From the NCBI GenBank assembly GCA_029243005.1, contig JAQWSV010000214.1, forward strand, positions 1 to 47,117: DNA of 47,117 nucleotides, read 5' to 3'. The translations under genes were made by a program, and so were the position numbers. This document shows positions 1 to 47,117 of this stretch, piece after piece (position 1 is the stretch's first letter; the number at the start of each line of letters is the position of its first letter). The notes beneath the pieces are model-generated. The model did not search any database. It was not told the DNA's origin and saw only the letters and a program-made list of their open reading frames with translations. The DNA comes from Woeseiaceae bacterium (lineage in GTDB: Bacteria; Pseudomonadota; Gammaproteobacteria; Steroidobacterales; Woeseiaceae).

Positions 1-80
1 GGTTGTAAACGTTTATTCTTGGCCGTCGTGTAGTAGTGGCCGGTACCGGCTGAAGAAACGAGTTTGATTTTCTCACGCAT
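1..80 (-). CDS. rpmG: 50S ribosomal protein L33 (3' part cut by the window)
   Basis: The reverse strand from 80 reads [19 protein letters not shown] and then AKNKRLQP before the window ends. This is the start of ribosomal protein L33, a small component of the large subunit. L33 is usually about 51 to 55 residues, so about half is present. A strong Shine-Dalgarno (GGAGG) sits just upstream of the ATG, inside the short gap to rpmB. It follows rpmB on the same strand, as in most proteobacteria, and the two are almost certainly cotranscribed. Confidence 0.93.
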
Positions 81-98
81 GATACTTTCCTCCGGCGA

Positions 99-335
99 TT
101 AGACGCGCTGTCCGTTAGCGCGCATGTCTGCTAGGACCTTGTCGATGCCGTGTTTGTCGATGATGCGGAGCCCTTTGTGGGACAAACGCAGGCGCACGTA
201 GCGCTTCTCGGACTCAACCCAGAATCGTTTGTATTGCAGGTTCGGCAGGAAACGCCTGCGCGTCTTGTTATGTGCGTGGGAAACGTTGTTACCTGACTGC
301 GGACGTTTCCCAGTGACCTGGCATACCTTGGACAT
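99..335 (-). CDS. rpmB: 50S ribosomal protein L28
   Basis: The 78-residue basic protein begins [17 protein letters not shown] and ends [14 protein letters not shown], the standard L28 form for proteobacteria at the usual length. L28 is a structural protein of the large ribosomal subunit. It is followed 18 nt later by rpmG, so this is the rpmB-rpmG operon. In many gammaproteobacteria radC lies between rpmB and coaBC; no radC is present here. Confidence 0.96.
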
Positions 336-669
336 GCTTAAGTCCTTGATTTTATGAGAGGATGCCCGCAGGCGGCGGGCACAGAGCGGAACTTTATACC
401 AGCCTTGTCAGTCCCGATCAAGAGCCCTCAGATCATGCCCCGGCTGGCAAGAGAGGTGCTGATTCTGTGCCAGATAATAAGGAGGCCCAGGAGCCGGGTA
501 TCGACCAGTTTCTGGGCTCTTCGGACCTAGTGTGTGATCCGTTCGTTCGCCGCACTGGGTCCGGCCGGGACGTGACGCAAGCCAAAAAATGCGATGTCAG
601 GCAGCGATTTGCTGGCGCTGGCACACTGAGCCGGGCTAAGCTTTCCAACTCGAAACCCGGTGTTCGCTT
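336..669. other. Intergenic region between rpmB and coaBC, no gene seen
   Basis: This 334-nt gap separates the divergent rpmB and coaBC genes and must hold both promoters. Open frames crossing it on either strand do not resemble any protein I know and run into coaBC. A 6-bp inverted repeat (GCCCAG / CTGGGC) lies near 483-516. I see no convincing promoter boxes, no RNA gene, and no remnant of radC, which often occupies this place. Confidence 0.5.
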
Positions 670-1908
670 ATGGCTATTTCCAGGATCATTCTCGGTGTGA
701 CGGGCGGTATCGCCGCCTACAAGACACCGGCGCTCGTTCGCCGACTTAAGGATCGCGGAGTCGAGGTCCAGGTCGTGCTCACCCGCAGCGCTCGCGAGTT
801 TGTCACCGAGACCACTCTGCAAGCCGTCTCTGGATTGCCTGTGAGAGATAACCTGTGGGACAAGGAAACAGAAGCGGCGATGGGGCACATAGAACTGGCG
901 CGCTGGGCCGACTTGGTTCTGATCGCGCCGGCGACGGCGGAGATTATGTCCAGGCTGGCGTCGGGCAGTGCCCCGGATCTTCTCACGACGCTCTGCCTTG
1001 CTACCGAAGCGCGGATCGCAATCGCACCGGCGATGAATCATGTGATGTGGGTGAAAGATGCCGTGCAGGAGAATCGACGACGGCTTGAAGAGCGTGGCGT
1101 CCACATCCTCGGTCCCGATGATGGCGATCAGGCCTGTGGAGAAACCGGCCCTGGCCGCATGGTTTCGCCGGACGACATCGTCGCTTCATTGCTGGGTCCG
1201 GCCGCGGCGCATCCTGTGTTATCGGGCAAGTCCATACTGATTACGGCAGGCCCCACATACGAGGCTATCGATCCGGTACGCTACATCACGAACCGCAGCT
1301 CCGGAAAGATGGGCTACGCACTGGCCGCCGCATGCCAGGAGGCGGGCGCTGACGTATTACTGGTCAGTGGACCGGTTAGTATTTCGCCGCCGGTCGGCGT
1401 CAAGGTTCTGCCTGTCCAGAGTGCCGCAGACATGCACGCCGCCGTGCACGCGCATCTGGACGGCGCGGATATTTTTGTTGGTGCCGCAGCGGTGTCGGAC
1501 TATCGCGTGGCCGATATAAGCCGGGACAAGATAAAGAAATCGGGTGACGATCTTTCTATTGCGCTGGCACAGAACGCAGACATTCTAGCTTCCGTCGCGG
1601 CGCTGTCCGATGGGCCGTTCACCGTGGGATTTGCCGCCGAGACGACGCATTTGCGCGAACACGCACTAGCCAAGCTCGAGAAGAAGAAGGCCGACATGAT
1701 CGTCGCTAACTTGGTCGGCAAGGACCTTGGCTTCGATACCGATGACAATGCGGTGGACGTTTACTGGAAGGGTGGCGAACAGTCGTTTTCCAAAAGAGAT
1801 AAGGCTATGCTGGCCCGCGATCTCACGACATTGATCGTTGAGCGACACTTGGAACATAGTCACACAGCGATGACTGCGGAACTGCCCGCCACTATGGTCA
1901 GGGACTGA
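670..1908 (+). CDS. coaBC: Bifunctional phosphopantothenoylcysteine decarboxylase / phosphopantothenate-cysteine ligase
   Basis: This 412-residue protein performs the second and third steps of coenzyme A synthesis: joining cysteine to 4'-phosphopantothenate, then decarboxylating it. The N-terminal flavoprotein CoaC domain (about 1-180) shows [13 protein letters not shown], the catalytic His region [12 protein letters not shown] (His73), the substrate motif APAMNHVMW and the mobile-flap Cys156 in [13 protein letters not shown]. The C-terminal CoaB domain (about 186-400) has [11 protein letters not shown] and [11 protein letters not shown], with a KIKK lysine motif near 287. The length is normal for the family. 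dut follows after 10 nt, the conserved coaBC-dut pair. The Shine-Dalgarno before the ATG is weak. Confidence 0.97.
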
Positions 1909-1918
1909 CGAGGAAAAC

Positions 1919-2374
1919 GTGCGATCTATTCAGCTGAAAATTCTGGACCCCCGTGTCGGGGGCGACTTCCCATTGCCGTATTATGCGACTGACGGTTCAG
2001 CCGGTCTCGACATGCGTGCCTGTATCGACGAGGCGCTGACGGTAGAGCCCGGAGATACCGTGCTGGTGCCATCCGGCCTTGCCATACATATCGGTGATCC
2101 CGGCCTAGCTGCAGTTCTGTTGCCGCGTTCCGGCCTCGGTCACAAGCACGGATTGGTTCTCGGCAACCTCACGGGCCTGATTGATTCGGATTACCAGGGT
2201 CAGGTGTTTGTGTCGATCTGGAACCGAGGCAGCAAGACCTACGAGATTCAACCCGGTGAACGGATCGCGCAAATGGTGTTCGTCCTGGTTGAGCAAGTCA
2301 CGTTCGAGGTGGTGGACGAGTTCGACGACTCCGAACGGGGAGAGGGTGGCTTCGGGCATTCGGGGACGGCCTAA
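1919..2374 (+). CDS. dut: dUTP diphosphatase (dUTPase)
   Basis: This trimeric cytosolic enzyme converts dUTP to dUMP and pyrophosphate, keeping uracil out of DNA and supplying dUMP for thymidylate. The 151-residue protein carries the five family motifs in order: [12 protein letters not shown], then LLPRSGLG, then [11 protein letters not shown] with the catalytic Asp near 90, then PGERIAQMV, and the C-terminal [12 protein letters not shown] loop that closes over the substrate. The start is GTG at 1919 with GAGGA six nt upstream. It lies 10 nt behind coaBC and is probably cotranscribed with it. Confidence 0.97.
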
Positions 2375-2417
2375 GCCGCGAAGTCCCGACACACTCCACG
2401 ATAATTCATGCAGGTAT

Positions 2418-2444
2418 AAAAAACGACGCTGTGCATCGGTTTTT
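2418..2444. terminator. Possible bidirectional terminator between dut and a DUF4124 gene
   Basis: Between the convergent gene ends, an A-rich arm (AAAAAACGA, 2418-2426) faces a T-rich arm (TCGGTTTTT, 2436-2444) across a 9-nt spacer. Eight of nine positions pair, and each strand ends in a T run. The stem is AT-rich and weak, so this is a tentative call based mainly on its position. Confidence 0.3.
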
Positions 2445-2468
2445 ATCAGTGTCTGAAAGCTTACTCGT

Positions 2469-3092
2469 CTAGTTCAGACCTTTTATCTCCTTGAATCGAT
2501 CGATGTCGCCATCAAACCGCGCGACGATATTCTGTTCGTCAGTCTTAAACTTGCGCAGGTTCTCTTCGTGTCGCACGATCGTATCCTTGGTCTGCGTTAT
2601 TTCGTCCACCAGATCGGGGTCGATCATGGGCGCTTCGGGATCCTCGCTGTAGGGCTGGAACTGCGCAGCCTCTTCCCGCAAGGAGTCCATGTGACGTTGC
2701 AGGTTGCGGAGATAGAGCTCCGTAACCCGTGCCTGTGCCTGGAACAGTTCGACGCGACGATCTCGATGCATTTCTATCTCGTCGATGGTCAGGTAAGTGG
2801 CCAGCAGCGCCTGGTCGCGCCGGCGCTGTAGCTCGGCCTCTATACGCAACTCTTCGAGACGTGCATCCGCGGCCAGTTCCTCCTCGGTTTTTTTCGCCTG
2901 CACGACGCCGACGGTAATGCCGTGCTCATTGACGACCTGGCGCTCAAGCCCAGCGTACTTTGCCGGGATGCTGTCGCCATAGTGAACGACACCATCTTCG
3001 TCGACCCATCGATACAGCGCGGCTGTTTGCGCAGTCGCAATTCCGGTTGAAAGGCAACAGATCATCAGGGCTGAAGCTTTGAGGAATTTCAT
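2469..3092 (-). CDS. Exported DUF4124-domain protein with a coiled-coil tail
   Basis: The predicted 207-residue protein starts MKFLKASALMICCLSTGIATAQ, a signal peptide. It continues with the DUF4124 signature (ALYRWVDEDGVVHYGDSIP), a short beta-rich domain common in exported proteins of gammaproteobacteria. From about residue 70 it is highly charged and helical, rich in Glu, Arg and Gln, probably a coiled coil. I chose the ATG at 3092 because it begins directly with the signal peptide; the frame opens upstream only with a TTG. The function is unknown. A second DUF4124 protein lies at 22085-22543. Confidence 0.85.
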   Translation of the reverse strand: MKFLKASALMICCLSTGIATAQTAALYRWVDEDGVVHYGDSIPAKYAGLERQVVNEHGITVGVVQAKKTEEELAADARLEELRIEAELQRRRDQALLATYLTIDEIEMHRDRRVELFQAQARVTELYLRNLQRHMDSLREEAAQFQPYSEDPEAPMIDPDLVDEITQTKDTIVRHEENLRKFKTDEQNIVARFDGDIDRFKEIKGLN

Positions 3093-3208
3093 GACTGAAA
3101 TATTACACAATCAAGAATGGTCAAAGGGGGACTGGTTCGCGAAATTCAAGCTTTGTCAGCGTTTTCGATTCTTTAGAATTTGGCGAGTTTTCAATTCGAA
3201 ACCGCTAT

Positions 3209-3856
3209 TTACGCTGAGGAGCCGTACTGTTGGCGATATTTGACCACCGGCCCCAGAAATTCCCCGTATTCCCCAGATTCTTCAAGCATTTCAACGAGAT
3301 TCTCGAGCTTGACGATGCTTACGACCGGAATTTTCAGTGTCTGCTCCAGCGCCTGTACAGCGGATCGCGAATCCTGACCGACCTCCTGGCGATCCAGGGA
3401 AATGACGAGGCCGGCGACTTCAGCGCCCGCGTTGACGATGATCTGGTGTGCTTCACGCACCGCCGTGCCGGCGGTGATGACGTCATCAACGATGAGTACC
3501 TTGCCCACCAATGACGAACCAACGATGTTGCCCCCTTCTCCGTGATCTTTCGTCTCCTTTCGGTTATAGGCATAGGGCACATCGATGTCGTGATGCTCTG
3601 ACAGTGCTGCTGCCGCCAGCGTGGCGAGCGGGATGCCTTTGTAGGCAGGTCCGAAAAGCATATCGAACTTGACGTCTGAATCGGCGATCGCTGATGCGTA
3701 ATACCGGCCGAGTTTGGCGGCGGCGTAACCGGTCGAGAAGAGACCGGCATTAAAGAAGTACGGACTAACTCGTCCAGATTTGAGAGTAAATTCTCCGAAT
3801 CGCAGAACGTCGAGTTCGAGTGACAGCTCGAGAAATTCATGCTTGAAAGCACGCAT
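3209..3856 (-). CDS. pyrE: Orotate phosphoribosyltransferase
   Basis: This enzyme transfers phosphoribose from PRPP to orotate, giving OMP, the fifth step of UMP synthesis. The 215-residue protein starts MRAFKHEFLELSLELDVLRF and continues with GEFTLKSGRVSPYFFNAG, closely matching the usual N-terminus. The PRPP-binding motif LIVDDVITAGTAVREA is near residue 120. The frame extends upstream to 3925, but that part has no counterpart in the family, so I place the start at 3856. It is divergent from the exonuclease III gene, an arrangement like pyrE-crc/exoA in pseudomonads and xanthomonads. Confidence 0.96.
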   Translation of the reverse strand: MRAFKHEFLELSLELDVLRFGEFTLKSGRVSPYFFNAGLFSTGYAAAKLGRYYASAIADSDVKFDMLFGPAYKGIPLATLAAAALSEHHDIDVPYAYNRKETKDHGEGGNIVGSSLVGKVLIVDDVITAGTAVREAHQIIVNAGAEVAGLVISLDRQEVGQDSRSAVQALEQTLKIPVVSIVKLENLVEMLEESGEYGEFLGPVVKYRQQYGSSA

Positions 3857-3999
3857 AGATTTGGACTCAATGTAAGCTTCGGTATGATGGCCCGCTCCGG
3901 GAATCACATCATCCCGAAAACGCAATTCGAGTATGACACAGCACTTTTCTAAATTCCGTAACCAAAGATGACGGACATACTTAAGATGGAGAAATTCCC

Positions 4000-4770
4000 T
4001 TGTTTCGAGTAATCAGTTTAAACGCCAACGGTATTCGAGCTGCCGCTCGCAAAGGATTCTTCGAATGGATGGACAAACAGGACGCGGATGTCGTTTGCAT
4101 CCAGGAAACCAAGGCGCAGGAACATCAGCTCGTTGATGACTGTTTCCGCCCGGCGGGTTATCACTGCTACTACGAAGACGCCATCAAGAAAGGGTACAGT
4201 GGCACGGCGATATACACGCGACACGAGCCGAAAAAAGTGGTTCGCGGCTGGGGCGTTTCGGAGTTCGATGACGAAGGGCGCTACCTTGAAGTTCAGCTCG
4301 GTGATGTCAGCGTGGTATCCCTTTATCTGCCGTCGGGCTCGTCGAGCGAGGAGCGTCAGGAAGCCAAGTTCCGTTTCCTCGATGACTTCACACCCTATTT
4401 GCAGAAGCTGCGCCGCCGGCGCGCCGAGTACATTCTCTGCGGAGACTGGAATATTGCCCACAAGCAGATCGACATCAGGAACTGGCGGTCCAATCAGAAG
4501 AACTCCGGATTCCTGCCGGAGGAGCGCGCCTGGATGGACGATCTATTTGGCCCGCAGCGCTATGTCGACGCATTTCGGGAAGTAAACCAGGAGCCTGACC
4601 AATACACGTGGTGGTCGAATCGGGGCCGGGCATGGGATAAGAATGTAGGATGGCGTTTGGACTATCAGGTTGTCACGCTTGGCCTGAAAGGCAAAGTTTT
4701 GCGAACGGAAATCTACAAGGATGAAAGATTCTCGGATCATGCGCCGCTGACGATGGATTACGATCTGTGA
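4000..4770 (+). CDS. Exodeoxyribonuclease III / AP endonuclease
   Basis: This 256-residue endonuclease/exonuclease/phosphatase-fold protein should cleave DNA at abasic sites and degrade 3' ends in base-excision repair. Catalytic residues are all present: Asn8 (SLNANGIR), Glu36 (IQETKAQ), Asp149 and Asn151 (CGDWNIAH), and Asp246-His247 in the terminal SDHAPL. The catalytic set separates it from Crc, the related catabolite-control protein often found beside pyrE. The start is TTG at 4000, preceded by GATGGAGA. The permease gene downstream overlaps its stop by 4 nt (GTGA), so the two are translationally coupled. It is an XthA/ExoA-type enzyme. Confidence 0.93.
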   Translation: MFRVISLNANGIRAAARKGFFEWMDKQDADVVCIQETKAQEHQLVDDCFRPAGYHCYYEDAIKKGYSGTAIYTRHEPKKVVRGWGVSEFDDEGRYLEVQLGDVSVVSLYLPSGSSSEERQEAKFRFLDDFTPYLQKLRRRRAEYILCGDWNIAHKQIDIRNWRSNQKNSGFLPEERAWMDDLFGPQRYVDAFREVNQEPDQYTWWSNRGRAWDKNVGWRLDYQVVTLGLKGKVLRTEIYKDERFSDHAPLTMDYDL

Positions 4771-6080
4771 CAGTGCCATCGATAACGGACGCAGCCACCA
4801 AAGGCTGGCGTTATTATCTTAAACGTCCCGTTATCGTCATTTTCTTTCTGGGCTTTTCTGGCGGCCTGCCCTTTCCCCTGGTGTACTCAACGCTGACCTA
4901 TTGGCTCGCGGAGGTTGGCATTCAGCGCAGTACGATCAGCACGTTCGCGTGGCTCGGTTTTGCCTATAGTTTCAAATTCTTGTGGTCGCCGCTCGTCGAT
5001 GCCGTTCGACTGCCGCTTTTGTCGCGATGGCTCGGACATCGTCGCGCGTGGTTGTTCGTTGCCCAGATCGCCCTGATGGTGAGCCTGCTGTCGCTGGCCG
5101 TCGTGGACCCGGCGCTGGAGATGGTGATATTCGCAACCATCGCGTTGGCGGTAGCCTTTATGTCTGCAACCCAGGACATAGTGATCGATGCGTACCGTAT
5201 CGAGTCGGCGGAGGTGCGCCTGCAAGGCGTTATGGCGGCTTCCTACCAATATGGCTATCGCGTTGGCGTCCTGATGGCGACGACGGGTGTATTGTTGATA
5301 TCTGACAATTCGTCCTGGTCCATGGCCTACCAGGCGATGGCCCTCTGCATGGCTGTCGGCATGATTACGACACTCATGTGCCGCGAACCGGTTGTGCACG
5401 AACCCTTGTCCGCCCGCCTCGAAGGCGATGTATTCGAAAAACTCAGTAGCTGGATCTTCATCGCGCTGGTGGAGCCCTTCGTAGACTTTGTACGTCGATA
5501 CAAGGGTTGGGGGTTTGTCTTCCTCGCCTTCATTGCCTCTTTCTACATCAGTGACCGAGTGCTCGGCATTATGGCGATGCCGTTCTATGAGGATATCGGG
5601 TTTACGAAGACCCAGGTGGGTACGATTGCGAAGTTCTACGGACTCTGGGTGTCGATCATCGGTGCCGGTGTGGGAGCCGTCACCGTCGTCAAGTTCGGTC
5701 TCGCGCGATGTGTGGTCGCCGCATCGATCATTATCGTAAGCACCAACCTGTTCTTTGCGCTGATCGCCGTATCCGGACCGCTGCTGTCTCTCCTGACGCT
5801 CACGATAAGTTTTGATAATTTTGCGATCGGCTTCGGCTCGACTGTGATGATTGCCTACATGTCGAGCCTCGTAAACGCTGAGTTCACGGCTACGCAGTAT
5901 GCACTCCTGAGTTCGATCAGTACGTTTTTCGGCAAGTTGCTCGCCGGCTTCTCGGGAGACGTTCAAATGATGATGGGCTGGCTGAATTTCTTTTTCTACG
6001 CAGCCGCGACCGGCATACCCACCATTGTCTTGTCCGTGTTGGTTGCGCGGCGAATGCTGCTGGAGGAACGCGGTGAATGA
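4767..6080 (+). CDS. AmpG-like MFS permease
   Basis: This 437-residue integral membrane protein has about 12 predicted helices and the AmpG-like start FFLGFSGGLPFPLVYSTL, followed by the family region ATQDIVIDAYRIE near 135. AmpG imports anhydro-muropeptides (GlcNAc-anhydroMurNAc-peptides) for cell-wall recycling. Members of this broader family also include carriers of unknown substrate, so the substrate is inferred. The GTG start overlaps the stop of the upstream nuclease gene, and the Rieske gene downstream begins inside its last codons, giving a three-gene operon. Confidence 0.85.
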   Translation: MTVPSITDAATKGWRYYLKRPVIVIFFLGFSGGLPFPLVYSTLTYWLAEVGIQRSTISTFAWLGFAYSFKFLWSPLVDAVRLPLLSRWLGHRRAWLFVAQIALMVSLLSLAVVDPALEMVIFATIALAVAFMSATQDIVIDAYRIESAEVRLQGVMAASYQYGYRVGVLMATTGVLLISDNSSWSMAYQAMALCMAVGMITTLMCREPVVHEPLSARLEGDVFEKLSSWIFIALVEPFVDFVRRYKGWGFVFLAFIASFYISDRVLGIMAMPFYEDIGFTKTQVGTIAKFYGLWVSIIGAGVGAVTVVKFGLARCVVAASIIIVSTNLFFALIAVSGPLLSLLTLTISFDNFAIGFGSTVMIAYMSSLVNAEFTATQYALLSSISTFFGKLLAGFSGDVQMMMGWLNFFFYAAATGIPTIVLSVLVARRMLLEERGE

Positions 6081-6438
6081 TGCGGAGCTGGTCGAGGTAA
6101 CCGTTGGTCGCGTCGACGAACTGCATGATCCGGGATGTCGCGAGTTTAGCATTGGCACGGGCGACTGGCCGTTTCGCGGTTTCGTCGTCCGGCAGGGCGG
6201 GGAGATTTTCGCGTACCAGAATTTCTGTGTGCATGTTGGTCACCCGCTGAACTGGCAGCCGGACCGTTTCCTGACGGAAGATGGTCAGTACATCATCTGC
6301 TCGTCGCATGGTGCGACTTACACCATAGATGAGGGTCTGTGTATCGCCGGGCCCTGCCGGGGGAGGGCGCTCAGAAAGGTTGTCGTTGCTGTTCGCGACG
6401 GTGAGATCGTGGTCAAAGGGCCAGATGGACTGCGCTAG
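6073..6438 (+). CDS. Rieske [2Fe-2S] ferredoxin-like protein
   Basis: This 121-residue soluble protein is a single Rieske domain. The cluster ligands are clear: Cys52-x-His54 in FCVHVGHPLNW and Cys76-x-x-His79 in CSSHGATY. It probably serves as an electron carrier or redox subunit; the partner is unknown. The GTG start at 6073 has GGAGGA 5 nt upstream and overlaps the end of the AmpG-like gene by 8 nt. There is no signal peptide or membrane anchor. Similar stand-alone Rieske proteins resemble NirD and the ferredoxins of ring-hydroxylating oxygenases. Confidence 0.88.
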   Translation: MNDAELVEVTVGRVDELHDPGCREFSIGTGDWPFRGFVVRQGGEIFAYQNFCVHVGHPLNWQPDRFLTEDGQYIICSSHGATYTIDEGLCIAGPCRGRALRKVVVAVRDGEIVVKGPDGLR

Positions 6439-6553
6439 CTGCGTACACCCATTGCCGGACCATGGATAGGCCTAGCCTTGTGGGCAGACATGAGCCAACT
6501 TCACTTTGAGCGATTGTCATTTGGTTGTAGATTAATACAGCCGTTCCGCTGGC

Positions 6554-7249
6554 TCATGCTCGACGAAATCGCCAGTCCCAGATGCGGTGACCACGCTTCA
6601 GGCCGCGGCGTTCAAACTTTGTCGTAAAGCGGTCGAGCGCCTGCTCTCCGGAATGCTCGCAGCGCTCGTCTTCCTCGAAAAGCATGGTCTCTGATAAGGT
6701 CTCGTCGATGTGCTCCGCATAGTTTTCCCAGTCCGTTGCGATGTGGAGTGTGCCGCCCGGCTGAAGCCGGCTTGCAGCGAGTTCGAGAAATGGCACCTGC
6801 ACAATGCGGCGCTTTTGATGACGTTTTTTGGGCCAGGGGTCAGGGAAGTATAGGTTAATGCGTGCGAGGGACGTCTCAGCAATCTGGTCTCGCAGGATTT
6901 CCATTGCGTCACCCGCCATCACACGCAGGTTCGTTACGGTGTGTTCGCGTGTCATGATCAGGCAGTGGCCAATACCCGGTTCGTGAACTTCGATGCCGAT
7001 GTAATTCTTTTCAGGATTTTCCGATGCCGACTGCACCAGCGTGTCGCCATTACCGAAACCGATCTCGAATACGCAATCGGCCTCACGGCCAAACAAGGTG
7101 CTGAGGTCGAGCAGACTGCCATCGGCTTCGACGCCGTACTCGGGCCAGAGCGATTCGAGGGCGCGTTGTTGCGATGCCGTCATGCGTCCGGCCCGGCGAA
7201 CGAAACTGCGGACGGTACGTTTTCGCCTTGTTTGGTCGCTCATCGTCAT
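6554..7249 (-). CDS. trmB: tRNA (guanine-N7-)-methyltransferase
   Basis: TrmB uses S-adenosylmethionine to make m7G at position 46 of tRNAs. The sequence shows VFEIGFGNGDTL (SAM-binding motif I), GIEVHEPG, and the family hallmark LYFPDPWPKKRHQKRR, then ATDWENYAEH. I place the start at the ATG at 7249 because it forms an ATGA overlap with the small frame upstream. Another ATG lies two codons inside (7243), and the frame also extends to a GTG at 7273 with no ribosome site. It is on the same strand as, and downstream of, the ubiquinone operon. Confidence 0.95.
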   Translation of the reverse strand: MTMSDQTRRKRTVRSFVRRAGRMTASQQRALESLWPEYGVEADGSLLDLSTLFGREADCVFEIGFGNGDTLVQSASENPEKNYIGIEVHEPGIGHCLIMTREHTVTNLRVMAGDAMEILRDQIAETSLARINLYFPDPWPKKRHQKRRIVQVPFLELAASRLQPGGTLHIATDWENYAEHIDETLSETMLFEEDERCEHSGEQALDRFTTKFERRGLKRGHRIWDWRFRRA

Positions 7250-7353
7250 TTGCCCGGGACATAGAACCGCCACAAGTCTTGTCGACTCATGTGCAGAAAC
7301 GGCTTCAGGTTTCCCTTGACGGTCTTGCCCATGCTTTGCTCCAGGAATTTCAT
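7246..7353 (-). CDS. Possible small basic protein between ubiB and trmB
   Basis: A 35-codon frame opening MKFLEQSMGKTVKGNLK and ending WRFYVPGK fills the gap between ubiB and trmB. Its TGA overlaps the trmB ATG as ATGA, the same coupling seen between several neighbouring genes. The same frame remains open upstream to 7461, inside the end of ubiB, so a 71-residue version is possible. A GAGG lies about 10 nt before the ATG at 7353. I do not recognise the sequence. Its reality rests on the overlap and on filling an otherwise empty 174-nt gap. Confidence 0.35.
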   Translation of the reverse strand: MKFLEQSMGKTVKGNLKPFLHMSRQDLWRFYVPGK

Positions 7354-7423
7354 CTCTTTCAGCCTCGTCCGGGGTTCTTGATCAACAGCGACCTCGACGT
7401 CACTTTCACGGCAGTGGTGCGAA

Positions 7424-9064
7424 TTACTGACCAGGGCGCCCTGTGAATGCGGCCAGGACACCGCCGGTGATCAGTAGCCAGCCAGGCCACGTCGTTGCGG
7501 CGAGTGTGACGATGAGCGTTCCGGAAAGAATGACTGTTGCGCTCGCGGCCAGCGTAAATCGCTGGCGTTGTTGAAGCTTGAGCTGCTGGTGGATCTCCTC
7601 GAGTTCCGACGCACGAACGTCGAGGTTCAATCGGTCATGCTCGATCTGTTCCGAGAGATAGCGGACGATGCCGGGTAGCTTGCGAATTGAGTCGTGAATC
7701 TGCGGCAGGTCGTCTCTCAGTTGCTGCAGTGCTGCGCGCGGTCCGATCTGGCCCTCCATCCATTGACGCAGAATAGGATGCGCTGTCTTCCAAAGGTCCA
7801 GCTCGGGATACAGTTGTCGGCCCAGCCCTTCGATGTTGAACAGCGTCTTCTGCAACAGGATGAGCTGCGGCTGGATTTCCATGTTGAAGCGTCGCGCTGT
7901 CTCGAACAGGCTGATCATTACCTGGGCGAAAGAGATTTCCGACAATGGTTTGTTGAAAATCGGGTCGCAGACGGAACGCACAGCCGACTCGAGTTCATCG
8001 ATGCGGGTCTCCGCCGGCACCCAACCCGAGTCGATATGCAGTTTGGCAATCTGGTGGTAGTCGCGGTCGAAAAAGGCCAGGAAATTGCCCGCAAGGTACC
8101 GCTGATCCTTCGGATCCAGCGTGCCGACGATGCCGAAGTCGACCGCGGCATAGCGGGGTTTCTCCCGGTCGTCTACCGTGACGAATATGTTGCCGGGGTG
8201 CATGTCGGCATGAAAGAAGTTGTGTTTAAAGACCTGTGTGAAAAATATCTCGACGCCGTTTTCGGCCAGGACCTGGATATTCGCACCCGACGCCCGCAGT
8301 GCATCCATATCGCTGATCGGAATTCCGTTGATGCGTTCCTGTACCAGCACGGCCGGACGACAGTAGTCGTAGTAGATCTCTGGAACGTAGAGCAGATCCG
8401 AGCCCTCGAAATTGCGCTTCAGCTGCACCGTGTTGGCAGCTTCCCGCATGAGGTCGAGCTCATCGATGATCGTCTTTTCGTACTCTGCCACGACTTCGAG
8501 CGGCCGCAGTCGCTTGCCCGTTTCCCAGTAGGTATTTGCGAGCCCCGCCAGCGCTTGCAGCACGTCGAGGTCACGCTCAATTAGATCCCGTACCCCGGGG
8601 CGCAGCAGCTTGACGATGACCTCGGTGCCGTCTTGCAAGGCGGCGGTGTGTACCTGGGCGATCGATGCGGCTGCGAACGGTTCACGATCGAATCGCGAAA
8701 ACACTTCGTCGATGGGCTTGCCGTAAATGCCTTCCAGGATGTCCTTTGCCTCGTCCGCGGGAAAGGGCGGGACACGGTCCTGGAGCAAGGCCAGCTCATC
8801 AGCAATATCCGGCGGAAGGAGGTCACGGCGCGTCGAAATGGCTTGGCCAAACTTCACGAAGATCGGCCCGAGTTCTATTAGCGCGAGGCGTATGCGTTTG
8901 CCGAGTGACTCCGATACATCCCTGGCTTTCGGAAATAGCGCAAACAAAAATCGCAAGGGTCGCAGGAAGTGCGTCGCCGTGATGATCTCGTCGAGTCCGT
9001 GGCGTACCAGGACGCGTTGAATCTCGATCATGCGCAGCAAGGTTTTTCGGCGCCACACACTCAT
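7424..9064 (-). CDS. ubiB: Ubiquinone biosynthesis ATPase/kinase-like protein
   Basis: UbiB is a membrane-bound protein-kinase-like ATPase of the ABC1/ADCK family needed for ubiquinone synthesis, probably by helping to extract or present lipid intermediates. The 546-residue protein has the family motif KFGQAISTRRDLLPPD (KxGQ near 71), the Ala-rich nucleotide loop AAASIAQVH near 131, the catalytic-loop motif HADMHPGN and an Asp in AAVDFGIVG. Two hydrophobic segments at the C-terminus (TVILSGTLIVTLAA and WLLITGGVLAAF) anchor it in the inner membrane. The start ATG overlaps the ubiJ stop (ATGA). Confidence 0.96.
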   Translation of the reverse strand: MSVWRRKTLLRMIEIQRVLVRHGLDEIITATHFLRPLRFLFALFPKARDVSESLGKRIRLALIELGPIFVKFGQAISTRRDLLPPDIADELALLQDRVPPFPADEAKDILEGIYGKPIDEVFSRFDREPFAAASIAQVHTAALQDGTEVIVKLLRPGVRDLIERDLDVLQALAGLANTYWETGKRLRPLEVVAEYEKTIIDELDLMREAANTVQLKRNFEGSDLLYVPEIYYDYCRPAVLVQERINGIPISDMDALRASGANIQVLAENGVEIFFTQVFKHNFFHADMHPGNIFVTVDDREKPRYAAVDFGIVGTLDPKDQRYLAGNFLAFFDRDYHQIAKLHIDSGWVPAETRIDELESAVRSVCDPIFNKPLSEISFAQVMISLFETARRFNMEIQPQLILLQKTLFNIEGLGRQLYPELDLWKTAHPILRQWMEGQIGPRAALQQLRDDLPQIHDSIRKLPGIVRYLSEQIEHDRLNLDVRASELEEIHQQLKLQQRQRFTLAASATVILSGTLIVTLAATTWPGWLLITGGVLAAFTGRPGQ

Positions 9065-9669
9065 GCCCGCTCTTCTTCCAGCTTCTTCAGGCGAGCCTCA
9101 AGGCGGGCAACATCGTCACGCAGTGTGTCGACGTCGCTTCGAAATGCGTCGACTTCGTGCCGGCCCGGTACCGCCTGGCTCTCTTCCTGCAGATACTCAC
9201 CGATGTTCTGCTGCATCGTTGTCCGGGCATCCCGGGTCCAGCCGGTAACACCTCGAAAAAAACCGCTGATACTGTGTGCTGTGACGTCGCCGACGACAGT
9301 CGACAGCTCTTCCTCCAGGTCTGGCTGGCCGTAGCGCAAGAGTTTTCGAATCTGGCTGGCGACGATGGCGTCCCCTTCGATCACGACGGATCTGTCGCGA
9401 ATCAGGTCTTCCGCGGCGGGCCCTGCAAGGCGTGCGAGCGATAGTAGCGAGCCGCTGGCGATCACGTCAGGCTCATCGATGTAGTCGCCGGACAGGATGA
9501 CGCGATCATCGTTAACTGTCAGATACATCGCTAGCGCGGAGTTGGTTATACGCAAGGCAAAGGTCTTTCCGTCGAGTTCGTTGCACAGTGTTCGCGCCGG
9601 CGTCTTTGCGGTGATTTGCCGGTTGATCATTGCCGCAATGGGTCGCAGCAGGGGTTCCAGCGCGTTCAA
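9061..9669 (-). CDS. ubiJ: Ubiquinone biosynthesis accessory factor (SCP2 domain)
   Basis: UbiJ is a lipid-binding accessory protein of the soluble Ubi complex, carrying intermediates through an SCP2 fold. The 202-residue protein has the SCP2-like region at about 30-115 (ELDGKTFALRITNSALAMYL, then VIASGSLLSLARLA), followed by a helical C-terminus ending in a coiled coil (VDTLRDDVARLEARLKKLEE). It lies between ubiE and ubiB, as in many gammaproteobacteria, and its TGA overlaps the ubiB ATG. The identification rests on the domain plus this conserved context. Confidence 0.92.
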   Translation of the reverse strand: MNALEPLLRPIAAMINRQITAKTPARTLCNELDGKTFALRITNSALAMYLTVNDDRVILSGDYIDEPDVIASGSLLSLARLAGPAAEDLIRDRSVVIEGDAIVASQIRKLLRYGQPDLEEELSTVVGDVTAHSISGFFRGVTGWTRDARTTMQQNIGEYLQEESQAVPGRHEVDAFRSDVDTLRDDVARLEARLKKLEEERA

Positions 9670-9678
9670 AGGGCCAGC

Positions 9679-10455
9679 CTATATCTTGTAGCCGACATGC
9701 AGGGCGACGACCCCGCCGGTGAGGTTGTGAAAACGGCATCTCTCGAAACCCGCGTCTTTCATCATTCCAAGAAGCGTTTCCTGGTCGGGATGCATGCGAA
9801 TCGATTCAGCGAGGTACTGGTAACTGGCCGCGTCATCGGCGACGAGTTTACCGAGGGTCGGCAACACTTTGAACGAGTACAGGTCGTAAGCGGGCCGCAA
9901 GACGTCCGCAGGTATGGAAAATTCGAGAATCAACGCTTTGCCGCCGGGCTTGAGGGTTGCCAGAATGGAGCGTAGCGCCGCTTCCTTGTCGGTAACGTTC
10001 CGCAATCCGAATGCCATGGTGACGACATCGAAGCTGTTCTCGGCGAACGGCAGATTTTCTGCATTGACCTGGGCGATGGACAGGTTGCCGGCGATGCCGC
10101 GATCAATCAGCCGGCTCCGGCCTTCGCTGAGCATCGCATGATTGATGTCGGCGAGGGTGACGTGACCGTCGCTACCGACTTTGCCGGCGAACTTGCCGGC
10201 CAGGTCGCCCGTTCCGCCGGCGAGATCGAGCACCACGTGCCCCTTTCTTACGCCCGCCTGTTCGATTGTGAAATGCTTCCACAGACGATGCAGCCCGCCT
10301 GACATCAGGTCATTCATGATGTCGTACTTAACGGCAACCGAATCGAACACGCCGCGCACGCGACGCGCTTTGTCCTCGACGGCGACGGTTTCGTAACCGA
10401 AATGTGTGGATACCTTGTTCATCTTCTGGCGAGTTTCAGACGGGTTGTCGAGCAT
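9679..10455 (-). CDS. ubiE: Ubiquinone/menaquinone C-methyltransferase
   Basis: UbiE is the SAM-dependent enzyme that C-methylates the benzoquinol ring in ubiquinone synthesis. Key segments are [14 protein letters not shown], then [19 protein letters not shown], then the SAM motif [16 protein letters not shown] near 75, and [15 protein letters not shown]. The ATG at 10455 overlaps the end of the DUF971 gene by 20 nt. An internal ATG at 10422 ([11 protein letters not shown]) is also plausible and leaves a 13-nt gap, so the start is uncertain by 11 codons. ubiJ follows after 9 nt. Confidence 0.95.
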
Positions 10456-10795
10456 AACCCGCCGCCGTCAGGCGGTCGAGATAGGCTTGCCACCGCGCCG
10501 GCTGATCCCGGCCCAGTTCGTACAGGTAGGTCCACGAATAGAGGCCTGTGTCGTGACCATCGTCAAACACGATCTTCAGCGCGTAACGACCCACCGGTTC
10601 GAGCGCGTGGATGCCGACATTCTCCTTTCCCGTCTGCAAAACCCCTTCGCCCAGGCCGTGGCCGCGGACCTCCGCTGAGGGCGAGGAAACGCGGAGATAC
10701 TCGAACGGCAGCTCGAATGCCTGGCCATCGTCAAACGTGATCGCCAGCAGGCGGGATTGCTTGCGCAGGCGGATTTCTGTTGGCTTCCGGTCCAT
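10436..10795 (-). CDS. DUF971 domain protein
   Basis: This 119-residue protein is a stand-alone DUF971 domain, related to the N-terminal domain of gamma-butyrobetaine hydroxylase. Visible family features include the opening [39 protein letters not shown], and the late segment [18 protein letters not shown]. Some relatives are implicated in iron-sulfur cluster handling, but its exact role is not established. It sits 7 nt downstream of hslU and overlaps ubiE, the usual hslVU-DUF971-ubiE order in many gammaproteobacteria. Confidence 0.9.
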
Positions 10796-10802
10796 GCGTG
10801 GC

Positions 10803-12146
10803 TCAGAGAATGTAGCGACTCAGGTCCTCGTCTTTCGAAAGCTCGGTCAGATGCTCGTCGACATAGCCTGCATCGACGGTCACTGCCGTACCGCTCTTGT
10901 CCGAGGCTTCGAAGGAGACCGTTTCGAGCAGCCGCTCCATGACGGTGTGCAACCGTCGCGCGCCTATATTCTCCGTATTCTCATTGACGTCGAAGGCAAC
11001 CTCGGCCAGCCGGCGGACGCCGCTCTCCGTAAATTCGAGGTCCACCCCTTCAGTGGCGATTAATGCCTGGTATTGCGTCGTCAGCGAGGCATCCGGCTCT
11101 ATCAGGATACGGACGAAGTCCTCGGTCGTCAGGGATTTCAGCTCCACGCGGATCGGGAATCGCCCCTGCAGCTCCGGGATCAGGTCGGAGGGCTTTGAAA
11201 CGTGAAACGCGCCCGAGGCGATAAATAAAATGTGATCGGTACGCACCATGCCGTACTTTGTGTTCACGGTGCAGCCTTCCACGAGCGGCAGCAGGTCGCG
11301 TTGCACGCCTTCGCGGGAGACGTCAGGACCCACGGCCTCCGATCGCCGCGCCACCTTGTCGAGTTCGTCGAGAAAGACGATGCCGTGCTGCTCCACTGCT
11401 TCGAGCGCGCGCGACTTGAGCTCCTCTTCGTCCACCATCTTGGCGGCTTCCTCGTCAGTCAGCAGGCGCATGGCGTCTTTGACCTTCAGTTTCTTCGTGC
11501 GCTGGCGATTGCCACCCATGTTCTGGAACATGCCCTGCAGCTGGCTGGTCATTTCTTCCATGCCGGGCGGCGCCATGATCTCTACACCGACCGGCATTGC
11601 CTGAACCTCGACCTCGATTTCCTTGTCGTCGAGCTTGCCCTCGCGCAGCATCTTGCGAAATTTCTGTCGCGTCTCGCCGTCCCGGTTGTCTGTTTCGCTG
11701 ACCGTCGTGAATCCGGCAGACGCGGTAGGCGGAGGCGGCAGCAAGGCATCGAGAATGCGTTCCTCCGCAGCGTCCTCCGCGCGGTGACTGACCTTCGCCA
11801 TCTCGTCCTCACGCGTCATCTTGACGGCGATGTCCATCAAATCGCGGATGATGCTGTCGACTTCGCGCCCAACGTATCCCACCTCGGTGAATTTCGTCGC
11901 CTCGATCTTGATAAACGGCGCCCGCGCCAGCTTCGCCAGGCGTCGGGAGATCTCGGTCTTGCCGACACCGGTGGGACCGATCATCAGGATATTCTTCGGC
12001 GTTATTTCGCTGCGAAGCGGCTCGTCAACCTGCACACGTCGCCAGCGATTGCGAAGGGCGATCGCGACAGCGCGTTTGGCGTCATCCTGGCCGACGATGT
12101 GCTTGTCCAGTTCCTGGACGATTTCTCGGGGGGTCATCTGGGACAT
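10803..12146 (-). CDS. hslU: ATP-dependent protease ATPase subunit HslU
   Basis: HslU is the AAA+ unfoldase ring of the HslVU (ClpYQ) protease. The 447-residue protein carries Walker [10 protein letters not shown] (Lys63), the pore region [20 protein letters not shown] containing the GYVG loop, Walker [13 protein letters not shown] near 255, sensor-2 region [14 protein letters not shown], and the C-terminal tail LSRYIL that inserts into HslV to activate it. The I-domain (about 110-240) is acidic and rich in Met and Gln. hslV lies 27 nt upstream on the same strand. Confidence 0.98.
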
Positions 12147-12173
12147 TAATACGATCCGGTCGGAATTCGGCGG

Positions 12174-12728
12174 TTATGCGCCGTCTGAGGGCTTTTGATC
12201 CAGTTCTTCTATGACGATGTTCTGATTGGTGAACACACAAATATCGCCGGCAATTTGCAGCGATTGTTCGACGATGTCTCGTGCTTCGAGTTCGGTGTTC
12301 CGCAGGAGCGCAAGCGCAGCGGACTGAGCGAACGGCCCGCCGGAGCCAATGGCCATAAGGTCGTTTTCCGGTTCGATGATGTCACCATTGCCGGAAATGA
12401 TGAACGAGGATTCCGCGTCCGCGACGCACAAGAGCGCTTCGAGTCGACGCAGGCGGCGATCGGTGCGCCACTCCTGGGCGAGTTCAATAGCGGCGCGTGT
12501 CAGCTTGCCATATTGCTCCATTTTGCTTTCGAACAATTCAAACAGGGTAAAGGCATCGGCCGTACCGCCTGCGAAGCCTGCGATGACCTTGCCACCAGCG
12601 AGCGGGCGCACCTTGCGGGCATTGCCCTTCATGACGGTGTTGCCCATGCTGACCTGGCCGTCACCAGCGATGGCGACTTTGCCATTGCGGCGGACGGAGA
12701 CAATCGTTGTCCCGCGAAATTGTTCCAT
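12174..12728 (-). CDS. hslV: ATP-dependent protease peptidase subunit HslV
   Basis: HslV is the proteasome-like threonine peptidase of the HslVU complex. The 184-residue protein begins MEQFRG and then [21 protein letters not shown], so the catalytic N-terminal Thr is residue 7 and a six-residue propeptide must be removed. Enterobacterial HslV only loses Met; longer leaders are known in xanthomonads, so this is a lineage trait rather than a defect. The [15 protein letters not shown] segment near 127 is also typical. Confidence 0.97.
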
Positions 12729-12793
12729 GATCCTTACTCTGTATGGCTGGTCTTTCTGGAGGCTATAGCCGATTTGCCCGCCGGGCGGGATAT

Positions 12794-13696
12794 TTACTCT
12801 TTTCTTTTGGCTCTGGGGTGAGTCTGGTCGTATATCTGGGCTAAGTGCTGGAAGTCAAGGTGAGTATAAACCTGGGTCGTACTGATGTTAGCGTGACCCA
12901 GTAGTTCCTGCACACCTCGCAGATCGTGGCTGGACTCCAGCAGGTGGGTGGCAAAGGAATGTCGGAACAGATGCGGGTAAACGCGGGTGTCTATGCCCTG
13001 GCGTTTGGCCCAGTGATCGACCCGGGCCTGAACCGACCGCGGGCTCAGACGAGCACCCCGCTGGCTGACGAAAAAGGCATTTTCGTCGCCTTTGAGCAGT
13101 GCGGCCCGCTCACCGAGCCAGTTCTTCAGCGCTTCCCGCGCAAACCGGCCGACCGGAATGACGCGATCCTTGTCGCCTTTACCGGTTACCGAGACGGTGC
13201 CATCATCCAGGTCGACATCGCCGATATCGAGCCCGGTCAGTTCGGATAGTCGCAGGCCCGACGAGTACAGGAGTTCCAGGATGGCGCGATCACGTGCAAC
13301 CAGCGGTCCGGCGCCTGAGATATCGAGGAGCCGCGCCATGCGGTCCGCGTCCAGGTTTTCGGGCAGGCGCTTGGCGGTCTTCGGCGCGCTGACGGACTGG
13401 ACGGGATTGACCTTGACGGCTTTCTCCCGGAGCAGGAAACGGAAAAACGTGCGTGCGGCCGATAACTGTCGCTGGATGCTTTTCGGCGACAGGCCGCGTC
13501 GAAAGGCAGCTGCGGCAAAGGCGCGCATGTGCTCGTCGTCGAGACCAGCCCAGGTTTCGACCTTCTGCTCATCGCACCAGAGGGCCAGCCCATTCAGGTC
13601 GCGTTGGTAGTTTTTGCAGGTGTGCGCCGACAATCGTCGCTCATGCGAGAGGTGTCGTACGAATTTTTCGATCCAGTCGAGCGCGACTTCCTGCAC
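12794..13696 (-). CDS. xerC: Site-specific tyrosine recombinase XerC
   Basis: XerC acts with XerD at the dif site to resolve chromosome dimers before division. The 300-residue protein has an N-terminal SAM-like core-binding domain and the catalytic residues Arg149 (SSGLRLSEL), Lys173 (GKGDKDR), His242 and Arg245 ([10 protein letters not shown]), His268 (LLGHANIS) and nucleophile Tyr277 (TTQVYTHL). It follows the DUF484 gene after 2 nt, the same pairing as in E. coli, which marks it as the core chromosomal recombinase rather than an island integrase. The start is GTG at 13696. Confidence 0.96.
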
Positions 13697-13698
13697 AG

Positions 13699-14403
13699 TC
13701 AGAAACGCTTGAGCGCCTCAGCCACCAGTTCGCCGAGTCGCCCCAGGAAATCGATGCTCATGCCCGGGTGGAACCGGTCCGCGTCCGCGCTGCCGATGGC
13801 TAGGAAGCCAATATCGGATTTGCTCCCCAGCGGGATGAGGGCTGCCGAACCGATTTCATCGGTCTCTTTACCGAACAGGAAATCTCGTTGCGAGTCCCGG
13901 ATCTGGCCACAACGCGCGCCGTTGCCCTTCAGGAAGGTATCGAAGGTCTTTAAGACATCGTCGTTCCGTGCCACTGCCTTGAAGAATCGACCTGCCTGGA
14001 TGTCCGCGAACCCGTTAGGGTCACCGAACAACACGAGAATCGATTGATCCGCGTCAAAATCAGCGCGCAGGGCTTCCTCCAGGTTGGCAAGCGTGGTCGA
14101 CAGATCGGAAGCACCCAGCAGCCTCAGGGTCAGATAATGAATCTTGGCCGATAGTGCGTCGTTTGCGTGAGCGACTTCGAGGAGTTCCTTCAGTTTGCGC
14201 TCGTGCTTCAGATCTTTCTGGCGCAGCACCGATACCTGGCGCTCGACTAAGGATACAGCGGCTCCTGAGCTGTGCGGCAGCTTGAGCGCACTGAGCAAAT
14301 CGGCATGTCGCTCGAAGAAATCGGGGTTGTTGGTAAGGTAGTCATGGATGGCGTCCTCCGACAGCGATTCATCCGTGAATTCCGTCTTTCGTTGAGTGCT
14401 CAT
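13699..14403 (-). CDS. DUF484 family protein (GAF-like)
   Basis: This 234-residue cytosolic protein belongs to the DUF484 family, almost always found upstream of xerC. The N-terminus has DYLTNNPDFFERHADLLSAL, followed by a charged helical region (VSLVERQVSVLRQKDLKHE) and a GAF-like C-terminal domain around 110-234. The biochemical role is unknown. I start at the ATG at 14403 (MSTQRKTEFTDE); the frame extends further to 14445 but those residues look random. The stop lies 2 nt before the xerC GTG, so the two are cotranscribed. Confidence 0.9.
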   Translation of the reverse strand: MSTQRKTEFTDESLSEDAIHDYLTNNPDFFERHADLLSALKLPHSSGAAVSLVERQVSVLRQKDLKHERKLKELLEVAHANDALSAKIHYLTLRLLGASDLSTTLANLEEALRADFDADQSILVLFGDPNGFADIQAGRFFKAVARNDDVLKTFDTFLKGNGARCGQIRDSQRDFLFGKETDEIGSAALIPLGSKSDIGFLAIGSADADRFHPGMSIDFLGRLGELVAEALKRF

Positions 14404-14571
14404 CTGTCTTTCATTCCCCTGGCGCCAGCTCCGTGATCGGCGCAAGCGAGCTTAACACGACTGCGTACTGCCGACCGCTGTCCACGGCGAGCCGATGGAC
14501 ATTTCAGGCAGGTGGCGGTAGCTTACATAAACTGTAGAAGAGAAAAAAACCGTCTCCCGGAGGAGCTCCAA

Positions 14572-15210
14572 ATGCGGCACATCATGGTTATGAATGCCAA
14601 GGGCGGTTGCGGCAAAAGCACCCTGGCAACGAATCTGGCTTCTTATTATGCGGATTGCGGCTACGGAGTCGCACTAGCTGACTACGACCCGCAGCGCTCC
14701 AGCCTCGACTGGTTGGGGCGTCGCCCTGACGACCGGCCAAGAATCGCCGCCGTCGCCGGATTCGATGAGGGTTTGAAGCATGCTCCGCGCAGTGCCGACA
14801 TGATCATTATCGATGCGCCGGCCCGTTCGCATGGCAAGGAGCTGACCGCCCTAGTCAGCCGGGCTGAGACAATTATCGTGCCGGTCCTGCCGTCCACGAT
14901 CGACATGCAGGCCTCGGATCGCTTTATCAAGGAGCTGCAGGCAGTCGGCAAGGTGAGTCGTAAGCAGGCCAAGATCGGTGTGGTTGCCAATCGTGTCCGC
15001 GAGTACACGCTTATATTCGATGAACTCGATGAGTACCTGACCAAGCTCCGCGTGCCTTACGTCGCAACACTGCGCGAAGCGCAGAACTACGTGCGGGCCT
15101 ACACCCGCGGCCTCGGCATCTATGAGTTGCCGGAATACTTGGCCTGGCCGGATTGGGAGCAGTGGGATCTGCTCATCAAATGGATCGATTCGAAGAGATC
15201 GCAACCCTGA
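14572..15210 (+). CDS. Orphan ParA/MinD-type ATPase
   Basis: This 212-residue protein is a stand-alone ParA-family ATPase. It opens MRHIMVMNAKGGCGKSTLA with the deviant Walker A KGGCGKST, followed by ADYDPQRSSLDWL (Walker A' region) and MIIIDAPARSHGKEL (Walker B). Such proteins dimerise on ATP and position plasmids, chromosomes or protein assemblies. No parB-like partner or parS cluster is seen nearby, so its cargo is unknown. The start at 14572 is fixed by a strong GGAGGAG 8 nt upstream; the frame reaches 14512 but without a ribosome site. Confidence 0.9.
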   Translation: MRHIMVMNAKGGCGKSTLATNLASYYADCGYGVALADYDPQRSSLDWLGRRPDDRPRIAAVAGFDEGLKHAPRSADMIIIDAPARSHGKELTALVSRAETIIVPVLPSTIDMQASDRFIKELQAVGKVSRKQAKIGVVANRVREYTLIFDELDEYLTKLRVPYVATLREAQNYVRAYTRGLGIYELPEYLAWPDWEQWDLLIKWIDSKRSQP

Positions 15211-15272
15211 GCAATTTGCGTCAACAGGCCTGCTGACCGGACACTATTGCTTCGGTCCCTCGCAATGAGGGG

Positions 15273-16091
15273 TCAGGTGTCTCCGTTCAGGCTTGCACGG
15301 ATACCGTCAGTGGCATCTTCATAGCGGGGGACGACGCCGAGTACCTCCCGCATCTTTGACGTGTCGAGTCGCCGCGATTCCTGCAGGAACGATAACCGGG
15401 ATTGGCTGAACGTCCGGGTTGCCTCGGCCATCGGGATTTCCGGCGGCGCGGTTAAACCCGCGATGTCCGCCACTGTATTGGCAAACCAGCTACTCGAACG
15501 ATGATCCCCGTCTCCGAGGTTGTACACACCGGGTACCGTCGCCGCATCCAGCGCCTGCAGGCAACACGATGCGAGGTCGTCGACATGAATTCGATTACCG
15601 GGCGCGGCCTCATCTGTCTGCACGATTGGTGTCGCCGCCCTGATTCGCTCGAGTCCCAGTCGGCCGGGTCCGTATATGGCCGGTACCCGCAGCACGACGC
15701 GCTCGCAGTCGTGTTCGTCGCACCAGGTGCTTAAGTATTCCTCTGCGGCCAGTCGGCGGTTGGCGCGCGCCGTCAAAGGCGTTGGGGAATCCTGTTCAGT
15801 GACAACGGCGCCCTGTCGATCGCCATATACCCCGCTGGTGGAGAGGTACACGATTCGGCAGGGCGGTGTTGCAAGCGCGCTCAGAAATCGTTCGAGGCGT
15901 TCATCATTTTCGGCACCGGGTGCCGGCGGCACGGTGTACAGTAATGACCAGGGGGCGGGCAGAGACGGTACGTCGACTTGGGGGTTATCCAGATCCAGTG
16001 TCGGTCGGCCCAGGGCAGTCGCCTTGCTAGGCGGTAGCCGTTCAATCACCCGGCTCCCCGTGTAACCGGTACCGCAAACAACGATGTACAT
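15273..16091 (-). CDS. NAD(P)-dependent epimerase/reductase-like protein (extended SDR)
   Basis: This 272-residue protein has a Rossmann N-terminus MYIVVCGTGYTGSRVIERL and extended short-chain dehydrogenase features: YLSTSGVYGDRQG near 105, a proline-rich PTPLTARANRRLAAEEYL around the position of the usual YxxxK (here degenerate), and RVPAIYGPGRLG. The pattern resembles the YeeZ group of NAD-dependent epimerases. The substrate is unknown. Because the active-site Tyr-x-x-x-Lys is not obvious, it may be catalytically divergent. Its ATG lies 4 nt after the hemY stop, making it a probable distal member of the hem operon. Confidence 0.82.
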   Translation of the reverse strand: MYIVVCGTGYTGSRVIERLPPSKATALGRPTLDLDNPQVDVPSLPAPWSLLYTVPPAPGAENDERLERFLSALATPPCRIVYLSTSGVYGDRQGAVVTEQDSPTPLTARANRRLAAEEYLSTWCDEHDCERVVLRVPAIYGPGRLGLERIRAATPIVQTDEAAPGNRIHVDDLASCCLQALDAATVPGVYNLGDGDHRSSSWFANTVADIAGLTAPPEIPMAEATRTFSQSRLSFLQESRRLDTSKMREVLGVVPRYEDATDGIRASLNGDT

Positions 16092-16095
16092 TCGT

Positions 16096-17307
16096 CTAGG
16101 CCGAGGAGTCCGCGTCGGCGTTCAGATGGGGAATCGCGGGCAACGAGCCACCGGCGACGATACTCAACCCTTCGCGGTAGGCCTCCGCAGCAGCTTCGCC
16201 TTCACCAAACTGGTTCAGCAAACGGCCATATTCATGGTAGGCGTCAGCGGTTGGCCCAATGGCGATAACAGATTCCAGGTAACTGCGCGCTTTGCCCCAG
16301 AGCTCATTGCGGAGGCACAGCCGGGCGGTCGTGAACAATAGTTCGGGATCTTCACCATGATTTTTGAGCCAGGATTCCGCGCGTTTTAACTGCTTCGCCG
16401 AATCCGGGCCGTCGACAACGCCGTAAAGCCGGACCAGGGGCTGGCTCCAGCCTCGCTTGAGCTCTGCGACCAGCTCGCGCTCGGCCTTGTCATGCAACCC
16501 GGCCCGTACAAGGTTGCTGAACCAGGATTCGAGCAGGTCGATGTGTGTCTTGAGCTCCCGCGGCACCGCTTTCCAGATCGCCTGTACAGCATCGCCGTCG
16601 GCCGCGGCATCGAGCTTTTGCTCGTAGACATGGATGGACCATTCTTCGAGCACGGCCGGGTCAAGTCGGCCGTACTTCTTGAGACGCGGAAGTAGCTCGC
16701 CGAGGCTTTCCCAGTCTTCCAGGCGGTAATAAAGGCGGCCGAGCAACATCAGCGCATGGCCGTGATTCGGCGCGTTTTCCTCGATCTTGCGCAGGGTGGC
16801 GAGCGCCTGCTCATATTGATCCTGGTCGATCTGCAGTTCCGCCTGTGTCAGCAAGACGGCATTGGCGGCGCCAGGAAGGTTTTCGTAGGCCTGTTTGAGC
16901 CAGGTGTCACGGCGCTCGTCCTGACCGAGCAGATGCGCGGCGCGTGCAGCCTGAAGATAGTTCAGCAAAGGGGCCTCGCTTACACCGGCTGCGCGAGCCA
17001 GGAGGCGTTCACCTTTGGCGAAATTGCCTTCCGCAACCTCGATGACGCCGCGCGTCAGACGTTGTCCGGCGCGGCCGCTGCGATAGCGTCCGGCGGCTTC
17101 GCCCAGTTTCCTGGGTGCTTTGACCAGGTAGGTGACCGCCCAGATCGAAACGAAGAGTAGCGCAACCAGCAAACTGAGGACGAACACCGACATCTCGACG
17201 ATCTTTCCACGGAACGTGATGATGACCGACCCAGGATCGTGTAGCAGGAAGTTGGCGGCCAGGGCGCTGACGACCATCGCAATGATGACAATGGCGCCGA
17301 ACTTCAT
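16096..17307 (-). CDS. hemY: HemY-like TPR membrane protein
   Basis: This 403-residue inner-membrane protein belongs to the proteobacterial HemY family, which is unrelated to Bacillus HemY protoporphyrinogen oxidase. Two N-terminal hydrophobic segments (IVIIAMVVSALAANFLL and VFVLSLLVALLFVSIWAV) are followed by the HemY_N region and tetratricopeptide-like helices from about 90 to 390. It is always found with hemX behind hemCD. Its biochemical role is unsettled; it is thought to relate to protoporphyrin metabolism or to organise the pathway. Its ATG overlaps the hemX stop (ATGA). Confidence 0.93.
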   Translation of the reverse strand: MKFGAIVIIAMVVSALAANFLLHDPGSVIITFRGKIVEMSVFVLSLLVALLFVSIWAVTYLVKAPRKLGEAAGRYRSGRAGQRLTRGVIEVAEGNFAKGERLLARAAGVSEAPLLNYLQAARAAHLLGQDERRDTWLKQAYENLPGAANAVLLTQAELQIDQDQYEQALATLRKIEENAPNHGHALMLLGRLYYRLEDWESLGELLPRLKKYGRLDPAVLEEWSIHVYEQKLDAAADGDAVQAIWKAVPRELKTHIDLLESWFSNLVRAGLHDKAERELVAELKRGWSQPLVRLYGVVDGPDSAKQLKRAESWLKNHGEDPELLFTTARLCLRNELWGKARSYLESVIAIGPTADAYHEYGRLLNQFGEGEAAAEAYREGLSIVAGGSLPAIPHLNADADSSA

Positions 17308-18467
17308 TGTTTCTGCTCGACCTCGTCAGGAATTGCAGCTTCGCCTAGTGTGCCTGTCGCCTCAGCGAGTGTGTTGAACTGCCGCAAAAGTTGCAGCGAC
17401 CTGGATATGTCCGGCATGGAGACACGCAAGATGCTGTCGCGAATCTCGGTAATCGTTTCACGCGCGCGTTGCACGGCTGCCGAGTCTTCATCGTAGTAGT
17501 TGCCGAGCCAGGTATCGGCATCATCCAGGCTCTGGTGGAAAATGGTCTCTTTACCGCGCAAGAGTGCAATTCGTGCCGCCTGGAGTTGCAGGGACAGGTT
17601 GGCACGCAGGAAGTAGCGTGCTTCCGGTGCGACCAGCGCGGGCGATACGTCCTCGACGTCGCGAACCTTGACTACCCCGTCCATGGCATTGCGGACCGAC
17701 GCCCAGGCACGGTCCATGCCGGTCAGTTCAGGATCTATACCGGTGGTGGCCTCAGCCGCCTGCACCGCGGCCTCCTGTCGGAGAGGCAGCGAGTCGACGA
17801 TGGATGCGAGACTTGCAAGTGTCAGCGTGATGCCCGTCGTATCGGGTTTTTCCACTACCTCGAGCGCACGCAACTCATCGGACAATGCCTGGCGGATACT
17901 GGTTAGGCGCGGATTGCCGAGTTGAACGATTCTTTCATCGGCATGCGTCAGTGCGAGCATCGCGAGCTCCGGATTATTGGCAAGCTGCAACTGCGCATTC
18001 GCAATTTGCATGTAGTACTCGGCTTCCGCCAGTATCCAGGCATCGCGGGCACCGGTGGAAATACCTTGCAGTGAAGCCAGCGATGCTTCGACCGTTGCGA
18101 GCCGTCCCGGGACCAACTCGATCTGTCGCAAGCGATTCTCGAGCTGCCGATTGATACGCGAAATCGTAGCCTCGCTTGCCGCATCGTTATCCGCAAGCGA
18201 TGAGACGCTGGCCTCCAGTGAGCTCACCACCTCCTGTGTAGCAACCATGGAGGCGATAAGTGTTTGGATCCTGGTCTCATCATCGGCCGCCGTGCTTGCG
18301 ACATTTCTATCGCGGAACCAATCGAGCCCCGCCAGGGCAATTGCGCCGATCGACAGCAACAACGCAAGCCAGGCGATGAACCCGCCGCCCAGTCGCTTTG
18401 CGCCGCCCGCCGCCTCAACATCGCCAAACGTCGCGTCTTCGTTTTCTGGGGTGTCTTCTTCGGTCAT
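17304..18467 (-). CDS. hemX: HemX family membrane protein (uroporphyrinogen-III C-methyltransferase-like annotation)
   Basis: This 387-residue HemX-type protein has an acidic N-terminus (MTEEDTPENEDATFGDVE), one membrane segment (FIAWLALLLSIGAIALAGL, about 33-51) and a long helical periplasmic region with coiled-coil character. Databases often call such proteins uroporphyrinogen methyltransferases, but no methyltransferase motif is visible. The ATG at 18467 overlaps the hemD stop (ATGA), which decides the start over the upstream GTG-initiated frame. It lies between hemD and hemY in an ATGA-coupled chain. Confidence 0.92.
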   Translation of the reverse strand: MTEEDTPENEDATFGDVEAAGGAKRLGGGFIAWLALLLSIGAIALAGLDWFRDRNVASTAADDETRIQTLIASMVATQEVVSSLEASVSSLADNDAASEATISRINRQLENRLRQIELVPGRLATVEASLASLQGISTGARDAWILAEAEYYMQIANAQLQLANNPELAMLALTHADERIVQLGNPRLTSIRQALSDELRALEVVEKPDTTGITLTLASLASIVDSLPLRQEAAVQAAEATTGIDPELTGMDRAWASVRNAMDGVVKVRDVEDVSPALVAPEARYFLRANLSLQLQAARIALLRGKETIFHQSLDDADTWLGNYYDEDSAAVQRARETITEIRDSILRVSMPDISRSLQLLRQFNTLAEATGTLGEAAIPDEVEQKQ

Positions 18468-19243
18468 GAACTCGTTCCGGTGCGCCGCCACTCGATCAGC
18501 GCATTGACAATATCTTCCGGGTGGGGACCCGACGCCTGAATCGCCGGTATGCCTGGTACCAGCTTGCCTATCGTTTGTATCACACGTTCGCCGGGGGCGA
18601 CCAGTGGCGTTTGCCGCAGGCGTACAAGCGTGCTGGATGGCAATACACCGACCAATGCCTCGAAGGTGGCGACACTCACTACAGAGACGACATCTATGCC
18701 CCCCGCTTGCCAGCTTCGATCGAGCTCGGTGATGTCCGCTTCGGTCACCCCGGCGACTTTGCGCTCATAGGTATCGAGGTAATGTACGTCGGCACCGCGC
18801 TCGCTCAGTACGTTTCCGAGCAGCGGCCTGCCGTTTGCGCCGCGAACAATGAGAACGGATTTTCCCGCGACAGCCTGCAGGGCTTCGTGCTCGAGCATTT
18901 GCTCACTGGTAAATCCCTGGCCGGGATCGATGCTTACGCAGTGCCCGGCTTCGGCGAGCTGGTTTGCCGTTGCCCGACCGATGGCGGCGATGGCACCGCT
19001 GTGCTGGGCAACATACGGCGCACCAAACTCGACGGCATTCCGGCTGACGAAAATGACGATGTCCGGTGCGGGAGTGTCTGCCAGGTCGTGGCGGATCTCA
19101 TCGTCCGGTCGCGGTTGAATTTCGATAACCGGAAAGGAGACCGCTGTACCGCCAGCCAATTCGATCGCTTTTGAAAGCGCAACGGACTGGCCCGCTGGAC
19201 GGGTTACCAGGACCTTGCAGCCGGCGAGCGCGCTTTCTCTCAT
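18464..19243 (-). CDS. hemD: Uroporphyrinogen-III synthase
   Basis: HemD closes and rearranges hydroxymethylbilane into uroporphyrinogen III, the common precursor of heme, siroheme and cobalamin. The 259-residue protein is poorly conserved, as usual for the family, but shows VLVTRPAGQSVALSKAI at the N-terminus, VFVSRNAVEFG near 64, AAIGRATANQL near 86 and VLIVRGANGRPLLGNVL in the second domain. Its ATG overlaps the hemC stop and its TGA overlaps the hemX start, so translation is coupled on both sides. Confidence 0.93.
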   Translation of the reverse strand: MRESALAGCKVLVTRPAGQSVALSKAIELAGGTAVSFPVIEIQPRPDDEIRHDLADTPAPDIVIFVSRNAVEFGAPYVAQHSGAIAAIGRATANQLAEAGHCVSIDPGQGFTSEQMLEHEALQAVAGKSVLIVRGANGRPLLGNVLSERGADVHYLDTYERKVAGVTEADITELDRSWQAGGIDVVSVVSVATFEALVGVLPSSTLVRLRQTPLVAPGERVIQTIGKLVPGIPAIQASGPHPEDIVNALIEWRRTGTSS

Positions 19244-20157
19244 TCGTCCAGCGCTTGCAGCAGATCGCCAGCGCCCTCTGCGAGCAGCTGTTCGGCGGCA
19301 GCTTCACCGAGCGCCACTGCATTGCTGCCGTCGCCAGAGATACTGGCGCGAATTATTGTCTGGCCGTCTTCGCTGGCGACCAGCGCGCGAACTGTCAGCG
19401 TGTTGCCGTCGAGCTCCGCAAAACTGGCGACGGGTGACTGGCAGCTCGCGTTGAGTCTCGCTGCGACAGCGCGTTCGGCCGCGGTGGTGACAACACTTGT
19501 GGGGTCCTCAATCTGTTGCAGGATCGCAATCAAGTCCCCTTGTCCTTCCAAGCACTCGATGCCGACCACACCCTGTGCTGCGGCGGGCAACATCTTCTCG
19601 GGTGTAAACGATTGGGTAATGTGCTGATCGAGACCGAGCCGCTGCAGACCCGCTGTCGCAAGAATAATGGCGTCATATTCGCCCGCGGCCAGTTTGGCTA
19701 GGCGCGTATTGACGTTACCGCGCAGTGGAACAACGTCCAGGTCGGGACGCATCGCGCGAAGTTGCGCTTGCCGTCGCAGGCTCGAGCTGCCGATCTGGGC
19801 ACCGTTTGGCAGATCAGCAAATCGAGTGCAGTTTCTGGCGACCAGGGCGTCCGTCGGATTGGCGCGGTCGAGAACGGCGGCAATGCAAAACCCATCGTGA
19901 ATATCGGCGGGCACGTCTTTCATCGAGTGGACGGCCATATCGGCGTCGCCTGACTGCATCGCGACCTCGAGTTCCTTGATGAACAGGCCCTTGCCGCCGA
20001 TCTTCTGCAAGCTCTTGTCCAGGATCTCATCGCCCCGGGTGGACAGAGGCACCAGTTCGACCCTGGAGACGCCGGACACAGATTTGAGTTTTTCAGCCAC
20101 GTGCTTCGCCTGCCAAAGCGCAAGCTCGCTCTTTCGCGTGGCGATGCGGATTTCCAA
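19240..20157 (-). CDS. hemC: Hydroxymethylbilane synthase (porphobilinogen deaminase)
   Basis: HemC polymerises four porphobilinogens into hydroxymethylbilane. The 305-residue protein starts MEIRIATRKSELALWQAKHV and carries the catalytic Asp81 in HSMKDVPAD, the arginine-rich substrate site IGSSSLRRQAQL near 122-133, and Cys239 (LNASCQSPV), to which the dipyrromethane cofactor binds. The length is normal. It lies 6 nt downstream of the response regulator gene, which matches the algR-hemC linkage of pseudomonads. Confidence 0.97.
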   Translation of the reverse strand: MEIRIATRKSELALWQAKHVAEKLKSVSGVSRVELVPLSTRGDEILDKSLQKIGGKGLFIKELEVAMQSGDADMAVHSMKDVPADIHDGFCIAAVLDRANPTDALVARNCTRFADLPNGAQIGSSSLRRQAQLRAMRPDLDVVPLRGNVNTRLAKLAAGEYDAIILATAGLQRLGLDQHITQSFTPEKMLPAAAQGVVGIECLEGQGDLIAILQQIEDPTSVVTTAAERAVAARLNASCQSPVASFAELDGNTLTVRALVASEDGQTIIRASISGDGSNAVALGEAAAEQLLAEGAGDLLQALDE

Positions 20158-20163
20158 GATTGC

Positions 20164-20904
20164 CTATCCTTCTTTCAGTCGGCGTTTCACATTAGCCGCG
20201 TGGCGACGGCTGACAATCAGTTCGTCGTCGCCCGTGTCCACGCGAAGGATAACCTGCATACGCCCATCGTCGTCCCTTTTTAACGCATCGATAGAGTCGA
20301 CGGCGACGACAGCAGCCCGGTGGATGCGAACGAAACGCTCGGCGAACTCACTTTCGAGAGATTTAAGCGATTCCTCGATGAGGTCGCGACCGTCGGCGTG
20401 CACCACGCTCACGTATTTTTGATCCGCCACGAAATACTGGACGTTACTTACAGGGATCAGCTTCAGCTCGTCGTGGAGGCGCGCGCACAGGTGATTGCGG
20501 CCAGTGTTGAGGCCGCTTTGCTGACCAATGTCGTCCAGAGTTTCATTGGTGATTCGCGCAGCCCGAGCCAATGCCTGCGCGAGCCGCTCACGGCGCACGG
20601 GCTTCAGCACATACCCGATCGCATTGGTTTCGAAAGCTTCTATCGCGTATTCGTCATAGGCGGTGGTAAATACCACGGCCGGCGGGGCATCGCCCTGGTT
20701 CAGGTGATGCGCGGTCTCTATCCCGTCCATGCCCGGCATACGTATGTCCAGGAGAATGACGTCAGGCTTTTTCTGCCGGGCCAGGTCCAGCGCTTCGCGA
20801 CCGTTGCCAGCTTCGCCAATGACCTCGTGCTCGCCAGCGTCATCGATCAACTGTCGAAGCCTGTCTCGCGCGGGGGGCTCGTCATCGACGATCAATATTT
20901 TCAT
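20164..20904 (-). CDS. algR: AlgR-like LytTR response regulator
   Basis: This 246-residue regulator has a receiver domain (MKILIVDDEPPARDRL, phospho-acceptor Asp53 in ILLDIRMPGMDG, and Lys in YVLKPVRRERL) and a C-terminal LytTR DNA-binding domain (about 140-245) with FVADQKYVSVVHADG and FVRIHRAAVVAVDSI. AlgR controls alginate, motility and virulence genes in Pseudomonas; the targets here are unknown. Its ATG overlaps the sensor kinase stop (ATGA), and hemC follows closely, so heme genes may be read through from this operon's promoter. Confidence 0.92.
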   Translation of the reverse strand: MKILIVDDEPPARDRLRQLIDDAGEHEVIGEAGNGREALDLARQKKPDVILLDIRMPGMDGIETAHHLNQGDAPPAVVFTTAYDEYAIEAFETNAIGYVLKPVRRERLAQALARAARITNETLDDIGQQSGLNTGRNHLCARLHDELKLIPVSNVQYFVADQKYVSVVHADGRDLIEESLKSLESEFAERFVRIHRAAVVAVDSIDALKRDDDGRMQVILRVDTGDDELIVSRRHAANVKRRLKEG

Positions 20905-21977
20905 TGCGCTGAATCCTCGAACGGAAATCGCAGGAGAACCCGGTAATGATCTGCAGCTTCTTCGACGTGAACCTCGGCACCTTGCCCGTAGGCCAGTTCA
21001 AAACGCTGCAAAATGTTTGACATCGCCATCTTGTTGCCGCCGGTTCTGCGCATCTGATCTTGTGCGATGGGATTGTTGATCTCAATCTCGAGCTGGTCGT
21101 CGTCACGGCGTCCGCTGATGGTAACTTCGCCACCGTCCGGGAGGAGTTCGATGCCATGATAGATAGCGTTTTCGAGGAGCGGTTGGATGGTGAGGCTGGG
21201 AATCAGGGCACGCATCGGCAAGGCATCAACGTCCCAGCGAACACGCAGCCGATCACCAAGGCGTAGTTTCTCGATGCGCTGGTAGATCACCGCTGTTTCG
21301 ATTTCTTCCTTCAGCATCGTACGGTCTTTGCGGGCATTTAAATTGGCGCGCATCAGGTCCGCAAGATCCTCGACTGCTTCTTCCGCCCGGCGCGGATCGG
21401 TGCGCGTTAGTGAGGCGATGGTATTCATGCTGTTGAATAGAAAATGCGGGCGAATCATCGCCTGCAAGGCACTGATGCGTGACTGCGCCTCCAGTAGGAC
21501 GCTGCGCCGCCACTCACTGGAGATGTAGAGATAACGCATCGCCAGTGCGATGACGATGGAGCTTGCTGCGAAGGTCTTCAGCAGGAACTCGCCATGTGTT
21601 GAGTCGATAATGACGGCTTCTGCGAATATGCGGGTCAGTTGCCAGGTGATTTCAGCCAGTACCAGGCAAAGCACTTCCAGCAGTGCGAAGCAGACGACGA
21701 AGGCACCCATGTGTCCCTGCTTTTCTGCCCAGGGCCGTATCGTGCAGAGCACGCCTGCGCCGAGGAGGGCGAGCCAGAGCACAAACATCGACATCTTGGA
21801 GAGCTCGGTCAGGAAGGCGCCGGGCTCGAAAGCAACGAGTGTCAGCAGGATCGCGACGAGTTCAGCAACGATCAGGATGACAAGGATCGTTCCCGCCGCG
21901 CAAAAGTCCGGCAGGTAGGCTTGCGTTTGCTTGTCGGCGGCTTCCCTGGATTCTGCCACGCCACGCTCCGTTCCCAT
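20901..21977 (-). CDS. algZ: AlgZ-like (LytS/YehU-type) sensor histidine kinase
   Basis: This 358-residue membrane sensor has four hydrophobic segments (about 28-50, 62-80, 92-114 and 135-151), then the His_kinase motif with phospho-acceptor His178 in IRPHFLFNSMN. The ATPase domain follows with PSLTIQPLLENAIYHGIE. It is the partner of the LytTR regulator downstream. No sensory domain other than the membrane part is seen, so the signal probably acts in or near the membrane. The order algZ-algR-hemC-hemD is shared with Pseudomonas. Confidence 0.9.
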   Translation of the reverse strand: MGTERGVAESREAADKQTQAYLPDFCAAGTILVILIVAELVAILLTLVAFEPGAFLTELSKMSMFVLWLALLGAGVLCTIRPWAEKQGHMGAFVVCFALLEVLCLVLAEITWQLTRIFAEAVIIDSTHGEFLLKTFAASSIVIALAMRYLYISSEWRRSVLLEAQSRISALQAMIRPHFLFNSMNTIASLTRTDPRRAEEAVEDLADLMRANLNARKDRTMLKEEIETAVIYQRIEKLRLGDRLRVRWDVDALPMRALIPSLTIQPLLENAIYHGIELLPDGGEVTISGRRDDDQLEIEINNPIAQDQMRRTGGNKMAMSNILQRFELAYGQGAEVHVEEAADHYRVLLRFPFEDSAQ

Positions 21978-22084
21978 GGAAGCGCATTGTAACTCGCTGA
22001 AAGGCGAACGGTGTCAGACGCTCGTCACGGTTGGCAGAGGAAGGCAGCCTGCCGCATGAGCGCCCTCTCGTCAGGAGCGCGTGG

Positions 22085-22543
22085 TTAGCCGCAGAAGTCG
22101 CTGACCTGGTTTTCGGCGCGTTCGCGAGCTGCCTGCATCTCGGCCTCGTCGAGATAGACCCGCTCCCCGGAGTCGTCTTCGCGATACAGGTGACGTGCGC
22201 TCACCATGCGCTGCATGTCAGCACGCGCTTTCTCGCAGGTCTCGGGGCGTTCCAGCGCCATCGCCCGCAATGATTCTTCGGACGGTTCTTCAGCGGCTGC
22301 TGTGGCTTCAGCCTCCCTGGCTTCCATGTGGGCTGCAGCACGTGCCTGCGCCTGCGCAGCAATGCGTGCGGCATCGGTGGACGTTGACCGGATGGACATA
22401 CGCTCCGACTGTGCACCAACGGGTTTGTCGCCGTAATGCACGTGGCCGTCTTCGTCCACCCATTTGTAGATATCACCTGAGAACGCGATGCCGGAGGCGG
22501 CAAGCGTTAGAATCAAGGCGGCAGCGCCTAGTTGCCTTTTCAT
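22085..22543 (-). CDS. Exported DUF4124-domain protein
   Basis: The 152-residue protein starts MKRQLGAAALILTLAASGIAFS, a signal peptide, followed by the DUF4124 signature DIYKWVDEDGHVHYGDKPVG. The remainder is Ala/Glu/Arg-rich and helical, with a C-terminal QVSDFCG. The ATG at 22543 begins the signal peptide; an open frame reaches 22642 but has no recognisable content. The function is unknown. It resembles the other DUF4124 protein (2469-3092) only in this domain. Confidence 0.85.
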   Translation of the reverse strand: MKRQLGAAALILTLAASGIAFSGDIYKWVDEDGHVHYGDKPVGAQSERMSIRSTSTDAARIAAQAQARAAAHMEAREAEATAAAEEPSEESLRAMALERPETCEKARADMQRMVSARHLYREDDSGERVYLDEAEMQAARERAENQVSDFCG

Positions 22544-22677
22544 ACGATAGTCACTTCGTAACCGAGAGCATTTAGCTATACACCAATTAGACCATATGGT
22601 GAACGTCGTCGAGTATCGCGGCGCTACACCCCGATTCGGCACTGGCGTTTTTGAGCGGTCTCATGTATCAACCGCCT

Positions 22678-22983
22678 ATGGCAAAGGAATCGATAGACAA
22701 GCTCGCAAAGTCGCTCGCGGAAGCCGTTCCGGAGGGGTTGAAAAATGTGCGAGACGACCTCGAAAAGAACTTTAGGTCTGTCCTGCAGACAGGTCTGGAC
22801 AAGCTCGACTTGGTAACCCGCGAGGAATTTGAGGTACAGCAGGCCGTGCTCGCAAAGACACGCGCCAAGCTCGAGGCACTGGAGATGCGCCTGGCAGGGA
22901 TGGAGCAAGGCACGGGCGCCGGAAAAACGCGCAGGAAAACCGCGAAAAAGGCGGCAAAGGAAAAGGCGAAGAAGAATTGCTGA
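22678..22983 (+). CDS. ubiK: Ubiquinone biosynthesis accessory factor UbiK (BMFP family)
   Basis: The 101-residue helical protein reads MAKESIDKLAKSLAEAVPEG and later LDLVTREEFEVQQAVLAKTR, the core of the UbiK/YqiC (BMFP) family. UbiK binds UbiJ and lipids and is needed for efficient ubiquinone synthesis. The last 20 residues are a Lys/Arg-rich tail. I chose the ATG at 22678; an earlier ATG at 22663 would add five residues. It is divergent from the DUF4124 gene and separate from the ubiE-ubiJ-ubiB operon. Confidence 0.88.
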   Translation: MAKESIDKLAKSLAEAVPEGLKNVRDDLEKNFRSVLQTGLDKLDLVTREEFEVQQAVLAKTRAKLEALEMRLAGMEQGTGAGKTRRKTAKKAAKEKAKKNC

Positions 22984-23011
22984 GCCTGCGGCAGGCGAAC
23001 CGCGGCAAATC

Positions 23012-23524
23012 TCAGTTGCTAAGTTCTCCGATCATGTAGTCAACCGCGGCACGTACTTCGTCGTCGGACAGATCCATGCGCGCCCCCTTGGCGGGCATGA
23101 ATCCGCTCTCACCGGTGTAACCCTCGATGGCATTCCGGTACAGCGCGTCGTTGCCCTGCTCCAGCCTAGCGGCCCACTGTCCGGTATCACCGAGAATCGG
23201 CGCACCACCGACACCGGCGCCATGACACAGGAGGCAGGCATCGTTATACACCTGCGGCCCCGACATCATTGTCTCAACCGGATCCACCTGTTCCGCTTCT
23301 GTAACAACGGGCTCGTTTGCAGAAGCCTCTTCGCCGGGTAGGTACACCCGACCATAGGGGCGCAGTTGATCGGTGACTACCGCTTGGTATTCAGCGGTAT
23401 CGGCCGCGGAAGCGCGCTGGTTCCTGTCCAGCATTTGCGTAACGCCGAGGTACATTAGTACCACGATGGCGGGTACGCCGATCACTAGGGAATATGTTTC
23501 GAAGATTTTCTGATCCCGATTCAA
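23012..23524 (-). CDS. Membrane-anchored cytochrome c5-type protein
   Basis: The 170-residue protein has an N-terminal membrane anchor (TYSLVIGVPAIVVLMYLG, about 10-27), a periplasmic linker rich in Ala and Glu, and one c-type heme site CLLCH (97-101). A likely axial Met143 lies in SGFMPAKGARM. The class matches cytochrome c5, an electron carrier to terminal oxidases or denitrification enzymes. It is convergent with ubiK, 28 nt apart. A short GCCTGCGGCAGGC hairpin lies in that gap. Confidence 0.9.
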   Translation of the reverse strand: MNRDQKIFETYSLVIGVPAIVVLMYLGVTQMLDRNQRASAADTAEYQAVVTDQLRPYGRVYLPGEEASANEPVVTEAEQVDPVETMMSGPQVYNDACLLCHGAGVGGAPILGDTGQWAARLEQGNDALYRNAIEGYTGESGFMPAKGARMDLSDDEVRAAVDYMIGELSN

Positions 23525-23705
23525 GGTTCTGCTCCGGAAAACGGTTCTATTTGCTCGCGACGTGACGCGGCGGGGCGCGCATTATATACCTAAATCTATG
23601 TCGTCTGGTGCCACCGTCTGCCATGTTTCGCATTCGTTAAACGCGCATTGCAAAGCCTCTCACTCGGTGCGAAAGTTACCGGTCCACTTGAGGGGGAAAG
23701 CAAGA

Positions 23706-23798
23706 ATGTCCAGACTGCAACGCACCTTAGAGATGCAGGACGAATGGACGGAACTCGAAAAAGAAAATGGATCAATTCGCGGACGATGGCAAACTTAA
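23706..23798 (+). CDS. Possible small protein, first frame of an overlapping pair
   Basis: A 30-residue frame starts MSRLQRTLEMQDEWTELEKE. It is preceded by a strong AGGGGGAAAG about six nt before its ATG, the best ribosome site in this 386-nt gap. It ends at 23798, overlapping a second small frame (23767-23892). The composition is charged and helical. An A-rich stretch (GAAAAAGAAAATGG) at the overlap makes a +1 frameshift or a sequencing indel possible, which would join both into one protein of about 60 residues. I do not recognise it. Confidence 0.4.
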   Translation: MSRLQRTLEMQDEWTELEKENGSIRGRWQT

Positions 23799-23892
23799 GG
23801 AAACCGGATCGGGTCTAAGTGAAGCACTGGGCCATCTCGGTCACGAACTGAAGCTAGGCTATGAGTGTATCCGCGAAGCTATCAAAGACTGA
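23767..23892 (+). CDS. Possible small protein, second frame of an overlapping pair
   Basis: A 41-residue frame beginning MDQFADDGKLKETGSGLSE and ending GYECIREAIKD lies just upstream of the RidA-like gene. It looks like an amphipathic helix with one Cys. It has no good ribosome site of its own, but its ATG sits inside the preceding small frame, consistent with translational coupling or frameshifting from it. The function is unknown. Confidence 0.4.
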   Translation: MDQFADDGKLKETGSGLSEALGHLGHELKLGYECIREAIKD

Positions 23893-23910
23893 TCCCCTGC
23901 AGGTATCGCC

Positions 23911-24297
23911 ATGACAAAAAGACAGACCATCAGCGCGCCGGATATCCCGGAACACAAAAACCCGATTCCGGCGGCAACCCGCATCGGCAATCTGGTTTTT
24001 TCCTCTGCGGTAGGTGGGGAGGATCCTGTCTCACACGCATTGCCCGAAGACAGCGAGTCACAGATTGCCAATACATTCAAAACGATGGCTGCGATCATGC
24101 GGGAGGCAGGTGGCGCCGCGGAGCATATTGGCAAGCTGAGTGTTTATCTCGCGGACATGGAAGACAGAAAGCTCGTCAATCCGCACTGGCTGGACATGTT
24201 TCCCGACGAATCGAGCAGGCCGGTAAGGCATACCTTGGCAAAGAAGTTACCGCCCGGTCGACGCATTCAGGTGGAGTTCATCGCCGTTCTTCCGTAA
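23911..24297 (+). CDS. RidA/YjgF family protein
   Basis: This 128-residue single-domain protein of the YjgF/YER057c/UK114 fold starts MTKRQTISAPDIPEHKNPIP. RidA proteins hydrolyse reactive enamines and imines made by PLP enzymes. The family segments GNLVFSSAVGG and the C-terminal RRIQVEFIAVLP are visible, with the Arg of SSRPVRHTL near 105 in the region of the catalytic Arg. The set of residues is not that of canonical RidA, so it may belong to one of the Rid subgroups without imine deaminase activity. The oxidoreductase gene follows after 22 nt. Confidence 0.85.
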   Translation: MTKRQTISAPDIPEHKNPIPAATRIGNLVFSSAVGGEDPVSHALPEDSESQIANTFKTMAAIMREAGGAAEHIGKLSVYLADMEDRKLVNPHWLDMFPDESSRPVRHTLAKKLPPGRRIQVEFIAVLP

Positions 24298-24319
24298 TAA
24301 AAAGTCGATAGGACAATCA

Positions 24320-25312
24320 ATGCAATACAAAGCCATCAAGCTGGTTAAGCGACCGGGCACCCAGATAACGCCGGACGTTTTTGAGACGGTGATGCTGGAA
24401 ACGCCCGAACTCGCCGCCGACGAAATCCTGGTGCGGCAGACGCACATGTCACTCGATCCAGCGATGAAAGGCTGGATGTCGCGCGACAAGGACAGCTACA
24501 TACCGCGCGTCGAGCTCGGTGCAATCATGCGTTCAAGCGGCGTTGGTGAAATCGTCGAGTCCAGGAATGACGACTACCCGGTCGGCGCGATGGTCGGGGG
24601 CTTGCTCGGCTGGACCGAGTACTACGTCGGTAACGGGAAGGGTCTGCGGATCCTGCCACCCGGTCTGTCGCCGGAAGAGGTGTTGTGTGTTTTGGCTCTG
24701 CCCGGACTGACGGCGTACCAGGGTCTTGTCGAGATCGGCAAACCGAAGACAGGTGAGACGTTGTTTGTTTCCGGCGCAGCCGGCTCTGTCGGGGCCATCG
24801 TCGGACAGATTGGCAAGGCCGAAGGGCTGCGGGTAATCGGTACGGCAGGTTCGGATGACAAGTGTCGCTGGCTTGAGGACGAACTGGGTTTTGATAAGGC
24901 TATTAACTACAAGTCCGACAATCTTGTGGAACAGATAACTGAGGCCGCGCCTGATGGTGTTGACATCTATTTTGAAAATACCGGCGGACCTGTGCAGCAT
25001 GTCGTGTTCTGGCGCATGAATGCGCATGGTCGCATTATCGTTTGCGGCATGATTGCCGATTACAACACCGACCAACCTGGACCGGGACCCAACTGGTTGA
25101 ATGTGATTCGGAAGCGCCTGACGATCCAGGGATTCACGATGCCAGATCACTGGGACAACATACCGAAGATGACTGAAGCGCTGGTCGCGTACTATAAGGC
25201 GGGGCAGATAAAATATCGTGCGCACACACTGCAGGGTCTGGAAAGTGCGATAGAGGGCATCAACCTGTTGTTTACCGGGGCCAATACCGGCAAGTTGATG
25301 GTGGAGCTTTAG
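24320..25312 (+). CDS. Zinc-independent MDR oxidoreductase (CurA / prostaglandin reductase-like)
   Basis: This 330-residue medium-chain dehydrogenase/reductase lacks the zinc-binding residues of alcohol dehydrogenases. The N-terminal part has THMSLDPAMKGWMSRDKDSY, the substrate-domain signature of the CurA/leukotriene B4 12-hydroxydehydrogenase group. The cofactor motif is VSGAAGSVGAIVGQIGKAEG (about 150-170), and a later segment reads IYFENTGGPVQHVVFWRM. Such enzymes use NADPH to reduce C=C bonds of enones. It probably shares a transcript with the RidA-like gene. The exact substrate is unknown. Confidence 0.9.
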   Translation: MQYKAIKLVKRPGTQITPDVFETVMLETPELAADEILVRQTHMSLDPAMKGWMSRDKDSYIPRVELGAIMRSSGVGEIVESRNDDYPVGAMVGGLLGWTEYYVGNGKGLRILPPGLSPEEVLCVLALPGLTAYQGLVEIGKPKTGETLFVSGAAGSVGAIVGQIGKAEGLRVIGTAGSDDKCRWLEDELGFDKAINYKSDNLVEQITEAAPDGVDIYFENTGGPVQHVVFWRMNAHGRIIVCGMIADYNTDQPGPGPNWLNVIRKRLTIQGFTMPDHWDNIPKMTEALVAYYKAGQIKYRAHTLQGLESAIEGINLLFTGANTGKLMVEL

Positions 25313-25461
25313 TCAGCGAGTGCTTGCAGAGTCCGAAGCGATCGGTGCGGAATGACCTTCCGAGTGAAAGTCAAAAAAGGCGAATATGCCGCTGCCACTT
25401 TGGATGAACGAAGGACGATCTGGTACTGACCAAGGCATAACCAAGTACAATTTGTTTCTCA

Positions 25462-25538
25462 GCGCCCGTAGCTCAGCTGGATAGAGTACTGCCCTCCGAA
25501 GGCAGGGGTCAGAGGTTCGAATCCTCTCGGGCGCGCCA
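25462..25538 (+). tRNA. tRNA-Arg(CCG)
   Basis: This 77-nt tRNA folds cleanly. The acceptor stem GCGCCCG pairs with CGGGCGC, followed by discriminator G and an encoded CCA (25536-25538). The anticodon stem CTGCC/GGCAG encloses the loop CTCCGAA, giving anticodon CCG for arginine. The T arm AGAGG-TTCGAAT-CCTCT is intact. It is the only functional-looking member of three related copies in the window (see 32432-32508 and 36631-36719) and marks the left edge of the variable region. Confidence 0.96.
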
Positions 25539-25567
25539 GTCTTTTAACCTTTAGTATAAGGAATTCT

Positions 25568-27130
25568 GTGAGCGTGACGCCTCTCCACCTCGTCGCCGGT
25601 ATCCTGCACACGGACCAGTATCAGCTTGCGATGGCCCAGGTGTACTTTCGACAGGGCCTCCACCAGCGTCCTGCCCGTTTTGACTGGTTCTTCCGCTCCT
25701 ACCCCGACTATGGGGAGCACCAAGCCGGCTACGCTATCACCGCCGGACTCGAGTGGCTGCTCGAGTGGATGGAGGTGACGACCTTCTCTCCTGACGACAT
25801 CGAGGTGTTGCGAGTACAGCGGACGAGTGGCGGAGACCCCCGCTTCGACGACGATTTCTTGTCCTGGCTGTCGGGCAAGGGTTTCGACGAGCTCACCGTA
25901 CACGCGGTCCCCGAGGGGAGGGTTGTCCATGCCCATGTTCCGATCGTAACCGTCGAAGGTCCGCTGGCGATGGCACAGATCCTCGAGACGGCGCTGCTCA
26001 ACCGGCTTAATTACCAGACGCTCATCGCGACGAAGGCGTCGCGCGTCAAGGAGGCAGCCCGCCAGGGCACGGTCCTGGATTTCGGTACCCGGCGTGGCCC
26101 CGACCTCGGTGCAGCAGCCGGCTCGAGGGCGGCGCTCATCGGCGGCGCAGACCACTCGTCTAACGTTGAGGTCTCGCATCTCTTGGGCTTCGATCCCAAG
26201 GGAACGCACGCCCATAGCCTAGTGCAGGTCTTCATGGCACTCGGCGCGGGGGAGTTGGAGGCCTTCCGGGCGTTCGCTGCTCGCTATCCCGACGAGTGCG
26301 TCCTGCTCGTTGACACCGTGGACACACTGGAGTCGGGTATCCCCAACGCCATCACTGTCTTCCGCGAACTCGAAGCAGAAGGGCATCGACCGGCGGGTGT
26401 TCGCCTGGACTCGGGCGACCTCGCCTACCTAGCGATCCGCTCCGCCGAACTCCTCGATGACGCGGGCTTCCCCGAGGTGTCGATCGTACTGTCGTCGGAC
26501 CTCGATGAGCTGGCTATTTGGCAGATCCTCTCACAGATCGACGTCGAGGCGCCCCGCTACGGGGTGGATCCTCGGGCATTGGCGGCTAGGCTCACGTATG
26601 GTGTTGGCACGCGGCTCATCACCTCGGCTGGTCACTCCGCCCTCAATGGCGTATACAAACTCGTTGCCGTCGCCGACGATGCCGGAGATTGGGTCCCGGC
26701 TATCAAGGTGTCGGAGAACGTGGTGAAGGTGCCGACCCCAGGGGAGAAAGAAGTGTGGCGGGTGTACGACGAACGTGGCTTGGCCACCGCAGACGTGATC
26801 GGCCTCGGCGGTGAGGACCTCGCTGGGACCGATGACCTCCCGATCCTGCACCCCCATAGGGCGGGGGTGCGCCGGACCATCCCGCGGGAACGGATCTCCG
26901 CGATAGAGTCGCTGCTGGAGCCGGTGTTCGCGAACGGATCGAGGACGGGGGACGTGGCCTCGATCGGCGAGATGCGCGCGCGGAGGGACGCCGACCTCAA
27001 CCGACTCGACACCGGGGTGCGACGCATCGTGAACCCCCACATCTATCACGTGTCGCTCACGGAGCGGATGAAGGGCCTCCAATGCTTGCTCGTCGACAAT
27101 GCCCGCGACAGCGTCCTCGGCAACGACTGA
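25568..27130 (+). CDS. pncB: Nicotinate phosphoribosyltransferase
   Basis: This 520-residue protein catalyses the ATP-driven joining of nicotinate and PRPP to nicotinate mononucleotide, the Preiss-Handler entry to NAD. Family segments include [70 protein letters not shown] and NGVYKLVAV. The start is GTG at 25568 with AAGGAA upstream, only 29 nt after the tRNA. The gene looks unusually GC-rich compared with its neighbours, with many CTC, GTC and GAG codons that recall actinobacterial genes. Horizontal acquisition at the tRNA is inferred from that and from its position. Confidence 0.93.
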
Positions 27131-27214
27131 TCAGGCGACCGGGACCCCGGCCGCGACAAGTGCGACGACGGCAGAGTCTCATCCATTCCCATCAGGGGAA
27201 ACCGATCAGGTTAC

Positions 27215-27658
27215 CTAGTTGATCATCGAGTAGTCTGTCGCATCCATATAAACGTTTTCAATTTTATCGACGATCGGACCGTCACTGATCGATGCCTGAT
27301 AAGCGGCCTGCCACTCGGGATCCGCAATGAAAGCTGCCCAACTAGCTTTGCCTGCTTCACGACTGTCATGTGATAGCACGTATATAAGTGTGTTTTCTGC
27401 GAGCGGAGCGTCTTGCGGAACGAAGTAGCCGATGTTGGTCATGCCGTGTCGCTCAAACAGCCCGATCGTATGATTCGTAAAGCGTGCATGTAGTGCATCT
27501 AGACGACCAGGATATGTCGTGTAGGTCCGAAGCTCGAACACACGTTCGCCTGATTGTGCCTCAGCGACGCTGGCAAGCTGAATCATGCTTCCGGAAATAA
27601 TACCGCAAGCAAATATAGTCAGGCCAAGAAGGTAGTTGTTTCGACATTTTCTGAACAT
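27215..27658 (-). CDS. Exported NIPSNAP-family protein
   Basis: This 147-residue protein has an N-terminal hydrophobic segment (YLLGLTIFACGIISGSMI, about 9-26), then a NIPSNAP dimeric alpha-beta barrel. The hallmark VFELRTYTTYPGRLDALHARF is near 40, followed by FERHGMTNIGYFVPQ and later WAAFIADPEWQAAYQAS. NIPSNAP domains are ferredoxin-like folds with mostly unknown roles. The signal peptide or anchor places it outside the cytoplasm. It faces the NAPRT gene convergently and lies beyond the end of the ribose-type transporter operon. Confidence 0.88.
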   Translation of the reverse strand: MFRKCRNNYLLGLTIFACGIISGSMIQLASVAEAQSGERVFELRTYTTYPGRLDALHARFTNHTIGLFERHGMTNIGYFVPQDAPLAENTLIYVLSHDSREAGKASWAAFIADPEWQAAYQASISDGPIVDKIENVYMDATDYSMIN

Positions 27659-27791
27659 GGTGATTTCCTACTCATAGTTATTCTGATCGCGGTTGTCCGT
27701 CTGCCGTCTGCGCATACAGTTAGGCACCAATTTCTACCATCATCTGCATCCAATCGTTGATCTTTCCGAATCTAAATTGCCGTCTCCCCTG

Positions 27792-28799
27792 TTACGACTT
27801 GAAGAATCGCTTAAAGTAACTCCCGATTCCGCCCGAGCGATTACGATATACGTCGAGAATCACTGCCGCGATAATAACAAGGCCGGTAATAACCCGTTTC
27901 ATTGGCTCAGTGGCGCCAATCTGGGCCAGTCCGGTTTGCAGGACTGCGATAATCAGGACACCGAGCAGGGTGTTGACGACGGAGCCCTTGCCACCCGATA
28001 AGCTTGTGCCACCGACGACCACCGCCGCAATTGCGGAGAGCTCCAGGCCAATGCCGGCGTTCGGGTCTGCGGATTGCAGGTAGCCAACCTGAAAAAGTCC
28101 TCCCAGTCCGGCTAGCAATCCGGCCAGTGAGAACACCATCAGCTTGATCCGTGAAACGTTGACGCCTGACAGGTGCACGGCTTCTTCATTCGTACCAACG
28201 GCGATCATCCGGCGGCCGAAGACGGTACGTGACAGCAAAAGTTGCCCAAGCACCACGGTGGCGATGGCGACGAACAATGCTGGTGACAAGTTTATTCCGG
28301 GAAGCGGTGCGCTGACGGACTCGACGGTAGACCCGATGTACTTTGTCTGCGATCCTGTCACCAGATACGCACCCCCCCTGGCAATTTCGAGCATGCCGAG
28401 CGTGACGATGAACGAGGGCACGCTCCAGCGGGTCACGACCAATCCGTTGAATGCACCGCATGCCAATCCAGTCATCAGGCAAAGGATTCCGGCGAACCAG
28501 AGTGGTGCATTCATATCTAAAAGTGCAAGGCCCAGGACTGAGCCACTTAGCGCCATGACCGAACCGACCGACAAGTCGATGCCGGCAATGATTAATACGA
28601 ATGTCATGCCGACGGCAATGACCGTCAAAGACGGTATCTGGTTGGCAAGCGTTGTAAACGTCAATACGGAGAAGAAATACTCGCTTTGCACACTGAAAAA
28701 CAAGATAAGTGCGAGCAATGCACCGAGCAAACCAAAATACTCGCCGCGAAAAATTCCGGTTCGCTGCGTCAATGGCACTTTTTCGTCAGGCTGCGGCAT
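27792..28799 (-). CDS. Ribose-type (RbsC-like) ABC transporter permease
   Basis: This inner-membrane permease of about 335 residues has 8-10 predicted helices and the BPD_transp_2 signature. It shows TVIAVGMTFVLIIAGIDLSV near 62-81, the coupling region GTNEEAVHLSGVNVSRIKL, and SAIAAVVVGGTSLSGGKGSV near 260. These match the RbsC/XylH/AraH sugar family, which also includes nucleoside permeases. I start at the ATG at 28799 (MPQPDEKVPLTQ), which overlaps the ATPase gene by 14 nt; the frame extends to 28814. It is the third gene of the binding protein-ATPase-permease operon. Confidence 0.92.
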   Translation of the reverse strand: MPQPDEKVPLTQRTGIFRGEYFGLLGALLALILFFSVQSEYFFSVLTFTTLANQIPSLTVIAVGMTFVLIIAGIDLSVGSVMALSGSVLGLALLDMNAPLWFAGILCLMTGLACGAFNGLVVTRWSVPSFIVTLGMLEIARGGAYLVTGSQTKYIGSTVESVSAPLPGINLSPALFVAIATVVLGQLLLSRTVFGRRMIAVGTNEEAVHLSGVNVSRIKLMVFSLAGLLAGLGGLFQVGYLQSADPNAGIGLELSAIAAVVVGGTSLSGGKGSVVNTLLGVLIIAVLQTGLAQIGATEPMKRVITGLVIIAAVILDVYRNRSGGIGSYFKRFFKS

Positions 28800-30294
28800 C
28801 GTCGGTGTACGCACTGAATGAAGCCGCCATTATTTTTTCGGCCGACCATTCGTCTCTTTGAAAGTCCGCAGTAAGCTGACCGTTCGAAAGAACGGCAATA
28901 CGGTCGCAAATTGTTGTTAACTCCTGAATCTCGCTTGAAACGATAACAATGGCTTTGCCCTGTGCCGCGAGATCGTATAGCAACCGATAAATTGCCTCCC
29001 TCGTCTGAATGTCGATGCCACGTGTTGGCTCGTCGAACAGTAAGACCTTGCAGTCTTTCATCAGCCAACGGGAGATGATCACTTTCTGCTGATTGCCGCC
29101 GCTCAGTTCGGAGACAGACTGGGAAATACCGGTACAGTTGATTTCGAGTTTCTGTCGATACGCTTCGACTGATGTCTGTTCCATTTCTTTGTCTATCCAG
29201 CCGAGTGCCTGGCGAAAGTTCTGCATAGACGCGAGCGACATATTGCTGGTGATTGACCGGTCCTGCAGCAGGCCTTGGCGGCTGCGATCTTCCGGAATAA
29301 GGCCGATACCGTGCCTGATGCCCTCCTGCGGCGACTCGAAAATTAGCTGGTCGTCGCAGTCTTCAAGCATGAGGTGGCCGTCATCGATCCTGTCCGCCCC
29401 AAATATTGCTCGCAGCAACTCCGTTCTGCCAGAGCCTATCAGCCCTGCCAAACCCAAGATTTCACCATAGTGAATATCTAGGTTGACGTTATTCAGCAGG
29501 CTGTCACTGAGATTACGAACGCGGATAGCTGACGAAATGTCGGACAAAATCGCTTGTTGTTGCCCCTGCTCCAGGTCCCCAGCCATCAGACGCACGATCT
29601 CGTCGGCGTTGAGATCAGCAACGCGGGAGGTACTCACTGACTGGCCATTCTTGAGCACAGTAATGTCATCGGCGATGCGCTTGAACTCGCTGATTCGATG
29701 ACTGACGTAAATGATGCCAGTGCCTTGTGCCTTCAGCTCTTCGATCTTCTTGAACAGCAGGTCGATTTGCGGGTCCGTCAGCGCTGCCGTTGGTTCGTCG
29801 AGAATCAGAATCCTGCAGGGATGAATGAGTACACGTGCAATTTCGATCAACTGACGTTGGCCGATGCCGAGCGACCCGACATTCTGCTTCGGATCCAGCC
29901 CCTGAAGTCCGATCGATTCAAGCGCTCGCCGGGACTGGTCATAAAGCCGATCAAAATCAATTACGCCCCGTCGTTTCGGCAGCTCTGAAAAAAACAGGTT
30001 TTCGCCAATGCTGAGCGTATCGATCAGGTGAGGTTCTTGCATGACGATGCGAACGCCGTGACCTTCGGCGTCCACCACGGATTCGGGGTGATAAGCGATT
30101 CCCTCGATCTGCATGTTGCCCGCATCATGCGGTGTCAGTCCGCAGATGATCCGGCACAATGTTGTTTTGCCCGCACCGTTTGCGCCAACCAGTGCGTGAA
30201 CCTGCCCGGGTGCCACATCAAAATTTACACCTTCCAATACCGGTACTGCGTAACGCTTGTGCAGTTCGGATACGGACAGTAGCTTGGCGCTCAC
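28786..30294 (-). CDS. Ribose-type (RbsA-like) ABC transporter ATPase with two nucleotide-binding domains
   Basis: This 502-residue cytosolic subunit energises sugar import. The first domain has Walker A GANGAGKTTLCRI near 38, signature LGIGQRQLIEIARVL and Walker B ILILDEPTAAL. The second has a degenerate Walker A GLIGSGRTELLRA near 283, signature LSGGNQQKVIISRWL and Walker B VLLFDEPTRGID. This asymmetric pair is typical of RbsA/MglA/XylG. It lies between the binding-protein gene (9 nt upstream) and the permease gene (overlapping downstream). Confidence 0.94.
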   Translation of the reverse strand: MSAKLLSVSELHKRYAVPVLEGVNFDVAPGQVHALVGANGAGKTTLCRIICGLTPHDAGNMQIEGIAYHPESVVDAEGHGVRIVMQEPHLIDTLSIGENLFFSELPKRRGVIDFDRLYDQSRRALESIGLQGLDPKQNVGSLGIGQRQLIEIARVLIHPCRILILDEPTAALTDPQIDLLFKKIEELKAQGTGIIYVSHRISEFKRIADDITVLKNGQSVSTSRVADLNADEIVRLMAGDLEQGQQQAILSDISSAIRVRNLSDSLLNNVNLDIHYGEILGLAGLIGSGRTELLRAIFGADRIDDGHLMLEDCDDQLIFESPQEGIRHGIGLIPEDRSRQGLLQDRSITSNMSLASMQNFRQALGWIDKEMEQTSVEAYRQKLEINCTGISQSVSELSGGNQQKVIISRWLMKDCKVLLFDEPTRGIDIQTREAIYRLLYDLAAQGKAIVIVSSEIQELTTICDRIAVLSNGQLTADFQRDEWSAEKIMAASFSAYTDDAAA

Positions 30295-30303
30295 GACTGA
30301 TTA

Positions 30304-31266
30304 TCAGAGGTCACTGGCTGTAATCAGGTCGACAGGTGTTTTGTAGTCGTCAGGCACGGTTCCGTCATTCAGTATTTGTAACGCGTACTCGATGCCATAG
30401 ACGGCGAGTTGATGGCCGTACTGATCAGCGGTAGCCAGCATGTCGCCGCCTTGTAAGAGTTCGTGGGTTGCGCTGATGTTGTCAAAACCGACAACCTGGA
30501 TCTGACCGGTCTTGCCGGCTTGGCGAACGGCGGCAACTGCGCCGATTGCCATATTGTCGTTACTGCACAGCAGCGCTTTCAGGTTCGGATGCTCGGCGAT
30601 CAGCGCTGAGGCGATGGTGCTGGCTTCTGCCTGATGCCAGCTTCCGTCTTGGACGCTTATTATATTCGCGCCCACGGATGCCATCGCATCTTCAAATCCC
30701 TGTTCCCGCTGCTGCGCGTTGAAGGCGGTACTGATGCCGCCGATGATGGCAACCTCATCACCGGCATTGAGGTCTTTCGCTAGGTAATCGCCTACTTTCT
30801 TTGCGCCCTCCCGGTTGTCCGGGCCAACGAAAGGCACGTTGATGCCGGCTTCCGCGATCAGTGCTGCATCAAGTTGATTGTCAATGTTGATTACAACAAT
30901 GCCCTGTGCTGTGGCTCGCCGCACAATCGGAATCAGTGCCTTCGAATCTGCTGGCGCCAGAACGATCACATCGACTCGCAGTGCAATCATTTGCTCGACC
31001 AGCGCGACCTGCTCAGCCAGCGCGGCCTCATCCTTGATGCCATTTAGAATTAATTCATAGGAATCAGAATTCTCGGCGTGATGTTGTCGAGTACCATCTG
31101 CCATGTTGACGAAGAATTCGTTGGCTAGGGACTTCACGATGACGGCGATCCGGGGCTTGGCAACTTCGTCTGCTTTGGTGGCCGATCCCTGTTGCCGGCT
31201 GCATCCAGAAACCAGCAAGGTACCAATAACAGCCAGAACCACCGCACTTTTTATTATAATTTTCAC
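30304..31266 (-). CDS. Ribose-type (RbsB-like) substrate-binding lipoprotein
   Basis: This 320-residue binding protein has a lipoprotein signal peptide, with lipobox LLVSGC (Cys22). It is a periplasmic-binding-protein-like I fold: PRIAVIVKSLANEFFVNMADG, DVIVLAPADSKALIPIVRRA, GIVVINIDNQLDAALI, and LLCSNDNMAIGAVAAVRQAG. Relatives bind ribose, galactose or nucleosides. It is divergent from the nucleoside hydrolase gene across 77 nt, which suggests that ribose released from nucleosides is a likely ligand (inference). Lipid anchoring is unusual for gram-negative sugar-binding proteins but not unknown. Confidence 0.92.
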   Translation of the reverse strand: MKIIIKSAVVLAVIGTLLVSGCSRQQGSATKADEVAKPRIAVIVKSLANEFFVNMADGTRQHHAENSDSYELILNGIKDEAALAEQVALVEQMIALRVDVIVLAPADSKALIPIVRRATAQGIVVINIDNQLDAALIAEAGINVPFVGPDNREGAKKVGDYLAKDLNAGDEVAIIGGISTAFNAQQREQGFEDAMASVGANIISVQDGSWHQAEASTIASALIAEHPNLKALLCSNDNMAIGAVAAVRQAGKTGQIQVVGFDNISATHELLQGGDMLATADQYGHQLAVYGIEYALQILNDGTVPDDYKTPVDLITASDL

Positions 31267-31323
31267 CGGTCCCCCTTTTGATGCTCAGTGATTACACGCA
31301 GAATGCCACAAGCAGGCTTCGAG

Positions 31324-31337
31324 CTTATTAGAATAAG
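31324..31337. promoter_or_regulatory. Small palindrome in the divergent promoter region of the ribose ABC operon and nucleoside hydrolase
   Basis: The sequence CTTATT-AG-AATAAG is a perfect 6-bp inverted repeat with a 2-nt centre, 6 nt upstream of the nucleoside hydrolase ATG. It lies in the 77-nt gap between the two divergent genes. Its size and position suit a repressor operator, but no regulator gene is present in the window, and short AT-rich palindromes also arise by chance. Confidence 0.3.
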
Positions 31338-31343
31338 AAGATA

Positions 31344-32330
31344 ATGGAAACCAGAAGGCACTTCCTCCAGTACTCAATAGCAATGATGGCCGGCCTCACC
31401 GCCTGTAGCCAGTCAGGCAGGTCCACGGCCAACAAAATCCCCGTCATCCTGGATACCGATATCGGTGACGACATCGACGATACCTGGGCATTGCTGATGC
31501 TGCTGCGTATGCCGCAGTTCGATGTAAAACTTGCGGTCGGCGACTACGGCAATGCCATCTACCGGGCCCGATTGCTCGCGAAGCTCCTGGAGGTCACGGG
31601 CCGCACTGATGTGCCGGTAGGCGTTGGCATTGGTCGGACGGATAATCCGGGTAATCAAAGTGGCTGGTTACTGGATTACAACTATCGCGCTTTCCCAGGC
31701 GCCATGCATCGCGATGGGGTGCAGGCCATCATCGACACGATTCACGAATCTCCGGAACCGGTAACGTTACTCTGTCTCGGACCCGTCCCGAATATTGCGG
31801 AAGCGCTTAAACGCGATCCGTCGATTGCCAGCAATGCGCGCATAGTAGGCATGTACGGATCCATCTATACAGGATATGAAGGCGAGGAATCACCAGTAGC
31901 GGAGTGGAATGTTCGCGCCGACCCGAGATCGTTACGGGCATTGTTCGCTGCACCGTGGGACATCACGATTACACCACTGGACACCTGCGGCCTGGTCGTA
32001 CTCGACGGCGATAATTACCAGCGCATTCACAATAGCAACGATCCCTGGCTAAAGGTGCTGATCGACAATTACAAGGTGTGGTTGCCGAATGCGGAATATA
32101 TGGATCCTGCAACGGATCCAACCAAGGTAAGCTCAACACTGTTTGACACGGTAGCCGTTTACCTCGCCGCGGAACAAGATCTATTTGAAATGCAGGATTT
32201 GTCCCTGCGTGTTACTGATGATGGCTACACGGTCATAGATGGAGACAACGGCCGAAACGTACATTGCGCGATCGGTTGGAAGGATCTTCCGGCTTTCGAG
32301 AAAGTACTGACAGGCATCTTGCTTGGTTAA
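31344..32330 (+). CDS. Exported (Tat) lipoprotein nucleoside hydrolase
   Basis: This 328-residue member of the inosine/uridine nucleoside N-ribohydrolase family should split ribonucleosides into base and ribose. The calcium-binding aspartate cluster is ILDTDIGDDIDDTWAL (Asp37, Asp39, Asp45, Asp46), with VAEWNVRADP near 190 and the late Asp in SSTLFDTVAVY. The N-terminus is unusual: a Tat twin-arginine motif TRRHFLQ (Arg4-Arg5) followed by lipobox LTAC (Cys21). It is therefore predicted to be folded in the cytoplasm, exported and lipid-anchored, whereas most nucleoside hydrolases are cytosolic. The divergent ribose-type importer could take up the product. Confidence 0.9.
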   Translation: METRRHFLQYSIAMMAGLTACSQSGRSTANKIPVILDTDIGDDIDDTWALLMLLRMPQFDVKLAVGDYGNAIYRARLLAKLLEVTGRTDVPVGVGIGRTDNPGNQSGWLLDYNYRAFPGAMHRDGVQAIIDTIHESPEPVTLLCLGPVPNIAEALKRDPSIASNARIVGMYGSIYTGYEGEESPVAEWNVRADPRSLRALFAAPWDITITPLDTCGLVVLDGDNYQRIHNSNDPWLKVLIDNYKVWLPNAEYMDPATDPTKVSSTLFDTVAVYLAAEQDLFEMQDLSLRVTDDGYTVIDGDNGRNVHCAIGWKDLPAFEKVLTGILLG

Positions 32331-32431
32331 CAAGAGATGTTAATCCAATGGAGTTTTCACTAAAGAATCTTCAATATTTTTTTTCACAATAATCTGCGCG
32401 CACACAACGAATCCAGAACGAGGACCAATCA

Positions 32432-32508
32432 GCGCCCATTGCTCAGCTGGATAGAGTAATGCCCTCCGAAGGCAGGGGTCAGAGGTTTGAATCCTCTCGG
32501 GCGGGTCA
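32432..32508 (+). pseudogene. Degenerate tRNA-Arg(CCG) copy
   Basis: These 77 nt match the functional tRNA at 25462-25538 at 71 positions. The six differences fall on structural sites: position 7 G to A, position 9 A to T, the first anticodon-stem base C to A (breaking its pair with G), the T-loop C to T (the C that pairs with the D loop), the last acceptor base C to G (breaking the first pair), and CCA to TCA. The anticodon CCG is kept. The pattern indicates a decayed duplicate, probably one end of an integrated element. Confidence 0.85.
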
Positions 32509-32521
32509 ATTTTTTCAGGGT

Positions 32522-32550
32522 ATTCTGCTTTTCCTATCAAGAAGCAGAAT
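32522..32550. repeat. Inverted repeat beside the degenerate tRNA copy
   Basis: ATTCTGCTT (32522-32530) and AAGCAGAAT (32542-32550) form a perfect 9-bp stem with an 11-nt loop, 13 nt downstream of the tRNA copy and 44 nt beyond the stop of the iron permease gene. No T run follows on either strand, so it is not a standard intrinsic terminator. It may be a factor-assisted terminator for the permease gene or a site belonging to the former mobile element. Confidence 0.5.
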
Positions 32551-32594
32551 GCCGCCTTCTTGTTTCTCCGTCCGTCAACGGCAGGAATAACCGT

Positions 32595-34232
32595 TTAACG
32601 ATTTGTGCCTGCTGTTGCGATACGGTTGGCGAGCAGCGACGGCACGATTCCCAGTGCGATGATCACCAGTGCGGCGCTTGCCGCTTCTGCCAGTTTCTCG
32701 TCACTGGCGAGCCAGTAGACGCGGGTTGCCAGCGTGTCGAAATTGAACGGGCGAAGTAGCAGGGTGGCCGGCAACTCACGCATGGTGTCGACGAACACCA
32801 GCAACATTGCGGCGATCAGGCTCGGTCGCAGCAGCGGAAGGTGCATGCGTCGAACGATTTCACCCTGCGTTGCACCGAGGGTGCGTGCAACGTCATCCAG
32901 GGTTGGCGACAAACTGGCGAATCCGGCATGAACGCTGTTGAACGAAACTGTCAGGAAGCGGCAGATGTACGCGTAGACCAGCAAAAACACCGTACCCGAC
33001 AGGACAAGGCCGCCTTGGTATTCGAAACCATCTCTCAGCGCAATCGTCAGTGCTTTGTCCACATCCGCGGTTGCGCTCAGCAGACCGACAGCCAGCAGCA
33101 TGCCGGGTAGTGCATAGCCTAGCGTACTGACTCGAATCGCCAAAGACGCCGGTCGCCCCCGGTTCTTTCGCAAGCTACTGGCAAGATGCAAAGCAATCAG
33201 CATCGCGATAATTGCCGTAGCAAGAGAGACGCTTATGCTGTTTTTTGCGTATTCAATGAAACGTCCGCCGGCCAGTGGATCACCACCGCCAGTTGACTGA
33301 TAGTAAAGGAGCAAACCAACTGGAATGACAAACCCCAGCAAAACAGGTAATGCGCACACGCTAGTCGCTGCTGCGGCGCGCACACCCCGTAGCTCGAAGC
33401 GCAGAGGTGCATCAAACGCGCGAACGTCCGGTCGACCACGACGACCCACAGATTCGATCACAACTAGCAGTACAACGAGCCCTAGCATCAAGAATGCCAG
33501 TCGCATCGCGGCTGCAGGCTCGCCGAGACCGATCCAGGTGCGATAGATACCGGTGCTGAACGTGGGAACCGAAAAGTGTTGCACAACACCAAAGTCAGCC
33601 AATGTTTCCATGATCACCAGCGCCACTCCGCCGGCGATAGCCGGACGGGTTGCGGGTAGACACACGCTGACGAACGCCGCCAGTGGCGAGCATCCCAGCG
33701 AACGTGCTGCCTGGAAGTGTGTGCTTGCGGAGGTCATGAAGCTCGTTCGGCACAGCAGGTAGACGTACGGATACAGCACTAGGCTAAGCATGACTGCGGC
33801 GCCGGGCAAACTGCGAATGCCGCCGAAAGCGAAGTCGTCAATATCGACATCGAGCAACGAGCGCAAGGCGGTCTGCACAGGACCTGAAACATCGAGCAGA
33901 TCCGTGTAGGCATAAGCGACAACGTATGCGGGAGCCGCCAGCGGCAACACGAGCATCCAGGCGAGAAAGCGTCGCCCGGGAAACCGGCAGGTAGCTACGA
34001 GCCATGCCGTGGATACGCCTAGGCAACCCGACAATGCCCCAACTAGGAGCATCAGGAGAAGCGTGTTGCCGATGTATGTGGGCAACAAGGTCGATGCTAG
34101 GTGCTGCCAGGCGGCATTGGAAGGTCCAAGGGCGGCGGTCGCCACCGCCACGATAGGAGCTGCGATCAGACTGGCGACAAAAATAGATGCAACAAGTGAC
34201 ATACGACTGGCGTTGAGGCGTGAAGTGTTCAT
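32595..34232 (-). CDS. fbpB: Ferric iron ABC transporter permease (FbpB/SfuB-like, two fused halves)
   Basis: This permease of about 545 residues has around 12 predicted membrane helices in two homologous halves. Each half carries a coupling-loop motif: TSFMTSASTHFQAARSLGCS in the first, and SLSPTLDDVARTLGATQGE in the second, followed by RRMHLPLLRPSLIAA. The duplicated layout is typical of the iron(III) FbpB/HitB/SfuB group. I start at the ATG at 34232 (MNTSRLNASRM), with AGAAGA upstream; an alternative at 34274 would overlap the ATPase gene head to head. It is transcribed away from its ATPase and binding-protein genes. Confidence 0.9.
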   Translation of the reverse strand: MNTSRLNASRMSLVASIFVASLIAAPIVAVATAALGPSNAAWQHLASTLLPTYIGNTLLLMLLVGALSGCLGVSTAWLVATCRFPGRRFLAWMLVLPLAAPAYVVAYAYTDLLDVSGPVQTALRSLLDVDIDDFAFGGIRSLPGAAVMLSLVLYPYVYLLCRTSFMTSASTHFQAARSLGCSPLAAFVSVCLPATRPAIAGGVALVIMETLADFGVVQHFSVPTFSTGIYRTWIGLGEPAAAMRLAFLMLGLVVLLVVIESVGRRGRPDVRAFDAPLRFELRGVRAAAATSVCALPVLLGFVIPVGLLLYYQSTGGGDPLAGGRFIEYAKNSISVSLATAIIAMLIALHLASSLRKNRGRPASLAIRVSTLGYALPGMLLAVGLLSATADVDKALTIALRDGFEYQGGLVLSGTVFLLVYAYICRFLTVSFNSVHAGFASLSPTLDDVARTLGATQGEIVRRMHLPLLRPSLIAAMLLVFVDTMRELPATLLLRPFNFDTLATRVYWLASDEKLAEAASAALVIIALGIVPSLLANRIATAGTNR

Positions 34233-34272
34233 ACTGTGCGTCTTCTGACTCGACCGACTGTTGCTTTGCGAC

Positions 34273-35301
34273 ATGCTCGAACTTGATTCTATACGCTTTT
34301 CCTACGGGCAAACGCCCGTTCTGAACGATGTCAGCTTCGAGGCTCGCAGCGGTATGGTCACCTGCCTCGTCGGACCATCCGGTTGCGGCAAGAGTACACT
34401 GTTGCGGCTGGCCGCCGGCTTGCTCCCGATGCAGGGCGGCGAGATTCGGATCGACACACGTCTCGTGGCCGGCCTGCATTTGCACGTTTCGCCTGAGCAG
34501 CGGTCGGTTGGCCTCGTGTTCCAGGAGGGTGCCCTGTTTCCTCACCTGAATGCGTTACAGAACATACGGTTCGGTTTGCGCGGCGATGCGCCAGTCGACC
34601 GAGTCGACGAGCTGCTTGAAATGACCGATTTAGTCGGGCTCGCCGATCGCTACCCCGATGAACTATCTGGCGGCCAGCGACAGCGCGTTGCCCTAGCTCG
34701 GGCCCTAGCGCCGGAACCGCGAGTACTCTTGTTCGATGAACCGTACGCCCATCTGGACCAAGCGCTGAGTCGGCAGTTACGCGAAGCGACGCGCCGGCTG
34801 GTTGCGGAACTCGACACCGTTGCGGTTTTCGTTACCCACGACGGTGATGACATTGCCGAACTTGCCGACACCGTCGTTACCATGACTGACGGTGAGATCG
34901 TCCAGTCAGGCTCACCGCGCGAACTTTTCGACCATCCGCTACATTTGAACGTCGCGCGTCTGTTCGGCCAGACCCAACGCTTGAGCGCGCACAAGACAGG
35001 CGATCGCCTTGAGACACCCTTTGGCCCATGGAGGGCGGAGTGTCTTGCTGTCCCAGTACAGCAGGACGGCCCACTTGACCTGCACGTTCGGCCGGACGGA
35101 CTGGCGGCCACGCCGGATCCTGACGGGCTGCAGGTAAGTGAGCTACGCCTAGCCGGCGCTGATGACCTCGTTGGTGTCCGGGGCAAGGACGGCGCAATGT
35201 TGTTCGTCCGTGTAGGTCGCCCGCACGACATCCAACCCGGAGGACGGGTCGTATTGTGGCCGCTACAGGCGCGGGTCTTTCCACAAGTTGCAGTGGATTG
35301 A
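34273..35301 (+). CDS. fbpC: Ferric iron ABC transporter ATPase (FbpC-like)
   Basis: This 342-residue ATPase has Walker A VGPSGCGKSTLLRL near 34-47, Q-loop FQEGALFPHLNALQNI, signature LSGGQRQRVALARAL, Walker B VLLFDEPYAHLD and His switch VFVTHDGDD. The C-terminal third (about 240-342) is a TOBE-like regulatory region. It should power Fe(3+) import with the permease encoded on the other strand. I chose the ATG at 34273; a TTG four codons earlier is possible. Only 40 nt separate it from the permease start, so the divergent promoters are very compact. Confidence 0.9.
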   Translation: MLELDSIRFSYGQTPVLNDVSFEARSGMVTCLVGPSGCGKSTLLRLAAGLLPMQGGEIRIDTRLVAGLHLHVSPEQRSVGLVFQEGALFPHLNALQNIRFGLRGDAPVDRVDELLEMTDLVGLADRYPDELSGGQRQRVALARALAPEPRVLLFDEPYAHLDQALSRQLREATRRLVAELDTVAVFVTHDGDDIAELADTVVTMTDGEIVQSGSPRELFDHPLHLNVARLFGQTQRLSAHKTGDRLETPFGPWRAECLAVPVQQDGPLDLHVRPDGLAATPDPDGLQVSELRLAGADDLVGVRGKDGAMLFVRVGRPHDIQPGGRVVLWPLQARVFPQVAVD

Positions 35302-35319
35302 CCATATTGGTTCGCCAGT

Positions 35320-35344
35320 ATTGCGAATGACTTTCATTCGCAAT
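35320..35344. promoter_or_regulatory. Fur-like operator upstream of fbpA
   Basis: A perfect 11-bp inverted repeat, ATTGCGAATGA and TCATTCGCAAT, separated by CTT, lies 37 nt before the fbpA start. Its 19-nt core (35323-35341) agrees with the classical Fur consensus at 12 of 19 positions, including the AATGA/TCATT half-sites. Given an iron-transport gene directly downstream, repression by Fur under iron-replete conditions is the natural reading. No similar site was seen in the fbpB-fbpC gap. Confidence 0.8.
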
Positions 35345-35381
35345 AAGCTACACACTTCCCCGAACAAACCGAGATACCACT

Positions 35382-36425
35382 ATGTCAATGCGAATCGCTG
35401 GCGGCATGCTTGTCGTTATTTTCCTGTCGGCCTGCGGCGCCGATACCGCCACCGACGAAGCTGTTGAGCAAGAAAACGTCGTCAATATCTATACGTCGCG
35501 TCACTATGACACCGACCTTGCCATGTACGAAGGGTTTACGACAGAGACCGGTATCCAGGTTAATCGTATCGAGGCAGGCGCTGATGAACTGATCGCCCGC
35601 ATCGAGGCTGAAGGCGAATTCAGTCCGGCGGACTTGCTCGTCACCGTGGACGCCGGCAGACTATGGCGCGCGGAGGAAGCAGGTATTTTCGGCTCGGTTG
35701 ACTCCGACGTGTTGAATAGCCGTATCCCAGATAACCTCCGTCATCCTGACGGTCTGTGGTACGGGCTTTCTACCCGAGCCCGGGTGATCGTGTACAACAA
35801 GGAGGCGGGCAAGCCGGACGGGCTCCAGAATTATGAGGATTTAGCCGACCCGGCACATGCAGGCCGTGTCTGCATTCGCTCGTCCGGGAATATTTACAAC
35901 ATTTCGTTGATGGCCAGCCTAATAGCGCATAATGGCGCCGAAGCGGCTGAAGAATGGGGGCGGGGTGTCGTCTCGAACTTTGCCCGCGAACCGCAAAGTA
36001 ACGACACTGGCCAGGTGCGCGCTGTCGCGAGTGGCGAGTGCGGCATAGCCATTGCTAATTCCTATTACGTTGCCCGACTGTTCGCGTCCGACAACGCAGA
36101 AGATAACGCCGTTGCAAACGATATCGGTGTGATTTTTCCGAACCAAGCAACAACCGGCGCGCATGTCAACGTCAGCGGTGCCGGCGTCATCAAAACCGCA
36201 CCCAACCGGGAAAACGCCGTCAGGTTCCTCGAATACCTGACCTCCGACACTGCGCAGCGGTACTTTGCCAACGGCAACCACGAATATCCGGTGGTCGCTG
36301 GGCTTACCGGCTCTGAGGCTATGCAGTTGCTCGGCGAATTCAAGCCGGACTCGCTGAATGTAGGACAACTCGGCATCCACCAGGCCGAGGCTGTCATGGT
36401 GTTTGATCGAGTCGGCTGGAAGTAG
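35382..36425 (+). CDS. fbpA: Ferric iron-binding lipoprotein (FbpA-like)
   Basis: This 347-residue ABC binding protein has a lipobox (FLSAC, Cys18) and the FbpA opening VVNIYTSRHYDTDLAMYEGF. Segment ECGIAIANSYYVARL carries the two adjacent tyrosines (Tyr228-Tyr229) that bind ferric iron in this class, and another Tyr lies in SRHYDTD. The protein should capture periplasmic Fe(3+) and deliver it to the permease. It follows fbpC by 80 nt with its own Fur-like site, so it can be transcribed independently. The lipid anchor differs from the soluble neisserial and Haemophilus proteins. Confidence 0.93.
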   Translation: MSMRIAGGMLVVIFLSACGADTATDEAVEQENVVNIYTSRHYDTDLAMYEGFTTETGIQVNRIEAGADELIARIEAEGEFSPADLLVTVDAGRLWRAEEAGIFGSVDSDVLNSRIPDNLRHPDGLWYGLSTRARVIVYNKEAGKPDGLQNYEDLADPAHAGRVCIRSSGNIYNISLMASLIAHNGAEAAEEWGRGVVSNFAREPQSNDTGQVRAVASGECGIAIANSYYVARLFASDNAEDNAVANDIGVIFPNQATTGAHVNVSGAGVIKTAPNRENAVRFLEYLTSDTAQRYFANGNHEYPVVAGLTGSEAMQLLGEFKPDSLNVGQLGIHQAEAVMVFDRVGWK

Positions 36426-36516
36426 CGACTGTTGCCACGTTCTAGGTGGCGATGCTGCTGCCGATCAACTCCGGTACGTTAGTATGGCCTGGAAATTGCG
36501 TGGCTTTCCGGGCCGT

Positions 36517-36583
36517 GCCCTAAGTTGTCTAGGATTTGCCTAATATCTACCAACACCAAGCAGCGCTTACAGACACTTAGGGC
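36517..36583. repeat. Spaced inverted repeat downstream of fbpA
   Basis: GCCCTAAGT (36517-36525) and ACTTAGGGC (36575-36583) are perfect 9-nt inverted copies 49 nt apart, in the 295-nt non-coding stretch between fbpA and the 2-hydroxyacid oxidase gene. They precede the broken tRNA copy. They could be recombinase arm sites of a former element or chance; nothing else is visible in this gap apart from the tRNA remnant. Confidence 0.35.
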
Positions 36584-36630
36584 GCTACGGTCGTCCTGCA
36601 AGTTGTTGGAATTAAAGAGTTTTAGCGTTC

Positions 36631-36719
36631 CCACCTGGCCCTCCGAAGACAGGTGTCAGAGGTTTGCACCGACGAGCGAAGCGAGGATAGGCAGAAGGCC
36701 CATCCTCTCGGGCGCGCTA
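36631..36719 (+). pseudogene. Interrupted tRNA-Arg fragment (third copy)
   Basis: The anticodon arm and T-stem of the tRNA-Arg(CCG) are recognisable at 36634-36666 (CCCTCCGAAG core, then GTCAGAGGTTTG). A 35-nt insertion (36667-36701) follows inside the T loop, then the exact 3' end of the tRNA (ATCCTCTCGGGCGCGC, 36702-36717). The 5' half with the D arm is absent. The T-loop C to T change is shared with the copy at 32432. The fragment ends 1 nt before the stop codon of the 2-hydroxyacid oxidase gene. Confidence 0.8.
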
Positions 36720-36720
36720 A

Positions 36721-37872
36721 CTATTGTCGAAATCTCAAATTGTCACGACTCAAATCGGCAATTGATTTGCACCCCATTAACTTCATGTCACGTTCGATTT
36801 CACCTTTGAGATTTGAAAGCGCTTTCTCGACCCCAAGCTCGCCCGCCGCGGCCAGGGCGTAAAGGTAAAAGCGACCTCCCGAGCAGGCTTTGGCTCCGAC
36901 TGACAGCGCCTTTAGGACATGCGTCCCCCTCCGAATGCCACCGTCACAGATGACATCAATCTGGTGACCTACCGCGTCGACAATTTCCGCCAGTTGATCA
37001 AATGGGGTCCGGGAACCGTCGAGTTGCCGGCCACCATGGTTGGAGACCATGATCGCGCTTGCTCCAATGTCGACCGCCTTTCTTGCATCGGCAACAGACA
37101 TCACTCCTTTTAATGCAAAGGGCTTGCCCCAGTACTGGCAGACTTCTTCGGCGTCCTTCCAGTTCATCGACTGGTCAAGCATGTTGCTGAAATAGTCAGA
37201 TACTGACGTCGAGATATTTGTACCGGCTTTCGCATAATCCTTGATTTGCGAGAGCTCAAATTTTTCACGGGCGAAATAATTGAGTGCCCACGCCGGATGG
37301 GCTGCGAAGCTCATTAGGCTCGTCAGGGTCAGGCGAGGTGGTGAGGTAAACCCGGTGCAAAGGTCACGTTCACGATTGCCACCGACTATTGTATCGACCG
37401 TTAGCGCCAGGCAGTCGAAATCAGCCTCTTTGCAACGATCGATCATATTTTTCGTCAGGCCTTTGTCTTTGTGAAAGTAGAGCTGAAACATCTTCGGCGT
37501 CTTGATCCTCGATGCGATTTCCTCAATGCTGACGGTGCCGAGCGACGATATTCCGAACATCGTTCCGAATTTTTCTGCGGCTTTTCCCACCGCACGTTCG
37601 CCATCGTGATGGAACAGACGCTGCAGGGCGGTGGGTGCCAAGAACAGAGGCATATCGAGTTTTTGACCCATGACCGTTGTCGTCATATCGACAGACTCAA
37701 CACCGGCAAGAACATTCGGCACAAGATCGCAATCGTCGAATGCCTCTGTGTTCCTGCGATAAGTCACTTCATCGTCAGCAGCGCCGTCGATGTAATGAAA
37801 TATGGGTCCGGGTAGCCGCTTCTTCGCTAATTCACGAAGACGTGCTGTGTTGTGACAGTTCTTTAAGCGCAT
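36721..37872 (-). CDS. FMN-dependent 2-hydroxyacid oxidase/dehydrogenase
   Basis: This 383-residue protein belongs to the lactate dehydrogenase/glycolate oxidase (LldD) family, oxidising L-2-hydroxy acids to 2-oxo acids with FMN. The catalytic His279 and substrate Arg282 are in SNHGGRQLDGSR, the flavin-stabilising Lys255 in FALKGVMS, and the FMN-phosphate region in ICDGGIRRGTHVLKAL. An earlier segment reads MFQLYFHKDKG. The specific acid (lactate, mandelate or other) cannot be told. Its stop codon abuts the broken tRNA copy, so it borders the island on the right. Confidence 0.92.
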   Translation of the reverse strand: MRLKNCHNTARLRELAKKRLPGPIFHYIDGAADDEVTYRRNTEAFDDCDLVPNVLAGVESVDMTTTVMGQKLDMPLFLAPTALQRLFHHDGERAVGKAAEKFGTMFGISSLGTVSIEEIASRIKTPKMFQLYFHKDKGLTKNMIDRCKEADFDCLALTVDTIVGGNRERDLCTGFTSPPRLTLTSLMSFAAHPAWALNYFAREKFELSQIKDYAKAGTNISTSVSDYFSNMLDQSMNWKDAEEVCQYWGKPFALKGVMSVADARKAVDIGASAIMVSNHGGRQLDGSRTPFDQLAEIVDAVGHQIDVICDGGIRRGTHVLKALSVGAKACSGGRFYLYALAAAGELGVEKALSNLKGEIERDMKLMGCKSIADLSRDNLRFRQ

Positions 37873-38007
37873 CTAAGTTTCCGTTTTGTTTTGACACCCA
37901 ATCGCAACTGTTTCTGCTCGTCCGCAATCAATAAAGGTGATAGTCAGGTTTCGATCGCGACCCGAACTTTGCGCGGGCGAATCGAAACGATGTTCGGGGC
38001 TCTCAGC

Positions 38008-39552
38008 CTATTCGCGCCCCGGCGGTGTCCCGTATGGGTAGTGATCCGCCAGCCTCACATTCTCGTAAGGCAGCGCATCGAGCGCATTCGTGCCGACGAA
38101 TGGACCCGGTGCATCGACGAGGATGATCGTCTTCGCGTAGCCGGTTTCGTCGAATCCACGCCGGAAGTGCACGCGTGACTTGAGGGCAAAAACGTCATAA
38201 TTATCCGGGTCAAGTGGACCGAAGCGGATCTCGTCCAGCCAGATCACCTGCTTCAATGCGGGCGTAATGACGACCGTGTTGCGATCACCGAAGTCGACGA
38301 CGGCCACCTGCGGGTAACGGAACGCCGGGCCGAAGTAGGTTAACGTGCCGTCGACTTGGACGGGTTCCCCGCTCGATGGCGCGGCAAAGCCGCCGACTGC
38401 CATACTGAACAGATCACCTGCTTGCGCGTTCGCAGCGGCCAGCGCTTCGATGACGCGTTCGTCGCGCACGGTCGCGACCAGCACCCCGCTCATCGGTTTC
38501 TCGACGACCTGCTGCAATGTGAACGTCGAGTCGCCGCTCCTGTCGCTGTAGTCCGCCAGCACGACAGGCGTTGCACCTTCGCTAAAGGCCGTCATCGCCT
38601 GGTTAGCGGCCTCCTCCGGTCGCTCCGGGACGTCACCAAACAAGCCTTCGCGCATGCGCCAGAAATAGTCTGACATGTCGTCCGCAATCCGGTTGGCCAG
38701 CGCCTGGTCGTTGTTGGTCATGACGTGAATGGTCGCGCCGACGTCGGGCACGTCGGCCCACGGGAAACCATAGGCGACGCTGACGTAGACATCGCGCTCG
38801 CGTGATTCCCAGCGCCTTGCGCGCTCCATTATATCCATCGACGGCGACTGCCCGGTCCACTGCAGGACTGTTGGTGTGATGACGCCGGGCTTGCGTGTCG
38901 CGGTCGTGGGTGCATAGAGCCCTTTGGCAATACGCACGAGTGCCCTTGCCGAGCGTCCGCCCTGCACATAGGAGTCATAGTGCGGATAGCGCTTGGTAAT
39001 AAAGGCCATGTCAGCCCAGCGTAGAAACTCCTGATCTTCGTTCGCGTGCAGGTCGAAGGAACCGACGATCGGTACGTCGGGCCCGACGACTTCGCGGAAG
39101 CGTTTCGCGATCTCCGCTTCGGGCCGCGGCACGTTGCGGACGGCCATCGCGCCGTGCAGCGCGAGATAGACACCGTCGACCGGCATCGACTCGCGAAGGT
39201 CCTCGAGCATGACGGCAAGGAAATGTTCGAACGCGTCCTCGGTGGTCCAGGCCGCGGACGAGCCGCCGTAGACACCGGCCGGCGACTCGAGTCCGACGAG
39301 CTCGACATCCGCATATTCCTTAATTGCGCGGACGAAGCCCGGGATGTAGGAGCCGGCGTCGAAAACTTCGTCGCCTACATAGGGCGGGCGGAGCTTCGTC
39401 CAGCGCTCGATATCGCTGTCACCGCCCGGGCAGAAGGTGCAGGTCTCGTGCGAAAAGGTCATGACGGCGAATCGGAGCTTACTTGTTTCCGCCTGCTCCG
39501 GCGTGCAGCCTGCGATTATGCTGATGAAGACTAGCGCAGCGATTATTCTCAT
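38008..39552 (-). CDS. Lipoprotein M81 family metallopeptidase (MlrC-like)
   Basis: This 514-residue protein starts MRIIAALVFISIIAGC, a lipoprotein signal peptide with Cys16 as lipidation site. The rest matches the MlrC/M81 family: FAVMTFSHETCTFCPGG, DGVYLALHGAMAV, GSFDLHANEDQ and VLADYSDRSGDSTF, which supply the expected zinc ligands (Glu/His, Asp-x-His, Asp). MlrC cleaves linearised microcystin and other short peptides; most members have unknown substrates. I chose the ATG at 39552 with GGGGA upstream over the longer frame to 39597. Secretion of an M81 peptidase is notable, since MlrC itself is regarded as intracellular. Confidence 0.9.
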   Translation of the reverse strand: MRIIAALVFISIIAGCTPEQAETSKLRFAVMTFSHETCTFCPGGDSDIERWTKLRPPYVGDEVFDAGSYIPGFVRAIKEYADVELVGLESPAGVYGGSSAAWTTEDAFEHFLAVMLEDLRESMPVDGVYLALHGAMAVRNVPRPEAEIAKRFREVVGPDVPIVGSFDLHANEDQEFLRWADMAFITKRYPHYDSYVQGGRSARALVRIAKGLYAPTTATRKPGVITPTVLQWTGQSPSMDIMERARRWESRERDVYVSVAYGFPWADVPDVGATIHVMTNNDQALANRIADDMSDYFWRMREGLFGDVPERPEEAANQAMTAFSEGATPVVLADYSDRSGDSTFTLQQVVEKPMSGVLVATVRDERVIEALAAANAQAGDLFSMAVGGFAAPSSGEPVQVDGTLTYFGPAFRYPQVAVVDFGDRNTVVITPALKQVIWLDEIRFGPLDPDNYDVFALKSRVHFRRGFDETGYAKTIILVDAPGPFVGTNALDALPYENVRLADHYPYGTPPGRE

Positions 39553-39622
39553 AAATTTCCCCGGATAACGGTGGGCTTGCCGGCGCGTTATTCCCATAGC
39601 CTACAGCCGGTATGGATTGTTG

Positions 39623-40240
39623 TCAGGATAACTCTACCTCGGTCAACTGCTTCCGCCCACCAACCGTACCGCGAACGAAAGTATTGAATGACAGTGACGA
39701 TCGCTCTCTGCCTGATTCATTTTTGCCGACTTCGTGCTCGAGCAGCGACGGAAACAGGATAAGCATTCCCTCCTGTGGCGCGAATTCTTTGCTGTCGGCA
39801 TTGAAGTCGGTCAGTTCGTCGAAACTTAATGCTAGTGGAAACATCTCATGACTGCGGTGAAACCGTATGGAGGGCAAGTCGTTGTCACTGTTGTCATTGA
39901 GAAAGAGCACGCCGCTGATAATGCTGTTCGGGTGCCTGTGCCGGGGATGGTAGTCGCCAGCAGCCGAGCGGTTGATCCAGGACTGGGTGATGAAAATCTC
40001 GTTATCGTCCTTGATACGCAACAGCTCCTTCTTGTATATGAGCAGATTCTTGTGGATGAACTCCCGAAGTGTTGATAACGGTTGGCTGTCGAGGACCTTC
40101 TCGTCTTTCGACATCGAGTTGCCGTCATTGTTGATCATTTCGAGATCGGCGATATATTGCTTCTCCTCATCGGCGAATGTGTATCGCTCGCCGATAATCA
40201 CCAGCGGATAGGCGAAAAGAGGGTTTACCTGGTTTTGCAT
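39623..40240 (-). CDS. Putative 2-oxoglutarate/Fe(II)-dependent oxygenase (TIGR02466-type)
   Basis: This 205-residue cytosolic protein starts MQNQVNPLFAYPLVIIGE, with AAGGA upstream; the frame continues to 40318 without family content. The segment ITQSWINRSAAGDYHPRHRH is followed by NSIISGVLFLNDN. Likely iron ligands are His101 or His103 and His169 in PSLLEHEV, with Arg180 in GRERSSLSFNTF to bind 2-oxoglutarate. Such proteins resemble prolyl-hydroxylase-like oxygenases of unknown substrate. It is upstream of the M81 gene on the same strand but 70 nt from its start. Confidence 0.82.
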   Translation of the reverse strand: MQNQVNPLFAYPLVIIGERYTFADEEKQYIADLEMINNDGNSMSKDEKVLDSQPLSTLREFIHKNLLIYKKELLRIKDDNEIFITQSWINRSAAGDYHPRHRHPNSIISGVLFLNDNSDNDLPSIRFHRSHEMFPLALSFDELTDFNADSKEFAPQEGMLILFPSLLEHEVGKNESGRERSSLSFNTFVRGTVGGRKQLTEVELS

Positions 40241-40443
40241 ATTTATCCTTCGCGGCACTCCGAACATATCCTTCCGGACGCTCCCAGGCGCGGAAATGCA
40301 CCATATAAGGCCGCCCATTGTAGCTCAAAGATTAATTTCACTTTCAACGGGCCACCGGATTACACGTGTCCTGTACACTTACAGGCATCGAGCACGGGAA
40401 TCAATGAGGCGGCAGTGTAAGCCGATCCTCCTGGGGGAATCCG

Positions 40444-40677
40444 ATGTCGAAATCTCTATTTGTCTGCGGCTTCGTCCTTACCTGCCTTCTCGGCCGGGGC
40501 GCCGGCGCGCAGAGTGGGCACCTCGAAATACTTCATGCCAAGCTACAAGATCAAATTATTAGCATCCAAAGGGAGCATGACGCGCTGGCTACATCGATCG
40601 AATCTGTGGCGATTGACCTTGAGAAGAGCGATATTCGGGTAGCCGAAACTAAGCTGGTGTGGATCCCGGTAGCTTGA
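40444..40677 (+). CDS. Small exported protein, unknown function
   Basis: This 77-residue frame begins MSKSLFVCGFVLTCLLGRGAG, a convincing signal peptide with probable cleavage after AGA. A helical, charged region follows (LQDQIISIQREHDALATSIE) that could form a coiled coil. A purine-rich CTGGGGGAA lies 8 nt before the ATG. Its TGA ends 1 nt before the ROK kinase ATG, so translation may be coupled. It may be a genuine small periplasmic protein or the N-terminal remnant of a longer one. No family recognised. Confidence 0.5.
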   Translation: MSKSLFVCGFVLTCLLGRGAGAQSGHLEILHAKLQDQIISIQREHDALATSIESVAIDLEKSDIRVAETKLVWIPVA

Positions 40678-40678
40678 G

Positions 40679-41572
40679 ATGCGACTGGGAATCGACCTTG
40701 GTGGCACCAAAATCGAAATTCTTGCACTCAATGAAGCGGGTGAGGAGTTGTTGTGCAAACGCGTTGCAACGCCCAGAGAAAATTACTCTGCAACCTTAGA
40801 TTCCATCAGGGATCTTATACTCTCGGCTGAGAGTGACCTGGGCGAAGTCTGCACAGTTGGTATAGGCACACCGGGCTCGCCGTCACCTGCAACAGGCCTG
40901 ATGCGAAACTGCAATTCCACTTGGCTGAATGGCCAACCCTTTAAGCAAGATATGGAAGGCTTACTCGGCAGGGAAATTCGTATCAGCAACGACGCCAACT
41001 GCTTTGCCTTGTCGGAAGCAACCGATGGCGCAGGCGCAGACGCGGAAACTGTTTTTGGCGTCATTATTGGAACCGGATGCGGTGGCGGTATTGTTGTTAA
41101 TAATAAACTTGTCGATGGACCAAATGCTTGTGGTGGCGAATGGGGGCACAATTCACTGCCCTGGCCAGTGGAGAGTGAGCTTCAATCTACGCAATGCTGG
41201 TGTGGCCTGAGCGGCTGTATTGAGACGTTCTTATCAGGTACTGGTCTTGCCGATGATTACGAACGTGAATTTCGGCACCGTGCTGGCGCGCCGGAAATCA
41301 TCCGGGCTGCAGACGGCGGTGACGAAAATGCAGAAACTATCGTTCGTCGTTACGAGTCTCGTCTGGCCAGAAGCCTCGCACAAATCATTAATACCATCGA
41401 CCCAGACGTCATAGTATTGGGTGGTGGGATGTCTAATGTCGAGCGGTTATATAAGAGTGTGCCCGCAATCTGGTCAGACTATGTTTTTTCTGACACCGCA
41501 GTAACCCCCCTGCTTGCACCCAGGTTTGGAGACTCCAGTGGCGTACGTGGCGCTGCCTGGCTATGGGACTAA
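40679..41572 (+). CDS. ROK family sugar kinase (fructokinase-like)
   Basis: This 297-residue ROK kinase starts MRLGIDLGGTKIEILAL with the ATP-binding phosphate motif. It has the catalytic Asp105 in NDANCFALSEA and the ROK zinc site His157, Cys173, Cys175 and Cys180 (CGGEWGHN and CWCGLSGC). The EWGHNSLPW segment resembles the manno(fructo)kinase Mak group, so fructose or a related ketose is a reasonable guess. It is convergent with the chimeric epimerase gene, with a 6-nt gap between the two stop codons; a ketose kinase next to ketose epimerase remains is suggestive. Confidence 0.9.
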   Translation: MRLGIDLGGTKIEILALNEAGEELLCKRVATPRENYSATLDSIRDLILSAESDLGEVCTVGIGTPGSPSPATGLMRNCNSTWLNGQPFKQDMEGLLGREIRISNDANCFALSEATDGAGADAETVFGVIIGTGCGGGIVVNNKLVDGPNACGGEWGHNSLPWPVESELQSTQCWCGLSGCIETFLSGTGLADDYEREFRHRAGAPEIIRAADGGDENAETIVRRYESRLARSLAQIINTIDPDVIVLGGGMSNVERLYKSVPAIWSDYVFSDTAVTPLLAPRFGDSSGVRGAAWLWD

Positions 41573-41578
41573 GCTGAA

Positions 41579-42361
41579 TTAAGCTCGCTTTATTGCTGCG
41601 TGTAGCTCAGCGTCCATGAAATTCTTGGCATGCGTGGCAAGATCTTCGCCATCCGACCACAAGTTTCGCCACACCGCCAGTGCCGTTGATAGCTTCGGGT
41701 CGACCACCGCCGATGAGAACGATTCAAACGTAATGGTTCCCATGTAGTCGATGTCAGCCAGGTTGCGGAAAATTGTTCGAAAGTCGATTGTACCCGTACC
41801 CAGATAATCGCGATGGCTCTCGCCAACGTGAAAATAACCCAGCATGTCGCCACACGTCTTGATCGACGCAGCGAGATCGCCTTCCTCAATGTTCATGTGA
41901 TAGCTATCCAGGTGGACTTTAATGTTGTCTGACCCCGATTCCCTGATGAAGTCCATGGCTTGAGCACCGGTGTTGATCAGATTACTTTCATAGCGGTTGA
42001 CCGCCTCCAGCCCCAGGGTAATTCCTGAAGCCTTAGCCTTTTCCGCCAGCCGCGCCAACACTGGTTCCAGCACCCCTGCATCGTTCGGCACGACACCGAT
42101 CGCATCGACGCCCTGCGCGATCAGATCTTCAATCGCGCGCACTTGGAGCGCCGGATCTGTACTCGTCGGACCGATCATGAAGGCATCGATGCCCAACTCA
42201 TCGGCGCGCGTCTTAATGCCAGCCTCCATCGAGTTAAACCACGGAATTCCGCCAATCTTTACGACTACACCAACGCGCGATGCATCTTGCGCGAACGCTG
42301 GCATTAATCCGGCAATTGTCAGTGCCAACACACCAATCAACAGCTTTGCAAAATTTCTCAT
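41579..42361 (-). CDS. Chimeric protein: sugar-binding protein N-lobe fused to C-terminal half of a ketose 3-epimerase
   Basis: This 260-residue open frame joins two families. Residues 1-25 are a signal peptide (MRNFAKLLIGVLALTIAG, cut near AFA). Residues 28-105 match the first lobe of an LsrB/RhaS-type sugar-binding protein: RVGVVVKIGGIPWFNSMEAG, GPTSTDPALQVRAIEDLIAQ and VDAIGVVPNDAGVLEP. From about 106 (LAEKAKASGITLGLEAVNRY) it is the second half of a D-tagatose/D-psicose 3-epimerase barrel. It keeps metal ligands Glu119, Asp152, His178 and Glu213 plus Glu125, His155 and Arg184, at exactly the family spacing as I recall it. The binding protein lacks its second lobe and the barrel lacks strands 1-4. 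The start at 42361 has AAGGAAAA upstream. It is either a deletion scar or a real hybrid. Confidence 0.85.
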   Translation of the reverse strand: MRNFAKLLIGVLALTIAGLMPAFAQDASRVGVVVKIGGIPWFNSMEAGIKTRADELGIDAFMIGPTSTDPALQVRAIEDLIAQGVDAIGVVPNDAGVLEPVLARLAEKAKASGITLGLEAVNRYESNLINTGAQAMDFIRESGSDNIKVHLDSYHMNIEEGDLAASIKTCGDMLGYFHVGESHRDYLGTGTIDFRTIFRNLADIDYMGTITFESFSSAVVDPKLSTALAVWRNLWSDGEDLATHAKNFMDAELHAAIKRA

Positions 42362-42480
42362 TCGTTTTCCTTTTCGGAAAGTATGCCCCAAGAACGAAAG
42401 TGGTGCCCGACCAGCAGTAGTCGCACTCCTGAACGAAAGGCTTTACGTCGAGGATGATCGCGAGCAGCTAGCGCACGGAG

Positions 42481-42496
42481 TCAGAGTTGACTCTGA
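42481..42496. promoter_or_regulatory. Palindrome between the D-aminoacylase gene and the chimeric gene
   Basis: TCAGAGT-TG-ACTCTGA is a perfect 7-bp inverted repeat with a 2-nt centre, 6 nt past the D-aminoacylase stop and about 120 nt upstream of the chimeric gene start. No T run follows on the transcribed strand, so an operator is more likely than an intrinsic terminator. The remaining 141-nt gap shows nothing else. Confidence 0.35.
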
Positions 42497-42502
42497 TCCC
42501 GG

Positions 42503-44149
42503 CTACTGAATGGTTGAGACGCGACTGGGCCTCGCCGGGCCGCGGATCCAGATGCCGGGGCGATCGCCGGTTAGCGCGCCGGAGCGGATCACGAAACGGC
42601 CATTGATCATGACGTGTTCTATGCCGGTCGGGTAACGGTGCGGGTCGGCGTAGGTCGCCTGATCCTGCACCGTGTCCGGATCGAAGACGACGATGTCGGC
42701 ATGAGTGCCCTCGGCAATCCGCCCGCGCTCTTGTTGGCTGTATTGGTCCGCCGGCATAGAGGTCATCTTCCTCACTGCCTCTTCCAGGGTCAGCACGCCG
42801 AGCTCTCTAACATAGCGTGCGAGGACGCGCGGGAACGCGCCGTAACTCCTTGGATGGGGATAGCCATCACCCCAGGCAACCGGGTCGCCATCAGTTTCGA
42901 TCATTGCAAGAGGGTGTTGCATGATACGGATGACGTCGTCTTCATGCATGGCGTGGAAAATCGTCGAGAAGCCACCCTGTAATTGCAGCTCGATCACGAG
43001 GTCGATACCCGTCTCGATATTGTTCGGTAGACCTCGTGCCTCCGCGTAGTCGGCGAGTGTCTTGCCATTCCATGACTGGTCGGGCTGCAGGACCCGGAAC
43101 TGGATTCTGTTTAGGTCGCCACCGGTTCGGTCGTTCATGAAGATATCGTGCATCTCTTGTCTGATTTGCGGGAGCTGTTCGGGATCGGTGACGCGTTGGG
43201 CGAACTCCTCCGGGCCACCGGCGAGCACCCACTGAGGGAACAGCACTCTCGATGTCGTGCTCGATGCCGTATATGGATAGAGGTCGTGCACGATGTCGAT
43301 TCCGCGTTCCCGTGCGTCGTCGATCAGTGCGAGGCTCTGCTCCGACATGCCCCAGTTGTTGGCGCCCGCAACCTTGTGATGATTGATGTGTGCCGGGATG
43401 TCGGCTTCTTCGGCGATGCGGATGGTTTCGTTGATTGAATCGAGCAGGCCGGTTGCCTCATCGCGCATATGGGTGACATAGATGCCACCGTAAGCGGACG
43501 CGACCTTGGCGAGCTCAATGACTTCCTCGGTCTCTGCGTAGTTCGCCGGGACATAGAGGAGGCCGGTCGACAGGCCGAGTGCCCCCTGTTTCATGGTTTC
43601 CTCGACGAGATCGCGCATGGCCTGGAGTTCATCATGATCCGGCGCGCGGTTTTCGAGGCCGAGCACCTGCTTGCGAGTCCAGGTATGTCCCGCGAAGAAA
43701 CCGATGTTTGGTGCCACATCGAGCGACGATGCGTATTCGTCCAGCGGCCATGGCTGATCGCCGCTGTGCAGCCCGGCGATGATGGTCGTGATGCCCTGGC
43801 GGGTGAAGTTCTCTGCCAGCGGATGCTCATGGATGGTGGTTTGTATATGCGCGTGGTTGTCGATGAATCCCGGCGCAACGATCAGGCCCGAGACGTCAAC
43901 GACGGTCTTTGCTCCGGCATCGGCCAGCCCCGACCGGGATATCGCGACGATCCGATCGTCCCTGATGCCGATATCGGCAGTAAAACGCGCATTGCCAAGT
44001 CCATCGACGATGGTGCCACCCGTCAGTACGACATCGAGCCGATCATCGGTATCAGCCTCGGGAGCCGCTGCGGGAGCCGCTGCAGGTGGCGCGGCTTGCT
44101 GGCAGGCTGCGAGCAGGGCCGCTAGGACAAGGGTCGTTATTCTATTCAT
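42503..44149 (-). CDS. Lipoprotein N-acyl-D-amino-acid deacylase (D-aminoacylase family)
   Basis: This 548-residue amidohydrolase has a lipoprotein signal (LLAAC, Cys16) and an Ala/Pro linker, then the family body. It shows VLTGGTIVDGLG, metal-site GFIDNHAHIQ (His99, His101), GALGLSTGLLYVPANYAET, YVTHMRDEATGLL, PAHINHHKVAGANNWG, and MIETDGDPVAWGDGYPHPRS. The family removes acyl groups from N-acyl-D-amino acids; many exported members probably act on D-residue peptides. Its ATG overlaps the last codons of the ABC permease gene by 8 nt, so it is the last gene of the transporter operon. The usual His-Ser/Thr-His-Asp-Asp is His-Ala-His-Ile-Gln here. Confidence 0.9.
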   Translation of the reverse strand: MNRITTLVLAALLAACQQAAPPAAAPAAAPEADTDDRLDVVLTGGTIVDGLGNARFTADIGIRDDRIVAISRSGLADAGAKTVVDVSGLIVAPGFIDNHAHIQTTIHEHPLAENFTRQGITTIIAGLHSGDQPWPLDEYASSLDVAPNIGFFAGHTWTRKQVLGLENRAPDHDELQAMRDLVEETMKQGALGLSTGLLYVPANYAETEEVIELAKVASAYGGIYVTHMRDEATGLLDSINETIRIAEEADIPAHINHHKVAGANNWGMSEQSLALIDDARERGIDIVHDLYPYTASSTTSRVLFPQWVLAGGPEEFAQRVTDPEQLPQIRQEMHDIFMNDRTGGDLNRIQFRVLQPDQSWNGKTLADYAEARGLPNNIETGIDLVIELQLQGGFSTIFHAMHEDDVIRIMQHPLAMIETDGDPVAWGDGYPHPRSYGAFPRVLARYVRELGVLTLEEAVRKMTSMPADQYSQQERGRIAEGTHADIVVFDPDTVQDQATYADPHRYPTGIEHVMINGRFVIRSGALTGDRPGIWIRGPARPSRVSTIQ

Positions 44150-45167
44150 GGTTTTGTCCTTCGATGGTTCGGTTGAAGGCTAGCATATCTTCAGCTCCAC
44201 GCAGAGCGCGCGGCAGTGGAATGTTAAAAAACGGAGCAAGCAATCCACGCGGCAGTAGCACCACTGCTACAACAAATAATAAGCCCAGAACGAGTAACCA
44301 ATATTGTCCCAATGTGTCTGACAGTACATTTTCTATCGACTTCACCGCCAATGCACCGATAAAGGCTGCAAGCAGGACTGTCTTGCCGCCAATCGCGACC
44401 CAGATCAGAACCTCGGTCGCTAGCGCGAAGCCCAGAATTGCTGGTGAGACGAAGGCAAACTGTACTGCAAAAAGCGCTCCTGCCAATCCCGCAACAGCAC
44501 CGGAAACTGCAAATGCGGCAGCCTTATACTCGGCCGTCTCAAAGCCGAGGAAAGCTGCGCGTTTATCGTTGTCGCGGATGCCGCGCAACACCGTGCCAAA
44601 GGCTGAGCGCTCCAGCCCGAGTAACATCAGGAAAGCCGCAAAAGCGGCCGCAAGTACCACTGGGAAAAAAAACAATGGATCGTAAAGTTCAATCTGCCAG
44701 CTGCCCCATCCCAATCGTAGCGGTGGAACATCGAGTATCCCATTGAATCCGCCTATATAGGACCAGTTGATAGCCAGCCGTTCGGCGATCACGGCGGCGG
44801 AAAGGGTGACAATGCCGAAAAAGGCGCCGTGGAGGCCTCGCCCCTTGAACAGGGCCAACCCCAGCAGCCCCGCCGCCAAAGCAGGCAGAATCACCGCCAA
44901 CACCAAACCGGCCAGCGTCATGGCAGGTATGCCGGGAATCATGCCCTTGGTGGTCAGCGCCATCGCATAGGCTCCAATACCGAAAAAAAGCGACTGGCCA
45001 AAGCACAACAGCCCGCCTTGTCCCCAAATGAAAGCAAGGCTCATGGCGAAAATGCCGTAAATCATTAACTGCGATAGCAGGCTAAGATTCCAACCATCTA
45101 GAAATAGTGGTGCCCCAGCCAGTGCGATCCAGAACAGAACGGTGAGCTGACGTGAGTATCTTGACAT
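44142..45167 (-). CDS. Branched-chain amino acid/urea-type ABC permease (LivM/UrtC-like)
   Basis: This 341-residue permease has about 10 membrane helices and reads MSRYSRQLTVLFWIALAGAP, with the LivM-type segments AFIWGQGGLLCFGQSLFFGI and LRGIRDNDKRAAFLGFETAE near 230. The ATG at 45167 shares a TGATG with the stop of the partner permease gene and has GGAAG upstream; an ATG at 45179 is the alternative. UrtC resembles it most closely, but urea transport is not assured, as no urease gene is in the window. The D-aminoacylase gene overlaps its end. Confidence 0.9.
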   Translation of the reverse strand: MSRYSRQLTVLFWIALAGAPLFLDGWNLSLLSQLMIYGIFAMSLAFIWGQGGLLCFGQSLFFGIGAYAMALTTKGMIPGIPAMTLAGLVLAVILPALAAGLLGLALFKGRGLHGAFFGIVTLSAAVIAERLAINWSYIGGFNGILDVPPLRLGWGSWQIELYDPLFFFPVVLAAAFAAFLMLLGLERSAFGTVLRGIRDNDKRAAFLGFETAEYKAAAFAVSGAVAGLAGALFAVQFAFVSPAILGFALATEVLIWVAIGGKTVLLAAFIGALAVKSIENVLSDTLGQYWLLVLGLLFVVAVVLLPRGLLAPFFNIPLPRALRGAEDMLAFNRTIEGQNHE

Positions 45168-46024
45168 CAGCGCTTCCATCGCCCGGTAACCCCGTCGGGC
45201 AAAAGCCGGATAACAACGATGGCAAGACTGAATACAACAATCTGGGCAACCACCGGTGTCCATATAGCTGCTGCCACGCTGTTTGATCCGCCAATTATGC
45301 CGGCTCCCCAAAGCGCGCCAAGCGGACTGGCGGTACCACCGACAAGGACCGACAGAAAGGCCGGAACAAGAAAGCCCACGCCCATCTGTGGATCAACGCT
45401 CATCAGCGGCGCCATGATTGCGCCAGCAAGTCCTGCAAGCCCGGAACCAAAAGCGAACGTCACACGATCCACGCGGCGCGTGTTGACTCCCAGACAAGAG
45501 GCCATCTGGCGATTAGCAATTACGCCGCGCGCAGTCAGGCCCAAACGGGTTCGAAACAAAATGAGAAATGTTGCCACGGTAATGACGATCGCCATACCCA
45601 TTACGAATAGACGGTAAGAGGAATAGGTAATGTCGAACATCGCTATGGGTTCAGAAAAGGGTGCTGTGGCTTGCTGTGAACCAGGACCAAATAGCACGAT
45701 TACCAACTGCTTGAGAGCCAGGGATATGCCCCATGTAGCGAGGATTGTGTCAAGAAAGCGGTGGTAAATGCGTCGGATGACAAGCTCTTCAATGATTAAC
45801 CCAACCAGTGCAACAAAAGCGAAGGCAATAACCAGAATTACTGGAAACGGCACCGCATATTGTTGTAACAGCACTACGGCATAAGCTCCCAGCAGAAAAA
45901 ACTCGCCATGAGCGAGATTGACGACTTTCATCATCCCGAAAATAATGACCAGCCCAATACAGACCAACAGCAGGGTTAGGATGTAACTGGCCGCATCAAG
46001 GCCAATAAGGAGGGTCATTTCCAT
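45167..46024 (-). CDS. Branched-chain amino acid/urea-type ABC permease (LivH/UrtB-like)
   Basis: This 285-residue permease has about eight membrane helices. Typical segments are IIFGMMKVVNLAHGEFFLLG near 28-47, ILATWGISLALKQLVIVLFG, GVIANRQMASCLGVNTRRVD and the coupling-adjacent AFGSGLAGLAGAIMAPL. The region around the ANRQMA segment is close to UrtB, the urea permease. The start ATG at 46024 lies 4 nt after the UrtE-like gene, with an alternative ATG two codons inside. The protein pairs with the LivM/UrtC-like subunit. Confidence 0.9.
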   Translation of the reverse strand: MEMTLLIGLDAASYILTLLLVCIGLVIIFGMMKVVNLAHGEFFLLGAYAVVLLQQYAVPFPVILVIAFAFVALVGLIIEELVIRRIYHRFLDTILATWGISLALKQLVIVLFGPGSQQATAPFSEPIAMFDITYSSYRLFVMGMAIVITVATFLILFRTRLGLTARGVIANRQMASCLGVNTRRVDRVTFAFGSGLAGLAGAIMAPLMSVDPQMGVGFLVPAFLSVLVGGTASPLGALWGAGIIGGSNSVAAAIWTPVVAQIVVFSLAIVVIRLLPDGVTGRWKR

Positions 46025-46028
46025 TTCG

Positions 46029-46733
46029 TTACACCGATAAATAACGGCCGATCATGACCGGGTTCTTGTTGATTTCATCGACTGCGACCTCCGACTTGAT
46101 AAGCCCGTTTTCGATAAAGCGAATATGATGGGCTAACCGCCGCACCAACTCGAGATTCTGTTCCACGACTATCACGGTCATTTTTTCCTGCTCTACAATG
46201 CGGCGCAAAATAGCGGCCATTTCTTGCACAATCGAAGGCTGGATACCTTCGGACGGCTCATCCAGCAACAGCAGGTCGGGTCGACCGACCAGCGCCCGCG
46301 CGATGGCCAGTTGCTGTTGCTGCCCGCCCGACATGGTTCCGCCTAATTGTTTATGCCGTTCTGCAAGAATCGGAAAGTATTCATAGACAAAATCGAAAGA
46401 TTCTTCTCGTTGTTTGGGCTTACCCAACCGACCCATCGTTAGGTTTTGCTCGACGGTAAAATCGGGGAAAATCTCACGTCCCTGCGGTACATAGGCGATG
46501 CCGGCATTGCTGATCTGATAAGGAGGCAGGGGCACCATTTCCTGACCCAGGAACCTGACTGAGCCAGAGATTTGCGGCAACACGCCCATGAGCGCCTTGA
46601 CGAAGGTCGTCTTTCCCATACCATTGCGGCCCATCAGCGCGATGCAGTCACCGCGTACGAGGTCCAGGTCCAGCCCCTTCAGGACCGGGGCGCCACGGAT
46701 ATATCCAGCCTTCAGGTTGCGCACTTGCAGCAT
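46029..46733 (-). CDS. Branched-chain amino acid/urea-type ABC ATPase (LivF/UrtE-like)
   Basis: This 234-residue ATPase starts MLQVRNLKAGYIRGAPVLKG and carries Walker A GRNGMGKTTFVKALMG, the Q-loop region AYVPQGREIFPDFTVEQNL, signature GGTMSGGQQQQLAIARAL, Walker B LLLLDEPSEGIQPS and the segment VIVVEQNLELVRRLA. This is the LivF/UrtE subclass. Its ATG shares one base with the stop of the next ATPase gene (TAATG). Together the two ATPases energise the import of amino-acid-like substrates. Confidence 0.92.
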   Translation of the reverse strand: MLQVRNLKAGYIRGAPVLKGLDLDLVRGDCIALMGRNGMGKTTFVKALMGVLPQISGSVRFLGQEMVPLPPYQISNAGIAYVPQGREIFPDFTVEQNLTMGRLGKPKQREESFDFVYEYFPILAERHKQLGGTMSGGQQQQLAIARALVGRPDLLLLDEPSEGIQPSIVQEMAAILRRIVEQEKMTVIVVEQNLELVRRLAHHIRFIENGLIKSEVAVDEINKNPVMIGRYLSV

Positions 46734-47117
46734 TATTCGATATCGCCCAGGTAGGCCTGGCGAATTTCCGCATCTTCGCTTATGGCCGCGTAATCTCCTT
46801 CACGCAGCACAGCGCCTTCCATCATTACGATAAGCGGACTGCCCAGCTTGCGAACAAAGTTCATGTCGTGCTCGATCACCAGAACGGCCACGCCGAGTCG
46901 GTCCCGCACATCCTGAATCATGTGGACAATGGCATCGGTTTCCTCCTCGGTCATCCCTGCCGTCGGCTCGTCAAGCAGCAATAGTTGGGCATCCGTCACC
47001 ACCAGCAGGCCGATTTCCAGTTGTTGGCGGATCCCGTGCGGCAACTCAGAGGCTACTTTATGCCCATATTCCAACAATCCGGCTTCGGTCAGAACCGACC
47101 CGTAGCTTGACCGGTCT
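46733..47117 (-). CDS. Branched-chain amino acid/urea-type ABC ATPase (LivG/UrtD-like), 5' end beyond the window
   Basis: The C-terminal part of a second ATPase is present and the frame stays open to the window edge. It reads LTEAGLLEYGHKVASELPHG, then QQLEIGLLVVTDAQLLLLDE, PTAGMTEEET and VLVIEHDMNFVRKLGSPLIV. The signature ELPHGIRQQLEIG resembles the UrtD form (LSHG..QWLEIG). Walker A is missing only because it lies outside the window. The gene order here, D-E-B-C, differs from the usual urtABCDE order; a binding-protein gene is expected upstream, off the right edge. Confidence 0.88.
   Translation of the reverse strand, partial: DRSSYGSVLTEAGLLEYGHKVASELPHGIRQQLEIGLLVVTDAQLLLLDEPTAGMTEEETDAIVHMIQDVRDRLGVAVLVIEHDMNFVRKLGSPLIVMMEGAVLREGDYAAISEDAEIRQAYLGDIE

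Follow-up and report, generated by a model that had tools for sequence, protein, structure and literature searches.

A putative deletion-born chimera of a periplasmic sugar-binding protein and a ketose 3-epimerase in a Woeseiaceae draft genome

Deletion-born gene fusions across bacteria have been surveyed by Kaul, Rossine, Brinda and Baym (2026; PMC12803068). In the sections of that survey cited here, narX of M. tuberculosis is traced to a 4.6-kb loss within the nitrate-reduction operon, no clear new beneficial function is identified for any deletion-born fusion, and uncultured environmental lineages are called sparsely sampled. The open reading frame described here, in which the front of a periplasmic sugar-binding protein is joined to the back of a ketose 3-epimerase, lies in a 47,117-nucleotide stretch of DNA (the window) from a marine bacterium of such a lineage, and by the features tested (an open frame, split relatives and an ancestral split) we class it as a deletion-born fusion of the Kaul et al. 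(2026) kind. Like narX and the yjcO-lysU fusion of the LTEE, as both are presented in the cited sections, it would be a kilobase-scale in-frame deletion fusion with split relatives and no new function shown, and like narX it would have arisen within one operon. Unlike narX, for which these sections report three recognisable domains, its breakpoints cut both domains mid-fold, and unlike yjcO-lysU, for which they report no catalytic domain, it retains a complete metal site; unlike the fusions of Kaul et al., it is known from one draft genome. A second point of comparison is provided by engineered chimeras of CheY or NarL with a piece of HisF, in which a flavodoxin-like fragment is likewise combined with part of a TIM barrel (PMC8250049), the binding-protein lobe being counted as flavodoxin-like in our own reading. 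Those chimeras were designed and are reported, in the part of the paper cited, as constructible barrels, whereas the present one is either natural or an assembly product and would comprise three plus four strand units as judged from the parental folds. A narrow look through the open-access literature for a periplasmic binding protein/TIM barrel epimerase fusion chimera found no paper.

The fusion open reading frame occupies positions 41579..42361 of the window on the minus strand, with an ATG at 42361 and a stop codon at 41581-41579, and encodes 260 amino acids. It is present in the ORF list and contains no internal stop, as the preliminary description had stated without naming the strand; the plus strand across 41579-42361 contains several stops. 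A search of its own genome returned one uninterrupted full-length match and one weak match (27% identity, E 0.017) to the binding protein of another transporter. An in-frame TTG at 42391, upstream of the ATG, would add 10 amino acids, and a promoter/terminator scan gave one promoter-like site (0.9 expected) and no terminator. Residues 1-24 (42290..42361, minus strand; MRNFAK...PAFA|QD) were read by eye as the signal peptide of the sugar-binding-protein parent, with an n-region, an h-region and an AxA site, and align with the N-termini of seven intact binding proteins. Residues 25-103 (42053..42289, minus strand) correspond to what are, from the fold, probably the first three beta-alpha units of a RhaS/LsrB-type periplasmic sugar-binding protein, and residues 101-260 (41582..42061, minus strand) to strands 5-8 of an L-ribulose/D-allulose 3-epimerase, the latter by residue spacing and by homology to 3vyl, 5zfs and the intact epimerase of a genome of the same genus, Woeseia sp. 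SI072_bin43 (G024). A ROK-family sugar kinase gene (40679..41572, plus strand; Pfam ROK, E 2.5e-81) is convergent with the fusion.

That the chimera is real in sequence, one open frame composed of parts of two genes, is confirmed. The division between a sugar-binding-protein front and strands 5-8 of a ketose 3-epimerase, as originally proposed, is given alike by Pfam and NCBIfam, whose domain matches stop and start at the junction. Pfam Peripla_BP_4 covers residues 30-108 (profile positions 1-79 of 258, E 4.5e-19) and AP_endonuc_2 residues 101-221 (profile positions 107-234 of 249, E 3.9e-25), while the NCBIfam RhaS model covers residues 30-115 and the D-psicose 3-epimerase model residues 103-239 (model positions 134-268 of 287), with scores below the respective cutoffs (44 against 342 bits and 129 against 300 bits). 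In sequence searches of the PDB the N-half matches sugar-binding or LacI-like binding proteins, and it is 67-68% identical to binding proteins of three same-family genomes, 67-79% identical to its nearest intact relatives and 59% identical to one in another family of the class. The C-half finds as its best PDB matches the ketose 3-epimerases 7cj9, 3vyl and 5zfs (E 6.7e-53 to 2.3e-50, with 1.7e-52 to 3vyl and 2.3e-50 to 5zfs).

The active site of this family has been described for MetLRE, where the cited part of the report gives Glu152, Asp185, His211 and Glu246 as metal ligands, Glu158, His188 and an Arg (printed as 211) as binding sugar O1, and His12 and Ser69, both in the N-half, as holding sugar O5 and O6 (PMC8167858). 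When the chimera is compared with the L-ribulose 3-epimerase/D-tagatose 3-epimerase family (3vyl, 5zfs, 7cj4, 2qul), its residues 101-259 align gap-free to the second half of 3vyl. It carries E119, E125, D152, H155, H178, R184 and E213 at spacings of 6/33/3/26/6/35, exactly those claimed for the metal and substrate residues beforehand; all four metal ligands (E119, D152, H178 and E213) and the C-half substrate residues are retained at the same spacing as in MetLRE, whose substrate arginine is presumably residue 217. Strands 1-4 and their substrate contacts are absent from the chimera: homology begins at position 134 of the 287-position model, a full (beta/alpha)8 barrel with counterparts of His12 and Ser69 is not present, and nothing corresponding to residues 1-129 of the G024 epimerase was found in the chimera's own genome. 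Compared with RhaS/LsrB-type binding proteins, the chimera keeps the signal peptide and the first part of the N-terminal lobe and is missing about two thirds of the protein, the second lobe included. Two complete lobes are found in neither the chimera nor the genome searches, from which the remainder is absent, whereas Peripla_BP_4 spans profile positions 2-258 in the intact binding protein of a same-family genome (G092).

The position of the junction is defined by DNA comparison with the G024 epimerase and with the binding proteins of G092, a second same-family genome (G094) and a Kiloniellales locus (L035). The chimera tracks the binding proteins through EPVLA and the epimerase from VLARLAEKAKASGI onward, and the parents switch at residues 101-103 (VLA, window 42061-42053). 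Within these codons (42053..42061, minus strand) lies an 8-base microhomology, GTGYTGGC, in the same frame in both parents, of which L035 shares fewer bases. A join inside this stretch preserves an open frame, since its reading frame is common to the two genes. Deletion independent of RecA is compatible with a direct repeat of 8 bases, and the parental repeat in the chimera's own lineage may have been somewhat longer or shorter. The AKASGI turn at which the junction had been placed in the preliminary description proved to be wholly epimerase, being identical in intact G024, with the switch slightly upstream at VLA; the idea that a short homology guided the deletion gains an in-frame 8-base microhomology, but its proposed place was slightly wrong.

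Intact versions of the operon are found in relatives. In G092 and G094, both of genus g11 in the same family, genes for the binding protein, the ATPase, two permeases and the epimerase are consecutive on one contig; in a third genome of genus g11 (G045) the operon pieces are split over two contigs, and the Kiloniellales locus has the same gene order as G092 and G094. Pfam identifies as full-length members the binding protein, ATPase, first permease and epimerase of G092, the second permease of G094 and the epimerase of G024. The VLA codons of the binding protein lie 4754 bp away from their epimerase counterparts in G092, 4752 bp in G094 and 4589 bp in L035. The in-frame collapse of a binding-protein...epimerase operon, put forward as the simplest explanation from the start, is strongly supported by the intact parents in relatives, the implied 4752-4754 bp deletion, its two breakpoints on one contig in each of G092 and G094, and the 8-base microhomology. 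As both parents occur as separate, full-length genes within the family and also in other classes, the split state would by parsimony be ancestral.

Within the genus, 2 of 12 genomes matched the chimera search, its own and that of Woeseia sp. SI072_bin43. The G024 contig (C170, 11,164 bases) corresponds to JABIUH010000142.1, with 8,917 compared bases identical, and encodes a complete 289-aa epimerase that is 90% identical to the chimera over the shared 159 aa. A ROK kinase gene is convergent with the epimerase gene there as in the window, the kinases being 82% identical. The gene neighbourhood of the epimerase differs between G024 and the window, and around the neighbouring amidohydrolase and M81 metallopeptidase genes no shared neighbours were found in four stretches from the genus. 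The G024 contig has only 53 bases left upstream of the epimerase before it ends, and searches of the G024 assembly found no close binding protein and no permease; given this contig end and these searches, this particular epimerase is not observed next to its binding-protein gene within the genus. It is the high end of the contig (L060) that stops where the deleted genes would be expected, and strain variants with and without the deletion could break the assembly at this point. Near the ROK-epimerase pair in G024 lies a xylose isomerase/xylulokinase-like block (names read by eye), and the same isomerase/kinase block occurs on another contig of the chimera's own genome (L081, G000:C106, 12665-15001), where the isomerase is 92% identical and the contig ends inside the kinase gene.

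The extent of divergence since the fusion was examined in the retained half. Over the 159 codons shared with G024 there are 16 amino-acid differences, and three methods give the epimerase half a dN of 0.049-0.055, a dS of 0.82-1.05 and a ratio of 0.05-0.06; the corresponding values for the ROK kinase are 0.105-0.112, 0.41-0.50 and 0.21-0.27. So little erosion of the retained half (dN/dS ~0.06) implies that the event is recent or that the half is still constrained, and the low ratio would fit a recent fusion and continued function of the retained half alike. If all 16 changes had accumulated after the fusion without selection, that phase would by our own estimate span about a tenth of the chimera branch (~358 nonsynonymous sites, half of dS). 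Conserved columns were counted and trees built with 14 closer epimerases, the chimera and G024, the more distant rows and duplicate copies of a locus being left out. Among the columns invariant in the 14 outgroups the chimera departs at 1 of 28 and G024 at 0 of 28; the one departure is at Gly185, beside the substrate residue Arg184, which is Asp in the chimera and not in G024. Position 185 is variable among more distant epimerases, and the Gly185Asp change is a hint, suggestive only, of relaxed constraint. For the N-half, where seven binding proteins agree fully in 55 columns, the chimera differs at 2 of these, once with S and once with T in place of A. Terminal branches measure 0.071 for the chimera and 0.049 for G024, a difference that is not clear.

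A structural model of the mature chimera has a mean pLDDT of 71.6. The C-half is mostly confident, with block means of 80-94 falling to 67 at its start, 59 after strand 8 and 76 at its end, while the N-half, for which the alignment is thin, scores 35-57 in its first 70 residues and lacks strands there. In the alignment used (A1), some epimerase rows begin with short pieces wrongly positioned in the N-half; re-aligning in two ways put the binding-protein rows in worse places, and those versions were not used. An intact binding protein, modelled as a control from an equally shallow alignment (3 sequences), had a mean pLDDT of 61.7, with 44-75 over the first 70 residues and one short strand, and since this control is itself too poor, the poor N-half of the chimera is not evidence of misfolding. 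The chimera model can be superimposed on epimerases from roughly their residue 46 onward (203 of 236 residues, Z 18.6, rmsd 3.0 to 8yeb), placing the fragment, in a result that carries little weight, as if it stood where strands 2-4 belong, one strand short. The structure prediction called for at the outset thus gave a confident epimerase half and, at low pLDDT, an overlay one strand short as had been counted, but an N-half with no strands, in a region where the thin-alignment control was also poor.

We consider it likely that these observations reflect the collapse by deletion of one sugar operon, probably recent, which left a probably non-enzymatic relic. In this model a deletion of ~4.75 kb in one ABC sugar operon would have taken out everything from the end of the binding-protein gene, through the genes for the ATPase and the two permeases, to the front of the ketose 3-epimerase gene, joining the remaining gene ends inside the 8-base microhomology, in the VLA frame common to both parents, to give the 260-aa open frame. 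The product would be secreted by means of the signal peptide of the binding protein, a predicted export, and would carry the epimerase half-barrel with its metal ligands but not the N-terminal half of the active site; the event would be recent and the protein a non-enzymatic relic of a lost sugar pathway. If the junction is present in cells, as we infer, the locus is a clean case, from an uncultured environmental lineage, of an open chimeric gene created by an intra-operon deletion, with breakpoints within two different alpha/beta folds and the entire metal site kept. A fresh relic, which is the likelier case, would show such fusions before decay, and annotators should be warned that Pfam hits to both halves do not amount to a bifunctional enzyme.

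The most serious competitor, less probable by a wide measure and still of some weight, is an assembly error in which the front of a binding protein was joined to the back of an epimerase, with the intervening operon dropped or two strains merged. The source genome is a draft of 326 contigs, 85.4% complete, the break of the G024 contig just upstream of the epimerase marks the region as possibly hard to assemble, and the deleted parts are absent from the whole assembly and not merely from the locus. In the chimera's own genome a search with an intact binding protein returned residues 2-108 at the fusion locus and, elsewhere, a paralogue of 27% identity and one stretch matching at chance level (E 0.26), the intact epimerase returned only residues 130-288, again at the fusion locus, two permease searches gave only one paralogue at 27-31% identity, and ATPase matches were at most 40% identical; the draft being 85% complete, the deleted parts could be unassembled. 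Against an artefact, the sequence common to both parents at the junction amounts to only about 8 bases, far under the k-mers of 21 or more that short-read assemblers need. When five 21-mers and seven 16-mers were taken from across the junction, every one had a single occurrence in the window and no match among the other loci compared, three own-genome copies being left out, and the contig extends 42 kb and 5 kb to either side of the junction. At the other extreme, an order of events in which an old fused gene was split by insertion of transporter genes in relatives is barely credible and was rejected: no points in its favour were found, both halves are incomplete fragments of widespread full-length families, and full-length separate genes exist in relatives from several classes.

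The kept metal ligands and C-half substrate residues could also belong to a working new protein in which the binding-protein fragment replaces strands 1-4. Such a protein might act in the periplasm as a metal-dependent sugar isomerase, or bind a sugar or a metal, and would be nature's parallel to the engineered CheY/HisF hybrids. The conservation of the retained half, a terminal branch little longer than that of intact G024 and the overlay of the model on epimerases along nearly its whole length agree with such a protein, as do the built barrels that CheY or NarL parts with a HisF piece have yielded, according to the cited part of that work (PMC8250049). We nevertheless find it improbable, as the N-half sugar contacts are lost, Gly185 is replaced in the chimera only, the N-half of the model scores below even its equally thin control, the overlay is expected from the confident C-half alone, a recent event gives a low dN/dS too, and the fusion occurs in no relative searched. 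A fold hybrid with an epimerase-like domain in the periplasm had been entertained in the preliminary description; the retention of the metal ligands is in its favour, but other positive support was not found, and the loss of the half with the His12 and Ser69 contacts and the Gly185 change speak against it. Slighter still are the chances of a natural cross-fold recombinant, in which strands 1-4 of the epimerase were swapped for three beta-alpha units and the resulting secreted, metal-binding half-barrel hybrid was kept by selection. If true, nature would have been caught at the fragment recombination so far built in the laboratory, and the protein, if expressed and folded, would be a natural test of fold evolution by recombination of beta-alpha fragments.

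A search of related genomes for the same fusion, as had been suggested, recovered the chimera's own genome but no second carrier in the family, order and class sets, a carrier being defined by a single match that takes in both the binding-protein domain and the epimerase half. With the thresholds applied, matches came from 19 of 107 family, 5 of 396 order and 4 of 369 class genomes, the own genome being counted and the sets overlapping; the latter two sets each sample a larger group. A scan of 84,980 species genomes, which reaches close relatives only, found 30 loci. Weak alignments to single epimerase ORFs that start before the junction (lowest residue 78; 56 by tblastn) were taken as chance extension. 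Of 930 plasmid records with matches, 12 span 80% or more of the query; of the 10 of these 12 that are among the matches listed, 9 contain two annotated genes and 1 is unannotated, and H2 carries separate genes. Among the 30 loci of the species-genome scan, the one with a match extending from residue 22 into the epimerase, a locus of an Actinomycetes MAG (L028) with query residues 22-256 matched in 939 bases, was considered as a second fusion and rejected, as its epimerase gene (7596-8510) abuts a separate binding-protein gene (8511-9620). In this arrangement (7596-9620) the epimerase stop codon is followed by the GTG of the binding protein, and a small change could fuse the two genes.

The window also contains a second, distant sugar ABC system (27792-31266; permease, ATPase and binding protein), 27-32% identical to the lost parts, which adjoins a nucleoside hydrolase gene (31344-32330; Pfam IU_nuc_hydro). 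Beside this second transporter is a gene for a small NIPSNAP-family protein (window 27215-27658), and another NIPSNAP-family protein is encoded directly upstream of the intact binding-protein gene of G092 (L056, 3683-4126).
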